Origin: Thermococcus sp. P6
Lineage (GTDB): Archaea > Methanobacteriota_B > Thermococci > Thermococcales > Thermococcaceae
Assembly: GCF_002214525.1 (NCBI RefSeq)
Contig: NZ_CP015104.1
Location: 310,001 to 374,000, forward strand
Length of the DNA stretch: 64,000 bases
Direction of reading: 5' to 3'
Shown here: piece after piece, positions 1 to 64,000 of the stretch
Layout: each line of letters begins with the position of its first letter
Position numbering within the stretch: the first letter of the stretch is position 1
The notes under the pieces: model-generated
What the model was told of the DNA's origin: nothing
The model's database searches: none
The model's input: the letters and a program-made list of their open reading frames with translations, nothing else
Translations under genes and position numbers: made by a program

Positions 1-1
1 A

Positions 2-781
2 AGAGGGCAGCTCGACCTCGAAATTCTCAGGAAGGAGGCGGATGGCTCCGCGGGCGTCTACGTGGAGGTTCCCAACTTCTTCGGAATACTCGAGGAAAAC
101 CTGAGGGAAATCGGCGAAGTGGCCCACGATGCCGGGGCCCTCTTCGTGGTGGGCGTTGATCCGACGGTACTCGGAGTGGTCGAGGCTCCCGGCGAACTCG
201 GTGCCGATGTGGTCGTTGGGGAGGCCGCGTACTTCGGCAGCCCGATGAACTTCGGCGGACCGAGGGCGGGCATCTTTGCAACAAGGAACGACAGGAAGCT
301 CATCCGCCAGATGCCCGGGAGGATAATCGGCATGACGGAAAGCAGGGACGGGGAGAGGGCCTTCGTTATGACGCTCCAGACGAGGGAACAGCACATAAGA
401 CGGGCAAAGGCAACCTCGAACATATGCTCCAACGAGGCCCTCGTTGCCGTCGCTGCCGCGATACACCTCGCCAGCCTCGGGCCGGGGGGACTCAGGGAGC
501 TTGGAGAGGTCATACTTAAAAACACAGCCTACCTTAAGAAACGCCTCTCGGAAGTCGCAGAAATCCCCTTCGAGGGAATCAACTTCAAGGACATCCCGGT
601 GCGGTTCGAAAAGCCCTATGGGGAGATACACGAGGCCCTCCTCGAGAGGAACATCCACGGCGGGTATTACCTAAGGCCTCACTTCCCGGAGCTGGGCGAA
701 AGCGCCCTCTTCGCCGCCACGGAGACCACGAGGAGGGAATGGGTCGATGCTCTGATAGAGGTACTGAGGGAGGTGGCCTGA
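2..781 (+). CDS. gcvPA: Glycine dehydrogenase (decarboxylating) subunit 1, 5' truncated
   Basis: This is the C-terminal part of the P1 subunit of glycine cleavage P-protein, which decarboxylates glycine and passes the aminomethyl group to the H protein. The reading frame is open from base 2 and enters from outside the window, so the true start is not visible; the GTG at 62 is internal. Family-typical stretches include the [20 protein letters not shown] segment and the SNICSNEAL segment. The stop codon abuts the start of gcvPB (781/782), which implies a translationally coupled heterodimer. In archaea and many bacteria the P-protein is split in this way. Identification is from family resemblance and from the neighbour. 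Confidence 0.95.
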
Positions 782-2290
782 ATGTTCAGGCAGGCGAAAT
801 GGGATGAACCGCTCATCTTCGAGCTCTCACGTGAGGGTAGAATCGGCTACACCCTCCCCCGGCCGATCGAGGACGTTAACGTCGAGATCCCCGAGAAGCT
901 GAAGAGGAAGAGCCCGCTCAACCTTCCGGAACTCAGCGAGCCCGAGGTGGTCAAACACTACACCCGCCTGAGCGAGATGAACTACGGGGTTGACAGCGGC
1001 ATCTACCCCCTCGGCTCGTGCACCATGAAGTACAACCCGAAGATAAACGAGGAGATAGCCGGGCACCCGAAGGTGGCCTATGTTCACCCGTATCAGGACG
1101 AGAGAACCGTTCAGGGAGCACTCCGGATAATGTGGGAGCTCGAGCAGTGGCTCAAGGAGATAACCGGAATGGATCGCTTCACCTTACAGCCGGCGGCTGG
1201 AGCAAACGGCGAGTTCACGGGCGTTTCGATAATAAGGGCCTACCACCTCGACAGAGGGGATACAAAGAGGGACGAGATCCTCGTGCCGGATTCAGCCCAC
1301 GGGACGAATCCCGCAAGTGCCGCAATGGCGGGCTTCAGGGTCGTTGAGATACCCTCAAACGAGGAGGGAACCGTTGACCTTGAGGCACTCGAAAACGCGG
1401 TGAGCGATAGGACGGCGGGGCTTATGCTCACCAACCCCAACACCCTCGGCATCTTCGAGGATGAGATACTGGAGATAGCGAGGATAGTGCACGAGGCCGG
1501 GGGGTTGCTCTACTACGACGGTGCAAACCTCAACGGGGTGCTCGGTAAGATCAGGCCCGGGGATATGGGCTTTGACGTGGTCCACCTGAACCTCCACAAG
1601 ACCTTCTCCACGCCCCACGGTGGCGGCGGTCCGGGAAGCGGTCCCGTTGGTGTGAAGGACTTCCTCAGGGACTACCTGCCGGTACCCCTCGTAGGGTATG
1701 ATGAAGAAAAGGATCGCTATTACCTCGACTACGACGTTCCAAAGAGCATAGGTAAGGTAAAGGAATTCTACGGGAACTTCGCCGTCATGGTGAGGGCACT
1801 CGCTTACCTGAAGATCATGGGGCGGGAGGGCCTCAAGGAGGCCAGCGAAGTGGCGGTGCTCAACACCAACTACCTCGCCCGCAAACTCGAGGGCACGAGG
1901 GGCTACGAACTGCCCCACAAGAAGCTCAGGAAGCATGAGGTGGTATTCTCTGCGGAGCCAATGAAGAGGGAGACGGGCGTCAGTACCCTCGACGTGGCCA
2001 AGAGGCTGCTCGACTTCGGTCTCCACGCACCGACCATGTACTTCCCCCTGATAGTTCACGAGGCCCTCATGATAGAGCCCACGGAAACCGTCAGCAGGGA
2101 GGAGATAGATGCCTACGTCGAGGCACTGAAGAGGATAAGCGAGGAAGCTTACGGCAATCCCGAAGTGGTCAAGAGCGCACCCCACAACACCGCAGTTAGA
2201 AGGGTGGACGACGTTCTGGCCGCAAGGAGGCCGATAATAACGTGGCGCATGTACCGGGAGCTGAAGGAGAAGGGAAAGGTTGACGTTTGA
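782..2290 (+). CDS. gcvPB: Glycine dehydrogenase (decarboxylating) subunit 2
   Basis: This is the 502-residue P2 subunit, which carries the pyridoxal-phosphate lysine of glycine decarboxylase. The [18 protein letters not shown] segment (about residues 263-280) contains the expected PLP lysine followed by the glycine-rich loop. The length is normal for archaeal GcvPB. It begins immediately after gcvPA with no gap, so the two subunits should be made from one message in equal amounts. A T-rich stretch after the stop (about 2291-2312) is a plausible archaeal terminator, although mobA follows only 52 bases later. Confidence 0.97.
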
Positions 2291-2342
2291 TTTTTTCTTA
2301 TTCTTCTTCGTCTGAACGGGCCCGCCACAGGGAAGTGGGGAC

Positions 2343-2936
2343 ATGCTCGGAGTAGTGCTGGCAGGGGGTAGAAGCAGGCGCTTTGGCGGGGATAAACTGC
2401 TCTTTAGGGTGGACGGTAAGCCCCTCATCCTGCATACCCTCGAAAGGCTCCAATCCGCTTCCCTCATAGATGAGGTCGTCGTGGTGGCCTCCCCTGATAA
2501 CGCAGGAAAACTCAGAGCCCTTGGATTCGAGGTTATGGTTGATGAACTAACGATCGGTCCAATGGGTGGGCTCTACACCGCCCTCGGTTCCGGAGATGCC
2601 TTCGTTGTCGCCGGCGACATGCCCCTCATAGTCCCGGAGTTCGTTGATTACATAGTCCGGATCGCGTGTGGGAAAATTGCGTGTGTTCCACGCTGGAGCA
2701 ACGGATACCTCGAGCCCCTTCACGCGGCCTACTCAAACGCCTTCCGTAGTGTTCTGGAAGAGAGGATAAAACTCGGCAACTATTCCCTGAACGAGGCAAT
2801 ACGCTCGGTTGATGCCTGCTACCTGAGGATCGAAGAACTCCCGGAGAGGTGGAGGGTGAGCTTCTTCAACATCAACCGCCGGAGCGACCTCCAGAAGATC
2901 AGGGGGAACTCAATCTGCAACTCCGGGCCCCTTTGA
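2343..2936 (+). CDS. mobA: Molybdenum cofactor guanylyltransferase
   Basis: This 197-residue protein is predicted to transfer GMP to the molybdopterin (here probably tungstopterin) cofactor. It has the nucleotidyltransferase signature [13 protein letters not shown] at the N terminus (about residues 7-19), the VAGDMP metal-binding motif near residue 90, the LEPLHAAY motif near residue 122 and FFNINRR near the C terminus, all diagnostic of MobA. ATG 2343 follows GGGAAGTGGGG, a usable ribosome binding site. Tungstoenzymes are common in Thermococcales, but no other cofactor gene is adjacent, so the metal is inferred. The short tail after the NINRRSDL segment looks non-conserved. Confidence 0.9.
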
Positions 2937-3038
2937 GGCTACCGCCGGATACCCTTTTATCGTTCCTTCGTCCTCTGCGCTTCAGAATTGCATACCCTTT
3001 TATATCCTATGAACTTCAAGTTGCTTGCAGGGGATGTT

Positions 3039-3926
3039 ATGAAGGCACTCGAGGTTAGGGGACTGAGAAAAAAATACGGGGATTTTGAGGCTCTCAGGGG
3101 GATTGATCTGGAGGTCATGGAGGGGGAGATATTCGCCCTCCTCGGACCCAATGGAGCTGGAAAGACCACTCTCATTAGAATCCTCGCGGAAGGGTTAAGG
3201 TATAACTCCGGGGAGATAAGGGTTTTTGGGGAACCCCTCTCGAAGAGAACCGCGAGGCTTATAGGCTACGTCCCTCAGGAAAGCATAGCCTATGATCTGC
3301 TGACCGTCGAGGAGAACTTGAGCTTCTACGCCGACCTTTACGACGCACCGAAGGAGAGGATAAGGGAACTCATCTCTGAGTTTTCCCTTCCGGCCCGGAA
3401 GAAGGCCCGGGAGCTGAGCGGGGGCTTTAAGAAACGCCTCAATCTGGCCATAGCGCTTCTCTATGAGCCAAAACTCCTCATCCTTGACGAGCCCTCGGCC
3501 GGTCTGGACGTCCCCTCAAGGAGAGAACTTTGGGAACTGATGGAGAGGTTCCGGAGGGAAGGCAGGACGGTACTCGTAGCGACGCACTACATGGAGGAGG
3601 CCGAAGCGCTGGCCGACAGGGTTGGGATAATAAACGGGGGGAGGATAACCGCCGTTGGAACCCCGGAAGAGCTCAAATCCTTGGCCGGGGAAAAGAGCGT
3701 GATACACGTTGAGGGTTTCCTTAGCACCGGGCCCGTTAAAGAGAAGTTTCCGGAGACGGTGGAGCACGATGGCTCACTCAGGATAATGGTGAACGACCCA
3801 AAGACGGCCCTTCCGGGGATCGTTGAACTCCTAATAGGGGGAGGAAGCGAGATACGGACCATAAGGGTCGAAGAGCCCACCCTTGAGGACGTTTTTCTAA
3901 AGCTAACTGGGAGGGGGCTGGAATGA
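3039..3926 (+). CDS. ABC transporter ATP-binding protein (ABC-2 type export system)
   Basis: This 295-residue ABC ATPase has Walker A GPNGAGKTT (about residues 39-47), a Q-loop in YVPQES, the signature LSGGFKKR, Walker B LLILDEPSAGLD and the switch histidine in VATHYMEEAE. The C-terminal extension of about 80 residues is typical of drug or lipid exporters of the DrrA/CcmA type. ATG 3039 is preferred over an upstream TTG because it follows GGGGATG and because a TATA-like CTTTTATATCC lies at about 2997-3007. The gene overlaps the permease gene by four bases (ATGA). The substrate cannot be read from the sequence. Confidence 0.92.
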   Translation: MKALEVRGLRKKYGDFEALRGIDLEVMEGEIFALLGPNGAGKTTLIRILAEGLRYNSGEIRVFGEPLSKRTARLIGYVPQESIAYDLLTVEENLSFYADLYDAPKERIRELISEFSLPARKKARELSGGFKKRLNLAIALLYEPKLLILDEPSAGLDVPSRRELWELMERFRREGRTVLVATHYMEEAEALADRVGIINGGRITAVGTPEELKSLAGEKSVIHVEGFLSTGPVKEKFPETVEHDGSLRIMVNDPKTALPGIVELLIGGGSEIRTIRVEEPTLEDVFLKLTGRGLE

Positions 3927-5137
3927 AGGTCAGGGCCGTCAAGGGGATAATCCTTAAGGACCTCAGGGAGATCCGAAGGGAGAAGATGGCACTCTTCTGG
4001 ATTCTGATATTTCCCCTCATGTGGATCACCCTTCTCGGAGGAATATGGGGGCACAGCAGTCCGATAAGCGTTGACGTCGGGGTCGTTTATTCCAGTGAGA
4101 ACTCCTCCTTTACGGCAGAGGACGTGGTTAAGGTCATGGGGAACGTGACCGTTGACAACGTTCACGTCTTTAAAGTTAAGAGGTATCCCAACGAAAGCTC
4201 GGGCATGGAGGCCGTTAGAAGCGGACGGGTGGATGTTCTCCTCGTGTTTCCCGGGGGCTTTGGAAGGAACGTTTCCAGCGGCCTTCAGGGGAAGGTCTAT
4301 GCCTACTTTGACAGGAGCGATCCACAGAACTACCAGATAACGAGCGGTGCCATAAAAAGCTTCCTCTCCAGCTTTGAAGGGGAGATGACCGAAAAAAGAC
4401 TCAACGTTACGCTGGGTTACATGGAAGCCTACTTACCCCGGAACGTTACGGTCGAAGATTTTGAAAAATACCTCGTCGGTCTTGCCGACCCCCTCGAGTT
4501 TGAGGAGAGGGAAGTGAAGGGGGAAAGCCCTTCGCCCATCGAGTTCTACATTACGAGCTTTATCGGGATTCAGTTCCTCTTCGCCACGATGCTCATGATC
4601 GGTTCGGGGACGCTTGAGGAGATAGAACACGGGACCTTAAGGCGCATAGCTTCCTCTCCGGCAACCGCATGGGATTTTCTGGCCGGAAAGATGCTCTCGA
4701 CCTTCATCGTAATAACCGGGAGCATACTCATCGGAATAGCCTACGCAAAGCTGGTCTTCGGTCACACCGTCTTCCCCGGGCCTCTGGGATGGCTAATGGT
4801 ATTCCTCGCATCCCTCTTCTCCATGAGCCTCGGACTGGCGATAGCCATGGGGACGAGGAGCATAAGGGCAACGAACGCGCTGGTTAACCTCCTCTCGATG
4901 CCCCTGCTTTTCCTTGCCGGCATAGTCATCCCGGAGAGCGTGCTCCCGGGGTGGGCGAGACCCATAGCGAACTACTTCCCGCTGGGAAGGGCTTTGAAGG
5001 ATTTGAGGCTCCTCGAACTCTACCATCGCCCTCCCGTGGAACTCCTCCCGGATTTAGCCTTCCTCGGGCTCGCCACCCTGATGACACTCCTCCTTGCCGT
5101 GATTCTCTACGGATGGAGGGTGAAAAGGCTTGATTAA
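3923..5137 (+). CDS. ABC-2 type transporter permease
   Basis: This 404-residue membrane protein pairs with the upstream ATPase; the coding regions overlap by four bases. It has one N-terminal transmembrane helix (about residues 22-44), a large extracytoplasmic domain rich in Asn-Ser/Thr sites (about 45-205) and a C-terminal block of about five helices (about 210-400). This is the classic layout of the ABC-2/YhgE-type permease family. The conserved GTLEEIEHGTLRRIASSP loop is typical. Together the two genes form an exporter with unknown substrate. Confidence 0.9.
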   Translation: MKVRAVKGIILKDLREIRREKMALFWILIFPLMWITLLGGIWGHSSPISVDVGVVYSSENSSFTAEDVVKVMGNVTVDNVHVFKVKRYPNESSGMEAVRSGRVDVLLVFPGGFGRNVSSGLQGKVYAYFDRSDPQNYQITSGAIKSFLSSFEGEMTEKRLNVTLGYMEAYLPRNVTVEDFEKYLVGLADPLEFEEREVKGESPSPIEFYITSFIGIQFLFATMLMIGSGTLEEIEHGTLRRIASSPATAWDFLAGKMLSTFIVITGSILIGIAYAKLVFGHTVFPGPLGWLMVFLASLFSMSLGLAIAMGTRSIRATNALVNLLSMPLLFLAGIVIPESVLPGWARPIANYFPLGRALKDLRLLELYHRPPVELLPDLAFLGLATLMTLLLAVILYGWRVKRLD

Positions 5138-5230
5138 TAAATAGGCCCCTTAAAACGGGCTCTTTGCCCTTTATCAGCAATAGAAATATGCCTCAATCAT
5201 AATATTCGCATCCAGAAACGGGCGGTCAAG

Positions 5231-5305
5231 TGGGCCCGGGGGGCTTCGAACCCCCGACCACGCGGTTATGAGCCGCGCGCTCTGACCAGGCTGAGCTACG
5301 GGCCC
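5231..5305 (-). tRNA. tRNA with CAU anticodon (Met, or Ile2 after modification)
   Basis: The minus strand folds into a complete cloverleaf: acceptor GGGCCCG/CGGGCCC, D arm with AGCCTGGTCA, anticodon loop CTCATAA (CAU) and T loop TTCGAAG, with discriminator A. A CAU anticodon alone cannot separate elongator Met from the agmatidine-modified isoleucine tRNA for AUA. Unlike its neighbours, no CCA follows the discriminator base (the next bases are CTT). It lies six bases from the end of the tRNA-Asn body and is probably co-transcribed with it from the TATA box at 5411-5420. Confidence 0.93.
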
Positions 5306-5308
5306 ATA

Positions 5309-5384
5309 TGGCGCCGCCGCCCCGGCTCGAACGGGGGACCGCCGGATTAACAGTCCGGCGCTCTACCAACTAAGCTACGGCGGC
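5309..5384 (-). tRNA. tRNA-Asn (GTT)
   Basis: Minus-strand cloverleaf with acceptor GCCGCCG/CGGCGGC, anticodon stem CCGGA/TCCGG around CTGTTAA (GUU), T loop TTCGAGC, discriminator G and a gene-encoded CCA. A TATA-like TTTTATAAAT on the minus strand (5411-5420) sits about 27 bases upstream of the 5' end and probably drives this gene and the CAU tRNA behind it. Confidence 0.96.
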
Positions 5385-5410
5385 ACGACCCAATGTAGGG
5401 AACATCGGTC

Positions 5411-5453
5411 GATTTATAAAACTTACGGTTGGGTGGGGAGAAAACTTTATATT
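5411..5453. promoter_or_regulatory. Divergent tRNA promoters
   Basis: Two TATA boxes stand back to back. TTTTATAAAT, read on the minus strand at 5411-5420, points to tRNA-Asn and the CAU tRNA. CTTTATATT on the plus strand at 5445-5453, preceded by purine-rich GGGAGAAAA as BRE, points to tRNA-Thr. Each lies about 24-30 bases before a tRNA 5' end, the normal archaeal spacing. Confidence 0.7.
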
Positions 5454-5476
5454 CCCCGGCGGCCTCCTAAGAGCGT

Positions 5477-5553
5477 GCCCCGGTAGCCTAGCCTGGTGGG
5501 GCGGCGGACTTGTAATCCGCCGGTCGCGGGTTCAAATCCCGCCCGGGGCTCCA
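5477..5553 (+). tRNA. tRNA-Thr (TGT)
   Basis: Plus-strand cloverleaf: acceptor GCCCCGG/CCGGGGC, anticodon stem flanking CTTGTAA (UGU), T loop TTCAAAT, discriminator T and an encoded CCA. The TATA box CTTTATATT at 5445-5453 precedes it at the usual distance. Its acceptor stem and T arm closely resemble those of the second Thr tRNA at 56484-56560. Confidence 0.96.
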
Positions 5554-5947
5554 TTCAAACGTCTCCCCGATCTGAACAGAAGGTCGACCATTCTTCTAAA
5601 GAATTGATCCAATTTCGTCTAATTTTCTGAAAAAACTGCAAAATATAACATTGAAGCAACACAACGCTTGGAAGATGTTAAAAATACATGGAATCCCCAG
5701 CGAGGAACCCATTCCCCGGTGAACCGAACATCGAACCGGGGGTAGATACTTATAAGCTTTTTTCAGCTGAAATGAACGTTAAAGTTCACCGTAGTAGGTT
5801 TGTGACGTTGAAAACGTCTCTTAAACTTTTCGAAAGCGATATAAACCCCCACGGGCGATTAACCACTCGAAAAGCTTATATACCGGCAACCCTCAGGTGG
5901 GAGGTAGTGGTAACCGTTCTTAAAAATGTTAAAGGGGGCAATTCTCG
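5554..5947 (+). promoter_or_regulatory. Non-coding region with promoter of the RNA polymerase operon
   Basis: About 390 bases without a convincing gene. The proximal promoter is the BRE/TATA element CGAAAAGCTTATATA at 5868-5882, which would start transcription near 5905-5910 and give a leader of about 40 bases before rpoH. Two further TATA-like boxes lie upstream, ACTTATAAGC at about 5748 and GATATAAACC at about 5838, so the operon may have stacked promoters. An open frame of 107 codons across 5688-6011 overlaps rpoH in another frame and uses codons unlike the neighbours; I do not regard it as a gene. Confidence 0.65.
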
Positions 5948-6196
5948 GTGGCGAAGAAAAAAGGATTTGACGTATTCACCCATGAGCTGGTTCCGGAGCA
6001 CAGGATACTGAGCGAGGAGGAGAAGGAAGAGCTCCTGAAGAGATACAGGATCCAGATATCCCAGCTTCCGCAGATAAGGGCTTCGGACCCTGTTGTGGTG
6101 GCCCTTGGAGCAAAACCCGGCGACGTTCTGGAGATCAGGAGAAAGAGCCCAACGGCGGGCTACTATAACTACTACCGTCTGGTGGTTGAAGACTGA
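5948..6196 (+). CDS. rpoH: DNA-directed RNA polymerase subunit H (Rpo5)
   Basis: This 82-residue protein is the archaeal counterpart of the eukaryotic Rpb5 C-terminal domain and forms part of the lower jaw of RNA polymerase. The pattern [19 protein letters not shown], the RASDPVV segment and the [14 protein letters not shown] ending match the family over its whole length. The start is GTG 5948, preceded by AAAGGGGGC. It is the first gene of the operon rpoH-rpoB-rpoA1-rpoA2-rpl30e-nusA-rps12-rps7, the standard euryarchaeal order. Confidence 0.96.
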
Positions 6197-6213
6197 TTCT
6201 GTGGGGTGAGATA

Positions 6214-9200
6214 ATGGCGTCGAGAGGACCGACCGTTGTTGAGGTTACCCCTGACGACCTCTGGCTTGTGATGGAGTCGTACTGGAAGGAGAAGGGATTC
6301 GTCAGACAGCACCTTGATTCCTACAACGCTTTCATCGATTCGGGGATTCAGAAGGTTATAGACGAGTTCGGCGGCATCAACCCGGACATTCCCGATTTCG
6401 AAGTCAAGTTCGGAAGGGTTCGTCTCGGCGAGCCCGAGTTTCAGGAGGCTCTGGGACAGAAGAGGCCCCTCTATCCGATGGACGCGAGGATCAGGAACCT
6501 GACCTACTCGGCCCCGCTCTACCTTGAGATGATCCCGGTCGTTAACGGTATCGAACAGGAGCCGGTTGAGGTTCGCATAGGTGAACTACCCATAATGCTC
6601 AAATCCAAGGCCTGCCGTCTCCACGGTCTCAGCGACGAGGAGCTCATAAAGCTTGGTGAGGATCCCAAGGACCCCGGGGGATACTTCATCATCAACGGTT
6701 CCGAGAGGGTTATAGTATCTATCGAGGACCTTGCCCCCAACAGGACCCTCGTGGAACTGGACAGGAGACAGAACAAGGTAATAGCCAAGTGCTTCTCCTA
6801 CAGGCACGGCTACAGGGCTCTGATAAGCGTTGAAAGGAAGAGCAACGGTATCCTCTACGTTAACATTCCCAACGTTCCGAAACCTGTTAAGTTCGTCTAC
6901 GTTATGCGTGCCCTCGGTCTTATCAGCGACAGGGAGATAGTTGAAGCCGTCAGTGACGATCCACGCATACAGCAGGTTCTCTTCGACAACCTCGAGGACG
7001 CGAGCGATGTAACCACGCAGGAGGAGGCCCTCGACTACATAGGCAAACTCGCCCTTCCGGGTCAGCCGAAGGAGTACAGGCTCAAGAGGGCCCAGCACAT
7101 CATAGACAACAACCTCCTGCCCCACATGGGGGTTGAGGAGGGGGACAGGAGGGCGAAGGCCTACTACCTCGGCATGATGGCCCTCAAGGTTCTGGAGCTT
7201 TCCCTCGGCCTCAGGGGTGAGGACGATAAGGACCACTACGCCAACAAGAGGCTAAAGCTGGCCGGCGATCTGCTCAGGGACCTCTTCAGGGTGGCCTTCG
7301 GTCAGCTCGTCAAGGACATACAGTATCAGATGACGAAGACCTACCAGAGGAAGGGGGAGAGGTACACCTTCGGCAACGTCCAGCGTTTTGTCAGGAACTC
7401 GATAAGGCCCGACGTTCTGAGCGAGAGGATCGAACACGCCCTCGCCACCGGTTCATGGCCCGGGGGAAGAACGGGTGTAAGCCAGCTTCTCGACAGAACC
7501 AACTACATGTCAACTCTCTCCCACCTCAGGCGCCTCACCTCACCGCTGAGCAGGGAACAGCCCCACTTTGAGGCAAGGGATCTACACGGAACCCACTGGG
7601 GCAGGATATGTCCCACGGAGACACCCGAAGGTCCCAACTGTGGTCTCGTCAAGAACCTTGCCCTGATGGCGCAGATAACCACCGAGGTTCCCGAGGAGGA
7701 GGTCCGCGAGTACCTTGCCAGGCTCGGGGTCGTGCCCATCGAGGAGAGGAGACCGAATCCGGAACTCTGGCGCGTCTACCTCAACGGCGTTCTCATCGGA
7801 ACGGTTGAAGACGGCGAGGGTCTCGTGAACAGGGTGAGAAAGGACAGAAGAAGGGGCAGGATAAGCGACGCCATAAACGTTGCCCTCCACGTGGAGGATG
7901 AGGTTAAGGAGGTATACGTCAACAGCGACGATGGCAGGGTCAGGAGGCCTTTGATAATAGTCGAGAACGGCCAGCCAAAGCTCACAAGGGAACACGTTGA
8001 GGGGATAAAGAACGGAAGCCTTAGATGGAGCGATCTCGTCAGGATGGGCGTTATCGAGTACCTCGATGCCGAGGAGGAGGAGAACGCCCTCGTTGCCACT
8101 TGGCCAAATGAAGTCACCGAGGAGCACACACACCTCGAGCTCATGCCGGCCGCCATACTCGGTATTCCCGCTTCTCTCGTCCCCTATCCGGAGCACAACG
8201 CCGCCCCGAGAAACACCTACGGTGCGGGCATGGCAAAGCAGAGCCTCGGTCTGGGCTCGGCCAACTTCAGGATACGCGTTGACACGAGGGGGCATCTGCT
8301 CCACTACCCACAGGTTCCGCTCGTCAACTCGAGGATAATGAAGGCCGTTGGCTTTGAGGAGAGGCCCGCGGGTCAGAACTTCGTGGTTGCGGTTCTCAGC
8401 TACGCGGGATACAACATGGAGGACGCCATAATAATGAACAAGGCCTCGATAGAGCGCGGTTTGGCGCGTTCGACCTTCTTCAGAACGTACGAGGCGGAGG
8501 AGAAGAGGTACCTCGGCGGGCAGACCGATCGCTTCGAGGTTCCGGATCCGACCATACAGGGCTACCTCGGCGAGCACTACTACCGCAACCTCGACGAGGA
8601 CGGCATAGTGTTCCCCGAGTCCAAGGTGGAAGGAAAGGACGTTCTCGTCGGAAGAACCTCGCCGCCGAGATTCCTTGAGGAACAGAGCAGTCTCGGTGGG
8701 ATAATCCTTCAGGAGAGGCGCGAGACCAGTGTAACAACGAGACCGAACGAAACGGGCATCGTGGACAAGGTCATCATCACTGAAACCGGGGACGGAACGA
8801 AGATCGTCAAGGTTACCGTGAGGGACCCCCGCATCCCTGAGCTCGGGGACAAGTTCGCATCGAGGCACGGGCAGAAGGGCGTTATCGGTCTGATAGTCCC
8901 GCAGGAGGACATGCCGTGGACGGAGAGCGGAATCGTTCCGGATCTCGTGGTCAACCCCCACGGTATCCCCAGCCGTATGACCGTCGGTCAGCTCATGGAG
9001 GCAATAGGCGGAAAGGTGGCGTCGCTTAAGGGGAGGCGCGTTGACGGTACCGCCTTCATCGGGGAACCTGAGGAGAAGCTCAGGAAGGAACTCGAGGAAC
9101 TCGGTTTCAAGCACACCGGAAGGGAGGTCATGTACGACGGGATAACCGGAAAACGGCTTGAGGCGGACGTATTCGTGGGCGTCATCTACTACCAGAGACT

Positions 9201-9582
9201 GCACCACATGGTTGCCGACAAGATGCACGCGAGGAGCAGGGGACCGGTTCAGGTTCTCACCAAGCAGCCGACGGAAGGAAGGGCCCGCGAAGGTGGTCTC
9301 AGGTTCGGTGAGATGGAGCGTGACGTTCTGATAGGCCACGGTGCAGCGATGCTGCTCATAGAGCGCCTCCTGGAGGAGAGCGACAAGACCGAGGTATGGG
9401 TATGCGAGAACTGCGGGCATCTGGCAATAGAGGACAAGCGCAGGGGAAAGGTCTACTGCCCGGTCTGCGGAGAGGAGGAAAGGATAAGCAAGGTGGAGAT
9501 GAGCTACGCCTTCAAGCTTCTGCTCGACGAGCTGAAGGCGATGGGTATAAGGCCGTCCCTCAACGTAACCGATAGGGTGTGA
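6214..9582 (+). CDS. rpoB: DNA-directed RNA polymerase subunit B (Rpo2), unsplit
   Basis: This 1122-residue second-largest polymerase subunit forms the wall, lobe, protrusion and hybrid-binding region. It is a single chain, as in Thermococcales and unlike the B'/B'' split of methanogens and halophiles. Conserved blocks include the [19 protein letters not shown] segment, [11 protein letters not shown], the [13 protein letters not shown] active-centre segment and [10 protein letters not shown]. The C-terminal clamp zinc site is CENCGHLA...CPVCGEEE. No intein or frameshift is seen. A GGGGTGAG ribosome binding site precedes ATG 6214. The last bases overlap the earliest possible rpoA1 start. Confidence 0.98.
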
Positions 9583-9587
9583 TCGCC

Positions 9588-12305
9588 ATGCAGTCGATGA
9601 AAAAGATCATTGGGAGTATCGAGTTTGGAATCCTTTCACCCCAGGAAATCAGAAAGATGAGTGCGGCCGAGATAACCGTTCCGGACACGTACGACGATGA
9701 CGGTTATCCCATTGAGGGCGGGCTGATGGACAAGAGGCTCGGCGTCATCGATCCGGGCCTTAGATGTGAGACCTGCGGTGCCAGAGCGGGAGAATGCCCC
9801 GGTCACTTCGGCCACATTGAACTCGCAAGACCCGTGATCCACGTTGGATTCGCCAAGACCATCCACAGGGTTCTTGAGAGCACCTGCCGCGAGTGCGGAA
9901 GAATAAAACTGACGGACGAGGAGATAGAAGAGTACACCCGGAAGCTCGAGGCCGCGGGCAGTAGAAAGAAGGCCCGGGACATGATAATCAAGGAGATCCA
10001 CAAGAAGGCGAAGGAGAGGATGGTCTGCCCGCACTGCGGGGCCCCTCAGTTCAAGGTAAAGCTGGAGAAACCGACGATCTACTGGGAGCTCAGGAAGGAT
10101 GAGGAGGGCAACGAGTACAGGCACAGGATGATGCCGAGCGAGGTCAGGGACAGGCTCGAGAAGGTACCCGATAAGGATCTCCCCCTGCTCGGCCTCCATC
10201 CGGACAAGGCCCGGCCCGAGTGGATGGTCCTAACGGTTTTGCCGGTTCCTCCCGTCACCATGAGGCCTTCAATCACCCTGGAGAGCGGCATCCGCGCAGA
10301 GGATGACCTCACCCACAAGCTCGTCGACATAATCCGCATAAACAACCGCGTCAAATCCAACATCGAGGCCGGAGCGCCCCAGCTCATCATCGAGGATCTC
10401 TGGGACCTCCTCCAGTACCACGTCACAACCTACATCGACAACGAGACCTCAGGAATTCCCCCTGCCAAGCACAAGAGCGGAAGGCCCCTGAAAACCCTCT
10501 CCCAGAGGCTTAAGGGTAAAGAAGGTCGCTTCAGGTCCAACCTCAGCGGTAAGCGTGTCAACTTCTCAGCACGTACGGTTATCAGCCCCGATCCAATGAT
10601 AAGCATCAACGAGGTCGGCGTTCCCCTCGCCATCGCCATGGAGCTCACCGTTCCCGAAAAGGTGACGGAGTTCAACTTCGAAAGGCTGAAGAGGATGGTT
10701 CTCAACGGCCCCGAGAAGTACCCCGGAGCGAACTACGTCATAGATCCGGAGGGCAGGAGAATCCGCCTCATGGAGAACAACCTCGAGACCATAGCCGAAA
10801 AACTCGACCTCGGCTGGACGGTTGAGAGGCACCTCGTTGACGGCGACGTCGTTCTCTTCAACAGACAGCCCTCCCTTCACAGGATGTCCATCATGGCCCA
10901 CCGCGTTAGGGTAATGCCCTACAGGACCTTCCGCCTTAACCTCTCCGTCTGTCCGCCTTACAACGCTGACTTCGACGGTGACGAGATGAACCTCCACGTT
11001 CCCCAGACCGAGGAGGCGCAGGCGGAAGCGAGGATACTCATGGAGGTCCAGAACCACATCATCTCACCGCGTTACGGGGGACCGCTCATAGCCGGAATTC
11101 AGGATCACATCTCCGGCGGCTACCTGCTCACCCGTGAGGGGGCCTACTTCACGCGCAGTGAAGTGGAGCAGATGCTAATGTTCGCGGGCGTTGACCTCGA
11201 GGGGCTTCCAGAGCCTGACAGGGTAGAAAACGGCGTCGAGCTCTGGAGCGGTAAGAGCATCTTCTCCCTCCTTCTCCCGGAGGACCTCACCATCTGGTAC
11301 CGCAACAAGCTCTGCGACGATCCCGAGAAGTGCGAGGCCCTTGAAAGGCTCATTGAGGAAAAGCTCATTCCGGACGAGGAAGAGGTAAAGTCCCTGGCCT
11401 ACGACGGCTTCACGTACATCCTCAACGGAAAGCTCCTGAGCGGTGCGATTGATAAGAAGGCCTACGGAAGGGAGGATGGAAAGATTCTCGATATCATAGC
11501 GAGGGAATACGGCGTTGAAAGGGCCAGAAGGTTCCTCGATCAGGTGACCAAGCTCGCCATATGGGTTATAACCCACAAGGGCTTCACAACTGCCATAGAC
11601 GACGAGGATCTCCCGGAGGAGGCCCTCGATAGGATCAGGGAGATAATCCGCGAGGCCGAGGAAAGGGTTGAAGGTCTCATAGAGGCCTACAGAAGAGGCG
11701 AACTCGAGCCCCTGCCGGGTAAGACTCTGGAGGAGACTCTGGAGAGCCACATAATGGCCGTTCTAGCTGAGGCGCGTGACAACGCCGGTAAGGTCGCCGA
11801 GCGCTACCTCGGTATGGGCAATCACGCGGTCATAATGGCCAAGACGGGTGCGAGGGGTAAGATGCTCAACATCACCCAGATGGCGGCCATACTCGGCCAG
11901 CAGTCGATCCGCGGTAAGAGGCTCTACCGCGGTTACCGCGGAAGGGTCCTGTCCCACTTCAGGCCCGGCGACCTTGGTGCGAGGGCGAGGGGCTTCATCA
12001 TCAACTCCTACAAGAGCGGCTTAACACCGCAGGAGTACTTCTTCCACGCTATGGGTGGCAGGGAAGGTCTCGTTGATACCGCAGTTAGAACGGCTCAGAG
12101 CGGTTACATGCAGCGCCGTCTCATAAACGCCCTTCAGGACCTCAAGGTGGACTACGACGGAACCGTCAGGACCCCGAGGGGTATAGTCGTCCAGTTCAGG
12201 TACGGTGAGGACGGGGTGGATCCCATGAGGAGCTGGGGAGGCAAGACCGTCAACGTCGATAGGGTCATTTTAAGAACCCTGCTCAAACTCAGGGGAAAGG
12301 GGTGA
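9588..12305 (+). CDS. rpoA1: DNA-directed RNA polymerase subunit A' (Rpo1N)
   Basis: This is the N-terminal portion of the largest polymerase subunit, 905 residues. It carries the invariant magnesium-binding motif NADFDGDEMN (about residues 460-469), zinc-binding cysteines in CETCGARAGECPGHFGH and in CRECGRI...CPHCG, and the bridge-helix region near GAKGKML-type sequence (here TGARGKMLNITQM). I prefer ATG 9588 (MQSMKKIIGSIEFG) over GTG 9579 because GGGTG at 9574-9578 is correctly spaced for it. It is followed six bases later by rpoA2, the usual archaeal split of the beta-prime homologue. No intein is present. Confidence 0.97.
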   Translation: MQSMKKIIGSIEFGILSPQEIRKMSAAEITVPDTYDDDGYPIEGGLMDKRLGVIDPGLRCETCGARAGECPGHFGHIELARPVIHVGFAKTIHRVLESTCRECGRIKLTDEEIEEYTRKLEAAGSRKKARDMIIKEIHKKAKERMVCPHCGAPQFKVKLEKPTIYWELRKDEEGNEYRHRMMPSEVRDRLEKVPDKDLPLLGLHPDKARPEWMVLTVLPVPPVTMRPSITLESGIRAEDDLTHKLVDIIRINNRVKSNIEAGAPQLIIEDLWDLLQYHVTTYIDNETSGIPPAKHKSGRPLKTLSQRLKGKEGRFRSNLSGKRVNFSARTVISPDPMISINEVGVPLAIAMELTVPEKVTEFNFERLKRMVLNGPEKYPGANYVIDPEGRRIRLMENNLETIAEKLDLGWTVERHLVDGDVVLFNRQPSLHRMSIMAHRVRVMPYRTFRLNLSVCPPYNADFDGDEMNLHVPQTEEAQAEARILMEVQNHIISPRYGGPLIAGIQDHISGGYLLTREGAYFTRSEVEQMLMFAGVDLEGLPEPDRVENGVELWSGKSIFSLLLPEDLTIWYRNKLCDDPEKCEALERLIEEKLIPDEEEVKSLAYDGFTYILNGKLLSGAIDKKAYGREDGKILDIIAREYGVERARRFLDQVTKLAIWVITHKGFTTAIDDEDLPEEALDRIREIIREAEERVEGLIEAYRRGELEPLPGKTLEETLESHIMAVLAEARDNAGKVAERYLGMGNHAVIMAKTGARGKMLNITQMAAILGQQSIRGKRLYRGYRGRVLSHFRPGDLGARARGFIINSYKSGLTPQEYFFHAMGGREGLVDTAVRTAQSGYMQRRLINALQDLKVDYDGTVRTPRGIVVQFRYGEDGVDPMRSWGGKTVNVDRVILRTLLKLRGKG

Positions 12306-12311
12306 GGTAAG

Positions 12312-13487
12312 ATGGTCGCGGCAAAAACCATTAAGAGCATGATCAACAGGACCGACCTCCCGGAGAACGTCAAGGAAGAGCTCTACGCCAGACTCGTCGA
12401 GTACAACAAGAAATACAGGCTTAAAAAGGCCGAGGTTCAGGCCATAATAGAGGAGACCGTAAAGGAGCACCGTAAGGCCCTCATAGAGCCGGGCGAGGCC
12501 ATAGGAACCGTGGCGGCCCAGTCGATAGGCGAGCCCTCGACGCAGATGACCCTGAACACCTTCCACTACGCGGGTGTTGCCGAGATCAACGTAACCCTCG
12601 GTCTGCCGAGGATCATAGAAATCGTCGATGCGAGGAAGAACCCCTCAACACCCATAATGACCGTTTACCTCGACGAAAAGCACCGCTACGACAGGGAAAA
12701 GGCTCTGGAAGTTGCAAGGCGTATCGAAGGAACGAGCCTCGAGAACCTCGCGAGGGAGACCACACTGGACATCCTCAACTACGAGTTCGTGGTTGAGGTG
12801 GATCCGGAGAGGCTCGAAAAGGCCGGTCTGGACATGGAGAAAATCGAGAAAAAACTCAACGGCTCTTTCAAAAGCGCCGAATTTGAAGTTGACGGCTATA
12901 CAATCATAATGCGCCCCAAAAAAGTCCAGAAACTCTCAGACCTGAGGAGGCTTGCCGAAAAGGTTAAAAAGCACCGTCTTAAGGGTCTCTCCGGTGTCGG
13001 AAAGACCATAATCCGCAAGGAAGGGGACGAGTACGTCATATACACCGAGGGTTCAAACTTCAAGCAGGTCCTCAAGGTTCCGGGGGTCGATCCCACCAGA
13101 ACGAGAACCAACAACATCCACGAGATCGCCCAGGTGCTCGGCATCGAAGCCGCGAGAAACGCCATCGTCGAGGAGATAGTTAACACGATGCAGGAGCAGG
13201 GTCTTGAAGTGGACGTGAGGCACATCATGCTCGTCGCCGACATGATGACGCTCGACGGTGTTATAAGGGCCATAGGCAGGCACGGTATAGTAGGGGAGAA
13301 GGCCAGCGTGCTTGCCAGGGCCGCTTTCGAGATAACGACGAAACACCTGTTCGAGGCCGCCGAGAGGGGTGAGGTGGATTACCTCAACGGCGTAATCGAG
13401 AACGTCCTTATCGGACAGCCCGTGCCAGTGGGCACCGGGATGGTCAAACTGGCAATGGATCTCCCCCTGAGACCGAAAAGGGAGTAG
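12312..13487 (+). CDS. rpoA2: DNA-directed RNA polymerase subunit A'' (Rpo1C)
   Basis: This 391-residue C-terminal portion of the largest subunit completes the active centre with the trigger loop. Hallmarks are GEAIGTVAAQSIGEPSTQMTL-type sequence at about residues 62-82, immediately followed by the TFHYAGVAEINVTLGLPR segment. The split point relative to rpoA1 is standard for archaea. The gene begins six bases after rpoA1 with GGGGTGAGG as ribosome binding site and ends 13 bases before rpl30e. Confidence 0.98.
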   Translation: MVAAKTIKSMINRTDLPENVKEELYARLVEYNKKYRLKKAEVQAIIEETVKEHRKALIEPGEAIGTVAAQSIGEPSTQMTLNTFHYAGVAEINVTLGLPRIIEIVDARKNPSTPIMTVYLDEKHRYDREKALEVARRIEGTSLENLARETTLDILNYEFVVEVDPERLEKAGLDMEKIEKKLNGSFKSAEFEVDGYTIIMRPKKVQKLSDLRRLAEKVKKHRLKGLSGVGKTIIRKEGDEYVIYTEGSNFKQVLKVPGVDPTRTRTNNIHEIAQVLGIEAARNAIVEEIVNTMQEQGLEVDVRHIMLVADMMTLDGVIRAIGRHGIVGEKASVLARAAFEITTKHLFEAAERGEVDYLNGVIENVLIGQPVPVGTGMVKLAMDLPLRPKRE

Positions 13488-13500
13488 GGAGGTGTGAGTG

Positions 13501-13806
13501 ATGGTGGAGTTTGCGTTCGAGCTTAGGAAGGCACAGGATACCGGAAAGATAGTGATGGGTGCTAAGAAGAGCATCCAGTACGCCAAAACGGGCGAGGCGA
13601 AGCTGATCATAGTGGCGAGGAACGCCAGACCCGACGTGAAGGAGGGCATCAGGTACTACGCCCGGCTCAGTGATGTGCCCGTTTACGAGTTCGAGGGGAC
13701 CAGCGTTGAGCTTGGAACCCTCCTCGGAAGGCCGCACACGGTTTCGGCCCTTTCGGTTATAGATCCCGGTGAGAGCAGAATACTGGCCCTTGGGGGTAAG
13801 GAGTAA
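13501..13806 (+). CDS. rpl30e: Large ribosomal subunit protein L30e
   Basis: This 101-residue protein of the L7Ae/L30e/S12e RNA-binding superfamily starts at ATG 13501 ([16 protein letters not shown]). The [20 protein letters not shown] segment and the NARPD segment are typical of archaeal L30e. A GTG three bases earlier is possible, but GGAGGTG at 13489-13495 fits the ATG well. Its stop codon TAA overlaps the nusA start by one base. The position between rpoA2 and nusA is conserved in euryarchaea. Confidence 0.95.
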
Positions 13807-14243
13807 TGCCACTCAAGCTCAACACCGACCAGATAAAGCTCATAGCGCTCTTCGAGAGCATAACCGGCGCCACCGTTGTGGACTGCCTCATCGACGGGAG
13901 CAGAAACAGGCTTATATACGTGGTCAAGAAGGGCGAGATGGGGCTTGCCCTCGGGAAGAAGGGCGCCAACGTCAAGCGCGTTCAGGAGATGCTCGGCAAG
14001 AACGTGGAGGTCATTGAGCATTCCGAGAACCCCGAGGAGTTCCTGAGGAATATTTATAAGAGCTTTCGAGTTAAGGTTAAAAGGATCCACATCACTGAAA
14101 AGCGGGATGGTAAGAAGGTCGCCCTGCTGGACATCAGCCCCCGTGAAAAGCCGCGCGCCATCGGGAAGGGCGGCCAGAACATCAACCTCGTGAAGGAGTT
14201 GATGGAGAGACACCACGGTATTCACGATGTGGTCGTAATCTGA
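13806..14243 (+). CDS. nusA: Archaeal NusA-like KH-domain transcription factor
   Basis: This 145-residue protein consists of two KH RNA-binding domains and lacks the N-terminal and S1 domains of bacterial NusA, as is normal in archaea. The GXXG loops are visible as [12 protein letters not shown] (first domain) and [12 protein letters not shown] (second domain). Its ATG shares a base with the preceding TAA, so translation is probably coupled to L30e. The exact role in archaeal termination or ribosome assembly is not established from the sequence. Confidence 0.94.
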
Positions 14244-14253
14244 GGTGATGATC

Positions 14254-14697
14254 ATGCCCGGAAAGAAGTCCCCGTATGGAGAGTTCGCAGGCAGAAAGCT
14301 CAAACTCAAAAGAAAGAAGTTCCGCTGGAGTGACATAAGGTACAAGAGAAGGGTTCTCCGCCTGAAGGAGAAGAGCGACCCGCTCGAGGGTGCTCCTCAG
14401 GCAAAGGGAATCGTGCTGGAGAAGATAGCCGTCGAGGCAAAGCAGCCCAATTCGGCCATGCGTAAAGCCGTCAGGGTTCAGCTCATCAAGAACGGTAAGG
14501 TCGTCACCGCCTTCACGCCCGGTGATGGAGCTATCAACCATATCGACGAGCACGACGAGGTTATCATCGAGGGAATAGGCGGTCCCAAGGGCGGTTCGAT
14601 GGGTGACATTCCCGGAATCCGCTACAAGGTCGTCAAGGTCAACAGGGTCTCCCTCAAGGAGCTGGTAAAGGGCAGGAAGGAGAAACCGAGGAGGTGA
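14254..14697 (+). CDS. rps12: Small ribosomal subunit protein S12
   Basis: This 147-residue decoding-centre protein starts at ATG 14254 ([17 protein letters not shown]); the earlier GTG 14245 and ATG 14248 are unlikely because GAGGTGATG sits at the right spacing for 14254. Family motifs are [15 protein letters not shown] and the [17 protein letters not shown] segment, and the basic C-terminal tail ends KEKPRR. The stop lies five bases before the rps7 start. Confidence 0.96.
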
Positions 14698-14702
14698 AGC
14701 GG

Positions 14703-15350
14703 ATGGCCAAACCACTCACCGAAAGGTTCTATCAGCCGAGGGAACTCAAGGTCATGGGAAGGTGGAGCACCGAAGACGTGACCGTCAACGATCCCTCCCT
14801 CAAGCCCTACATAAACCTCGATACCCGCATCCTTCCGCACACCCACGGAAGGCATGCCAAGAAGCCCTTTGGAAAGGCCAGCGTCCACATCGTTGAGCGC
14901 CTCATAAACAAGGTCATGAGAAGCGGTGCGAGCAGTCACAAGGTCGGTGGCCACTTCATGAGGCGTGAACACCGCTCCCTCATGAGCAAGAAGATGAAAG
15001 CTTATGAGGTCGTTAAGGAGGCCTTCATGATAATCGAGCGCAGAACCCGGCAGAACCCGATAGAGGTTCTCGTCAGGGCCATCGAGAACTCCGCCCCGAG
15101 GGAGGACACCACCACCATAGCCTTCGGTGGAATCCGCTACCACATGGCCGTCGACGTTGCGCCACTCAGGAGGCTGGACATAGCGCTGAGGAACATCGCC
15201 CTCGGTGCATCCGCAAAGTGCTACCGCAACAAGACCAGCTACGCCGAGGCACTGGCTGATGAGATTATAGCGGCAGCCAACAGGGATACGAGGAGCTTCG
15301 CCTACAGCAAGAAGGAAGAGATCGAGAGGATTGCACAGTCCTCACGCTGA
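14703..15350 (+). CDS. rps7: Small ribosomal subunit protein S7
   Basis: This 215-residue protein binds the 3' domain of 16S rRNA at the head of the small subunit. ATG 14703 ([19 protein letters not shown]) is chosen over an earlier GTG because of the GGAGGTGAAGCGG ribosome binding region. The [18 protein letters not shown] segment and [19 protein letters not shown] are diagnostic. It is the last gene of the operon visible here; the elongation factor genes that often follow in other euryarchaea are absent, and a T-rich CCTTTCCTTCCTTTTCT follows the stop. Confidence 0.96.
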
Positions 15351-15368
15351 GGACCTTTCCTTCCTTTT

Positions 15369-16484
15369 CTAAATCAGGCTCTTTCCCACCATGTTACCCG
15401 GCTTCTCCACTCCGAAGAACTTCAGTACCGTTGGAGCTATGTCATAGAGGGTTGCGTTCTCGGGTTTTACCCCCTCGAAACCCCACATGATAAGGGGGAC
15501 CCTCATCACGGGCCTGTTCATAGACCCGTGCATTCCCTTAACCCAGTGGCTCGTTCCCTTTATTCCACCGCACTTCCGGTGGGAGCAGAACCAGTAGCCC
15601 GGCTTCGCCGCCACGAGAAGCTCGCCGCTGTTCGGGGTGTTGAGGTGCTCCAGATCCTCACGGAAGAAGACCGCCTTAACTCCCGGCGCCTTTCTGAGTA
15701 TCCGGTAGGCATCCTCCGCCTCCCCCGGGTTTTTCAGGTAGACGTGGGCTCCTCCACCCGAGGATACCCTAAGGGTCTCTACGCCGTGTTTTCTGAGGTA
15801 AGCCCTCAGGTTCACCCACGTATGAACCCCTTCCTGCCCGTGGTCTGCGAAGATTATGAAGGAGTACTCCTCCCTCAACCGCTCCCAAAGTGTCATCAGG
15901 GCGGTGTCAACGGTCTCAACCGCCTTCAAAGAGCCATCACTTAGGGGCCCATAATCGTGGCTCATGCCGTCTATCGAGGCGAAGTGGATCAAAAGCAAAT
16001 CGGGCCTGCACTCCTCGTAGAGGTACAGTGCAGAATTCAGGACCCAGAGGTCCTTTCTCCAATCTCTGCCGTGCCTTCTGTAGAGTTCATTGCCCGCGAA
16101 GAAGGGTGGAAAGATCCTGACGTCGGTTCCACTGAAGGGGGGCATCGTGTAACCGGAAACGCTGGCCGTTCTAACGCCCCTCGGGCGAAGTATATCCACC
16201 AGGGTCGGCGCCCTGATGATCCTGTGCGGATTGAAGGCCACCTCGTGGTCGTAGAAGTTGACCTTCCTGTCGTTCAGCCTGTCGTAATAGCCGTTCTCAA
16301 CAACGCCGTGATCCCTGGGCATCACACCGGTCATCACACTCGTGTGAACCAGATCCGTCAGCGTGGGAAATATGGAATCAACCTCTGCAAAAATCCCGCT
16401 TTCGGCGAGCTCTTTAAGGAAGGGCATGTGTTTGAGGTTGTAAACCCCGTTCCCGTCGAGGCTTATTAGGGCGAGCTTTTTCAT
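15369..16484 (-). CDS. Alkaline-phosphatase-superfamily nucleotide pyrophosphatase/phosphodiesterase-like protein
   Basis: This 371-residue protein of the type I phosphodiesterase/nucleotide pyrophosphatase family is probably a metal-dependent phosphodiesterase. Visible metal-site elements are the N-terminal LISLDGNG, the threonine nucleophile region SIFPTLTDLVHTSVMTG (about residues 38-54), HFASIDGMSHDYGP, IFADHGQEG and a late GTSHWVKGMHG. No signal peptide is present, so it is likely cytoplasmic. Its start overlaps the end of nreA by four bases, so the two are co-translated. The substrate is unknown; the linkage to a repair gene suggests a nucleotide substrate, but this is inference. Confidence 0.85.
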   Translation of the reverse strand: MKKLALISLDGNGVYNLKHMPFLKELAESGIFAEVDSIFPTLTDLVHTSVMTGVMPRDHGVVENGYYDRLNDRKVNFYDHEVAFNPHRIIRAPTLVDILRPRGVRTASVSGYTMPPFSGTDVRIFPPFFAGNELYRRHGRDWRKDLWVLNSALYLYEECRPDLLLIHFASIDGMSHDYGPLSDGSLKAVETVDTALMTLWERLREEYSFIIFADHGQEGVHTWVNLRAYLRKHGVETLRVSSGGGAHVYLKNPGEAEDAYRILRKAPGVKAVFFREDLEHLNTPNSGELLVAAKPGYWFCSHRKCGGIKGTSHWVKGMHGSMNRPVMRVPLIMWGFEGVKPENATLYDIAPTVLKFFGVEKPGNMVGKSLI

Positions 16485-17734
16485 TTCGAAACCTCCCTAT
16501 TTTTCATTAAAACGCTGAGCCACTCGTCGAGACTCCTCTGCCGCGCCAGACTGCCGAGGACGTAGCTTCTTCTGAGGTATTCATCGAGGGGGTGCTCAAG
16601 GTGTTCCCCTACGGCATCAAGGGCCTCCCTCAGGGTATCAAAGCGACCCTTCACCTTCTCCATCGCCTTCCTGACACCGGTTCTTATCTGCCACACTCCA
16701 ACGGGGGCGTAGTACTCCGGGGTAACCTCCCTGAAGACCACGACCCTTGCCTGCTTCCTTCTCCTCCTCATGGCTTCGAGGACGCTCAAACGGGCCGCAT
16801 AGTAAGCACCGGCGGTTTCTTTCACGTATTCCTTCCTCCCCCTGAAGTCCTCGTAGTCGTGTATAACGCCGGGCTCGGATGCCCCGAAGAGGGAACCCCT
16901 TAGCCACACCTCCAGGAGCTCGAAGGCGTAGCTCTCGGGCATAAGCAGAACGACGTAGCGGTTACCGAGGAAGCGGTGGAAGTAAACCTCGTAGTCGTTT
17001 ATCAGGGGATAATGAACTACCTCCTTCCGCAGGTTCTTCCCTATGGTATCCTGAACTGCGGTGATGCTCCACCTCGTGGGGACCAGCTTCCTCCTGAGGC
17101 CGAGGAGCCCCGCAGAGAGGAGCCTTACGATGTAGTACTCGTCAAAGCCCCAGTTGTAGAGCCGCATTATGGCCTGCTCCGCTTTCAACTCATCGCTAAC
17201 AACGTAATCCGTCCGTCGGGGGATCCTTGGGTTCTCCGTGAGTTCGAAGTCCATCAGTTCGGCCCGGGGCCCGAGGGGTGGGGCGAACTCACCCGGCAGA
17301 ACCCTGAGGATCGGCTTCCTCTTAAGGAACACCTCGCTGTCAACGGGCCTTATCGACATCGCCAGCTCCTGAACCTCACTGAGTATCCGTCCGCTCCTTC
17401 TCAGGTCCACATCGGCTTTCATCTCGCCCATTACAAGCAGAGAGCGGTAGTAAAGGATGTCCTTTATGGTCTTGTTCTCCCACTTCAGGGGACTGTCAAG
17501 GTGGGACGTGTTCCCCTCTACGGGTGGTACTAACGGACCAATACGAACCTTAGGGTAGCCGTACTCTCCAACAAAGACGCCCGGAGGCGACGAGCCAAAA
17601 ATTTCCCGGCGATTGATTTTTTCTTCAACGGTTCTGGCTACCCTAAAACGTTCAAGAATTGGACAGGTAGGCCGTCCACACAGCAGTTTTCTTCCCTTAC
17701 AGATGGCACAGAGCTTTGAGTTGAAGGGCTCCAT
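16481..17734 (-). CDS. nreA: DNA repair protein NreA
   Basis: This 417-residue archaeal Nre protein is implicated in DNA repair through contact with PCNA. The N terminus has a zinc-finger-like CAIC-x6-C-x4-C arrangement (Cys 9, 12, 19 and 24) and the C terminus has QRSLDEWL, resembling the QxxLxxWL PCNA-interacting motif described for Nre proteins. ATG 17734 or the adjoining GTG 17737 can start the protein; a TATA-like ATAAATACC lies only about 25 bases upstream (minus strand, about 17757-17765), so the message is nearly leaderless. It overlaps the downstream phosphodiesterase-like gene by four bases. Confidence 0.9.
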   Translation of the reverse strand: MEPFNSKLCAICKGRKLLCGRPTCPILERFRVARTVEEKINRREIFGSSPPGVFVGEYGYPKVRIGPLVPPVEGNTSHLDSPLKWENKTIKDILYYRSLLVMGEMKADVDLRRSGRILSEVQELAMSIRPVDSEVFLKRKPILRVLPGEFAPPLGPRAELMDFELTENPRIPRRTDYVVSDELKAEQAIMRLYNWGFDEYYIVRLLSAGLLGLRRKLVPTRWSITAVQDTIGKNLRKEVVHYPLINDYEVYFHRFLGNRYVVLLMPESYAFELLEVWLRGSLFGASEPGVIHDYEDFRGRKEYVKETAGAYYAARLSVLEAMRRRRKQARVVVFREVTPEYYAPVGVWQIRTGVRKAMEKVKGRFDTLREALDAVGEHLEHPLDEYLRRSYVLGSLARQRSLDEWLSVLMKNREVSK

Positions 17735-17788
17735 CACGGGTGAAATCGTCGGAGGGGTATTTATGTCTGTTGCCCGGAAGTTGTGGGG

Positions 17789-17863
17789 TGGAGCCGGGAC
17801 CGGGATTTGAACCCGGGTGAAAGGGATCTGCAGTCCCTCGCCTCGCCTCTAGGCTATCCCGGC
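17789..17863 (-). tRNA. tRNA-Cys (GCA)
   Basis: Minus-strand cloverleaf with acceptor GCCGGGA/TCCCGGC, anticodon stem AGGGA/TCCCT enclosing CTGCAGA (GCA), T loop TTCAAAT, discriminator T and an encoded CCA. It lies 20 bases downstream of tRNA-Ser in the same direction. Confidence 0.96.
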
Positions 17864-17883
17864 GTTTGAACCCCGAGAAGTTA

Positions 17884-17969
17884 TGGCGCCGCGGAGGGGA
17901 TTTGAACCCCTGTGGGCAACGCCCACCGGCTTAGCAGGCCGGCGCCCTACCAGGCTAGGCTACCGCGGC
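17884..17969 (-). tRNA. tRNA-Ser (GCT)
   Basis: Minus-strand class II tRNA with acceptor GCCGCGG/CCGCGGC, anticodon loop CTGCTAA (GCU), a long variable arm (GTGGGCGTTGCCCAC folds on itself), T loop TTCAAAT, discriminator G and encoded CCA. The variable arm and length of 86 fit serine. Confidence 0.96.
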
Positions 17970-18075
17970 ACTCCAGCGCTTCCGTTATATGGACAGGAGG
18001 AGGGTTTTTAAGTTTTTTGGGTGGGAAGGCGCTTGATTTATAAACCTTCCACCGAACTCCCCCCCGGTGGGGAGG

Positions 18076-18279
18076 ATGATAAGGGTAAAGGTCCTTGGAA
18101 GGGGGATTGGAAGGGAGATCGAATGGCGTAAGGGCATTCTTATCAGGGACATCCTCCACGAGGTCGGTTTCAACACCGAAAGCGCGATAGCGAAGCTCAA
18201 CGGGAGGGTGGCTCTGGAGGACGAGCGGGTTGAGGATGGCGACTACGTTGAGGTCATCCCCGTCGTCTCGGGAGGTTAA
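18076..18279 (+). CDS. Ubiquitin-like sulfur carrier (MoaD/ThiS/SAMP family)
   Basis: This 67-residue beta-grasp protein ends in the VVSGG di-glycine tail that E1-like enzymes adenylate and thiocarboxylate. Start at ATG 18076 (MIRVKVLGRGIGREIEW) follows a strong GGGGAGG; GTG 18067 is less likely. A TATA-like GATTTATAAACC lies at about 18034-18045. It could serve tRNA thiolation, molybdopterin synthesis or protein modification; the sequence does not decide. No activating enzyme gene is near. Neighbours are tRNA genes and the convergent aminotransferase. Confidence 0.88.
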   Translation: MIRVKVLGRGIGREIEWRKGILIRDILHEVGFNTESAIAKLNGRVALEDERVEDGDYVEVIPVVSGG

Positions 18280-18299
18280 GAAAGGGGTTAGGAAAAAAT

Positions 18300-19499
18300 C
18301 TAACCCGAGAGTTTCTTTTTCATAAAGGCTTCGAGGCTCTCCATGGCCTTCTCCAGCACTTCAACCGGGGGCAGGAACACCGCCCTGAAGTGCCACTCTC
18401 CACCCCTTCCGAAGCCCGAGCCGTGGACGAAGAGCACGTGGGCCTCGTTGAGAACGTCGAGGACGAAATCCCTGTCGTCCTTCCAGAGGGAGCGTTCCTC
18501 TATCCTCGGGAAGATGTAAAATGCTCCCCGGGGCTTCGTGGTGCTTATCCCCGGGATCTCGTTGAGGCGCCTGTAGATGTAGTCCCTCCTCTCCTTGAGC
18601 CTGGCCATGTATTCCCTCAGGTAGTCCATCGGGCCGGTGAGACCCGCTACGGCCGCGAACTGGGCGGGGGTGTTCGGGCACAGCCTTATTCTGGCCATTT
18701 TGTCTATTGCCTCCCTGACCTGCGCGAGCCTGTCCTCCCGATCAACGTAGTAGAAGTAGCCCAGACGCCAGCCCGTGGCGAAGTAAACCTTTGACATGCC
18801 GTTCATCACTATTACCGGAACGTCAGATGTGAGGGAGCCGGGAGAGACGTGCTTCCCCTCGTAGGTCATGAGGTCGTAGATCTCGTCGCTTATGACCGGG
18901 AGGTCGTGTTCGCCCGCAAGGTCGAGGATGGCCTTCAGGGTTTTCTTCTCGTAGAGGGCCCCCGTAGGGTTGTTCGGGTTTATGACCGCTATCGCTCTGG
19001 TCCTGTCGTCGATCAACTTCCTCATGTCGTCTACCTCCGGCTGCCAGCCTTCCTCTTCTACGGTGCGGTACTCGCGCGGTTCACCCGCGTAGAACTTCAC
19101 GAGCCCGGTGTAGGGAGGGTAACTCGGACCCGGGACGAGTATGTTGTCTCCGGGGTTCAGGAGGGCACCGAATATCAGCTGGAGCGCCTCCGTTACAGCC
19201 GCCGTAATTCTGACGTCCTCCACCCCTATATCAACGCCGTTTTTCCTCTTCTCGCGCTCAACTACGGCTTTTCTCATCTCCGGAAGCCCCTCGCTCGGGC
19301 CGTAGTAATTGTGCCCTTCACGAATGGCCCTGCAGTAGGCCTCTTTCATATGCTCCGGGGGCTGGAAGTCGAACTTTCCGGGGTCTCCTATGTTCAGCCG
19401 GATTACGTTTATCCCCCTCTTCTCGAGTTCCCGGGCGGGGAGAACAACGTCTCTGATGGCGTACTCAATACCCATGGCCCTTTGGGATGCACGTATCAC
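18300..19499 (-). CDS. aat: Alanine aminotransferase (class I/II, PLP)
   Basis: This 399-residue fold-type I aminotransferase closely resembles the characterised Pyrococcus furiosus alanine aminotransferase throughout. The N-terminal GIEYAIRDVVLPARELEKRG region, the INPNNPTGALY motif and the PLP lysine in MNGMSKVYFATGWRLGY are diagnostic. GTG 19499 (MIRASQRAMG) is chosen because GGTGATCC sits seven bases upstream and TTTATAC on the minus strand near 19530 is an appropriate TATA box. In these organisms the enzyme links pyruvate and glutamate metabolism and produces alanine during fermentation. Confidence 0.93.
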   Translation of the reverse strand: MIRASQRAMGIEYAIRDVVLPARELEKRGINVIRLNIGDPGKFDFQPPEHMKEAYCRAIREGHNYYGPSEGLPEMRKAVVEREKRKNGVDIGVEDVRITAAVTEALQLIFGALLNPGDNILVPGPSYPPYTGLVKFYAGEPREYRTVEEEGWQPEVDDMRKLIDDRTRAIAVINPNNPTGALYEKKTLKAILDLAGEHDLPVISDEIYDLMTYEGKHVSPGSLTSDVPVIVMNGMSKVYFATGWRLGYFYYVDREDRLAQVREAIDKMARIRLCPNTPAQFAAVAGLTGPMDYLREYMARLKERRDYIYRRLNEIPGISTTKPRGAFYIFPRIEERSLWKDDRDFVLDVLNEAHVLFVHGSGFGRGGEWHFRAVFLPPVEVLEKAMESLEAFMKKKLSG

Positions 19500-19742
19500 A
19501 GGGATCACCGTAGGGGGTTGGTTGGTTACCGTATAAACCTTTAGGTTTAAAAAGGAGCTCGAGGATGGATTACGGGCTATGACGATTAGCAAGCACACTG
19601 AGAGATGATGACGTGAACACCCTCCGAGCCCGCCCTTCTTCGTCCTCCGGTCTGGCCGCAAAACTTTTTAAAGCCTCGCCCCTATCGAGGGCGAAGGCAG
19701 GATCATGCCTCACGACTCGGGGGTATCTGATCCCTGTAGGAG

Positions 19743-19767
19743 CCCACCGGGTCCCCATGGAGGTGGG
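19743..19767 (+). promoter_or_regulatory. Hairpin overlapping the ribosome binding site of rpl44e
   Basis: CCCACC at 19743-19748 can pair with GGTGGG at 19762-19767, leaving a 13-base loop. The 3' arm is part of the GGAGGTGGGAGG ribosome binding site of rpl44e. A TATA-like CTTTTTAAAG near 19663-19672 would give a leader of roughly 75 bases containing this hairpin. The structure is visible; a regulatory role is inference. Confidence 0.4.
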
Positions 19768-19770
19768 AGG

Positions 19771-20055
19771 ATGAAGTATCCAAAGAAGATAAGGACGTAC
19801 TGCCCTTACTGTAAGAAGCACACGATCCACACGGTGGAGAAGGCCAAGAAGAGGCCGAGGAGCGAGCTCAGTCAGGGCCAGAGAAGGTTCCGCAGGATCA
19901 TGAAGGGTTACCGCGGTTTCCCGAGGCCTAACCCGGCCGGAAGGGAAAAGCCGGTCAAGAAGCTCGACCTCAGGTTCAGGTGCACCGTATGCGGCAAGAG
20001 CCACACGAGGGGAAGCGGTTTCCGCGTTAAAAAGTTCGAGCTGGTGGAGGTGTAA
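19771..20055 (+). CDS. rpl44e: Large ribosomal subunit protein L44e
   Basis: This 94-residue zinc-ribbon ribosomal protein starts at ATG 19771 ([18 protein letters not shown]), right after GGAGGTGGGAGG. Two CxxC pairs, CPYC near residue 11 and CTVC near residue 72, form the zinc site. The [16 protein letters not shown] segment is conserved in archaeal L44e. It begins the operon rpl44e-rps27e-aIF2alpha-nop10-PAC2 and is followed two bases later by rps27e. Confidence 0.96.
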
Positions 20056-20057
20056 AT

Positions 20058-20255
20058 ATGGCCCTTCCAAAGAACCTCATCCCGATGCCGAGGAGCAGGT
20101 TCCTTCGCGTCAAGTGCATCGACTGCGGCAACGAGCAGATCGTCTTCAGCAACCCCTCGACCACCGTCAGGTGCCTCGTCTGCGGTGCAACCCTCGTCGA
20201 GCCGACGGGTGGGAAGGGCATTCTCAAGGCGAAGGTCCTCGAGGTTCTCGAGTGA
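20058..20255 (+). CDS. rps27e: Small ribosomal subunit protein S27e
   Basis: This 65-residue zinc-finger ribosomal protein has [20 protein letters not shown] and CLVCG, the C4 zinc site and the conserved FSNPSTTV loop. It starts two bases after rpl44e with GGTGGAGGTG upstream. A T-rich tract and a TATA box of the next gene follow the stop. Confidence 0.96.
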
Positions 20256-20276
20256 TCTGCTTTTTCTTCTCCCAAA

Positions 20277-20286
20277 CTTTAAATAC
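20277..20286 (+). promoter_or_regulatory. TATA box of aIF2alpha
   Basis: CTTTAAATAC, preceded by CCCAAA, lies about 50 bases before ATG 20332 and just after a T-rich stretch following rps27e. It would give a leader of about 25 bases with GAGGGGTGA as ribosome binding site, so the initiation factor can be expressed independently of the two ribosomal protein genes. Confidence 0.5.
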
Positions 20287-20331
20287 TCCCTTTCTTAACC
20301 CAACCCCGTAAGAAAGTTGAGGGGTGATTAA

Positions 20332-21159
20332 ATGCCGAAGAAAGCCAAGGAGTATCCCGAAGAGGGGGAGTTCGTCATAGCTACCGTCAAGAGCATTCAT
20401 CATTACGGTGCCTTCCTGAAGCTCGACGAGTACCCGGGAAAGGAGGGCTTCATGCACATAAGCGAGGTTGCCTCGACATGGGTCAAGAACATCAGGGATC
20501 ACATCAAGGAAGGGCAGAAGATAGTGGCAAAGGTTATCCGCGTCGACCCGAGCAAGGGCCACGTTGATCTGAGCCTTAAAAGGGTGAACCAGCAGCAGAG
20601 AAAGGCCAAAATCCAGGAGTACAAGCGGGCCCAGAAAGCGGAGAACCTGCTCAGGATGGCGGCAGAAAAGGTCGGAAAGGACTTTGAGGAGGCATGGAGG
20701 GAGGTGTGGGTTCCTCTGGAAGAATCCTACGGAGAGGTTTACGCGGCCTTCGAGGACGCTGCCCAGAACGGAATGGAAGTCCTCGAGGGAATCATAAGCG
20801 AGGAATGGATCGAGGCCCTGAGGCCCATCATAGAGGCCTACGTGGAGATACCCACCGTCACCATAGACGCGGAGTTCGAGATAACCGTTCCAACCTCCAA
20901 CGGCGTTGAGGTGATCAAGGAGGCCCTGATACGGGCGAGGGAGGGGGCCAACAGGGAGAAGGATGTGGAGGTCAAGTTCTCCTATCAGGGGGCACCGAGG
21001 TACAGGATCGACATCACGGCCCCGGATTACCACAGGGCCGAAGAGGTCCTTGAGAGCATAGCGGAGGAGATACTGAAATCCATAAAGGAAGCCGGCGGTG
21101 AAGCGACCCTCATAAGGAAGGAGAAACGCATCAGGAAGATTAAGAGGAGAGGGCAATGA
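20332..21159 (+). CDS. eif2a: Translation initiation factor aIF2, alpha subunit
   Basis: This 275-residue factor belongs to the heterotrimer that delivers initiator tRNA. It has an N-terminal S1 domain (about residues 12-85; GAFLKLDEYPGKEGFMHISEV), a helical middle domain and a C-terminal alpha-beta domain. The serine phosphorylated in eukaryotes is not obviously conserved. The stop overlaps the nop10 start by ATGA. The arrangement S27e-aIF2alpha-Nop10-PAC2 is conserved in many archaea. Confidence 0.96.
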   Translation: MPKKAKEYPEEGEFVIATVKSIHHYGAFLKLDEYPGKEGFMHISEVASTWVKNIRDHIKEGQKIVAKVIRVDPSKGHVDLSLKRVNQQQRKAKIQEYKRAQKAENLLRMAAEKVGKDFEEAWREVWVPLEESYGEVYAAFEDAAQNGMEVLEGIISEEWIEALRPIIEAYVEIPTVTIDAEFEITVPTSNGVEVIKEALIRAREGANREKDVEVKFSYQGAPRYRIDITAPDYHRAEEVLESIAEEILKSIKEAGGEATLIRKEKRIRKIKRRGQ

Positions 21160-21335
21160 GGTTCCGGATAAGGAAGTGTCCCGAGTGCGGCAGGTATACC
21201 CTGAAGGAAACCTGTCCGGTCTGCGGGGCCAGAACCAGAGTCGCCCACCCGCCGCGCTTCTCGCCGGAAGATCCCTACGGGGAGTACAGGAGGAGGCTGA
21301 AGCGCGAGCAGCTGGGCATACCACGGGGGGATTGA
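21156..21335 (+). CDS. nop10: H/ACA ribonucleoprotein component Nop10
   Basis: This short protein of 59 codons reads MRFRIRKCPECGRYTLKETC at its start and ends QLGIPRGD. It has the zinc ribbon CPEC...CPVC and the conserved HPPRFSPEDPYGEYRRRLKR helix that packs on the pseudouridine synthase Cbf5. Its ATG overlaps the aIF2alpha stop (ATGA) and its own stop is one base from the next ATG, so the cluster is translationally coupled. It acts in RNA-guided pseudouridylation of rRNA. Confidence 0.96.
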   Translation: MRFRIRKCPECGRYTLKETCPVCGARTRVAHPPRFSPEDPYGEYRRRLKREQLGIPRGD

Positions 21336-21336
21336 T

Positions 21337-22134
21337 ATGAAGGAGTCCTTTATACATGTTTACGAAAGGCCCGTGCTCAATGACCCGGTCTTCATAGAGG
21401 GTCTCCCCGGCATAGGGCTCGTCGGAAAGCTGGCCGCGGAGCATCTCATACAGGAGCTCGATGCGGTTAAGTTCGCCGATCTTTACTCGCCCCACTTCAT
21501 GCATCAGGTCCTCATAAAGAAGAACTCCGTCGTGGAGCTCATGAAGAACGAGTTCTACTACTGGAGAAACCCGGATGAAGAGGGCAGGGACATCATAATC
21601 ATCACGGGCGATCAGCAGGTTGCCCCAACCGACAGCCCCGGCCATTTCGAGGTGGTTGGCAAGATGCTCGACTTCGTCGTCGACTTCGGCGTCCGCGAGA
21701 TAATCACGATGGGTGGCTATCAGGTGCCCGAACTCAAGGGGGAGCCGAGAGTTCTGGCGGCGGTAACCCACGAGGAGCTCGTTGATTATTACAGGGAAAA
21801 ACTCGAGGGCTGCAACGTGGAGGTCATCTGGCGCGAGGACGAGGGCGGGGCGATAGTCGGTGCCGCGGGTCTTCTCCTCGGTATGGGCAAGCTACGTTCG
21901 ATGTACGGGATAAGCCTCCTCGGGGAGAGTCTCGGGTACATCGTTGACGCAAAGGCCGCGAAGTCCGTCCTTCAGGCCGTTGCCAGAATCCTCGATCTCG
22001 AGATCGACATGACGGCCCTCGAAGAACGCGCAAAGGAGACGGAGGAGATACTCAGGAAGGTTCAGGAGATGCAGAGGGCCATGCTCGAGCGGCAACCACC
22101 TTCCGGCCCGGAGGAGGACAGGGGCTACCTCTGA
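21337..22134 (+). CDS. PAC2-family (proteasome assembly chaperone-like) protein
   Basis: This 265-residue protein of the PAC2 superfamily has the FIEGLPGIGLVGKLAAEHLI motif near the N terminus, the IITGDQQ segment in the middle and a charged coiled tail (about residues 225-265). Archaeal members are homologous to the eukaryotic proteasome assembly chaperone PAC2, but whether they assemble archaeal proteasomes is not settled. It is the last gene of the rpl44e cluster; T-rich CTTTTTCTTTTCTCTTC after the stop is a probable terminator. Confidence 0.88.
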   Translation: MKESFIHVYERPVLNDPVFIEGLPGIGLVGKLAAEHLIQELDAVKFADLYSPHFMHQVLIKKNSVVELMKNEFYYWRNPDEEGRDIIIITGDQQVAPTDSPGHFEVVGKMLDFVVDFGVREIITMGGYQVPELKGEPRVLAAVTHEELVDYYREKLEGCNVEVIWREDEGGAIVGAAGLLLGMGKLRSMYGISLLGESLGYIVDAKAAKSVLQAVARILDLEIDMTALEERAKETEEILRKVQEMQRAMLERQPPSGPEEDRGYL

Positions 22135-22279
22135 ACTTTTTCTTTTCTCTTCTTCCCCCGTTGCGGGGTTTTCTAATACGGGCGAAGAAACACGAGGTGT
22201 TTGGATTCTCTCCATTGCCGGCGGGAAAACAACGTGCTTTTATTTATCGCTCAGGCCATGGCTTTGAAAAGAAAAAGGG

Positions 22280-23647
22280 CTAAGGGCCCATCGCCTCTTC
22301 CAGAAGTTTCAATCCCAGTTCGAGGTACTCCCTTGCCTTCCCCTCCTCCTTGGCCTCGCTGAAGACCCTGATTATCGGTTCCGTCCCGCTCGCCCTGACG
22401 AGAACCCAGCCGTCGGGGAAGAGGATCTTGCTTCCGTCGGTGGTGTCAACGGTGTAGCCCCTTTCTCTGGCAAGTTCTGCCACCCTCTCGACGATCCCCT
22501 TCCGGTCGCCCTCGACTTCTCTCTTCGTCTTGAACTGGTAGTACCGCGGGAGCCCATCTATGAGCTCGCTGAACTTCTTTCCGGACTTTGCGAAGATCTC
22601 CACAACCTTGGCGGTCGTCATGGCGCCGTCCCTGCCGAGGACGAAATCCGGAAAGATGACACCGCCGTTCTCCTCCCCTCCAATGGTTCCGTTGTTCTCG
22701 AGGAGGGCCCTTGCCACGATGAGATCGCCGACCTTCGTCCTCATGATCCGTGCGTTGTTCCTCTTTGCCACGTCGTCGAGCAGGCTGGAGGTCGCCACGG
22801 TGGTCACGAGGAGCCCGCCCCTTTCCCTGAGGACCGCATCGGCAACGAGGGCGAAGGTTCTGTCTCCCTGCACGAACCGCCCGTTCTCGTCTATGAAAAC
22901 CGCCCTGTCGGCATCTCCGTCCTGGGCAACGCCGAAGTCCGCCCCAAGGGCCTTCACTATCTCCATGAACTCCCTTAGGTTCTCCTCGTTGGGCTCCGGC
23001 TTTCTGGCGGGGAAGTGGCCGTCGGGATGGGCGTTGACGCTTACGACCTTACAGCCGAGCTCCCTGAGGAGGTAGGGAAGCGTCAGACTGCCGGCGCCGT
23101 TGGAAGTGTCGACCACCACGAAGGGCCTTCTCCTTTTGATGGCCTCAACGTCAACCCTCGATTTTATGGCCTCGATGTAGGCCGGGATTACGTTCTCCTT
23201 CCTGAGGTCACCTATCCCGTCCCATCCGGCCCTTTCAAAGTCCTCCCTGAAGAAGACCTCCTCAACAACGGCTTCCCTTTCCTTTTTAAGCCCCATGCCG
23301 TTGGGTTCGAGGAGTTTTATCCCGTTGTACTCGGGCGGGTTGTGGCTGGCCGTTATCACGGCACCCCCGTCGGCGTTGAAGCGATCCGTCGCAAACTGTA
23401 TCGCTGGGGTTGGGGCTGTCCCTACGTCAACCACATCACAGCCCGTGCTCAAAAGCCCGCTTACGAAGGCATCCTTGAGCATCTCCCCGCTCACCCGGGT
23501 GTCCCTGCCCACGACGACGAGAGGCTTTTCTCGTCCCTCACGCCTGAGCATCGTTCCGAAGGCCATGCCCAGTTTGAGGGCGAACTCCGGGGTTATCTTC
23601 TCGTTTACTATTCCCCTGACTCCAAAGGTTCCGAAGAGTCTTCCCAT
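22280..23647 (-). CDS. manB: Phosphomannomutase / phosphoglucomutase family protein
   Basis: This 455-residue alpha-D-phosphohexomutase interconverts hexose 6- and 1-phosphates. It shows the phosphoserine loop ITASHNPPEYNGIK (about residues 97-110), the metal-binding DGDADR motif, the sugar-binding GEENGG loop and the phosphate-binding RASGTEPIIRV. Sequence alone does not separate phosphomannomutase from phosphoglucosamine mutase, but the position at the end of the mannosylglycerate operon, as in Pyrococcus horikoshii, favours mannose phosphate. I chose ATG 23647 because GAGGTG sits six bases upstream; ATG 23653 and GTG 23656 are alternatives. Confidence 0.9.
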   Translation of the reverse strand: MGRLFGTFGVRGIVNEKITPEFALKLGMAFGTMLRREGREKPLVVVGRDTRVSGEMLKDAFVSGLLSTGCDVVDVGTAPTPAIQFATDRFNADGGAVITASHNPPEYNGIKLLEPNGMGLKKEREAVVEEVFFREDFERAGWDGIGDLRKENVIPAYIEAIKSRVDVEAIKRRRPFVVVDTSNGAGSLTLPYLLRELGCKVVSVNAHPDGHFPARKPEPNEENLREFMEIVKALGADFGVAQDGDADRAVFIDENGRFVQGDRTFALVADAVLRERGGLLVTTVATSSLLDDVAKRNNARIMRTKVGDLIVARALLENNGTIGGEENGGVIFPDFVLGRDGAMTTAKVVEIFAKSGKKFSELIDGLPRYYQFKTKREVEGDRKGIVERVAELARERGYTVDTTDGSKILFPDGWVLVRASGTEPIIRVFSEAKEEGKAREYLELGLKLLEEAMGP

Positions 23648-23657
23648 TTCCATCACC

Positions 23658-24068
23658 TCACGTTAGAGCACCTGCAAAGTGGATTATGGCCATGACGAAG
23701 ACGTAGAGGCCGTAGATAAAGGCTCCGGCCTGTAAAAGCGATAGCAGTGCCTTCAACGGCTTCCACTTTCCCGAGAGCAGGGGGACAGGCATGCCGGCGA
23801 GTAGGGCGGCAAAGAGGTAAACCACCGCGTTCTTTATGGCGCCATAGTCGAGGGGCAGGCTCACCCGCGGATAGCTCACCGCCACCTCCTGCCCCTGAAC
23901 GGTGAACCTTATGTCCGCGTTCTGAAGGCCCGAGACGAGGATGTAGGCCATTATGAGAACGAAAAGCAGCGTGGGAAGGAGGTTCATCGAGAGGGAAGAT
24001 ATCAGGGAGCTAAAACGCTCCCATCCGTCCCTGCAGTCTTCGTCCTTTCTGGATTCCCCCTGAGCCAC
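23658..24068 (-). CDS. Small membrane protein in the mannosylglycerate operon
   Basis: This 136-residue protein of unknown function has three hydrophobic segments: about residues 30-48 (LLPTLLFVLIMAYILVSGL), 81-100, and 107-132. An extracytoplasmic loop lies between the first two. The N terminus is charged. It starts with GTG 24068 one base after the manC stop and ends ten bases before the mutase gene, so it is firmly embedded in the operon. To my knowledge the corresponding Pyrococcus operon also carries a small hypothetical gene at this point, which argues for a conserved accessory role. No motif gives a function. Confidence 0.75.
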   Translation of the reverse strand: MAQGESRKDEDCRDGWERFSSLISSLSMNLLPTLLFVLIMAYILVSGLQNADIRFTVQGQEVAVSYPRVSLPLDYGAIKNAVVYLFAALLAGMPVPLLSGKWKPLKALLSLLQAGAFIYGLYVFVMAIIHFAGALT

Positions 24069-24069
24069 G

Positions 24070-25452
24070 TTACCGCCTCCCGAAATCGTCCTCGAAGCGG
24101 ACTATGTCGTCCTCGCCGAGGTACTCTCCTATCTGGGTTTCGATGACCTCGAGCAGAACTTTGCCCGGGTTCTCCAGCCTGTGGACCGTTCCGGCCGGAA
24201 TGAACGTGCTCTCCCCCGGCCGGAGGAGCAGTTCCCTCTCACCGATGGTGACCTTGGCCGTCCCCCTGACCACCACCCAGTGCTCGGAGCGGTGGTAGTG
24301 CATCTGTTTGGAGAGCTTCTTCCCGGGGAGGACCGTAAGGCGCTTTATCTTGTAGCGGTCGCCCTCCTCGAGAACCGTGTAGCTCCCCCACGGCCTGTAG
24401 GCCGTCCTGTGCACCATAACCCGTTCGTCCTTCATCTCCTTGAGGAGTTTGTAGACCTCTTTCACCCTCTGCCCCTCACCGCGCCGGGCCACGAGGAGGG
24501 CATCGTCGGTGTCTATGATTATGAGCCCCTCCACCCCCACGGTGGCCGTCAGGCGGCTGGTCATTATGAGGTTGTCTCTGGAGCTGATTCCGACGTGGTA
24601 ACCCTTCCTTCCGCGGACCCTGACGGCGTTTCCGTTCCCGTCTTTTTCCATGACCTCGTATATCGCATCGAAGCTCCCGAGGTCGTTCCAGTAGACGTTG
24701 AGCGGGACGACGGCGGCTCTGTCGGTCTTCTCCATGACGCCGTAGTCGATGGAAACTTCCGGAACGACTTCGTAGGCTTCCTCTACGTTTTCGGCCTTTT
24801 CAAAGGCCTCATAAATCCCTGGAGCGTGCCTCTTTACCTCTTCGACGAAGAGGGTGGTGTCGAACATGAACATGCCGCTGTTCCACAGGTAGTTGTTCTC
24901 TACGTAGCGCTTGGCGGTCTCCAGATCGGGCTTTTCCCTGAACTCTTCCACCCTGTAGCCGCCCTCAAGTTTCTCCCCGGGCTTTATGTAGCCATAGCCG
25001 GTGTGGGGCCTCGTGGGTTTTACGCCGAAGGTCACGAGGTAATCCCTGCAGAGTCCCTCGGCCTTTTCAAAGGCCCTTGTGTAGTTCTCTCCGGTTTCCA
25101 TCAGATGATCGCTTGGAAGAACGGCCACCGTTGAGTCTCCAAACTTCTCCTCAATCCTCTTCACGCCCCAGTAGATCGCCGGCAGGGTGTTCTTTCCCTC
25201 CGGCTCCAGAAGGACGTTATCGGCCGGGAGCTCTATTCCAAGCTCCCTGAGGTCGTCAGCAACCCTGAACCTGTAGTCCCTGTTCGTGACCACGAAGATC
25301 TCCTCGGGCTTTGAGAAGAGGAGGGCCCTCTGGACCGTCTTCTGGAAGAGGGACCGATCGTCGAACAGCTTTATGAACTGCTTCGGCATCAGCTCCCTGC
25401 TAAGGGGCCAGAGCCTCGTTCCCTTCCCCCCCGCAAGGATGAGCGTCTTCAT
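24070..25452 (-). CDS. manC: Bifunctional mannose-1-phosphate guanylyltransferase / mannose-6-phosphate isomerase
   Basis: This 460-residue two-domain enzyme makes GDP-mannose. The N-terminal nucleotidyltransferase domain begins LAGGKGTRLWPLSRELMPKQ and contains the VLPSDH motif. The C-terminal cupin domain (about residues 345-460; HYHRSEHWVVVRGTAKV, PGESTFIPAGTVHRLENPG) is the isomerase half. Start ATG 25452 overlaps the mpgP stop by four bases. In the operon it supplies both fructose-6-P to mannose-6-P isomerisation and the guanylyl transfer, flanking the mutase step. Confidence 0.95.
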   Translation of the reverse strand: MKTLILAGGKGTRLWPLSRELMPKQFIKLFDDRSLFQKTVQRALLFSKPEEIFVVTNRDYRFRVADDLRELGIELPADNVLLEPEGKNTLPAIYWGVKRIEEKFGDSTVAVLPSDHLMETGENYTRAFEKAEGLCRDYLVTFGVKPTRPHTGYGYIKPGEKLEGGYRVEEFREKPDLETAKRYVENNYLWNSGMFMFDTTLFVEEVKRHAPGIYEAFEKAENVEEAYEVVPEVSIDYGVMEKTDRAAVVPLNVYWNDLGSFDAIYEVMEKDGNGNAVRVRGRKGYHVGISSRDNLIMTSRLTATVGVEGLIIIDTDDALLVARRGEGQRVKEVYKLLKEMKDERVMVHRTAYRPWGSYTVLEEGDRYKIKRLTVLPGKKLSKQMHYHRSEHWVVVRGTAKVTIGERELLLRPGESTFIPAGTVHRLENPGKVLLEVIETQIGEYLGEDDIVRFEDDFGRR

Positions 25453-26180
25453 AGTATCACCTCCAGAAGTTCGTCGACCGAGCTTATATTTTTAGTCCCC
25501 GGATGCCGCAGGTTTCCGATTAGGAAGGGGTGGTCCACCACATCGAGGAGTGGAAGGTCGTTCTCCCCGTCGCCCATGGCGTAGCTCTCCACCCTTCCAA
25601 GCCGGGAGTAGAGCCGGAGCAATACCGCCGCCGCACGGCCCTTGTCGGTATCCCCCGTTACCCCCACGAACCTGCTTCCCTTCGATACTCTGAAGCCCCG
25701 TCTGGAAAGCTCTTCAATGAACACCGGACTCTTCCATCTGAACACCGTTTCGCTGTAGTCCCGTTTCATTGCGAGCCTCGCAAGACTTTCCGGGAGTCCC
25801 GTGAAGTCCATCACCTCCTCCAGCGTGCAGTTGCCGTAGTATTTAAGTCCGTAAGCTCCGGCGATTTCATCGAGTGTCGCTTTTACCTTCCCGTAATCGA
25901 CACCCAGTTCTATAAAGACGTATCCTCCGGCTTTTCTTCCGGGAACCTTAAAGGGGAAGTAGCTCTCCGGAATTACGATGGCGCTTCCGTTTTCGACTAT
26001 AAAGGGTTCTTCAAGCCCCCAGGCTTTTCTGTAGTACTCCTGTTCCGCCAGTGTCTTCGAGGAGTTGAGGACGACCTCGAATCCAGCGTTCTTCAGGGTT
26101 TTGATTACACGCCCGGCCGGTTGGGGTGAGTAGTCATCGCCCAGCAGGGTTCCATCGAGGTCGAGGAAGATCACCCTCAT
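25449..26180 (-). CDS. mpgP: Mannosyl-3-phosphoglycerate phosphatase
   Basis: This 243-residue HAD-superfamily phosphatase removes the phosphate from mannosyl-3-phosphoglycerate to give the compatible solute mannosylglycerate. Motif I is FLDLDGTLLGDD (about residues 4-15), motif II lies around NSSKT and motif IV is MGDGENDLPLL. I chose ATG 26180 (MRVIFLDLDG); longer starts would extend into mpgS. It begins two bases after mpgS ends and overlaps manC by four bases. Confidence 0.95.
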   Translation of the reverse strand: MRVIFLDLDGTLLGDDYSPQPAGRVIKTLKNAGFEVVLNSSKTLAEQEYYRKAWGLEEPFIVENGSAIVIPESYFPFKVPGRKAGGYVFIELGVDYGKVKATLDEIAGAYGLKYYGNCTLEEVMDFTGLPESLARLAMKRDYSETVFRWKSPVFIEELSRRGFRVSKGSRFVGVTGDTDKGRAAAVLLRLYSRLGRVESYAMGDGENDLPLLDVVDHPFLIGNLRHPGTKNISSVDELLEVIL

Positions 26181-26182
26181 GC

Positions 26183-27364
26183 TCACACCTCGAACCGCGT
26201 GAGCGTCTCCCCGTTCTCCTCGAGGGTCTTCATCCACTTTTTCACCTCTATCGTCTCAACGGGGGGCATTACCCGGGGTTTTGGGGGTTCTTCGTCCTCG
26301 CCTATGAGGGAATGAATGCGTAGCTCTTCCAGTATTCTCCTCCTGAGGTCCTCCGTGGCGAGTTTGGAGTGGTATATCGTTCCCAGAGAGCTCACGATCA
26401 TACTCCTGACGTGCTCCCTTCCCTTGTCCTCGTGGAAGTGGGGGTTAAGGGTCTCTATCTGGAAGATCTCAATCCCGCTATCATAGACCTCCTCGTGAGA
26501 GTCTTTGCCCCAGCTTCCAAAGGTCTCAAGAAGGTACACCAGTTCAAAGGGCTCCACAGAGTAACCGGTTGAGAAGGGCATTATCTCGGCCAGTTTCAAA
26601 CTCATCGCATGTTCCCCGGCGTTTCCCGTTGATATGATGTTCGTCTCGAAGTTCGTGGCCAGCCCGAACAGGGCGTTCATATACCTGTTGGTTATCTCAC
26701 TCACGCGCCCCCACTTTTTGAAGTAGAGTCCTCTGGTGCTGACCTTTGGTTTGTGCCTCCAGCTCAGCCGTACCATCGAATATTCGCTCTCGCTCAGCAG
26801 GAAGCCGGCGGCGTAATCCTTCACGTACTCGTTAACCGAACCGGGGATGTAGTTGTCGGCATCGACGAAGCCCACGTACCTTGCCCCTATGGCCTTTGCA
26901 AGGAGCACACCTATGAGCATCCCCTCACCCTTGCCGTCCCTCACGAGTCCATTTTCGTCCAGAATTTCGGTGTAGCCGGCTTCCTGAAAGGCCTGAGCGA
27001 GTCCCCTGTCCTTCTGGTGGACCATTACTATCCGGGATCTGGTCAGGTTGTAGAAGTGCCTTACCAGATCCACCTCCTGCTTAAAGAGGTTTGGTCCCTC
27101 CCTTTTGCTGTTGGATACTATTATTATCGGGCACTGGTGGGGTATGGCCTTCAAAACACCGTCAACAAGTTGAAGCTTCTCGTTCCTCATCGGAACGACT
27201 ATGGCGATATCCTCGAGGGTTCTGTAGATATCCTCCCTCGGAACGTTCAGGACGGTGAAACTTCCCACGTCCTTCGTCTGGGTGTCCAGCTTGATGACCT
27301 TCTGGACCTCATGGACCTCAACCGCCCCGAACAGTTCCTTATACACAGGAGCCTCCAAAAGCAT
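26183..27364 (-). CDS. mpgS: Mannosyl-3-phosphoglycerate synthase (GT55)
   Basis: This 393-residue glycosyltransferase joins GDP-mannose and 3-phosphoglycerate. It shows the [19 protein letters not shown] segment, the donor-site [12 protein letters not shown] with a DxD-like motif, and [10 protein letters not shown], all characteristic of the Pyrococcus enzyme over its full length. ATG 27364 ([17 protein letters not shown]) follows GGAGGTGGTG and is preferred to the longer frame opening at 27415. It lies 55 bases after glkA in the same direction with no clear TATA box between. Confidence 0.95.
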
Positions 27365-27419
27365 AACACCACCTCCAAGGTTTTGAGACAAAAAGGAAAT
27401 CCCGTAAAAATCCAAAGGC

Positions 27420-29383
<1,964 letters not shown>

Positions 29384-29434
29384 CACGATCACCGTTATCC
29401 CTTAATTCTTTAAGTATTTAACCTTATCTCTTTG

Positions 29435-29451
29435 TATCACCGGGGGTGTTA
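29435..29451 (-). promoter_or_regulatory. Thermococcales glycolytic motif (TGM) upstream of pgiA
   Basis: TATCAC CGGGG GTGTTA matches the published consensus TATCAC-n5-GTGATA at 11 of 12 fixed positions. It lies about 15 bases upstream of the pgiA TATA box. In Thermococcus kodakarensis the regulator Tgr binds this motif and represses glycolytic genes when the motif is downstream of the TATA box and activates when it is upstream. Upstream placement here suggests activation under gluconeogenic conditions, an inference. Confidence 0.7.
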
Positions 29452-30024
29452 TACAACCCTCAAGAGGAGGTAGGCGAGCCCGAAGCTAACGGCCCATAGG
29501 CCTGTGTTCCACCTGAACACCTTAAAGCCGTCGAGGGGTGGAAAGGGTATCAGGTTGAAGAGGGCCAGCCAGACGTTGACTTCGGCGATGGTCCTTGCCG
29601 CTAAGCTCAGGGATGGAGACCAGAGGGATACCAGAAACGCCGTGATCCCGATGATCAGATTGACCAGAGGCCCGGCGAAGGCTATCCTTCCAAAGGTTTC
29701 TCCCGGATCGATTGCGTAGGGAGCGTGGATCCGGACGGCACCGATGGCGGCGAATACCCACGTCGTGCCCGTCAGGATGCGACTGGCCAGCCCGAGGAGG
29801 AGGGCCAGAAATATGCCGGTGTCCCAGCGTTCGTAGTAGGCCCTGTAGCCGTACCGCCGGGCAACCTGACGGTGAGCCAGCTCGTGGAAGATGAACGCCG
29901 TAAGGACCGCGAGTGATGCGTAGGGTAGCATGGAAAGTTCAAAATTGGAGAACAGAAGAACCAGGACCAGAAATGAAACCAGCAGGTCCTCGAGCTCCTT
30001 CCTTCCGACGTTACGGACCGCCAT
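29449..30024 (-). CDS. Site-2 protease-like membrane metallopeptidase (M50)
   Basis: This 191-residue integral membrane protein has about five hydrophobic segments. The zinc motif is FHELAHRQVA (HExxH at residues 47-51) and the third ligand is the aspartate in NLIPFPPLDG (about Asp 165), both diagnostic of the intramembrane protease family M50. No PDZ or CBS domain is attached, so this is the minimal archaeal form. The substrate is unknown. Its 3' end lies close to the pgiA promoter, and the TGM element at 29435-29451 overlaps its stop codon by a few bases. Confidence 0.88.
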   Translation of the reverse strand: MAVRNVGRKELEDLLVSFLVLVLLFSNFELSMLPYASLAVLTAFIFHELAHRQVARRYGYRAYYERWDTGIFLALLLGLASRILTGTTWVFAAIGAVRIHAPYAIDPGETFGRIAFAGPLVNLIIGITAFLVSLWSPSLSLAARTIAEVNVWLALFNLIPFPPLDGFKVFRWNTGLWAVSFGLAYLLLRVV

Positions 30025-30033
30025 GGGAAGCCC

Positions 30034-30213
30034 TCAGGCGCCCTTAACTTCGATCTTCCTGCCGATCACGAGTTCCGCCGCTTTGACGGCCGCACCACCG
30101 CTCCCAACGGCTATCCGGACCTGATCCTTTGGAACGTAAACGACTATCCTGTCGTCGAGCTCCTCGATTTTAAGTATCCTGACGTTCAGCATCCTCTCGA
30201 GTTTCTCCCTCAT
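30034..30213 (-). CDS. Small single KH-domain protein
   Basis: This protein of 59 residues begins MREKLERMLNVRILKIEE and is essentially one KH domain with the GXXG loop in VGSGGAAVKAAELVIGRK. ATG 30213 is preferred to ATG 30240 because GGGGGTAACC precedes it and because the TATA box CTTTTATATT (about 30243-30253, minus strand) would place the transcript start near 30222. It probably binds RNA. It is followed nine bases later by the M50 peptidase gene in the same direction. Function is unknown. Confidence 0.8.
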   Translation of the reverse strand: MREKLERMLNVRILKIEELDDRIVVYVPKDQVRIAVGSGGAAVKAAELVIGRKIEVKGA

Positions 30214-30266
30214 GGTTACCCCCTTGGATACTTCCCCCATCCCAATATAAAAGTAACGAAAAAAGA

Positions 30267-30446
30267 TCAGTCAAAATCCCAGATCGTTCTTCCCTTGTAG
30301 AACATCATCACGTAACCGCAGTTCTTGCAGATGACTATCTTCACCTTGTGGGCGGTGAAACCCCACTTGCTGTCGAGCTTGCCCTCCTCAACCCGAAAAT
30401 CCGTTCCGCCGCAGAGCGGGCAGACGAGCCTCCTCTTTTCCTCCAT
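30267..30446 (-). CDS. Zinc-ribbon miniprotein
   Basis: A 59-codon gene on the minus strand starting MEEKRRLVCPLCGGTDFRVE and ending KGRTIWDFD. Two CxxC knuckles (CPLC at residues 9-12 and CKNC at 40-43) form a zinc ribbon, followed by GYVMMFYKG. The layout resembles small archaeal and bacterial zinc-ribbon nucleic-acid-binding proteins of about 60-70 residues. ATG 30446 is preceded on the minus strand by GGTGATCAT, a usable ribosome binding site. Function is unknown. Confidence 0.78.
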   Translation of the reverse strand: MEEKRRLVCPLCGGTDFRVEEGKLDSKWGFTAHKVKIVICKNCGYVMMFYKGRTIWDFD

Positions 30447-30510
30447 ATGATCACCGATTTATTACTCCTACCCTTTGGAATATAAACTTAACGACCCATC
30501 TTCTCATGGC

Positions 30511-31176
30511 CTACTCGACGGTCTGATGATCGAGGAGGTGCTCTATCCCGGGCTTGTGGCCGAGGCCTACCACTGCCACGACTCTGGGCTTTCTGATTCC
30601 CCTTTCCTTCAGGTTCTCGACGATGGCCATCAGGTTCCTCGCCATGATCTCGTTGCGCTCCTCAACGAGGACGTGGTAGAGGTAGGGGTATCGCCTCCTG
30701 AACTGCATCATCATAACCCTGTATTCCTCCATCGGATCGGAGAACTGGCCCGATTTTACAGGCAGGAAAACGCTCAACGTTTCCAGGGCCATGAGGAGCT
30801 TTTCCCTCACGGGCGCCGCGAGGATCTTCGAGAGGACAACGGTTATGTCCTCGTCTATGAGGTAGAGCGGAACGCCGAGGGTTTGAGCGGCCTGCACTGC
30901 CGCCTTCATCTCCTCGCCGGGTTTCATGCCGAACTCCTCACCGAGCCTTTCCTCCAGCTTCGCCAGAACGTAATTGACCAGCCCTCTTCTGCCGAAGCGC
31001 AGGGATTCCTCAAGGCTCAACCGCCGGCTCTCGCTCATCGCCAGAAACCGGGCCCTGTCGAGCTCCACGGCAACGGCATGGGGCCTCTCGGTCAGTATCG
31101 TTTTTACAACCTCCTCCCGGCTCTTCGGTGAGACGTGCATCGTGCCTACGATCCTGACGTACCTGAGGTAGCTCAT
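30511..31176 (-). CDS. TraB/PrgY-family protein
   Basis: This 221-residue protein is of the TraB family (the family of the bacterial pheromone-shutdown protein). The signature elements are VRIVGTMHVSPKSREEV at the N terminus, AVELDRARF and VVGLGHKPGIEHLL near the C terminus. Unlike longer TraB proteins it has no C-terminal membrane helices. The family is related to EreA/ChaN-like hydrolases, but archaeal function is unknown. Its start overlaps the end of the RNase Z gene by four bases. Confidence 0.85.
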   Translation of the reverse strand: MSYLRYVRIVGTMHVSPKSREEVVKTILTERPHAVAVELDRARFLAMSESRRLSLEESLRFGRRGLVNYVLAKLEERLGEEFGMKPGEEMKAAVQAAQTLGVPLYLIDEDITVVLSKILAAPVREKLLMALETLSVFLPVKSGQFSDPMEEYRVMMMQFRRRYPYLYHVLVEERNEIMARNLMAIVENLKERGIRKPRVVAVVGLGHKPGIEHLLDHQTVE

Positions 31177-32111
31177 CCTCCATCCTCCAGCAGGTTTCTC
31201 ACGTCGAACTTACCGGCCCTGTGGGTCAAAACGTCGAAGTCCCTTGGAACGAGGAAGTTCACATCCCCGCAGTGGAAACGGGCCCCCTCAAGGTATTCTT
31301 CGTAGGAGTAGCGGAAGGCCCTGTGGAAAAGCGCCAGAAGTTTGGCACTGCACCTTCTGGCCACCTCGCAGGCTTCCCCGACCGTGGAGTGGTAGCTGTC
31401 CCCCCTGTGCTCGGGACTTAGGTAGGTGGCGTCGTGTATAAGGAGGTCCGCCCCCTCGGAGAAGAGCCTGACCCTCTCGGTGGGCCGCGTGTCGCCGGTG
31501 TAGGCCACCTTAACTCCCCTCCTCCTCGGCCCCGTAACGTCCTCGAGGTGGATTATCCTTCCTTTCCACTCGATCCGGCCCTCTCTCTCGAGCTTTCCGA
31601 GTACAGGCCCCCCGCTGAGCCCGTACCGGGCGAGTTTCTCCGGCAGGAACTTCCCCCGTTTGTCCCTCTCCTTGAAAACGTAGCCCAGCGCGGGAACCCC
31701 GTGCTCCACCCCGAAGCTCCACACTTCGTAGCCGTTGAACTTCAACCTGCTCTCGCCGAGCTCGTGGATGTGGATGTCAAAACCGGGCCTGAAGAAGCCG
31801 GTTTTCAGAAAGTTCTGGACGAACTCGAAGGTGTACTTTGGACCGTAGATGTGGAGGGGCCTTTCCCTGTTCCAGAGGTTCATCGTCTGTATTAGCGCCG
31901 CCAGACCGAGGTAGTGGTCGCCGTGGAAGTGGGTGATGAATATCTTATCAACCTTCATTGGACTGAGGCCGGCCGTGTTCATCTGCCTTACGGTCCCCTC
32001 GCCGGCATCGAAGAGCAGGATCTCCCCATTATAGCGCAGGGCTATGGCCGGAACGTTTCTCTCGCGGGTCGGCATTATGCCGCCCGTCCCGAGGAAGATC
32101 ACCTCAAGCAT
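31173..32111 (-). CDS. rnz: Ribonuclease Z (tRNA 3' endonuclease)
   Basis: This 312-residue metallo-beta-lactamase-fold enzyme trims tRNA 3' trailers. It shows the FLGTGG start, the zinc motif FITHFHGDHYLGL (about residues 59-71), the exosite region GFFRPGFDIHIHELGE and the late AYTGDTRP and LIHDATYL motifs. The length is normal for the short form RNase Z. Most tRNA genes in the window encode CCA, whereas RNase Z normally acts on CCA-less precursors such as the CAU tRNA at 5231-5305. Confidence 0.94.
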   Translation of the reverse strand: MLEVIFLGTGGIMPTRERNVPAIALRYNGEILLFDAGEGTVRQMNTAGLSPMKVDKIFITHFHGDHYLGLAALIQTMNLWNRERPLHIYGPKYTFEFVQNFLKTGFFRPGFDIHIHELGESRLKFNGYEVWSFGVEHGVPALGYVFKERDKRGKFLPEKLARYGLSGGPVLGKLEREGRIEWKGRIIHLEDVTGPRRRGVKVAYTGDTRPTERVRLFSEGADLLIHDATYLSPEHRGDSYHSTVGEACEVARRCSAKLLALFHRAFRYSYEEYLEGARFHCGDVNFLVPRDFDVLTHRAGKFDVRNLLEDGG

Positions 32112-32224
32112 GTTACACCATAGGGGGGAGACTTAAAAAGCTCTTCCGTTCCGGAGCGGTGCTGATGGGGTGATTCCTAAAGTGTTAAATACCTCGAAGG
32201 CCTAAGGAGGCATGGTGCTGCGGT

Positions 32225-33184
32225 ATGGAGGAGATCCTGAAGGCCATTGAGGAGAGGGACTGCAGAAAGGTTGCGACCCTGCTCTACCATAAGGTGGACG
32301 AGCTGGGCGACGAAGAGCTGAAGGAAGTGCTCGAGAGGGCCGAAAAGCTCGCCCTTGAGTGTGACGATTTCGAACTCTACAAGCTCGTAGTTTACTACTT
32401 CCGCGAGCTCCTCGGTGTCGACAGGCTGGAAAAGTTCGAGGAGATCGCCAGGGAAAGGGACTCCTTCGAGGTGAAGTTCGAGCTGGCCGACCTCTACTAC
32501 CTCACTGGAGAGCTGGAGAAGAGCCTTGAGATCTACCGCGAGCTTCTCGAGGAGGAAACCGAGAAGGGCAGGAAGGAGAACATAGCGAAAGTCTACTACG
32601 CCATGGCCCTCGTGCACGAGGAACTGCAGGAGTACGAGAAGGCCCTCGAATTGATGGAGAAGGCCGAGAAGATACACCGCGAGCTTGGAAACGAGGAGGA
32701 GGCACTGAAGGTGGCCGTCCACAGGGCCTACGTGCTCTTCGAATCCGGGGAAACCTACGGGGCAAAGGCCATGCTGGCCGGGCTCCTTCCAAAGGTCCTC
32801 GATAGGAAGGATCTCCTCGTGGAGGTGCACCTTAGCTTCGAGGAGATATTCGAGGAGTACGAGAACTACGATGTGGCCCTTCAGGAGTGTCTCTATGCAC
32901 TCATCCACGCCAAGGGCACGGATTACGAGGACGTTGCCTTCGGTTCGTTAATGGACGTTCTCTGGCAGCTTTTCCTCGAGGACAACTTCGAGACCGTTTA
33001 CCTCAACATGGGCATGTTCTCGGAAGCCCTGCCCGAAATGGCGGATTTCTTCGAGGCCGTGAAGGGACTCGCCCTCTACAAGGACGGGAAGATCGAGGCT
33101 GAAGAGATGGAGAAGCTGGTTGAGAAGGTCAAAGAAAAGCGCCTGCTGGACCTCCTCGAGATCCTCGGCGAGGCGGAGCTCTGA
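32225..33184 (+). CDS. TPR-repeat protein, function unknown
   Basis: This 319-residue soluble, very acidic protein consists almost entirely of helical repeats. TPR-like units are visible at about residues 86-165 (ELADLYYLTGELEKSLEIYRE, then VYYAMALVHEELQEYEKALELMEKAEKI). It starts at ATG 32225 a short distance after a TATA-like GTTAAATACC (about 32183-32192). It is monocistronic, divergent from rnz. It is likely a protein-protein scaffold; the partner is unknown. Confidence 0.8.
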   Translation: MEEILKAIEERDCRKVATLLYHKVDELGDEELKEVLERAEKLALECDDFELYKLVVYYFRELLGVDRLEKFEEIARERDSFEVKFELADLYYLTGELEKSLEIYRELLEEETEKGRKENIAKVYYAMALVHEELQEYEKALELMEKAEKIHRELGNEEEALKVAVHRAYVLFESGETYGAKAMLAGLLPKVLDRKDLLVEVHLSFEEIFEEYENYDVALQECLYALIHAKGTDYEDVAFGSLMDVLWQLFLEDNFETVYLNMGMFSEALPEMADFFEAVKGLALYKDGKIEAEEMEKLVEKVKEKRLLDLLEILGEAEL

Positions 33185-33370
33185 GGGTTTTCCACTTTTA
33201 ATTCTCCCGGGGTCTCCTTGGGGGGGATTTTGTCCTGTAAACCCTCGAAAAGCCCCCCCGATTCGGGCCGTCCTGTAATTTTTCGGAACCCCTGAGCCCT
33301 TCAAAACCCCAGACCCAATGAAAGTCCCCCACAACGAGTAACGAAAAACCACGGGAAGTAGCTTGATCAT

Positions 33371-33387
33371 CGTTTTATTTTTAAACG
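33371..33387 (+). promoter_or_regulatory. Promoter of hypA operon
   Basis: CGTTTTATTTTTAAACG contains an AT-rich TATA element about 32-48 bases before ATG 33419 and is flanked by the inverted repeat CGTTT...AAACG (spacing seven). The ribosome binding site is CCGGAGGGAT. The repeat does not match the SurR motif, which needs a spacing of three. Confidence 0.5.
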
Positions 33388-33418
33388 CGAACCCCTAACT
33401 TATCCCGGAGGGATATGC

Positions 33419-33832
33419 ATGCACGAATGGGCACTTGCCGATGGAATAGTTAGAACAGCTCTTGACTACGCCAAAAGGGAGGGAGCATCGCGGATACTCG
33501 CCATTAAGGTCGTTCTCGGTGAGCTTCAGGATGTGGACGCCGAAATAGTCGAGTTCGCCATGAAGGAACTCCTCAGGGGGACCATCGGAGAAGGTGCAGG
33601 GATTATCTTTGAGGAGGAAGAGGCCGTCTTCAGGTGCAGGAACTGTAACCACGAGTGGAAGCTAAAGGACGTGAGGGACGGATTCGACGAGAGCATAAAA
33701 GAGGACATACACTTCATCCCCGAGGTCGTCCACGCCTTTCTCACCTGTCCGAAGTGTGGCAGCAGGGACTTCGAGGTGGTCAGCGGAAGGGGAGTTTACA
33801 TAAGCGGGATAAAGATCGAAAGGGAGGGATGA
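33419..33832 (+). CDS. hypA: Hydrogenase nickel incorporation protein HypA
   Basis: This 137-residue nickel metallochaperone begins MHEWALADGIV, with the invariant His2 that binds nickel, and contains a zinc site with CRNC (about residue 73) and CPKC (about residue 110). The insertion between the two CxxC pairs (about 40 residues) is longer than in bacteria and is typical of Thermococcus HypA. HypB follows three bases later. In Thermococcus the two proteins form a complex that handles nickel for [NiFe] hydrogenases. Confidence 0.96.
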   Translation: MHEWALADGIVRTALDYAKREGASRILAIKVVLGELQDVDAEIVEFAMKELLRGTIGEGAGIIFEEEEAVFRCRNCNHEWKLKDVRDGFDESIKEDIHFIPEVVHAFLTCPKCGSRDFEVVSGRGVYISGIKIEREG

Positions 33833-33835
33833 AAA

Positions 33836-34561
33836 ATGATCGATCCCCGCGTTAAGGGAATAGAGGGAAGGCTCGAGGGGGTGAAGCGCGTAATCCCCGT
33901 CGTCAGCGGAAAGGGTGGCGTCGGAAAGTCCCTCGTGTCCACAACACTGGCCCTCGTTCTGGCTGAGAAGGGCCACAGAACCGGACTCCTCGACCTCGAC
34001 TTTCACGGGGCGAGCGATCACGTCATCCTCGGCTTCCAGCCGGAGGACTTTCCCGAGGAGGAGTACGGTGTGGTTCCCCCGACGGTCCACGGGGTAAAGT
34101 TCATGAGCATAGTTTACTACTCCGAGGACAGGCCCACGCCGATGAGAGGGAGGGAGATAAGCGACGCCCTCATAGAGCTCCTTGCCATAACCCGGTGGGA
34201 CGAGCTGGACTACCTGATCATAGACATGCCACCCGGCCTCGGTGACCAGTTCCTCGATGTCATCCGCTTCCTCGAGGGGGGCGAGTTTCTGGTGGTGGCA
34301 ACCCCCTCCAGGCTCTCGATGAACGTGGTTGAGAAACTCCTGACCCTTCTTAAGGAGGGGAACCACAGGGTAATCGGGGTGGTCGAGAACATGAAGCTCG
34401 ACGATGAGAAGGACATAGAAATGCTCGCAAAGAGGTTCAACGTGCCCTACCTCACCGGGATCCCGCTCTACAGGGATCTGGAGAGGGTCATCGGGAAGCC
34501 GGAGGAGTTGCTCGGGACGGACTTCGCAGAGAGGATAAGGGAGGTTGCCGGAAGGCTTTAG
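33836..34561 (+). CDS. hypB: Hydrogenase maturation HypB, MinD/Mrp-type ATPase
   Basis: This 241-residue P-loop protein is the Thermococcales replacement for the GTPase HypB. The deviant Walker A SGKGGVGKS (about residues 24-32) and the IIDMPPGLGDQ segment place it in the Mrp/MinD family, not in the SIMIBI GTPase HypB subfamily. Its position directly after hypA matches the characterised Thermococcus kodakarensis atypical HypB, which uses ATP to assist nickel transfer by HypA. Annotation pipelines may call it only an Mrp-family ATPase. Confidence 0.92.
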   Translation: MIDPRVKGIEGRLEGVKRVIPVVSGKGGVGKSLVSTTLALVLAEKGHRTGLLDLDFHGASDHVILGFQPEDFPEEEYGVVPPTVHGVKFMSIVYYSEDRPTPMRGREISDALIELLAITRWDELDYLIIDMPPGLGDQFLDVIRFLEGGEFLVVATPSRLSMNVVEKLLTLLKEGNHRVIGVVENMKLDDEKDIEMLAKRFNVPYLTGIPLYRDLERVIGKPEELLGTDFAERIREVAGRL

Positions 34562-34588
34562 CCTTCTTTTCCCTCGGGAGGGAGCGCC

Positions 34589-35065
34589 GTGGAACTTCGG
34601 GAGTTGCTGGGTGGGACGAAAAGGATCGTGGTCTGCGGGATAGGGAATCGGATCAGGGGGGACGACGCCTTCGGCGTTCTGGTTGCGGAGGAACTCGGAA
34701 AACTCGTAAAAAATCCGGACGTTCTCGTGTTGAACTGCGGCGAGGTTCCCGAGAGCTACACCGGGAAGATAACCGCCTTCGAACCGGACCTCGTCCTTTT
34801 CATCGATGCGGTTGATTTCTCCGGGGAGCCGGGCGAGATCGTCGTGGCCGATCCCGGAGGAACGGTTGGGGATGCCGTCTCGACCCACAGCCTGCCGTTG
34901 AGGGTTCTCGTTGACTACCTCAGGCTGAAGACCAGCGCCACCTTTGTTCTCATCGGATGCCAGCCGAAGGTTACGGGTCTCTTTCAGGAGCCGACGGATC
35001 TGGTGCTCGAGAGGGCCAAAAACCTCGCGCGAACCCTCGCTCGGCTCCTCAACGAGGGGCCCTGA
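34589..35065 (+). CDS. hycI: Hydrogenase maturation protease (HycI/HyaD family)
   Basis: This 158-residue endopeptidase cleaves the C-terminal extension of the hydrogenase large subunit after nickel insertion. Motifs include GIGNRIRGDDAFGVLVAEEL (with a nickel-sensing aspartate), LFIDAVDFSG and THSLPL (conserved His). It lies 27 bases after hypB. Which hydrogenase large subunit it processes cannot be told; none is encoded in the window. Confidence 0.93.
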   Translation: MELRELLGGTKRIVVCGIGNRIRGDDAFGVLVAEELGKLVKNPDVLVLNCGEVPESYTGKITAFEPDLVLFIDAVDFSGEPGEIVVADPGGTVGDAVSTHSLPLRVLVDYLRLKTSATFVLIGCQPKVTGLFQEPTDLVLERAKNLARTLARLLNEGP

Positions 35066-35118
35066 GCCTTTTTTTCTCTGACGTTTCTCCGGGCTTTAGT
35101 CTCACCCCCGCTTTGTGG

Positions 35119-35135
35119 GTTTAAAACCTATGGTT
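35119..35135 (+). promoter_or_regulatory. SurR binding site upstream of hypC
   Basis: GTT TAA AAC CTATG GTT is an exact match to the extended SurR motif GTTn3AACn5GTT. It ends nine bases before a TATA-like CCTAAAAAG at about 35145-35153, which would start transcription a few bases before the AGGTGA ribosome binding site of hypC. Upstream placement fits SurR acting as an activator. The site itself also contains a TATA-like TTTAAAA, so an alternative promoter at the site is possible. Confidence 0.72.
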
Positions 35136-35184
35136 CCGGAAATCCCTAAAAAGCACCCCTCGAATTATCCACAGGTGAAACAAA

Positions 35185-35433
35185 ATGTGTCTGGCCGTTC
35201 CGGCGAAGGTGGTTGAAATAAACGGAAAGGTTGCCGTTGTGGACTTTGGCGGTGTGAAGAGGGAGGCCCGTTTGGATCTTCTTCCGGACGTCAGGGTGGG
35301 TGATTACGTCATAGTTCACACGGGCTTCGCGATAGAGAAGCTCGAAAGGGAGAGGGCGCTGGAGGCACTAAAGGCCTGGGAAGAGGTATTCCAAGTGATC
35401 CAGGACCGAACTCATACCTCCGGGGGGAAGTGA
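35185..35433 (+). CDS. hypC: Hydrogenase assembly chaperone HypC
   Basis: This 82-residue chaperone starts MCLAVPAKVVEI; the N-terminal Cys2 is the invariant residue that binds the Fe(CN)2CO unit with HypD. The GDYVIVHTGFAIEKL segment is typical. It has its own promoter with a SurR site and ends exactly at the base before hypD, so the two partners are coupled. Confidence 0.96.
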   Translation: MCLAVPAKVVEINGKVAVVDFGGVKREARLDLLPDVRVGDYVIVHTGFAIEKLERERALEALKAWEEVFQVIQDRTHTSGGK

Positions 35434-36537
35434 ATGCTTGAGGAGTTCAGGGACAGGGAGCTGGCCCGGAGAATCCTCGATGAGATACGCAGGGAGGCGG
35501 AGGGATTCGATGAATTCCACTTCATGCACGTCTGCGGAACCCACGAGGACACCGTGACGAGATCGGGCATACGGTCCCTCCTTCCCGAAAACGTCAGTAT
35601 AATGAGCGGCCCCGGGTGTCCGGTCTGCATAACGCCCGTGGAGGACATAGTGAGGATGCAGGAGATAGTAAGGGAAGCCTACGCGGATGGAGAGAATATT
35701 ATCCTCACGACCTTTGGGGACATGTACAAGATCCCGACCCCGAGGGGGAGCTTCGCGGACCTGAAAAGCGAGGGCTACGACGTCAGGATCGTCTACTCGA
35801 TCTTTGATGCTTACAACATGGCCAAAGCCAACCCCGATAGAACGGTCGTTCACTTCTCGCCGGGTTTCGAGACGACGGTGGCACCAGCGGCCGGAATGCT
35901 GAACGCGGTTGTGGAGGAGGGACTCGATAACTTCAGGATATACTCCGTCCACCGCCTCACCCCCCCGGCCGTTGAGGTTCTCATAAAGGGCAGGAAGAGG
36001 TTCCAGGGGTTGATAACCCCCGGTCACGTCTCCACGATAATCGGTGTGAAGGGGTGGGAGTACATAACGACCGAGTACGGCATGCCGCAGGTTATAACGG
36101 GCTTCGAGCCCGTTGATGTGTTGCTCGCCATACTCATGCTCATCAGGATGGTAAAAAACGATGAGCCGGAGATAATCAACGAGTACACGAGGGCCGTCAG
36201 GTACGAGGGTAACGTCACCGCTCAGAGGCTCATCGATAAGTTCTTCGAGGTCAGAGACGCCCGGTGGCGTGCGCTTGGCGTCATACCCCGGAGCGGTCTT
36301 GAACTCAGGAGGGAGTGGAGGGAGCTGGAGATACGGACGTACTACAACCCGGAGGTTCCAGAACTGCCCGATCTTGAGAAGGGATGCCTCTGCGGTGCTG
36401 TACTGCGCGGTCTGGCTCTGCCCACCGATTGCCCGCACTTCGGGAAGACCTGTACCCCAAGGCACCCAGTGGGTCCGTGCATGGTATCCTACGAGGGAAC
36501 GTGCTCGATCTTCTACAAATACGGGGGCCTTATATGA
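35434..36537 (+). CDS. hypD: Hydrogenase maturation protein HypD
   Basis: This 367-residue iron-sulfur scaffold is where the iron centre receives its CO and cyanide ligands. Conserved cysteine motifs are MHVCGTHEDT (about residues 27-36), GPGCPVCITP and the C-terminal cluster motif with GCLCGAVLRG...PTDCPHFGKTCTP. GFETT is also present. It starts on the base after hypC ends. Confidence 0.97.
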   Translation: MLEEFRDRELARRILDEIRREAEGFDEFHFMHVCGTHEDTVTRSGIRSLLPENVSIMSGPGCPVCITPVEDIVRMQEIVREAYADGENIILTTFGDMYKIPTPRGSFADLKSEGYDVRIVYSIFDAYNMAKANPDRTVVHFSPGFETTVAPAAGMLNAVVEEGLDNFRIYSVHRLTPPAVEVLIKGRKRFQGLITPGHVSTIIGVKGWEYITTEYGMPQVITGFEPVDVLLAILMLIRMVKNDEPEIINEYTRAVRYEGNVTAQRLIDKFFEVRDARWRALGVIPRSGLELRREWRELEIRTYYNPEVPELPDLEKGCLCGAVLRGLALPTDCPHFGKTCTPRHPVGPCMVSYEGTCSIFYKYGGLI

Positions 36538-36545
36538 CACCAAAG

Positions 36546-36580
36546 GTTCAAAACTCCCCGTATGTTTTTAACTTTTGGTT
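36546..36580 (+). promoter_or_regulatory. Tandem SurR sites upstream of hypF
   Basis: Two sites lie in the hypF promoter. GTT CAA AAC at 36546-36554 matches the SurR core. GTT TTT AAC TTTTG GTT at 36564-36580 is an exact match to the extended motif GTTn3AACn5GTT. The second ends about eight bases before the TATA element AGGTATAAG (36588-36596), the same geometry as at hypC, which suggests activation. The ribosome binding site GGTGGA and ATG 36629 follow. Confidence 0.75.
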
Positions 36581-36628
36581 TTAGAAAGGTATAAGGGCCC
36601 GGATTACCAGATAGAAGTGGTGGAATGA

Positions 36629-38947
36629 ATGAAGGCTTACCGGCTTCACGTTCAGGGGGTCGTTCAGGCCGTCGGCTTCAGGCCCTTCGTCTACAGGATT
36701 GCCCACGAGAACGGTCTCAGTGGCTACGTTAAGAACCTCGGTGACGCCGGGGTCGAAATCCTCGTTGAGGGGAGGGAGGAGAACATAGATTCCTTCCTGC
36801 GAGACCTGATGGAGAAGCTCCCCCCTCTGGCGAGGATAGAGAGGATAGATAAAAGGGAGGTTCCCCCGCAGGGTTTTGACCGCTTCTACATCGAGAAAAG
36901 TTCAAAGGGCGGGAGAGGGGGGGACTCGATAATACCTCCGGACATAGCGATATGCGACGACTGCCTCAGGGAGCTCTTCGATCCGGGGAACAAGAGGTAC
37001 ATGTACCCCTTCATCGTGTGCACCAACTGTGGCCCGAGGTTTACGATAATTGAGGACCTGCCCTACGACAGGGTCAACACCACCATGAGGGACTTTCCGA
37101 TGTGCGATTTCTGCCGGAGCGAATACGAGGACCCCCTCAACAGGCGCTACCATGCGGAACCGGTCTGCTGTCCCGTATGCGGACCCTCCTACAGGCTTTA
37201 CACGAACGATGGCGATGAGCTCACAGGGGATCCGTTGAAGAAAGCCGCAGAGCTCATAGATCGCGGCTACATCGTGGCCATAAAGGGAATCGGCGGGATA
37301 CACCTCGCCTGCGATGCCACAAACCGGGAGGCCGTTGAAGAGCTCAGGAGGCGGACCCGTAGACCGCAGAAGCCCTTTGCGATAATGGCCAGGGACGTGG
37401 AAACGGTAAGGGAGTTCGCCTTCCTCGGTGAAGATGAACTCGCGGAACTTACGTCCTACAGGCGGCCCATAGTGGCCCTTCGAAAGAGGGAACCCTTCCC
37501 CCTACCGGATAACCTCGCACCGGGACTGCACACCATCGGAACGATGCTCCCCTACGCCGGAACGCACTACATCCTGTTCCACTGGAGCAGGAGCAGGGTT
37601 TACGTTATGACGTCGGCCAACTACCCGGGAATGCCCATGGTGAAGGACAACGAGGAGGCCTTCAGGGAACTGAGGGAGGTTGCCGACTACCTCCTGCTGC
37701 ACAACAGGAGGATACTCAACAGGACAGACGACAGCGTCGTGCGCTTCGTGGACGGAAGACGGGCGGTGATAAGGAGGAGCAGGGGGTTCGTGCCCCTACC
37801 CGTGGAGATACCCTTCGAGTACCGGGGTCTGGCCGTTGGGGCCGAGCTAATGAACGCCTTCGGAGTGGCGAAGAACGGGAAGGTCTACCCGAGCCAGTAC
37901 ATAGGCAACACCTCGAAGGTGGAGGTGCTCGAGTTTATGAGGGAAGCGATAGAGCACTTCAGGAGAATACTCCGCGTCGGGGACCTCGATCTCATCGTGG
38001 CGGACCTGCATCCCGCCTACAACACCACGAAGCTGGCTATGGAGATGGCCAGCGAACTCGGTGTCGGGCTCCTTCAGGTTCAGCACCACTACGCCCATAC
38101 GGCGAGCGTTATGGCCGAGAACGGTCTCGAGGAGGTAATAGGCATAGCTGTCGACGGCGTGGGCTACGGAACGGACGGGCGGATATGGGGTGGCGAGGTA
38201 ATCTACATGAGTTACGAGGACGTGGAGAGGGTGGCCCACGTGGATTACTACCCCCTACCGGGGGGCGATCTTGCCGCTTACTACCCCCTCCGGGCGCTTA
38301 TGGGCATACTCAGAAAGCTCTACGGCCCTGATGAGCTGAGGAGCGTAATCAGGGAGTGCTGCCCGAGGGCCGTGGAAAGCCTTCCCTACGGAGAGGTGGA
38401 GTTCAACGTCATCCTGACCCAGCTGGAGAGGGGTGTTAACATCACCCACGCCTCCTCAACCGGAAGGGTTCTCGATGCCCTTTCCGTTCTCCTCAACGTT
38501 GCCCACAGGAGGCACTACGAGGGTGAGCCGGCGATGAAACTGGAGGCCCTTGCGGTTCACGGAAAGAACGACCTCAGGTTCGAGGTTCCTGTTGAGGATG
38601 GACGCATAAAGGTAGAAGAGCTCTTTAGGGAGGCTCTGGAGGCCATCAACGGGGCCAATCCTGCGGACATCGCCTACTCGGCACATCTGGCACTCGCAAG
38701 GGCCTTTGCGGGGGTTGCTGTGGAGAAAGCCCGGGAGTTCGGGGTGAAGAACGTTGGAATGAGCGGTGGCGTGGCCTTCAACGAGCTTCTGGTCAAAACC
38801 GTAAGGAAGATAGTCGAGGCCAGCGGGTTGAGGTTCTACACAACCCGGGAGGTTCCCCGGGGTGACAACGGGATAAACGTCGGGCAGGCCTTCCTCGGCG
38901 GGCTCTACCTCGAGGGCCACCTCGCCGAAGAGGACCTGATGATGTAA
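36629..38947 (+). CDS. hypF: Carbamoyltransferase HypF
   Basis: This 772-residue enzyme prepares the cyanide ligands by activating carbamoyl phosphate and carbamoylating HypE. Domains in order: acylphosphatase-like (about 1-90, VQGVVQAVGFRPFVYR), two zinc fingers (about 108-185, CDDC, CTNC, CDFC, CPVC), a YrdC-like domain (about 200-385) and a Kae1-like carbamoyltransferase domain (about 395-765) with HHYAHTASVMAEN as metal site. The hypE gene follows with about 36 bases between the coding regions. Confidence 0.97.
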   Translation: MKAYRLHVQGVVQAVGFRPFVYRIAHENGLSGYVKNLGDAGVEILVEGREENIDSFLRDLMEKLPPLARIERIDKREVPPQGFDRFYIEKSSKGGRGGDSIIPPDIAICDDCLRELFDPGNKRYMYPFIVCTNCGPRFTIIEDLPYDRVNTTMRDFPMCDFCRSEYEDPLNRRYHAEPVCCPVCGPSYRLYTNDGDELTGDPLKKAAELIDRGYIVAIKGIGGIHLACDATNREAVEELRRRTRRPQKPFAIMARDVETVREFAFLGEDELAELTSYRRPIVALRKREPFPLPDNLAPGLHTIGTMLPYAGTHYILFHWSRSRVYVMTSANYPGMPMVKDNEEAFRELREVADYLLLHNRRILNRTDDSVVRFVDGRRAVIRRSRGFVPLPVEIPFEYRGLAVGAELMNAFGVAKNGKVYPSQYIGNTSKVEVLEFMREAIEHFRRILRVGDLDLIVADLHPAYNTTKLAMEMASELGVGLLQVQHHYAHTASVMAENGLEEVIGIAVDGVGYGTDGRIWGGEVIYMSYEDVERVAHVDYYPLPGGDLAAYYPLRALMGILRKLYGPDELRSVIRECCPRAVESLPYGEVEFNVILTQLERGVNITHASSTGRVLDALSVLLNVAHRRHYEGEPAMKLEALAVHGKNDLRFEVPVEDGRIKVEELFREALEAINGANPADIAYSAHLALARAFAGVAVEKAREFGVKNVGMSGGVAFNELLVKTVRKIVEASGLRFYTTREVPRGDNGINVGQAFLGGLYLEGHLAEEDLMM

Positions 38948-38983
38948 TTTAAGGTGATGGAAAGAACTTCCGGAGGGAGAAAC

Positions 38984-39994
38984 ATGAAGATAAAACTGGA
39001 GCACGGTGCCGGTGGGGAGATAATGGAAGAGCTCCTCAGGGATGTGATACTGAAGAACCTGAGCCTGAGGTCCGCCGGTGGGATAGGGCTCGACGCCCTA
39101 GACGACGGGGCGACCATACCGCTGGGCGAGGGACACCTCGTTTTTACAATAGACGGGCACACGGTCAAACCCCTCTTCTTCCCGGGAGGTGACATCGGCC
39201 GTCTGGCCGTCAGCGGGACCGTAAACGATCTGGCCGTCATGGGGGCGAGACCCCTCGCGCTGGCCAGCGCTATGATAATCGGAGAGGGGTTCGAGGGCGA
39301 GGATCTGGAGAGGATACTCCGCTCGATGGACGAGACCGCCAGAGAGGTCCCGGTTCCGATAGTCACTGGAGACACCAAGGTGGTGGAAGAGGATATAGGG
39401 ATCTTCGTAATCACTGCCGGGCTGGGAATGGCCGAAAGGCCCGTAAGCGACGCCGGAGCAAGAATCGGCGATGCCGTCATCGTCAGCGGCACGATCGGCG
39501 ACCATGGGATAGCATTGATGAGCCACCGTGAGGGGATTGCCTTTGAAACCGAACTGAAAAGCGATGTGGGGCCCGTCTGGGAGCTCGTCAGGAGAGTAGC
39601 GGACGCCATAGGATGGGAGAACGTACACGCCATGAAGGATCCAACGAGGGGGGGCCTGAGCAACGCCCTCAACGAGATGGCCCGTAAGGCGAACGTTGGG
39701 ATACTGATAAGAGAAGCCGACGTTCCGGTAAGGCCAGAGGTCCGGGCGGCAAGCGACATGCTGGGCATAAGCCCCTTCGACGTTGCCAACGAGGGCAAGG
39801 TTATCATGATCGTTCCGAAGGAGCAAGCTGAGGCGGCTCTGAAGGCCATGAGGGGCACCGAAAAGGGAAGGGATTCGGCGATAATAGGCGAGGTCATAGG
39901 GGACTACAGGGGGAGGGTTCTGGTTGAGACGGGAATAGGGGGGAGGCGCTTCCTTGAACCCCCCACGGGCGATCCCGTCCCGAGGGTCTGCTGA
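38984..39994 (+). CDS. hypE: Hydrogenase maturation protein HypE
   Basis: This 336-residue PurM-like ATPase dehydrates a C-terminal thiocarbamate to thiocyanate, the cyanide donor. It ends in PRVC, the obligatory C-terminal cysteine. Other features are KLEHGAGGEIMEELL near the start and DPTRGGLSNALNEMA. ATG 38984 follows GGAGGGAGAA and is preferred over the GTG at 38954. The stop overlaps a small ATG frame (39994-40047). Confidence 0.96.
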   Translation: MKIKLEHGAGGEIMEELLRDVILKNLSLRSAGGIGLDALDDGATIPLGEGHLVFTIDGHTVKPLFFPGGDIGRLAVSGTVNDLAVMGARPLALASAMIIGEGFEGEDLERILRSMDETAREVPVPIVTGDTKVVEEDIGIFVITAGLGMAERPVSDAGARIGDAVIVSGTIGDHGIALMSHREGIAFETELKSDVGPVWELVRRVADAIGWENVHAMKDPTRGGLSNALNEMARKANVGILIREADVPVRPEVRAASDMLGISPFDVANEGKVIMIVPKEQAEAALKAMRGTEKGRDSAIIGEVIGDYRGRVLVETGIGGRRFLEPPTGDPVPRVC

Positions 39995-40047
39995 TGACCT
40001 TCCTCGGCGTTATGGAAGAACTCGTCGGGAAACTCTCAAAAGGATAA
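39994..40047 (+). other. Mini-ORF of 17 codons coupled to hypE stop
   Basis: The TGATG overlap at the hypE stop opens a frame that reads MTFLGVMEELVGKLSKG and stops. The predicted peptide has a short amphipathic helix. The overlapping start is typical of coupled genes in this genome, but the frame is too short to judge. It may be a genuine micropeptide, a decayed gene or chance. Confidence 0.2.
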
Positions 40048-40048
40048 A

Positions 40049-40948
40049 TCAGAAGGGCAGCTTGCCCCACTCGACGTTTATGGTTTCGGGGGTGCGGTAA
40101 ACGAACGCCCCTTCCCCTTTGTGGACGTGCTTCCTCATCGGCCCTGAGGGAACGCCGTTTGCCTCGTAGATTGCGCTCTGCGTGTCGGGGTCGTGGTAAA
40201 GGAGGAGGGCCGGTCCCGGCAGGTTCATTATCGAGTCCACCGCGTATTCCGTTGCCAGGACGGTTACCCTCGCCCGGAGGGGCTTCGTTACGAGGGGGAT
40301 CGCCGCACCTCCCGCCGTTGTGTAGGCCAGAACCGCGGCATCGTTGACCCCGATCATGGTGTTCCTCCTGTGCCTGATCACGGCGCTCACGATCAGGAAG
40401 GCGATGCCCGCGAGGTTTACGCTGTGGGTCTCACCGAGGTCCACCAGGATGTTCCTTCCGAACTCCGGGGGATTACCTGAATAGAAGGCCTCATCGAGGG
40501 GGGTGTAACTCTCCTCTATAACCTCGGCGTATTTTTGATCCGACTTCAGCGCCCCGGAGACGCTTCTCACCTTTCCGGCGAGGAAATCGGCGTAGAGCCT
40601 CTCGGTTAAAGTTCTGTCGAGTCCGTAAACCGTCTGGATTATCGTGGATGCCGTGTAACCATCGATGAGACCCTTTCCGGCGAGGACCAGCGGATCGAGG
40701 CCCGCTTCTCTGGAGTCCTTCACCCGGATAACCGTGTCAAAGCCCTTCTCCGGGAAGTCCCCGGTGGTGTCGAATATAACCCTCCCGTAGTCGATCTCCC
40801 GGTACCTCTCGGAGAAATAGCTTAGGGCCCTGCCCGGCCACTGATCCATGCCGAACACCTTGAGGGTCCTTCCGTGGTAAACAGGGTCGTAAAAAACGTC
40901 CTCCCCCTCCCTCTCAAAGAGCCTGACGGCTATGCGACTGTACTTCAT
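40049..40948 (-). CDS. Conserved-looking protein of unknown function, possibly a degenerate HerA/VirD4-like ATPase
   Basis: This 299-residue protein starts at ATG 40948 (MKYSRIAVRLFEREGEDVFYD), preceded by GGTGGATCC and by a TATA box GTTTATAC at about 40978-40986 (minus strand), so it has its own promoter. I do not recognise a family with certainty. The layout is reminiscent of HerA/FtsK-type ATPases: a Walker B-like NILVDLGE strand near residue 188, and a C-terminal GEGAFVYRTPETINVEWGKLPF segment. No Walker A motif is present. If the resemblance is real it is an inactive relative. It lies downstream of the NAD-kinase-like gene. Confidence 0.6.
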   Translation of the reverse strand: MKYSRIAVRLFEREGEDVFYDPVYHGRTLKVFGMDQWPGRALSYFSERYREIDYGRVIFDTTGDFPEKGFDTVIRVKDSREAGLDPLVLAGKGLIDGYTASTIIQTVYGLDRTLTERLYADFLAGKVRSVSGALKSDQKYAEVIEESYTPLDEAFYSGNPPEFGRNILVDLGETHSVNLAGIAFLIVSAVIRHRRNTMIGVNDAAVLAYTTAGGAAIPLVTKPLRARVTVLATEYAVDSIMNLPGPALLLYHDPDTQSAIYEANGVPSGPMRKHVHKGEGAFVYRTPETINVEWGKLPF

Positions 40949-41001
40949 GGGATCCACCGGTGAGGATAGGAGATGGTTGTATAAACGCCTTCCGGTGGTG
41001 C

Positions 41002-42138
41002 TCAGACGACCCTGACGAGCCGCTCCATCCACGGACCGACGCGAACGCGGACGTAACCCCTGAGCTTCTCGTCCACCTCCCTATCCCCAGTGTAAACCCT
41101 GAGGGGGCCCTTTTCAAGCTTGGAGCGTGTTGCGACCACGATTATGTCCTCCTTCGGGATCCTCCTCAGGACCCTCGCCGAAAACTGCTGGTTGCCCCGC
41201 CCGAAGAGGAACCCGAGACCCCCTATGACGGTCACGATTATCCGGGGGTTTTCATCGAGGAAGCGGAGCAGGTCTCCTTCCGTGGCGTCTTTAACGAGAA
41301 GGTTGGCTTTTCTGTTTCTCACTCTGACGACGTCGACCCCGAGGAGGGTCCCGTCTATGCCGAGCCTGTCCTTTATCCTCTTTATCGTGGAGCCGGAGCC
41401 GAGGAAGTAGATTCCATTCCTCTCGAGGATCTCCTCCGTCAGGGCCTCCGCAATGGCATCGACTTCCTCCTCCTCGCTTAGGGGAACCCTCTCTTTACTC
41501 CCCTGAACGAGGGATTCAACGACCGGAACGAGGGCCTTTCCGTAGGTCCTTGCCCTCACCTCGTCGCGCCTGTACGCTTCTTCATCTATGTCCCTCACTT
41601 CCCTCTCCTCTATCCTCGCCTTTCCCCTCAAAAACTCGATTAGAACCCTCGCGGCGTCCTCCGGTGAGTATGCAAAAACCCCGGAGTACATCTTTACCCC
41701 CGTCGGAATCCCGAGTACGGGAAGCTTCATGTCAACGCTCTCTATAACGTCCCTCGACGTACCGTCGCCACCTGCAAATATGAGGAGCTCCACCTTTCCC
41801 GCCATTTCCCGGGCGAGCTTTTTGGTGTCATCCGGAGTCGTATCCGGGATCTTTACGCCCTCTATTTCTCTGTATGATATGGTTCTGTGGCGTATTACCT
41901 CAAAGGGGAAGTCGAACTCCCTCAGGATTGCCTCGCCCATCGGACCGGGGCCGGTCAGGAAGGTTATCTTCTCCGCTTCCGGATAGTGCGAGAGCTCCGA
42001 GAGAAAAAGCCTCACGAGATCCGGGGCAACGGGACGGGCACCCCTCCTGACGGCTTCCTCAACCACACCGTCCGTACCCTTGAGGGCCACCCTGCCACCC
42101 ATCCCGGCTATGGGGTTGATTATGAGCCCGGCGCGCAT
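41002..42138 (-). CDS. ATP-NAD/polyphosphate-NAD kinase-like protein
   Basis: This 378-residue protein is of the predicted NAD-kinase/diacylglycerol-kinase superfamily (the long archaeal type). The hallmark is IFAGGDGTSRDV (about residues 118-129) followed by LGIPTGVKMYSGVFA. The N terminus MRAGLIINPIAGMGGRVALKG is typical of this long subgroup, and a C-terminal domain with GGLGFLFGRGNQQFS follows. ATG 42138 has GGAGGTGATT upstream. True substrate (NAD, sphingoid or other) is not proven by sequence; another NAD kinase may exist elsewhere. Confidence 0.85.
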   Translation of the reverse strand: MRAGLIINPIAGMGGRVALKGTDGVVEEAVRRGARPVAPDLVRLFLSELSHYPEAEKITFLTGPGPMGEAILREFDFPFEVIRHRTISYREIEGVKIPDTTPDDTKKLAREMAGKVELLIFAGGDGTSRDVIESVDMKLPVLGIPTGVKMYSGVFAYSPEDAARVLIEFLRGKARIEEREVRDIDEEAYRRDEVRARTYGKALVPVVESLVQGSKERVPLSEEEEVDAIAEALTEEILERNGIYFLGSGSTIKRIKDRLGIDGTLLGVDVVRVRNRKANLLVKDATEGDLLRFLDENPRIIVTVIGGLGFLFGRGNQQFSARVLRRIPKEDIIVVATRSKLEKGPLRVYTGDREVDEKLRGYVRVRVGPWMERLVRVV

Positions 42139-42300
42139 GTAATCACCTCCTGAGAGGCTAACCGCCCGGGTAATTAAGGGTTTTTGCCGGGGGGGTAAAG
42201 GCTTAACGCCTTTTTAAAGGGATCCCCGTTCCCTATGCTTCGGTGAGAAACGGGTCAGAATGGCCATCGTGATGAAGAATCGTTTTGAAAGGGTAAAAAA

Positions 42301-43623
42301 TCAGAATTTGAGGACCCTCGCGAGGACCACCAGAGGATCCCAGACGGGGGCAAAGGGTGGAGCGTACGCCAGATCCGTGAAGAAGACGTCTTTCGTCGTG
42401 AACCCTGCGGTCAGCATGGCGGCGGCGGTGTCTATCCTCGGGAGAACTTCCCCCCCGACCGCCTGCACTCCAAGGAGCCTGCCGGTCTCGTTGTCGACGA
42501 CGCCCTTAAGCCGGATCTCCTTTCCTCCGGGGTAGTAGTGGGGCCTCGTTCCGGCCTTTATGAATGCCGTTCTGACGTCATAACCCTCTTCGATGGCCTC
42601 GGACTCGGTGAGGCCCGTCTTTCCGATCTCCAGATCGAGGAACTTCGTCACGCTCGTTCCAAGAACCCCCGGGAAGTGGATTTCTTTGCCGGCTATGTTG
42701 CTTCCCGCCACGTAGCCCATTTTATTTCCCGCCGGGGCAAGGGGTATCCACACCCTCTTCCGAGTTATCACGTGCCTCGTCTCGGCAACGTCTCCGGCCG
42801 CGTAAACGTTTTCTACACTCGTCTGCATCCTCCCGTCCGTCCATATCGCTCCGGTTTCGCCTATCCTAACGCCGAGTTCCCTTGCGAGCTCCACGTTCGG
42901 CCTTATCCCGGTTGCCAGTACGACGAGGTCCGCCTCGTACTCACCGGCGTCGGTGATCACCTTCTCAACCCGTCCGTTGCCCTCGAGGCGCAGCGTGAGC
43001 TCCTCCAGTCTCAGATTAAGGTGCTCTCTCAATTTCTCTTCCACTACCTCCGTTATCTCCCTGTCGAAGGTCTTCCTTAAAATCCGTTCGCTTCTTCCTA
43101 TAAGCGTGACGTTTTTGCCCCTCGTCACGAAGGCCTCCGCCATCTCAAGCGCTATGTAACCCGTTCCAATGACGACGACATTCTTAACATCGTGCTTTTC
43201 CATGTACTCCGTTATTGCAACCGCGTCCGGTGGAAGGTCGGCCGTGAAAACTCCTTCAAGATCGACTCCCTCGATGGGCGGGAGCTTTGGAGAGGCGCCG
43301 TTTGCAAAGACCAGATAATCCCACTCGTAGCCCTTCTCCCTATCCCCTTCCCTGACGCGTACGCTCCCCTGATCGACCTCCAGAACCTCGGCATTTAGGT
43401 GGAGGTCTATTCCCCTCTTTTTGATGAAGACCTCGGGTGGATAGTGCATGAGCTTTTCCTTCGGTGAAATGCCTTCAACAACGTAGGGAATGCCACAGGG
43501 AGCGTGGCTGACCCATTCGGTCCTTTCAAAGACCTTTACGTCCCAGTCCGGCCTCAATCGCTTCACCCTTGAAGCGGCACTCATTCCCGCCGCACCGCCG
43601 CCTATGATAACCACGCGCTTCAT
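42301..43623 (-). CDS. nsr: CoA-dependent NAD(P)H sulfur reductase / CoA-disulfide reductase
   Basis: This 440-residue FAD flavoprotein matches the Pyrococcus Nsr/CoADR along its whole length. It has the Rossmann [16 protein letters not shown] at the N terminus, the redox cysteine in [13 protein letters not shown] (about residue 43), a second NAD-binding [13 protein letters not shown] and the flavin-binding [10 protein letters not shown]. In Thermococcales this enzyme reduces elemental sulfur with NAD(P)H and CoA. I chose ATG 43623 ([10 protein letters not shown]); ATG 43629 is possible. A perfect SurR motif lies 19 bases upstream of the start. Confidence 0.93.
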
Positions 43624-43641
43624 TTTCATCACCGGAGGAAG

Positions 43642-43658
43642 GTTGCAAACCTGAGGTT
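43642..43658 (-). promoter_or_regulatory. SurR binding site in the nsr promoter
   Basis: Read on the plus strand, GTT GCA AAC CTGAG GTT matches the extended SurR motif exactly. A TATA-like CTTTTTAACC on the minus strand (about 43655-43665) overlaps its upstream edge, so the site lies between the TATA box and the transcript start. This placement predicts repression of nsr by reduced SurR and release when sulfur oxidises SurR, as reported for the Pyrococcus furiosus orthologue. Confidence 0.78.
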
Positions 43659-43712
43659 AAAAAGTTAGTGAGGGATCTGGAAAGGTGCGAGTAAAGAGCA
43701 TGACTTATAAGA

Positions 43713-43757
43713 CCTGAGTAACTTATAGTTTAATAAAATGCCTAATCAACACTCAGG
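43713..43757 (+). promoter_or_regulatory. Inverted repeat at the promoter of the restriction genes
   Basis: CCTGAGT at 43713-43719 and ACTCAGG at 43751-43757 form a perfect seven-base inverted repeat that brackets an AT-rich TATA-like AGTTTAATAAAATG (about 43727-43740). The first restriction gene starts at 43775. The repeat may be an operator or the border of the AT-rich island. Confidence 0.4.
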
Positions 43758-43774
43758 CAAGGAAGTGATGGATA

Positions 43775-44582
43775 ATGGTAGACCACATTTTAAAAGAATT
43801 AACAACTACTCTGAATGACTTAGAAAGGACTGAGTACTTAAAACCTACAATTGCCAAATTTAATGAAAAATTAGATGAACTTATTTCTGAAGGCCTTTCA
43901 AGATCAGAGGCGTACATTATGGTTCTGGATTATTTAACGGAAATAATGAAAGAGTCTCAAGAAAATGTTGAAAAAATAATTCAAAGAAAAATACGAGAAG
44001 GGAAAATCAGTAGCGCTTCCCAGACTCGTGTTGCGGTTGCGGGGCTTAATTTTCAACGTATAATTACTTACGCACTAATCCAAAATGTCTTGGTGGGCAA
44101 TCTTCCTAAAGTTATAGTTGCACTTAGACCGAAGCAGTCCAAGTACAAGAAAATTGTAGAAAAATACATGAAAATAACTGTAGGCAATGAGATTCAAAAA
44201 CCGGATGTAGATATACTGGTGTTTGATCCCAACAGTGAGAGTACTCCTTTCGTTATATACTCTTGTAAGACCTCCCTTCGAGAAAGGGCAGGTCAGACTT
44301 ATAAGTGGAAACTTCTTTATGAGATGGCGACCTCGAAGTGTAAGTATATTGAGTATAGTGACAAGTTGTCCTATTAAAAAGTATAAGATACATTTCAGTG
44401 GTGAAAGAGAAGTGTTGATGGGGTTTATTACTGCTGATTTCTATGATGAAATTTATTCTCCCCAAATCCAGGGTATGCTTTCATTCTTTGATTTCAGTTA
44501 TGTTTCTAAACCAAATATTGAACTTGAAAAGGTTAAGAACCTAAGTAACATAATTGAAGATCTAAACAAAATTTTTAGGTAG
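43775..44582 (+). pseudogene. Type II restriction endonuclease (BsaWI-like), frameshifted
   Basis: The first frame gives 200 residues from ATG 43775 and stops at 44377. The next frame (offset +1) continues the same protein to 44582, with the join near 44368-44376 (SDKLS, then PIKKYKIHFSGE). Removing a single base there would restore about 268 residues. The nuclease-like core is PDVDILVF (Asp 144) followed by SCKTSLRERAGQTYKWK (Lys 165), resembling the PD-x-CKxS-LRER centre of BsaWI/CCGG-cutting enzymes. The truncated product keeps the core but lacks the C-terminal 68 residues. A sequencing error is possible. Codon use is AT-rich, unlike the flanks. Confidence 0.72.
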
Positions 44583-44606
44583 GTAAATATGAAGTGTGGT
44601 GATTGA

Positions 44607-45377
44607 ATGGATTTAGCAGAGTTTGTAAGAAAGATAAGGGAGTTAAAGGCGCGAGGATATATCAAAGCCAGAAGGAGAGGAGACACAGGGATAGGTTATA
44701 CTTTAGAGCAGGAAATAGGCCTCACTGAAAATAATGTATCTAAACCAGATCTGGGAGATATTGAGCTAAAAGCTCATAGAAGAAATTCATCGAGCAGAAT
44801 AACGTTATTTACACTCGATAGGAATGCATGGAAGATAAATCAAAGAAATTTGATTTTAAAATATGGATCTATTGATAGCAAGGGCAGGAGAAGTCTTTAT
44901 TGTACGGTCTCTAATAAACCCAACCCGCAAGGCTTTTACACTGTTTGTATAGCGGATAAATTTTGTTTATTCCACACTGATGGAGAGTTAATAGCGGAAT
45001 GGAGAGTTGAAGATTTGATAAATGCCTTTAGCAAAAAGATGCCTAATCTAATTTTAGTCGTTGCGGATCGCAAGCTAGATTCTAATGGAAGGGAAGAATT
45101 TTGGTATAACGAAGCCTACTATCTGGAAGGTGTTGACAGAGATAAATTCATTGAATTTCTCCAGAGCGGTGTGATAACGGTAGACCTGAGAATGCATCTT
45201 AGGGAAAATAACACCGTTAGGAATCATGGTACTGCCTTTAGAATTGAAGAAAAGTACTTACATGAACTATTCTCTTCGAGGATTAATCTTTTGGAATCTA
45301 ATCTTGAAAAAACCGAAAAGACTGTAGAAAGTAACAATAGAGCGAAGATAAGACAAAAAAGATTAACTGATTTTTAA
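44607..45377 (+). CDS. Type II restriction endonuclease, MvaI/BcnI family
   Basis: This 256-residue protein has the MvaI/BcnI signature GIGYTLEQEIGLTENN then KPDLGDIELKAHR. The presumed metal-binding residues are Glu 34, Asp 48, Glu 53 and Lys 55, with the D-x4-E-x-K spacing of that family, which cuts CCNGG-type sites as a monomer. Its length is normal for the family. It starts 25 bases after the frameshifted endonuclease, so the two share a transcript. The gene is AT-rich. The exact recognition sequence cannot be read from the sequence. Confidence 0.82.
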   Translation: MDLAEFVRKIRELKARGYIKARRRGDTGIGYTLEQEIGLTENNVSKPDLGDIELKAHRRNSSSRITLFTLDRNAWKINQRNLILKYGSIDSKGRRSLYCTVSNKPNPQGFYTVCIADKFCLFHTDGELIAEWRVEDLINAFSKKMPNLILVVADRKLDSNGREEFWYNEAYYLEGVDRDKFIEFLQSGVITVDLRMHLRENNTVRNHGTAFRIEEKYLHELFSSRINLLESNLEKTEKTVESNNRAKIRQKRLTDF

Positions 45378-45401
45378 ATGAAACTAATTTTGCCTGACTG
45401 A

Positions 45402-46682
45402 CTATTTCTTTAAAACAACAATATACTCAAAATTCATCGTACTAACTGCATCTCCCTTTATGTTGGATGGACTACTCTTTTTGGGCAATCTTTTAGAGGG
45501 GATTTGCCTAACTATTGTTTTAAGGTGTTTGTATCCCCTATACTCAAAAAGCTCAGAGATTATGATATCTGTAGGAATATTTACCTTTTTCACAGTCCTA
45601 TTGCCTACTACCATACACACAACCGCGTTCTCTTTGGTAACTCTATCAATTTCGTCCACTGCCTTATTAAAATCTGAGAAAAATGAGTAAACGTCTAAAG
45701 CTCTTTTAACATCTTTTTTGGATATTCTTTCAAGTATATCATAGAGGGTGTCAGAAGGAATATCATTCTTTATTTTCTTCTGTCTAATACCACCCAAAGA
45801 TATTTTATCTATTCTTTTAATTATATCGTAGTCGTAACCTAGCCATTGTAGAGCAAGTCTCGAAAACTGCCCATATGCAACTGTAGTCCGTGAATCACCA
45901 TATGGTGGAGAAGTTGCAACAAAATCTATTGAGTTTTCGGGAATAGGTGTTTTTTCTCTTATATCTTCCATTAATACTTTAGACCACAATTCCCCGCTTT
46001 TGATTTTTTGTATGTTTACTGAATAATAAAACTCATGCATCTTTTTTATATTTCTTTTAGAGATCTCTAAAAAGGTGGCTAAAGCATCAGGATTCCATTT
46101 TTTCAACTTGTCCTCTGGGATTCTAAATAGCTTATACTCACCATTCCTAGTGTTGCTAACTTTCCTAACAGTTTCTGAGAATGCAACATAAAAGAAATTC
46201 CTAACATCCTCTTCTTTAATATCATCTATCACCTGTTTTATAAAGGAGAGTTCTTGTATGACCTTTGGTTTAAACCAATAGTCTATGTTAAAGAACTTAG
46301 AAGTTTCTATGTTTGTTATTATCTCAGGCTTCCATCTAGCCTCACGTATTTTGTTGTCTATTCTTATAAATTCCTTTTTTAATATATTGGGGTCAATTGG
46401 AGTTGTTTTTACCTTGCTCAATAGTATAGCAAGTGGGTTTATGTCAATACCATATGAATTAATATTGTGGAGCATAGACTCAACAAGTACTGTTCCAGAG
46501 CCGCAAAATGGATCTAAATTGGTTTTTGACTCTTTTCCGAATTTTTCTATCAATCTTTTTGCAATTTGTGGTATCATCATTGCTGGATAAGTGTGAATGC
46601 CGTGGACTAAAATTTTAGTATCCTCCCCAGAAAAATCCCACTTTGGGTCTCTAACTCTCTTGTTTTGTTGCAACTCACTCAT
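45402..46682 (-). CDS. Type II DNA methyltransferase, N4-cytosine/N6-adenine (SPPY) type
   Basis: This 426-residue SAM-dependent DNA methylase has motif I LDPFCGSGTVLVES (about residues 56-69) and catalytic motif IV TSPPYGDSR (about residues 257-265). The SPPY variant is typical of N4-cytosine enzymes, which usually accompany MvaI/BcnI-like nucleases. Motif order is I then IV, with about 190 residues between that may hold part of the target-recognition region. ATG 46682 (MSELQQNKR) follows GAGGGG and overlaps the preceding regulator gene by eight bases. It converges on the endonuclease genes, leaving 24 bases between stops. Confidence 0.88.
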   Translation of the reverse strand: MSELQQNKRVRDPKWDFSGEDTKILVHGIHTYPAMMIPQIAKRLIEKFGKESKTNLDPFCGSGTVLVESMLHNINSYGIDINPLAILLSKVKTTPIDPNILKKEFIRIDNKIREARWKPEIITNIETSKFFNIDYWFKPKVIQELSFIKQVIDDIKEEDVRNFFYVAFSETVRKVSNTRNGEYKLFRIPEDKLKKWNPDALATFLEISKRNIKKMHEFYYSVNIQKIKSGELWSKVLMEDIREKTPIPENSIDFVATSPPYGDSRTTVAYGQFSRLALQWLGYDYDIIKRIDKISLGGIRQKKIKNDIPSDTLYDILERISKKDVKRALDVYSFFSDFNKAVDEIDRVTKENAVVCMVVGNRTVKKVNIPTDIIISELFEYRGYKHLKTIVRQIPSKRLPKKSSPSNIKGDAVSTMNFEYIVVLKK

Positions 46683-46872
46683 TTTTCTTCCCCTCAATTT
46701 TGCTTTTCACCCTAGTTGAAATGAACGATTTCTCCATCAACCAGCTCAGTACTATATTCCGGATAACCTCCGAATCACTTAGACCCATTTCTCCTTTTAG
46801 TGCTTGGAGTAGCTCATACTGTTCTTGGGTAAATATAACCTGAATTCTCTTTGTCTCTTTCTTGGTACTCAT
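46675..46872 (-). CDS. Ribbon-helix-helix (CopG-like) regulator
   Basis: This 65-residue protein has a predicted beta-strand RIQVIFTQEQYELL followed by two helices (LKGEMGLSDSEVIRNIVLSWLM), the ribbon-helix-helix fold of small dimeric DNA-binding proteins, and a basic tail. It is co-transcribed with the methyltransferase, with coding regions overlapping by eight bases. In many type II systems a small C protein times endonuclease expression; those are usually helix-turn-helix, so a ribbon-helix-helix controller would be unusual. ATG 46872 has GGGGGTGTG upstream. Confidence 0.75.
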   Translation of the reverse strand: MSTKKETKRIQVIFTQEQYELLQALKGEMGLSDSEVIRNIVLSWLMEKSFISTRVKSKIEGKKNE

Positions 46873-46885
46873 TTAGCACACCCCC

Positions 46886-46916
46886 AATACACATACAATA
46901 GTTAAATAGATGTATT
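46886..46916 (-). promoter_or_regulatory. Inverted repeat upstream of the RHH-methyltransferase operon
   Basis: AATACA (46886-46891) and TGTATT (46911-46916) are perfect inverted arms with a 19-base spacer that includes a TATA-like CTATTTAACTA (minus strand). They lie 14 bases upstream of the regulator start, a reasonable place for an autoregulatory operator. AT-rich sequence makes chance repeats likelier. Confidence 0.35.
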
Positions 46917-47057
46917 AATAAATGTTTTGGTTCAGCATTCTGGAAACTTAAAAGTTTTCTGAATTTTTAAAAGGGTGTTATATTCCTAGTTTGATTACTG
47001 AAGCGAAAAGCTGGGACCATCTTCTTTTACCTGCATATCGAATTCTAAAGCCACTCC

Positions 47058-47447
47058 TCAATCTGACGTCTCTTTAATCTTCTTAAGCTTCTCCTTCATC
47101 CTTTTCTGATCCTTGATAAATACTCTCTCTGGATAATTAATCGCCCATTTCTTACGTTTCGTAAGCATGCCCCTAAAACGTTCAAACCTTTCCCACCGCT
47201 TGATATCATCCTCCCTTACAAATATCCTGCCCTCTTCATCGTGATACAACGGCATATCCACCGGCATCACTGATACAAGACTTTGCGACCTTACATACAG
47301 CCTTTCCTCCTCCGGAACGTCCTTGCCATTATCTGACCATCTAATTCTCCTTGCCGTCCTCAACCAGTCCAACGCCCCATCAACCGCATACTCCTGAAGC
47401 AGAATACCCGTATTCTCATCCCCAGCTGAGTTTTTGTCTTCATCCAT
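47058..47447 (-). CDS. Hypothetical protein at the edge of the AT-rich island
   Basis: This protein of 129 residues, from ATG 47447 (MDEDKNSAGDENTG; GGAGGTGGTGG upstream), is of unknown function. It has an acidic N terminus, a central GALDWLRTARRIRW segment and a strongly basic C terminus (RGMLTKRKKWAINYPERVF, then lysine-rich). ATG 47462 is an alternative start that would consume the ribosome binding site. A TATA-like CTATTTAATATC lies at about 47489-47500 (minus strand). Base composition is intermediate between island and flanks. I recognise no family. Confidence 0.6.
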   Translation of the reverse strand: MDEDKNSAGDENTGILLQEYAVDGALDWLRTARRIRWSDNGKDVPEEERLYVRSQSLVSVMPVDMPLYHDEEGRIFVREDDIKRWERFERFRGMLTKRKKWAINYPERVFIKDQKRMKEKLKKIKETSD

Positions 47448-47594
47448 CTCCACCACCTCCATGGGGTTTCTCTTCTATTCGTTTTCGGATATTAAATAGT
47501 TTTTGCGTCCGGGCTTATGGCTGGAGGTCATGATCTCCTGAGGTAAAGACAACCCTTAGGGGTAAAAAAGACCCGGGGAAAGCTCAAGGAAGAT

Positions 47595-48662
47595 TCAAAG
47601 GCTCAGGGGAAACCTGACGTACTCGAGAACGCTTCCACGGCTCTTCCTTATCTCGACGTGCTCCATGAGTTCCTTAAATTCTCCGCCGGCGAGGCCGTCG
47701 GCTATTATGGCGCTCCCCTGAGCTGCTTCCTTCGCCTTCCCTCCAAGGCCCCTCTGTCTGACGACCGGAAGGTCGAAGTGTTCCTCGAAAAGGTCTTTAA
47801 CGTCCTTTCTAAGCTCATCGATGCGCATCAGCCTGCCGGAAAGGATTATCTCCTTCGGTTTCTCGATCACGGCAAGTTCACCCGCCATCGCCTTCAGGAA
47901 ACCGTCCTTCATGGCCTCCCAGGCTTTCCTAAACGGCTCCTCGTCGAGCCTTTTCGCAAACTCCTCGGGAGGGAGTATCTCGCCGGCCGCTATTACGGTT
48001 GCTCCGCCCCAGAAGAGGTGCCATTTTTTAATCTCCCCGAGGAGGTAGGCGAGCTCCCCGTCGAGGGCCCCGCTGTTCACGTAGGCCGGCCCGGGGAAGA
48101 TCGTCCCCCCTATGCCGTCGACTATCTTTCCCTCGCTTACGGCTCCGGCGTAGTTGTAGCCGAAGCCCACCTCGAGGAGCGCGAAGGACACGTCACCGTA
48201 CTCCATCCCGAGCCTTTTTGCCTGATCGTAAATCGCCAGAACGGTTATGGCCATCTTGTCGGCGGTCCCCATGTCAACTTTGTTGTACTTCCTGAATTCA
48301 GGAACCGTCGGGAGGTGTATCACGCCGGGAATGAACCAGACGTTCATCCCCTTCTCGGCCATTTCGCTTACCATCCTCTGGAGGCCGATGAGGACGGGAA
48401 TCTCCCTCATCTCATCTTCCCTTACCAGCGTCATCTCAAAGCGATCCCTGTCCGTAAGTTCGGTTATGTGTTTGAGCGGAAGGCCGTACCCCGAGGGGCC
48501 TATGATAAGATCCGCGTTGAATTCCTCTATGGCCTTAACGATTCTCTCCGGCTCCTCCGCCACAACCTCACTTGAAAAGCTCAGATCAAGCTTTATCTTT
48601 CCGTCTTCGAGCCCTATAACATCGAAGCTCCTCGTTCCGGGATCCACGCCCACGACCCTCAT
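47595..48662 (-). CDS. DUF1464-type protein with acetate/sugar-kinase (ASKHA) fold
   Basis: This 355-residue archaeal protein begins MRVVGVDPGTRSFDVIGLED, a phosphate-1 loop of the actin-like ATPase/BadF superfamily. A second glycine-rich GFGYNYAGAVSEGKIVDGIGG segment lies near residue 168 and IILSGRLM near residue 283 gives the adenosine region. The family is restricted mainly to archaea and has no proven function. ATG 48662 has GGTGATG upstream, and the TATA box ATTTATAAG (minus strand, about 48695-48703) lies within the tail of the preceding gene. Confidence 0.82.
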   Translation of the reverse strand: MRVVGVDPGTRSFDVIGLEDGKIKLDLSFSSEVVAEEPERIVKAIEEFNADLIIGPSGYGLPLKHITELTDRDRFEMTLVREDEMREIPVLIGLQRMVSEMAEKGMNVWFIPGVIHLPTVPEFRKYNKVDMGTADKMAITVLAIYDQAKRLGMEYGDVSFALLEVGFGYNYAGAVSEGKIVDGIGGTIFPGPAYVNSGALDGELAYLLGEIKKWHLFWGGATVIAAGEILPPEEFAKRLDEEPFRKAWEAMKDGFLKAMAGELAVIEKPKEIILSGRLMRIDELRKDVKDLFEEHFDLPVVRQRGLGGKAKEAAQGSAIIADGLAGGEFKELMEHVEIRKSRGSVLEYVRFPLSL

Positions 48663-48693
48663 CCCATCACCGGATGGAGAAGGAATGAGGGGC

Positions 48694-48906
48694 TTATAAA
48701 TCTCTCCTCTTCCCCGGGTAGTACCTTTTCCCGACCTTTATCAGGCGGTAGATTACTCCTTCCTCCAGTTCCATTTCCGGCCTCTCGATCTCAAAGGTCT
48801 CGTAGGTTTCCATGTCCATGAACTGGACTTTCCCGAGGAGCTCCTCGTCGCATACAGCCAAAAGAACCTCTCCCCGAGCTTGATAAACCCTAACGTAAAT
48901 TTTCAT
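48694..48906 (-). CDS. Small protein resembling the N-terminal half of DUF424
   Basis: This protein of 70 residues begins MKIYVRVYQARGEVLLAVCD and continues EELLGK, which resembles the start of the archaeal DUF424 family. The rest (FMDMETYETFEIERPEMELEEG) is not obviously that family, and the usual length of about 95-100 is not reached. No signal peptide or membrane segment. It precedes the DUF1464 gene by 31 bases in the same direction. Function unknown. Confidence 0.6.
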   Translation of the reverse strand: MKIYVRVYQARGEVLLAVCDEELLGKVQFMDMETYETFEIERPEMELEEGVIYRLIKVGKRYYPGKRRDL

Positions 48907-49169
48907 TTAAGCCGCCTCAACGGTAAAGGGAAAAGAAATCCAAAAACTTAATCGGGAATCTTCCAATAAGACTCCAGGAGAAGGGGAGGACTTTAAGGGG
49001 GAAGTGGGCCGGCATCCCCTCCAGCAGGCCATTCTCCCGGAGGCTTTAACGCACGTCCACACGACCGGATACGGGGTTCTGAACCGTCATACATGCCGAA
49101 CTATAAGGTACGTTTTTGATCATGGGTAATTTTTTATACTCCAACGCTATAACACCCGCGGTGATACCC

Positions 49170-50213
49170 GTGAGGGTGCTTCAATCAATCGACTCCACGG
49201 ATTTTGACGGCCTCGTTAGGCTCCTTGAAGGCATGGGCAACAGACTCGTACTCGTAAAGGCATCCGGCAAAAAGGTCCTCCTTTACGGAAGCGGCAGGGT
49301 GGTGAGGAAGTATCGGGAACCCGAGGGCGAGCTCAGGGATGTCGAGATAGTCGAGCTGGAGAAGTTCGAGTTCCTCGACCTACTGACGGAAGGGGAAGAG
49401 GAAAAGGCTGAGGAACCTTCAGAAGATACAAAAACCGGGCCGGTAACCTTCTCCTACTCGCTCGAAGCCCCAAAGGGGCTCTACCTCAGCATCGAAGCGG
49501 GGCTTTTGAAGGGCGTCTCAAAGGCCTACAGGGACCTTGACGTGGCCATCGGGGATGCCCGGATAAAGGCCTCGGTGATCTACGGGGCAACGGGAAGGGA
49601 CATCCTGTTTATCCGCGCCCGCCTGAAGGCGTTCTCCGCGGGAGAGGTGGGAAAAAGGGAACTGGAAAGGGTCCTGTCGGAGGAAATATCGAGGGAAACT
49701 GGCTTCTACACGAGGGCAATCGTAGAGGAACTCGAGCTCGAGAAGGTCCCCAGAAAGCCCCTTCTAAAGCTCCCGAGCCGTCAGATCAACTTCCGCGGCG
49801 GAAGGATAATCGAGGTGCCCCTTGGAAGGGGGAAGTCCCCCGGCATAGACAGGAAAAGGGTGGAGGCTGAGGTCGAAAGGCTCCTCAGGGAGGCTGGCGT
49901 GGAGGAGCTTTCGGAGAAACTCGGTGGGGGAAAGAAGGGAAGGGTTTCCATCCGGGAAATCGAGAGACTCCTTCTGGAGAGACTCTCGGGAGTAAGGGGC
50001 ATGAAGGTCAACTGGGTGAGGGTCTCCCCGCTTGGAGATGACGGGTTTCAGGTGGCCGTTGGAGCTTCAAGAACGTCGAGGTCAACGAGCGACACCGAGC
50101 TTTCCAGACTGGTCGGGGAGGCCATAAAAATGGCCGAGAAGGACGGGCGAGTCAGGGGAGTTGCCTTCAGGGTTGAAGAGGCGTTTCTGGTCATAGAAAA
50201 GGACGTCTACTGA
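49170..50213 (+). CDS. Conserved-looking archaeal protein of unknown function
   Basis: This 347-residue protein is possibly related to DUF2226-type archaeal proteins because of its short N-terminal beta-rich unit (VLQSIDSTDFDGLVRLLEG..LVLVKASGKKVLLYGSGRVVRKY). It is charged, has no membrane segment and contains a lysine/glycine-rich linker (GGGKKGR, about residue 270). GTG 49170 is favoured because GGTGAT precedes it and a TATA box TTTTTTATACT lies at 49130-49140. ATG 49122 would make it 16 residues longer but has no ribosome binding site. Family assignment is tentative. Confidence 0.6.
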   Translation: MRVLQSIDSTDFDGLVRLLEGMGNRLVLVKASGKKVLLYGSGRVVRKYREPEGELRDVEIVELEKFEFLDLLTEGEEEKAEEPSEDTKTGPVTFSYSLEAPKGLYLSIEAGLLKGVSKAYRDLDVAIGDARIKASVIYGATGRDILFIRARLKAFSAGEVGKRELERVLSEEISRETGFYTRAIVEELELEKVPRKPLLKLPSRQINFRGGRIIEVPLGRGKSPGIDRKRVEAEVERLLREAGVEELSEKLGGGKKGRVSIREIERLLLERLSGVRGMKVNWVRVSPLGDDGFQVAVGASRTSRSTSDTELSRLVGEAIKMAEKDGRVRGVAFRVEEAFLVIEKDVY

Positions 50214-50242
50214 GCACGGGCCAGAGGGCCAGCTCCCATTTT

Positions 50243-51178
50243 TTACCTGAGGGACATCCCGAAGGTGCGTTCGAAGATCTCCCCGTGTCCACCGAAGGCC
50301 TCGAACATCCTTTTCGAATAGGCCGAGGAGGCCACGTGGAGGAAGTCCCTCAGGTTGGCCCTTATCTCATCCGTCATCGGAACGTGAAGGGGCATCGGCT
50401 CGTAGTAGTCAAGGCCCTTCATGAGGGCCGTGGAGAAGTACCAGAGCGTTTTCCTGACTTTCCTGCCCTTTATCGCCGAGAAACTTGCACCCGTGCAGTG
50501 GAAGGCGGCGTGCAACACCACTATTTTATCGACCTCAACTCCCTCCCTGAGAAGGTTCCTGCGCTCCGAGTCCCCCGAAAGGTCCTTTATCCTGTAGCCG
50601 CTTCTCGTCTGGGTGTCGTGGGGGATACGGAGGTGATGGAACCTCTCGACACTTGGATCGTAAACGAGAACGTCGGTTCCCCCGACGACGTTCAGTTTGC
50701 CATCACGGGCCTCTATTACCGTGTTTTCCGTGCTGAGAACCGTGAGACCTTTTGCAAGGGCGAGGGCGGAGATCGTGCTCTTCCCCGTGTGGGGGTAACC
50801 AACGAAGAGAACCGCCTTTCCGTCGGGCCTTACTATAGAAACCGAATCCGTCAGGAATACAAGGCTCTTTTTCATTCCGGCCCTTGCAACGGCCTGAAGG
50901 AGGAAGAAAACCGGCGCCTCGTTGCCGTAGGCCGATGGAACCCCCGCTTCCAGCTTGTACCTGTCAACGCCGAGAACATCGTAGATGGCCCCAAAGACCC
51001 TGAAGTCGTCCCCCCTGAACCGTTCTATCAGGACATCGGGATCACCGGAAGCCACGGTAACGTCGGGAAGATACCTCCTCGCAAAAAGCCCCTTGAAGGC
51101 CTCCCTGAAGCCATCGTCCAGCTCACCGGTAAAACGAACGTTAACACCACCAACGCTGAGCATCCACCCACCCATCAT
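50243..51178 (-). CDS. HPr-kinase-like P-loop protein
   Basis: This 311-residue protein has a central Walker A GYPHTGKST (about residues 127-135) in the context VLFVGYPHTGKSTISALAL, followed by an ENTVIEARDGKLNVVGG strand pair that resembles the HPr kinase/PEP carboxykinase-like fold. Thermococcales lack a classical phosphotransferase HPr, so the substrate is unknown. ATG 51178, 51175 or 51163 may be used; TATA TTATAAATC (about 51196-51204, minus strand) favours a nearly leaderless start at 51178. Neighbour downstream is the orphan protein at 49170; upstream is pdo. Confidence 0.7.
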   Translation of the reverse strand: MMGGWMLSVGGVNVRFTGELDDGFREAFKGLFARRYLPDVTVASGDPDVLIERFRGDDFRVFGAIYDVLGVDRYKLEAGVPSAYGNEAPVFFLLQAVARAGMKKSLVFLTDSVSIVRPDGKAVLFVGYPHTGKSTISALALAKGLTVLSTENTVIEARDGKLNVVGGTDVLVYDPSVERFHHLRIPHDTQTRSGYRIKDLSGDSERRNLLREGVEVDKIVVLHAAFHCTGASFSAIKGRKVRKTLWYFSTALMKGLDYYEPMPLHVPMTDEIRANLRDFLHVASSAYSKRMFEAFGGHGEIFERTFGMSLR

Positions 51179-51271
51179 GGCCTGAGCCGGGAGATTTATA
51201 ATCTTTCCGCGGGACGGAAGGAAGAACCCCAACGCTTCCGGGCATGAACTAAAAAGAGAGGGTTATAACCC

Positions 51272-51952
51272 TCATCCCAGTGCCGCGAGAAGCTTCTCCA
51301 TGAACATCTTCTCGGGGTAGGCACCCTCGAACTGGACCCTGTCCTCGCCGTTCACCTGAATGACGATCTTGGGCACGGCCATGACACTGTACCTGTCGGC
51401 CCATTCGGGGTACTCTATGGCCTCGACCATGTCGCCGAGTATCTTGCCCTTTCCTGCGTTTGTGTTCTCGATGGCGAACTTGTGGGCCATCCTGACCGCG
51501 AGCGGGCAGTACGGACAGGTGGGCGTCACAAAGACGAGTATCCTGACGTCCCTGTCGATTCCGGCGAGCTCCCGCTTGCTCTCCTCCATGAGATCCGTCC
51601 GGGCGTTGCTGACGTCAACTATGTCCTCGAGGAATGCCCCGAACTCATGGCCCGCGGGAAGGCCGAAGTACCTCACTCCCATGTCCTTTCCATCCCGGGT
51701 TATGGTAACGGCCGGGGCGTTGTCTATCCGGTATTTCCCGGCAAGCTCCTTACCTTCGGGGCTCTCGAAGTCGTGCAGCTCGTAGGTAAGCTTCTCCGTA
51801 AGCTCGCTGAGCTCCTGAAGCAACTGCTTGAGCTGGTCGCAGTACTGGCAGTGTTCCCTTCCGATGAAGCCGATTATCTTAACCGGCTCGGTCATCTTGG
51901 AGAAGAACTCCTCCTTGATAACCTTCTTGTCCGCATCACTTATCAGTCCCAT
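51272..51952 (-). CDS. pdo: Protein disulfide oxidoreductase (glutaredoxin-like, two thioredoxin folds)
   Basis: This 226-residue cytoplasmic dithiol-disulfide oxidoreductase is nearly identical in layout to the Pyrococcus furiosus PDO. Two thioredoxin units carry CQYC (residues 35-38) and CPYC (residues 146-149). ATG 51952 (MGLISDADKKVIKEEFFSKM) follows GGAGGTG; longer frames up to 52021 ignore the promoter. TATA ATTATAAT at 51986-51993 and a SurR core motif at 51971-51979 lie in the gap shared with the divergent surR gene. Confidence 0.96.
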   Translation of the reverse strand: MGLISDADKKVIKEEFFSKMTEPVKIIGFIGREHCQYCDQLKQLLQELSELTEKLTYELHDFESPEGKELAGKYRIDNAPAVTITRDGKDMGVRYFGLPAGHEFGAFLEDIVDVSNARTDLMEESKRELAGIDRDVRILVFVTPTCPYCPLAVRMAHKFAIENTNAGKGKILGDMVEAIEYPEWADRYSVMAVPKIVIQVNGEDRVQFEGAYPEKMFMEKLLAALG

Positions 51953-51970
51953 CCCAAACACCTCCACAAG

Positions 51971-52047
51971 GTTTATAACGATTGGATTATAATCCTTTTG
52001 CAGGATCCGGCCTCGGATCACATGAGGGTTAAATGTTCACTATATAA
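51971..52047. promoter_or_regulatory. Divergent pdo-surR promoter region with SurR core site
   Basis: For pdo (minus) the TATA box is ATTATAAT at 51986-51993. GTT TAT AAC at 51971-51979 matches the SurR core GTTn3AAC and lies between that TATA box and the expected transcript start, a repressor position. For surR (plus) the TATA box is CTATATAAG at 52040-52048, giving a leader of about 12 bases with GGGTGGTG as ribosome binding site. Confidence 0.65.
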
Positions 52048-52079
52048 GCTTTACGTCACAGATTTGGGTGGTGTAGGCC

Positions 52080-52805
52080 ATGGATGAACCCGACATATTC
52101 TACATACTCGGAAACCGGGTGAGGCGTGACCTCTTGGGTCACCTCACCTGCACCGAGTGTTACTTCAGTTTCCTTAGCAGTAAGGTTAGCGTCTCCTCGA
52201 CGGCTGTGGCAAAGCACCTGAAAATCATGGAACGTGAGGGAATACTGAAGTCCTACGAAAGGGAGGGGCCCTTCATAGGGCCTGCAAGAAAGTATTATGA
52301 CATAGCCATCTCCAGAAGCTACGTCGCGACCGTGACACCGAACATCTTCTGGTACAGGGGGCTCGACATCGGGAAAGACCCCGGCATTGATAGGGTCGAG
52401 ATCGACCTGACGCACGTTCCGGAGGAGCACGGGGACATTCTCCGGGCGGTGAGTTCTTTCCTTGAGTTAACGGGGGAGCTTGAGAAGTTACTTAAAGCGC
52501 TTCAGGCGGTGGAACGCAGGCGCGACGGGACGATGAAGGAGATCAAGGAGCTCTACCTCCGGGAGATAGGCGACATGACCCAGCTGGCGATACTCCACTA
52601 CGTCCTCCTTGAGGGAGAGGCCACGGTTGATGAGCTGAGCGACAGGCTCAACCTCAAGGAGAGGGAGGTTCTCGTTAAAGCCGGGGAACTGGACAAGTTC
52701 GTACCGTTAAGGATAAAAGACGGGAGGATTCAAATCGACCGGGAAAGGCTGAAGAGGAAGATCCACGGTGATGATAATGCCGGAAAGGATAAGGGTAGTG
52801 GTTAA
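52080..52805 (+). CDS. surR: Sulfur-responsive transcriptional regulator SurR
   Basis: This 241-residue winged-helix regulator matches the Pyrococcus SurR in its N-terminal DNA-binding domain: EPDIFYILGNRVRRDLL, the redox switch CTEC (Cys 24 and 27), and the recognition region SSKVSVSSTAVAKHLKIMEREG. In P. furiosus the reduced protein binds GTTn3AAC sites, activating hydrogenase genes and repressing sulfur genes; oxidation of CxxC by sulfur abolishes binding. It is divergent from pdo and overlaps the ferredoxin gene by 29 bases. Several putative target sites occur in this window. Confidence 0.96.
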   Translation: MDEPDIFYILGNRVRRDLLGHLTCTECYFSFLSSKVSVSSTAVAKHLKIMEREGILKSYEREGPFIGPARKYYDIAISRSYVATVTPNIFWYRGLDIGKDPGIDRVEIDLTHVPEEHGDILRAVSSFLELTGELEKLLKALQAVERRRDGTMKEIKELYLREIGDMTQLAILHYVLLEGEATVDELSDRLNLKEREVLVKAGELDKFVPLRIKDGRIQIDRERLKRKIHGDDNAGKDKGSG

Positions 52806-52980
52806 CGAGGACAGGTGCTACCTCTGCGGTGGCTGTGCCGGGGTCTGCCCAACGCTCGCGATAAGGGTGAGCGCCTCGGGATGGGAGTTCTTTGAGGAGA
52901 AGTGCATCTCCTGCAGGATATGCATCAACGCCTGCCCGGTGGGCGCCCTCAGTGCCGAACCTCTGGAGGTGGAAGAATGA
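52777..52980 (+). CDS. Small 2[4Fe-4S] ferredoxin
   Basis: This protein of 67 residues has two cluster motifs [12 protein letters not shown] (Cys 14, 17, 20, 24) and [12 protein letters not shown] (Cys 43, 46, 49, 53). ATG 52777 has GGTGAT upstream and overlaps the end of surR by 29 bases; GTG 52798 is an alternative. Its stop overlaps the start of the geranylgeranyl reductase gene (ATGA), so it is the probable electron donor of that enzyme. Confidence 0.9.
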
Positions 52981-54158
52981 AGTACGATGTCGTCGTGGTG
53001 GGAGCCGGGATCGCCGGGCCGATCGTCGCGAGGAACGTCGCCAGAGAGGGGTTCTCGGTTCTGCTCATCGATAAGAAACCCGCCATAGGCACTCCAAAAC
53101 AGTGTGCCGAAGGCATAAGCATGAGCGTCTTCAAAAAGCATGACATACCATACGACAGGCGCTACATCAACCGCGAGATATACGGTGCGAAGCTCTATTC
53201 CCCGAGCGGATACGAGCTCGAGCTCCGCTATAAGGAAGCCAGCGGGGTTATCCTCGAAAGGAAGGTCTTCGACAAGATGCTCGCCTACTACGCCGCGAAG
53301 GCCGGTGCGGACGTTCTGGCGCGGACCGAGGCTCTGGACGTTATACGGCGGAACGGCAGGATAGCTGGAATAAAAGCCAAGCATGAAGATGAACCCCTCG
53401 AGATAGAAGCGGAGGTTGTGGTTGCGGCCGACGGCGTTGAGAGCGTGATAGCCAGAAAGGCCGGCATAAACACCTACGCCCCGCCCCACGAGTTCGATTC
53501 TTCCTATGAGTACGAGATGCTCATCGAAGGTTACGACCCGGATCTGATTCACCTGTGGTTCGGGAACGAAGTGGCGCCAAGGGGCTACGTCTGGGTCTTC
53601 CCGAAGGACGAGGACAGGGCCAACGTTGGAATAGGGATAAACTCCGACAACCCCCAAACGGCCAAGTACTACCTCGACAGGTGGCTGAAGGAGAACAACG
53701 TACCCGCCCGGAAGATCCTCGAGATAAACGTCGGCGTCGTTCCCGTTGGGGGCTTCGTCAGGGAGCTTGCAAAGGACAACGTGGTGGTTGTGGGGGACGC
53801 TGCGAGGCAGGTCAACCCGATGCACGGTGGTGGCATGGCCGAGGCCATGAACGCCGGGAGCATGGCAGCTAAGTGGATAGTCAAAGCCCTCGAAGAGGAG
53901 GATCTATCCCTGCTCCAGAACTACACGAAGGAATGGTGGGAAACGGACGGCAGGAGGCTCGAGAAGGTTCTCAGGGTCAGGAGGGTGACCGAGAAGCTCA
54001 CGGATGAGGACCTCGACCTGTTCATCCGGGTGCTGAGTGGTGCCGATGCCGAGAAGATAGCCGGCGGAGACTACGGGGAGGTCATAAAGGCCCTCCTGAA
54101 GCACCCGAAGGTTCTGCTGAGCCGGAGGAGGGTGAGCCTCCTCAGGCAGCTCCTCTGA
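52977..54158 (+). CDS. Geranylgeranyl reductase family flavoprotein
   Basis: This 393-residue FAD enzyme has an N-terminal Rossmann [18 protein letters not shown], the family's PxxCxxG-like motif as KQCAEGIS, and [22 protein letters not shown] for the flavin diphosphate. Archaeal members saturate the geranylgeranyl chains of membrane lipids. It directly follows and overlaps the ferredoxin gene. In Methanosarcina a ferredoxin encoded next to the reductase supplies electrons, so this pair probably works alike. Co-transcription with surR links it to redox control. Confidence 0.92.
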
Positions 54159-56270
54159 TCATTTTTTATCCTTCTTCCAGTCCCTGCAGTTCATATCGAG
54201 GCATACCTCGTACTCCCTGCCCTTCTCCCGTATCCTTACCACCGGTGCACCGCCACAGCAGGTTTTGTCCGTTGGGATTATCTCACCGCGCTGGAGGAGG
54301 GGATAGGTGACGTTGCACTTTGGCCAGTTGGAACAGCCCACGAAACGCTTTCCCGTCTTTCTGTTGTAGCGAACGACCAGATCGCCACCGCATCTGGGAC
54401 ATCTGCCGACCACGAGGGGTTTTTTCTTGCCGGAAGTCTTCCCTTTGCCATCGTTTTCGGAGTCTCCAACGGCACCGTCCTTTCTGGTGGGCGCCGCCTC
54501 CATCAGCATCCTTCCTATCTCAAGCTCCCTCTCCCTGAAGACGCTCAGGATTTTTATCAGCCGGTTCCTGCTCTCCTCGATGACCTTTTCCTTCCTCTCC
54601 TTTCCGACCGTTACATCTTCCATCTTCTCCTCGAAGGCCCTCGTGAGTTCCACGCTCACTATATCGGGCACGTTCTTTTCGAGCGCCTCAACGACCCGCA
54701 TTCCGAGGGGGGTAACCTTTATCTTCCTTTTCCCCTCGATGTAGCCCCTGCTGTAGAGCGTTTCGAGTATCTGAGCGCGGGTGGCTTTGGTGCCTATCCC
54801 GAGGTCCTCCATCCTCTTGATGACTGCCGCGGGGGAGTACCTCGAGGGGGGTTTGGTCTTCTTCTTCTCGCGCCTTATCCCGAGGACCTTCACGGGCTCG
54901 CCTTCCTTAAAAGCCGGCAGGATCACCTCGTCGAACCTGACGTACTTCCCGTAAACCTTCAGCCAGCCCTCGCTCACCGTCCTCGCCCCACTGAGGATGA
55001 AGCGGTGGGAGTTGGAATTTATGACAACCCTGACGTTCTCCCTGATGGCAGGCTCCATGAAAAGCGCCAGAAAGCGCCTGACTATGAGGTCGTAGAGGTT
55101 TCTCTCGTCCTTTGTGAGCTCGCCCTCCTTCGGGAGCTCGCCGGTCGGGTAAATGGCAGGGTGGGCCGGATCGTCCTTCTTACCCTGCACCGGTTTGAGA
55201 ACCTCCCTGCCGAGGAGCTCGTGGGCGAAGGGCCTGTATTCAGTCAGCCCGGCGAGCCCCTTGAGAATCGACCGGAAGTTCAGGCTTGAGGGGAGTTTCT
55301 GGGACGAGGTTCTCGGGTAGGAGGATAAACCCTTCTCGTACAGCTTCTGGGCGAGATCGAGCGTCTTCTTGGGGCTGTACTTGAAGGCAGAGTAGGCTTC
55401 CCTCTGAAGGGTTCCAAGGTCAAAGGGCACGGGCGGATGCCTCTTTCCCCGCCTGACCTCGACCCTCTCCACGAAGGCAGGTCCCTTCTTTGATTCCTCG
55501 ACTATGCGCTTTGCCTCGGCCTCGTCGAGTATACGCTCCCTCTCGTAGGTGGCGGTGTAGTTCTCCCCGTTCTTTTCGAGGAGCATCTTTACTACCCAGT
55601 AGGGGGTGGGCCTGAAGTTCGCGATCTCCCTCTCCCTGTCGACCAGAAACTTCAGGGTCGGCCCCTGAACCCTCCCGGTTGAGAGGACCATCCACTTTCC
55701 GCTGGCCCGCTTTATGGACGACGTCAGGGCCCTCGAGAGGTTAACGCCCCAGTACCAGTCAAGCACGTGGCGCGCTATGCCTGCGTCCGCCATTCCAAAG
55801 TTTATCGTCGGCTCCAGGTTATACCACGCTCTGAGGAGATCCTTCTTTGTCAGGGCCGAGAACCTCATGCGTTTTGCCCTCGCGGGATCGACGCCGCAGG
55901 CGTATTTCAGGGCCGTGTAGCCTATGACCTCTCCTTCAGTATCGTAGTCGCACGCCACCACGAACTCATCGGCCCCCTTTGCAAGGTGTGCCAGAGCCTT
56001 TATGTAATCCCTCGCGTAGCCCTTTCCCCTCTCGGCCACGTAAACCGGCACCCATTCGACGTCAAAGACGGGATAACCGTAGGTCCTTGATTTGGGTGCG
56101 AGGGAGAAGAGGTGGCCAACCGCAGGAGCGACTACCAACCTTTTCCCGTCCCGGGTGAACTCGTAGTAGGACACCTTGCCGATCGTTTTTCTAACGGGCT
56201 TACCCTCGGCAAGGGCGTAGGCGATTTTTCTCGCAACGTTTGGCTTCTCCGCTATGATGAGAGTGACCAT
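54159..56270 (-). CDS. topA: DNA topoisomerase IA (topoisomerase I/III type)
   Basis: This 703-residue type IA topoisomerase has a Toprim domain with [17 protein letters not shown] at the start and [11 protein letters not shown] (Asp 108, Asp 110, Glu 112) and the active-site tyrosine in [10 protein letters not shown] (Tyr 318). A lysine-rich linker (about 595-635) leads to a C-terminal zinc ribbon (CPRC...CSNWPKCN) and a further CC...C cluster. No helicase domain is attached, so it is not reverse gyrase. Start ATG 56270 ([11 protein letters not shown]) has AGGTGTCCCC upstream. It is convergent with the GGR gene, stops directly abutting. Confidence 0.95.
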
Positions 56271-56327
56271 GGGGACACCTTCAGAAGGGTCGGAACTCCC
56301 GTATAAAAATCCTTTCCCGGGTTGAAG

Positions 56328-56405
56328 TGGTGGGGCCGCCGAGATTCGAACTCGGGTCACGGGCTCCCAAAGCCCGCAGGATGGACCAAGCTACCCCACG
56401 GCCCC
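56328..56405 (-). tRNA. tRNA-Pro (TGG)
   Basis: Minus-strand cloverleaf: acceptor GGGGCCG/CGGCCCC, anticodon loop CTTTGGG (UGG), T loop TTCGAAT, discriminator A, encoded CCA. It lies just upstream of the topA gene on the same strand, 57 bases before its start. Confidence 0.96.
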
Positions 56406-56483
56406 TCCAGCGGTGTGGATTGAAGGATCCCTTATTAAGCTTTTCGCCCGGAAGTGGACAGAAACGGAGAAGGCATCTCTGAA

Positions 56484-56560
56484 TGGAGCCCCGGGCGGGG
56501 TTTGAACCCGCGACCTGCCGCTTACCAAGCGGCCGCTCCACCAGGCTGAGCCACCGGGGC
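56484..56560 (-). tRNA. tRNA-Thr (GGT)
   Basis: Minus-strand cloverleaf: acceptor GCCCCGG/CCGGGGC, anticodon loop TTGGTAA (GGU), T loop TTCAAAC, discriminator T, encoded CCA. A TATA-like ATTTATAAAC on the minus strand (about 56583-56592) precedes it at a normal distance. Confidence 0.96.
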
Positions 56561-56654
56561 GTCGATGATACCCTAAAGGCCGGCGTTTATAAATTTTTCT
56601 CTTCCAGCCCAAAGCCTATTTAAGGGCCGGATCCAAGATCCCTCCGGTGAAAGC

Positions 56655-57863
56655 ATGAAGGTCGGAGTCGTTTTCGGGGTCAGCGAGCTCGCAAACCCAA
56701 AGGCCTTTGAAAGGAAGGCCTCGGAGTTTCTGACGAACCTCGCGGGGGAGTTCGACGTCTCGGGTGGCTTCTTCATCTCAACCCGGGAGGATTTCAGGGA
56801 GGCAAAGGGGGAGGTCAACTTCAACGAGGTGGACGCCCTGATACTGTACCCCCTCACGGGTGGAACGGAGGGGGCACTGAGGGAGTTCTCGATCTACAGA
56901 AGGCCGGTGGTGATCTACGGTGATCCCTTCAACAACTCTCTGGCCGCGGGGATAGAGCTCAGGGAGTACTTCAGGGACAGGCTGATACCTGCGAGGCTCG
57001 TGAAGAACCCCGACGAACTGAAGGCAGTCCTCCTCGGCTATGCCGAAGAGATGGAACTGCTGAACGATTTCCTTAGTATGCGCCTCGGACTCATCGGCCG
57101 GGTCTCGCCGTGGCTCATAAACGAGAGGTTCGAGCTCCCCTACACGAGGATAAGCCTCAGGAAGTTCTACGATTACTACGAAAAAGTCGGCGAGGATGAA
57201 GGATGGAACGCCGTTGAGGAAATCGTCGGAAGGGCCGTTAAAATAGGGGAACCCGGAAGGGAGGACCTCGTGAAGGCGGGGAGGATTTACCTTGCGATAA
57301 AGAGAATACTCCGCCACTACCGCCTCGACGGGTTTACAATAGGCTGCTTCGACCTGATAGGCAAGCTCAGGGCAACGCCCTGTCTGGCTCTGGCCATGTT
57401 CAACGCCGAAGGGGTTCCGGCCGCATGCGAGGGGGAGCTGAACGCCCTCCTCGGGATGATGATCGTGAGACGTTTCTTCGATGAATCGGCCTTCATGGGC
57501 AACGTGGCGGATTACGGTGAAAACCACCTGATCCTCGCCCACTGTACCGCACCTCTTGTCGGGGACTACGCCCTCAGATCGCACTTCGAGAGCGGAATAG
57601 GAGTGGGCGTTGAGGTGTCCCTCCCGAAGGGCAGGGCCAGCCTCCTGAAGATACGCGGAAGAAAGGCCGTCGTGGCCCACGTTGAGGTTTCGGGTCTGGA
57701 GCACAACGATTTCCGTTGCAGGACGCAGGTGAGGCTCCGCATGGAGGACGCCGGGGAGTTCGTGGAGGGGACCCTCGGAAACCATCACCTGCTCGCCTAC
57801 GTGGAGGCTGAGGAGCTGGCGGAGCTTTTGAGCGATCTGGGCTTCGAGGTGATGCTCTACTGA
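56655..57863 (+). CDS. L-fucose isomerase-like protein
   Basis: This 402-residue protein resembles the archaeal branch of the FucI/AraA-like isomerase superfamily. N-terminal Rossmann-like region contains LILYPLTGGTEG; the middle has GCFDLIGKLRATPCLALAMFN and a carboxylate in AACEGELNALLGMM that would bind metal; then MGNVADYGENHLILAHCTAPLVG. The archaeal members have no established sugar substrate. It is monocistronic with a TATA-like element CTATTTAAGG at about 56617-56626 and a short leader. Confidence 0.8.
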   Translation: MKVGVVFGVSELANPKAFERKASEFLTNLAGEFDVSGGFFISTREDFREAKGEVNFNEVDALILYPLTGGTEGALREFSIYRRPVVIYGDPFNNSLAAGIELREYFRDRLIPARLVKNPDELKAVLLGYAEEMELLNDFLSMRLGLIGRVSPWLINERFELPYTRISLRKFYDYYEKVGEDEGWNAVEEIVGRAVKIGEPGREDLVKAGRIYLAIKRILRHYRLDGFTIGCFDLIGKLRATPCLALAMFNAEGVPAACEGELNALLGMMIVRRFFDESAFMGNVADYGENHLILAHCTAPLVGDYALRSHFESGIGVGVEVSLPKGRASLLKIRGRKAVVAHVEVSGLEHNDFRCRTQVRLRMEDAGEFVEGTLGNHHLLAYVEAEELAELLSDLGFEVMLY

Positions 57864-57914
57864 AACCACGGCAAAACCTTTTAACCGGCGATCGAACACG
57901 GTAGGGGTTCAAAG

Positions 57915-58733
57915 ATGAAGGTGATAATGACAACCCGCGTCGACAGGGCCTCGATGAACATAATGGAGAAGCTAACGGAGAACTTCGGCTTCAAGGAGAC
58001 GGAGAAATCCTTCGACGGCAATCCTGTTTACTCGAAGGGCGATACGCTCATACTGACGACCAACGGGGAGATGATATACTACGACCACTTGGATGTGGCA
58101 ATTGAGAAACAGCTCGGTTTAACGCCCGAGATCATAGCCTTCGCCTCAAGACACTCGAGCAGGAAAAAGCTACCCGCCCTGACCGTTCACGTGACGGGGA
58201 ACTGGGGTGAGGCCCTCTACGGCGGAAAGGACGGGAGCCTCGCCATCGCCCAGCCCGTTGCGATGAAGCTCGCGCTGTTGAAGATGAACGAGCTCAACGA
58301 CCTCGGCTGGACGGTTTGCTACGAGGCAACCCACCACGGCCCGAGCGAGCTCGAGGTTCCGAGCTTCTTCATTGAGATAGGCTCCACCGAAGAGGAATGG
58401 GCGAACGACAGAGCCGGGGAGATAATAGCGGAGACGATAATCTACGTGCTGGAGAACTACGACGATGCCCGGTTCCCGGTGGCCGTTGGGGTTGGTGGTG
58501 GCCACTACGCACCGAAGCAGACCAGAAGGGCACTTGAAAGCGATATAGCCTTCGGCCATATAGCCCCGAAGTACGTCCATCCCATCGGGAGGGAGCTCCT
58601 CCTCAAGGCCATCGAGAGAACGGCCGGGGATGTGGATGCGATATACGTTGACTGGAAGGGAAGCAAGGCCGAGACCAGAAGGATGGCCAGAACGCTGGCC
58701 GAAGAACTCGGTCTGGAGTTCATGCGTGACTGA
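57915..58733 (+). CDS. dtdA: D-aminoacyl-tRNA deacylase (archaeal/plant type, GEK1)
   Basis: This 272-residue zinc enzyme hydrolyses D-aminoacyl-tRNA. Family marks are [22 protein letters not shown] (about residues 75-96), [22 protein letters not shown] and [12 protein letters not shown], rich in metal-binding histidines. Length matches the DTD2 family. It starts at ATG 57915, 51 bases after the previous gene, with TATA-like CCTTTTAACC at about 57880-57889. Confidence 0.94.
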
Positions 58734-58790
58734 GGAATCGAAATCTTTAAAGATGTTGAGCGAAATTCTAAAATCAGCATTTGCCTCAGG

Positions 58791-58799
58791 TTTATATAC
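58791..58799 (+). promoter_or_regulatory. TATA box of the ftsZ operon
   Basis: TTTATATAC at 58791-58799, preceded by CTCAGG, lies 48-56 bases before ATG 58847, with GGAGGGTGG as ribosome binding site. A G/C inverted repeat, CCCCAACC and GGTTGAGGGG, follows it directly at about 58798-58820 and covers the region between the TATA box and the transcript start, where a repressor could bind. Confidence 0.6.
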
Positions 58800-58846
58800 C
58801 CCAACCCGCAAGGTTGAGGGGATGTTAAATTGCCGGAGGGTGGAAG

Positions 58847-59965
58847 ATGCTGAAACTGATTGAAGACGCTATCGAAAGGACCTCCGCCGCCCCTGAGAGG
58901 GTTCCCGAGGTCGAGGCGCCCCAGACGGACATCGATGAAGAGCTCAAGAAGATCCTTGAGCAGATACAGGCAAAGATATACGTCGTTGGTGTCGGCGGTG
59001 CCGGTTGTAACACCGTTAACAGGATGATGCAGGTTGGCATACAGGGTGCGAAGATAATAGCCGTCAACACCGATGCCCAGGACCTCCTGAAGATCCGTGC
59101 AAACAAGAAGATACTCATAGGCAAGGAACTGACGAGGGGCCTTGGAGCAGGAAACAACCCCAAGATGGGGGAGGAAGCTGCAAAGGAAAGCGAGAGGGAG
59201 ATAAGGGACGCCCTGGAAGGCGCCGACATGGTCTTCATAACCTGCGGTCTCGGTGGTGGTACCGGAACTGGTGCTGCCCCAATAGTTGCCGAGACGGCCA
59301 AAAAGATGGGGGTCCTAACTGTTTCCGTCGTGACACTTCCCTTCACCGTCGAAGGCATAAGACGCATAAAGAACGCAGAATACGGCCTTGAGAGGCTCAG
59401 GAAGAACAGCGACACCGTCATAGTCATCCCCAACGACAAGCTCATGGAAGTGGCCCCAAACCTGCCCATACACATGGCCTTCAAGGTTGCCGATGAGATA
59501 CTCGTGCAGGCAGTTAAGGGCATCACCGAGCTCATCACGAAGCCCGGACTGGTGAACCTCGACTTCAACGACGTAAGGGCCGTCATGAAGGACGGCGGCG
59601 TGGCAATGATAGGCATCGGTGAGAGCGACAGCGAGAAGAGGGCAACGGAGGCCGCCCAGCAGGCCCTGAACAGTCCGTTGCTGGACGTTGACATAAGCGG
59701 TGCCAGGGGTGCCCTCATAAGCATCAGCGGAAGTGACGTGAAGCTTGAAGAGGCCCAGCAGGTCATAGAGCTCGTCACGAGCAAGCTGGACCCGGAGGCT
59801 CAGGTGATATGGGGCATCCAGCTCGACGAGGACCTCGGTAAGACGATAAGGGTCCTTATAGTTGTGACCGGCGTCAGCTCGCCCTACGCGGTTGCCGAGG
59901 AGGAAGCCCCTTATCCCGAGGAGGGTGAGAGGAAGATCATCAAGCTCGACCTTGAGGAAATTTAA
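58847..59965 (+). CDS. ftsZ: Cell division protein FtsZ
   Basis: This 372-residue tubulin-like GTPase forms the division ring. The nucleotide-binding [15 protein letters not shown] (about residues 44-58), the tubulin signature [13 protein letters not shown] (about 136-148) and the T7-loop region [10 protein letters not shown] are all present. An N-terminal extension of about 40 residues and a C-terminal tail [10 protein letters not shown], presumably for SepF/anchor binding, flank the core. It heads the ftsZ-secE-spt5-rpl11-rpl1-rpl10-rpl12 group typical of Thermococcales. Confidence 0.97.
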
Positions 59966-59997
59966 GCCCATTTCAGGAATCCATCGAGGTGAAGCGG

Positions 59998-60183
59998 ATG
60001 GCAACGACCGTTGAAAAGCTTAAAGGGTTCCTCACCGAATCCAAGAGGGTTTTGATGGTAACCAAAAAGCCGGGCATGAAGGAGTTTAAACTGGCGGCGA
60101 AGATTACAGGTATCGGAATGACACTCATCGGAACCATCGGCCTCGTGATACGGCTTATAGGCCACTTCCTCACCGGCTCATAA
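59998..60183 (+). CDS. secE: Protein translocase subunit SecE (Sec61 gamma)
   Basis: This protein of 61 residues has the amphipathic helix ESKRVLMVTKKPGMKEFKLAAK and one C-terminal transmembrane helix (GIGMTLIGTIGLVIRLIGHFL), the normal archaeal SecE form. ATG 59998 follows GAGGTGAAGCGG; an earlier GTG at 59989 is unlikely. It lies between ftsZ and spt5 as in other euryarchaea. Confidence 0.95.
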   Translation: MATTVEKLKGFLTESKRVLMVTKKPGMKEFKLAAKITGIGMTLIGTIGLVIRLIGHFLTGS

Positions 60184-60201
60184 AGGAGAGAGGGATAAAA
60201 G

Positions 60202-60660
60202 ATGAGCGAGGGCAAGGTGTTCACAGTACGCGTCACCGTTGGTCAGGAAGAAACGACCGCCCGGTTGATATACGGCAAGGCCGAGACCCACAACCTGCCC
60301 ATATACGCCATACTCGCCCCCTCAAAGGTGAAGGGTTACATCTTCGTTGAGGCCCCAAGCAAGGGCGCAGTTAACGAGGCCATCAAGGGCATAAGGCACG
60401 CAAAAGGCATCCTTCCGGGCGTTATCAGGTTCGAGGAGATAGAGCACTTTCTCGAGGAGAAACCCGCCGTCACCGGCTTTGAGCCCGGGGACATAGTGGA
60501 GCTAATCGCGGGGCCCTTCAAGGGCGAGAAGGCAAAGGTGGTCAGGGTTGACGAGGGCAAGGACGAGATAGTGGTCGAACTCGTCAGTTCCATCGTCCCC
60601 ATCCCGGTCACGGTGAGGGGGGAATACGTTAGACTTATAAGCAAACGCCGGAAGGAGTGA
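60202..60660 (+). CDS. spt5: Transcription elongation factor Spt5 (NusG)
   Basis: This 152-residue elongation factor has an N-terminal NGN domain (about residues 5-90, [18 protein letters not shown] ... [18 protein letters not shown]) and a KOW domain (about 92-150, [22 protein letters not shown]). With Spt4 it clamps RNA polymerase. Start ATG 60202 has GGAGAGAGGG upstream. Stop overlaps a spurious GTG before rpl11. Confidence 0.96.
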
Positions 60661-60686
60661 ACGCTCAAAAGAGAGAGGTGAGAAAC

Positions 60687-61175
60687 ATGCCGCAGATCGT
60701 TGAGGTGCTCGTTGAGGGAGGAAAGGCTTCGCCCGGACCCCCACTCGGTCCGGCCATCGGTCCGCTTGGACTCAACGTTAAACAGGTCGTAGACGAGATA
60801 AACAAGGCCACCAAGAACTTCGCAGGAATGCAGGTCCCGGTCAAGATCATCGTCACGGATCCCAAGAAGAAGACCTTTGAGATAGAGGTGGGTGTTCCAC
60901 CGGTCAGCCAGCTCATCAAGAAAGAACTGGGCGTTCCAAAGGGTTCCAACGAGCCGGTTCACACCATCGTGGGGAACCTGACAATGGAAGGGGTTGTCAG
61001 GATAGCGAAGGCCAAGGCGGAGCAGATGCTCGCATCGGATCTCAAGGCCGCGGCCAAGGAAGTCATAGGCACAGCCCTGAGCATGGGCGTTACCGTCGAA
61101 GGCAAAGACCCCAGAGAAGTCCAGAGGGAGATCGACGAAGGCCTTTACGACGAGATTTTTGCAAAAGAAGAGTGA
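60687..61175 (+). CDS. rpl11: Large ribosomal subunit protein L11
   Basis: This 162-residue protein binds the GTPase-associated region of 23S rRNA. ATG 60687 ([20 protein letters not shown]) has GAGAGAGGTGAG upstream and matches the family start; the GTG at 60657 would add an unconserved leader. The [13 protein letters not shown] motif and the [14 protein letters not shown] segment near the C terminus are typical. Confidence 0.96.
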
Positions 61176-61183
61176 GGGAAAAG

Positions 61184-61193
61184 TTTAAAAATA
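61184..61193 (+). promoter_or_regulatory. Internal promoter before rpl1
   Basis: GGGAAAAG followed by TTTAAAAATA is a strong BRE/TATA combination within the gap between rpl11 and rpl1. It predicts transcript starts near 61212-61216, giving a leader of about 40 bases. The upstream arm of the hairpin at 61194-61246 would be missing from transcripts that start there. Confidence 0.55.
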
Positions 61194-61246
61194 CCCTCCT
61201 TTACGCATTTTGACTTTTAACGCTTAAATCAAAAGGGAAAGGAGGG
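61194..61246 (+). promoter_or_regulatory. Long hairpin covering the rpl1 ribosome binding site
   Basis: CCCTCCTTT (61194-61202) pairs perfectly with AAAGGAGGG (61238-61246), TTTTGA (61208-61213) with TCAAAA (61229-61234), and TTTAA (61216-61220) with TTAAA (61224-61228) around a CGC loop. The 3' arm is the GGAGGG ribosome binding site, seven bases before ATG 61253. Read-through mRNA from rpl11 could fold this way and hide the site; mRNA from the internal promoter could not form the outer stem. Confidence 0.6.
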
Positions 61247-61252
61247 CTATAA

Positions 61253-61903
61253 ATGGCCTTTGACAGGCAAAAAATCGTGGAAGCGGTGAAGGAGGCGAAG
61301 ACCCGGGCCAAGCCGCGCAACTTCACACAGACCGTCGAGATGGCAGTCAACCTCAGGGATATCGATTTGAAGAGACCTGAGAACAGGTTTAAGCTTGAGG
61401 TTGTTCTGCCGAACGGTCGTGGGAAGGAGCCGAAGATCGCGGTCATCGCTGATGGGGCCGTTGCCGAGGCGGCTAAACGGCTCGGGCTTGATGTGATTAG
61501 TGGAGAGGAACTTGAGGAGCTGGCCAAGAACCCAAGGCAGGCAAGGAAGCTGGCGAAAAACTACGACTTCTTCATAGCTGCCGCACCGCTGATGCCAAAG
61601 ATCGGTAAATACCTCGGTCGCTATCTGGGTCCGAGGAACAAGATGCCCCAGGTGGTTCCACCGACTATGACCAACATCGAGCCCATAGTCGAGAGGCTTA
61701 AAAGGACGGTCAGGATACAGCTCAAGAACAACCCCGTGGTGCATGCTCCCATAGGGACCGAGAACATGGAGGATGAGAAGCTCGCAGAGAACGCGGAGGC
61801 GGTTTTAAACGCCGTCCTCAGCAAGCTGGAGCGCGGCGAGAACCAGGTGAAGTCAGTGTACGTCAAGACCACGATGGGGCCGGCGGTTAAGATCGAGAGG
61901 TGA
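61253..61903 (+). CDS. rpl1: Large ribosomal subunit protein L1
   Basis: This 216-residue protein forms the mobile L1 stalk. Family marks are [23 protein letters not shown] at about residues 20-42, [11 protein letters not shown], and the C-terminal [15 protein letters not shown] 61253 follows GGAGGGCTATAA. The start region of the coding sequence (61286-61326) can fold into the stem known to bind L1 in Methanococcus mRNA, so the gene is probably autoregulated at translation. Its stop lies five bases before rpl10. Confidence 0.97.
61286..61326 (+). promoter_or_regulatory. Putative L1 autoregulatory operator inside rpl1
   Basis: GTGAAG (61286-61291), GA, GGC (61294-61296), a 15-base loop, GCC (61312-61314), GCGCAA (61315-61320) and CTTCAC (61321-61326) fold into an outer six-base stem, an asymmetric internal loop and an inner three-base stem. 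This order and these bases are the same as in the mRNA stem recognised by archaeal L1 in Methanococcus, which also lies about 30 bases inside the L1 coding sequence (GTGAAG-GA-GGC ... GCC-GAGAAA-CTTCAC, from memory of the published structure). Confidence 0.75.
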
Positions 61904-61908
61904 GGGAG

Positions 61909-62928
61909 ATGGCCCACGTAGCCGAGTGGAAGAAGAAGGAAGTTGAGGAGCTTGCAGACATCATCAAGAGATACCCAGTGATAGCTCTGGTTGATGTTGC
62001 CGGCGTTCCGGCCTATCCCCTGAGCAAGATGCGTGAGAACCTCCGCGGAAAGGCGCTCCTCAGGGTCAGCAGGAACACTCTGATAGAGCTCGCCATAAAG
62101 AGGGCAGCTCAGGAGCTCAACGATCCCGATCTTGAAAAACTCATCGACCACATTGAGGGTGGGGCCGGAATCCTCGCCACCGAGATGAACCCCTTCAAGC
62201 TCTACAAGCTCCTCGAGGAGAGCAAAACCCCCGCAGCTGCGAAACCGGGGGTGCCGGTTCCCAGGGATGTCGTTATTCCCGCGGGTCCGACCCCGATCTC
62301 ACCCGGTCCCCTCGTCGGTGAGATGCAGGCCCTCGGCATACCCGCGAGGATTGAGAAGGGTAAGGTCAGCATCCAGAAGGACTACACCGTCCTCAAGGCG
62401 GGAGAGGTCATAACCGAACAGCTCGCCAGAATACTCAACGCCCTCGGGATAGAGCCGCTCGAGGTAGGTCTCAACCTGCTCGCGGCTTACGAGGACGGGG
62501 TCGTTTACACCCCGGACGTGCTGGCGATAGATGAGGAAGAGTACATTAACATGCTCCAGCAGGCCTACATGCATGCCTTCAACCTGTCGGTTAACACCGC
62601 CTACCCGACGAAGCAGACCATTGAAGCCATAATTCAGAAGGCGTTCCTCGGGGCCAAGAACGTCGCCGTGGAAGCAGGTTACATCACGCCCGAAACGGTC
62701 GAGGACATCTTCGGCAGGGCACTCAGGGTTGTCCTGCTCATAGCCCAGCAACTGCCAGAGGAACTGCTTGACGAGAAGACCAAAGAGCTTTTAAAGAGGG
62801 GGGCACAAATAGCCGTTGCCACCCAGCCTCAGGAGGAGAAGGTTGAGGAGGCTGAGGAGGAAGAAGAAGAGGAAGAGGAAGCTTCCGAAGAGGAGGCGCT
62901 CGCCGGACTGGGCGCTCTCTTCGGCTGA
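61909..62928 (+). CDS. rpl10: Large ribosomal subunit protein L10 (P0 stalk base)
   Basis: This 339-residue acidic P0 protein anchors the L12 stalk. It starts at ATG 61909 ([20 protein letters not shown]); an earlier GTG at 61900 overlaps rpl1 and is unlikely. The N-terminal rRNA-binding domain is followed by the P0-specific insertion, helical L12-binding spine and a glutamate-rich C terminus ending in [10 protein letters not shown], shared with rpl12, which contacts elongation factors. Confidence 0.96.
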
Positions 62929-63001
62929 ACTTTCCGTTTCCCTCGTATCCCTGACGGATCCATGTGAAATTGAAGAATAAGGCTGATCGGAGGTGTGAAA
63001 A

Positions 63002-63322
<321 letters not shown>

Positions 63323-63409
63323 GTTCTTTACCTTTTGTCCGCCTTCGGGCGGACGTCAACAACTTTTCTTGAGGCCTCACCCGGAAGGTTTCACCGGAGA
63401 AGTCTCTTC

Positions 63410-63485
<76 letters not shown>

Positions 63486-63533
63486 CCCGGAGAAGTTTTA
63501 AAGGGGCGTAAAATAAACTTTGCGGTGGTTGTC

Positions 63534-64000
63534 ATGATGCTTCCCGACTGGAAAATAAAGGAGGAGATCCTGATAGAGCCCTTCAGTGAGGAGTCCCTTC
63601 AGCCGGCCGGTTACGACCTTCGCGTCGGCGCGGAAGCTTACTTAGATGGAAAACTTCTGGAGGTGAAAAGCCGGGGAGAGTTTCAGATACCCCCCGGGTC
63701 CTACGCACTGGTTCTGACCCTTGAAAGGATAGGGCTTCCCGGGGACATCGCGGGCGATATGAAACTCAGGAGCAGCCTCGCCAGAGAGGGTCTCATCGGA
63801 TCATTCGCGTGGGTTGATCCCGGATGGGACGGTAACCTCACCCTCGGCATCTACAACGCCTCGACCACTCCCGTAAAGCTAACTTACGGGGAGCGTTTCG
63901 TTCAGATAGCCTTCATCAGGCTGGAGGCACCGGCAAAGAGCCCTTACAGGGGCAGCTATCAGGGGAGCCAGCATCTGGCACTGTCGAAAAGGGGAGGAAA
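63534..64000 (+). CDS. dcd: dCTP deaminase, truncated by the window end
   Basis: The frame from ATG 63534 (MMLPDWKIKEEILIEPFSEE; ATG 63537 also possible) is open to the last base, so the stop is outside the window. Family marks are LQPAGYDLRVG, MKLRSSLAREGL (active-site Ser-Arg region), the catalytic glutamate region after DPGWDGNLTLGIYN, and RGSYQGSQHLALSKRG near the end. Compared with known archaeal dCTP deaminases of about 156 residues only a few codons are missing. It supplies dUMP precursor for thymidylate; a bifunctional deaminase-dUTPase is possible. Confidence 0.93.
   Translation, partial: MMLPDWKIKEEILIEPFSEESLQPAGYDLRVGAEAYLDGKLLEVKSRGEFQIPPGSYALVLTLERIGLPGDIAGDMKLRSSLAREGLIGSFAWVDPGWDGNLTLGIYNASTTPVKLTYGERFVQIAFIRLEAPAKSPYRGSYQGSQHLALSKRGG

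Follow-up and report, generated by a model that had tools for sequence, protein, structure and literature searches.

A conserved, inverted pair of predicted SurR sites adjoins the hypF-hypE promoter in the Thermococcaceae

The DNA upstream of hypF in Thermococcus sp. P6 harbors two SurR motifs in opposite orientation, directly in front of the BRE/TATA element, and this region very likely serves to activate the hypF-hypE transcription unit through SurR; sulfur would release SurR from the DNA and lower expression (we assign this reading a probability of about 0.88). A comparison of about 90 genomes ranks the genes for the cyanide ligands of [NiFe]-hydrogenase with the most conserved SurR targets of the Thermococcaceae, which suggests that enzyme and cofactor supply are probably under one sulfur-redox signal. 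The features of the window (the whole stretch of 64,000 nucleotides that was analysed) are listed in Table 1.

Table 1. Genes and predicted regulatory elements in the window, with the basis of each assignment.
Feature	Position	Strand	Basis or remark
Perfect extended SurR site before hypC-hypD (predicted)	35119..35135	+	motif search
hypC (35185-35433) and hypD (35434-36537)	35185..36537	+	TIGR00074, TIGR00075, above cut-off
Distal SurR site of hypF (predicted)	36538..36554	minus	extended motif with one mismatch (GTTTTGAACCTTTGGTG); includes core GTTCAAAAC at 36546-36554
Proximal SurR site of hypF (predicted)	36564..36580	+	perfect extended motif GTTn3AACn5GTT (GTTTTTAACTTTTGGTT)
BRE/TATA of hypF	36584..36596	+	AGAAAGGTATAAG, read from sequence
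hypF, carbamoyltransferase HypF	36629..38947	+	TIGR00143, 873 bits (cut-off 466)
hypE, downstream in the hypF transcription unit	38987..39994	+	TIGR02124, 391.8 bits (cut-off 251.6); alternative GTG start at 38954
nsr/CoA-disulfide reductase	42301..43632	minus	TIGR03385, 596.8 bits
Perfect extended SurR site before nsr (predicted)	43642..43658	+	downstream of candidate TATA, near start codon
pdo, protein disulfide oxidoreductase, divergent from surR	51272..52021	minus	TIGR02187, 244.5 bits (cut-off 185)
surR, regulator	52080..52805	+	NF047699 (NCBI SurR model), 380.7 bits (cut-off 250); CTEC (CxxC) in N-terminal domain

Architecture of the hypF Promoter

Both sites lie in the 91 bp intergenic region between the hypD stop codon (36535-36537) and the hypF start. 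The initial annotation described them as tandem SurR sites upstream of the hypF TATA box, a core (GTTn3AAC) followed by a perfect extended site; both motifs are present where it placed them, and the proximal one is indeed perfect. The tandem arrangement, and the reading of the distal element as a mere core, were replaced after alignment: on the plus strand the distal element reads CACCAAAGGTTCAAAAC, which is AACn5GTTn3AAC with one mismatch; read on the minus strand, it is thus an almost perfect extended site. The two sites therefore form an inverted pair, in which the extensions point outwards and the cores are 18 bp apart, with a 9-bp gap between them. GAAAGGTATAAGG is found directly 3' of the proximal site, and nine bases separate the end of this site from the start of TATAA at 36590, for which the earlier estimate of about eight was fair.

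The core motif occurs 21 times in the window (11.2 expected) and 491 times in the 1.52 Mb genome; at this frequency it has little meaning alone, and it was dropped as evidence in its own right. The extended motif is present three times in the window, where 0.39 would be expected, and one shuffle in 100 gave as many; in the genome there are 28, compared with three for the reversed pattern. Written as a 27-mer (GTTn3AACn9GTTn3AAC), the hypF pair has a single occurrence in the genome, and its reversed control has none. By dinucleotide shuffling of the hypD-hypF intergenic region, the probability of an extended site is 0.0024 and that of the spaced pair 5e-5.

Conservation Across the Thermococcaceae

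Upstream DNA of hypF was gathered from 87 Thermococcaceae genomes belonging to six genus-level groups, 86 of which have the promoter block, and substitutions were counted as parsimony changes per column on a HypF tree built from the coding sequences of 84 genomes. A perfect proximal site is present in 84 of the 87 promoters; in this alignment, a check that the initial annotation had proposed for the Thermococcales, the motif is far from absent in related promoters. The three exceptions are G045, with ATT in place of GTT, G077 (L183), in which one inserted T in the spacer gives a GTTn4AAC core, and G048 (L151, a fragmented assembly), where the whole promoter block is missing before an intact hypF. 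Of the 86 blocks, 77 keep an intact distal core at precisely the 18-bp register; the full inverted extended motif is matched without error in 19 blocks and with a single mismatch in 60. In all but one of the 86 (85/86), NNTATAA starts at a constant distance of 7 nt past the extended site. In the deep-branching lineages L188 (G002), L191 (G093) and L174 (G003), the proximal site is kept and the distal core is degenerate (AAT for AAC, spacing off by one); G002 is Palaeococcus pacificus, in which the proximal site is perfect and the degenerate distal site contains GTTTAAAAT out of register. A different kind of irregularity occurs in G069, where a second hypF copy (G069:C2:345420-347734), broken into two pieces in different frames, is located about 35 kb from the intact gene.

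Purifying selection acts on exactly the motif columns of the hypF sites. The nine defining columns of the proximal site have two changes in total, or 0.22 per column, as counted in blocks aligned by a string inside this site, an anchor that can mask changes there and that only one genome failed. The corresponding value is likewise 0.22 in the BRE/TATA; it rises to 4.4 in the distal motif, 9.7 in the inter-core spacer and 17.3 in the flanks, and fourfold-degenerate hypF sites have a mean of 22.6 changes per site. The free n3 positions are more variable than the motif columns (4.7 changes per column in the proximal site and 9.7 in the distal site, with 22 at the first distal n3 position), as predicted for a reader of GTTn3AAC. 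The stretch AACTTTTGGTTTT is almost invariant across promoters, which exceeds the demands of the SurR motif, and a share of the conservation may therefore stem from promoter/BRE function.

Outside the Thermococcales, none of 53 hypF genes has an extended SurR site within 250 bp, and one has a core; these genes include those of Thermoplasmata and DHVE2 archaea, with HypF about 60% identical. In a second collection, which overlaps the first set, 17 of 19 Thermococcales contigs have the extended site at hypF. The presence of the proximal site in nearly all of the family and its absence from these outgroups refute an origin of the motifs as chance matches in an AT-rich promoter, a reading that the abundance of the core by itself could be taken to favor and that the shuffles also speak against; we regard it as vanishingly unlikely.

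The block also has its own association with hypF. Separation of hypD from hypF is seen in 35 of the 87 genomes, among them every member of four of the six genus-level groups, and the block is nonetheless kept there, which indicates that it belongs to hypF and travels with it.

SurR and Other Extended Sites in the Genome

The gene for the regulator is itself in the window, and the true start of the divergent pdo is probably further in than the GTG start as listed, in which case a short site at 51971-51979 would fall in the intergenic region. In front of hypC, the site-to-TATA layout is the same as at hypF, and an extended site is located at -63 to -67 of hypC in 20 of 29 testable relatives. Unlike at hypCD and hypF, no SurR core was found directly in front of the unit of hypA, a Mrp-type ATPase and a HycI-like protease (33419-35065, upstream of hypC), and the nickel-insertion genes may therefore escape SurR control.

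Elsewhere in the genome, perfect extended sites precede the mbh cluster, an mbs-like cluster and two Nfn/sulfide-dehydrogenase-like units. The mbh cluster is that at 826-835 kb, in which the catalytic subunit has both CxxC motifs; another candidate, L018 (1051542), was rejected as mbh, its catalytic subunit being mbs/mbx-like and without the CxxC pairs. The mbh promoter (L257:692-716) has two extended motifs of opposite orientation with one common core, AACCTTTGGTTGACAACGAACCGTT. Two hydrogenases with complete NiFe motifs are available for HypF to serve, namely mbh and the cytosolic sulfhydrogenase. The operon of the latter has a SurR site with one mismatch (AACCTTTGGTTTAGAAT; L258:9707-9723), similar to what has been reported for T. 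barophilus and T. piezophilus, where the SHI motifs are mutated. Perfect extended sites were additionally observed before an ornithine/4-aminobutyrate-type aminotransferase gene (L257:12914-12930), a SufC-like ABC ATPase gene and trmO, which has a lipoprotein-like gene behind it (L257, L026, L027), and it is possible that these genes are SurR targets not listed to date.

Proposed Regulation of hypF-hypE

A SurR site upstream of the BRE/TATA is in the activating position, while one close to the start codon and downstream of the TATA is in the repressing position (PMC12162507). The hypF promoter combines the core and extended motif with the former position, a CxxC-bearing SurR is encoded in the genome, and the arrangement is conserved among orthologs. 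From these features, and from the partner sites at hypC, mbh and nsr, we infer occupancy and activation: without sulfur, reduced SurR would be bound upstream of the TATA and activate hypF-hypE, and it may do so by helping TFB/TBP assemble on the adjoining BRE/TATA. Sulfur would oxidize SurR and take it off the DNA, with a loss of activation, and hypF, hypCD and the H2-evolving hydrogenase mbh would drop together. The two sites may be used cooperatively, and the distal one probably raises SurR occupancy. Two conserved SurR sites before hypF suggest that the hydrogenase cofactor is probably made only when the cell is making hydrogen, and not when it is reducing sulfur.

The initial annotation had proposed direct control of hypF by SurR, and this prediction is in line with the surR gene and its CxxC, the activating position, the near-absolute conservation and the absence from outgroups, as well as with the loss of HypF in T. 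onnurineus, where protein values on sulfur are 0.26/0.41/0.18 for HypF and 0.69/0.86/0.45 for HypE (PMC4463584). Data from Pa. pacificus are opposite, with hypF up 10.8-fold on sulfur (PMC6981617). The same study also has MBH1 increased by sulfur, the reverse of what other species show, and a text search of the paper found no mention of replicates; this contrast is a lead only, since it concerns one species with no stated replicates found. In the open-access papers that were read, positions of SurR motifs are given for the clusters of hydrogenase, mbs, Nfn and pdo, and hypF is absent there; a literature search for PF0559 returned no archaeal regulation paper among the matches listed, and the main text of a T. 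kodakarensis transcriptome study (PMC4247193) does not mention hypF.

Alternative Readings

The contribution of the distal site can be read in two further ways. The proximal extended site may alone be what counts, with the distal site auxiliary or decaying and without a separate role, a reading that we consider unlikely on balance, if quite conceivable: substitution is about 20 times faster in the distal motif columns than in the proximal ones, and the distal core is broken in eight scattered genomes, seven of which still have a perfect proximal site. The same distal columns, however, change about 4 to 5 times more slowly than the flanks and the fourfold sites, substitution at the first distal n3 position runs at the neutral rate, and most blocks preserve the 18-bp register. 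Alternatively, the pair could be a two-site switch, in which two SurR dimers in opposite orientation and in a fixed 18-bp centre-to-centre register act together and give cofactor synthesis a sharper on-off response than that of the hydrogenases, and lineages without the distal site (Palaeococcus) would have lost or reversed the sulfur response of hypF; this proposal is tentative and, in our estimation, doubtful. Both the paired sites and the contrast with Palaeococcus deserve experiment, and the role of the second site can be tested in natural variants, namely Palaeococcus, G077 with its n4 insertion, G048 and G045.

Two other readings concern the promoter as a whole. Expression of hypF mainly by read-through from the hypC promoter, which has its own SurR site of the same geometry, would leave the hypF promoter a minor role; the end of hypD lies 91 bp before hypF, and in the 46 g1 and 6 g3 genomes in which hypF is directly behind hypCD, read-through could also supply hypF. 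Conservation of the block where hypD is not adjacent, and the nearly invariant BRE/TATA columns, make it improbable that this is the main source. We find it more improbable still that SurR, or another factor on the same DNA, is not a simple activator of hypF and that the sulfur response is lineage dependent or reversed. The increase of hypF in Pa. pacificus, where the distal site is degenerate, would fit such an arrangement, but the T. onnurineus protein data are opposite, the Pa. pacificus study departs from other species in MBH1 as well and carries the limit on replicates given above, and a site upstream of the BRE occupies the activating position in studied promoters. SurR-dependent activation of hypF-hypE from its own upstream region is the reading that we retain.

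Comparison with Known Systems

Co-regulation of hydrogenase and maturation genes is not new: control of the P. furiosus maturation genes by SurR, or the primary sulfur response, had already been attributed, as stated in a passage of PMC4463584. Together with the fall of HypF on sulfur in T. onnurineus, this makes the hypF pair a further case of a known kind; it extends the SurR regulon and is a clear, conserved example of a known relation, and not a new kind of system. The hypF promoter is also a clean test case for an archaeal activator placed against the BRE.

With the SurR regulon of Pyrococcus furiosus and Thermococcus (Lipscomb et al., 2009, 2017, as cited in PMC12162507 and PMC8595942), the hypF region shares the motif (GTTn3AAC/GTTn3AACn5GTT), the CxxC regulator and the activating position upstream of the BRE/TATA, and, according to the same passage of PMC4463584, hydrogenase and maturation genes as targets. 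It differs in the oppositely oriented extended pair, held in an 18-bp register next to the BRE. Within the same genome, the nsr promoter has a perfect extended motif as well, but its site is near the start codon and apparently downstream of the TATA, in the repressing position (PMC12162507), whereas that of hypF is upstream. The mbh promoter likewise has two opposite extended motifs, upstream of the H2-evolving hydrogenase operon; there the motifs overlap on one core (AACn5GTTn3AACn5GTT), whereas the hypF sites are separate, with a 9-bp gap.
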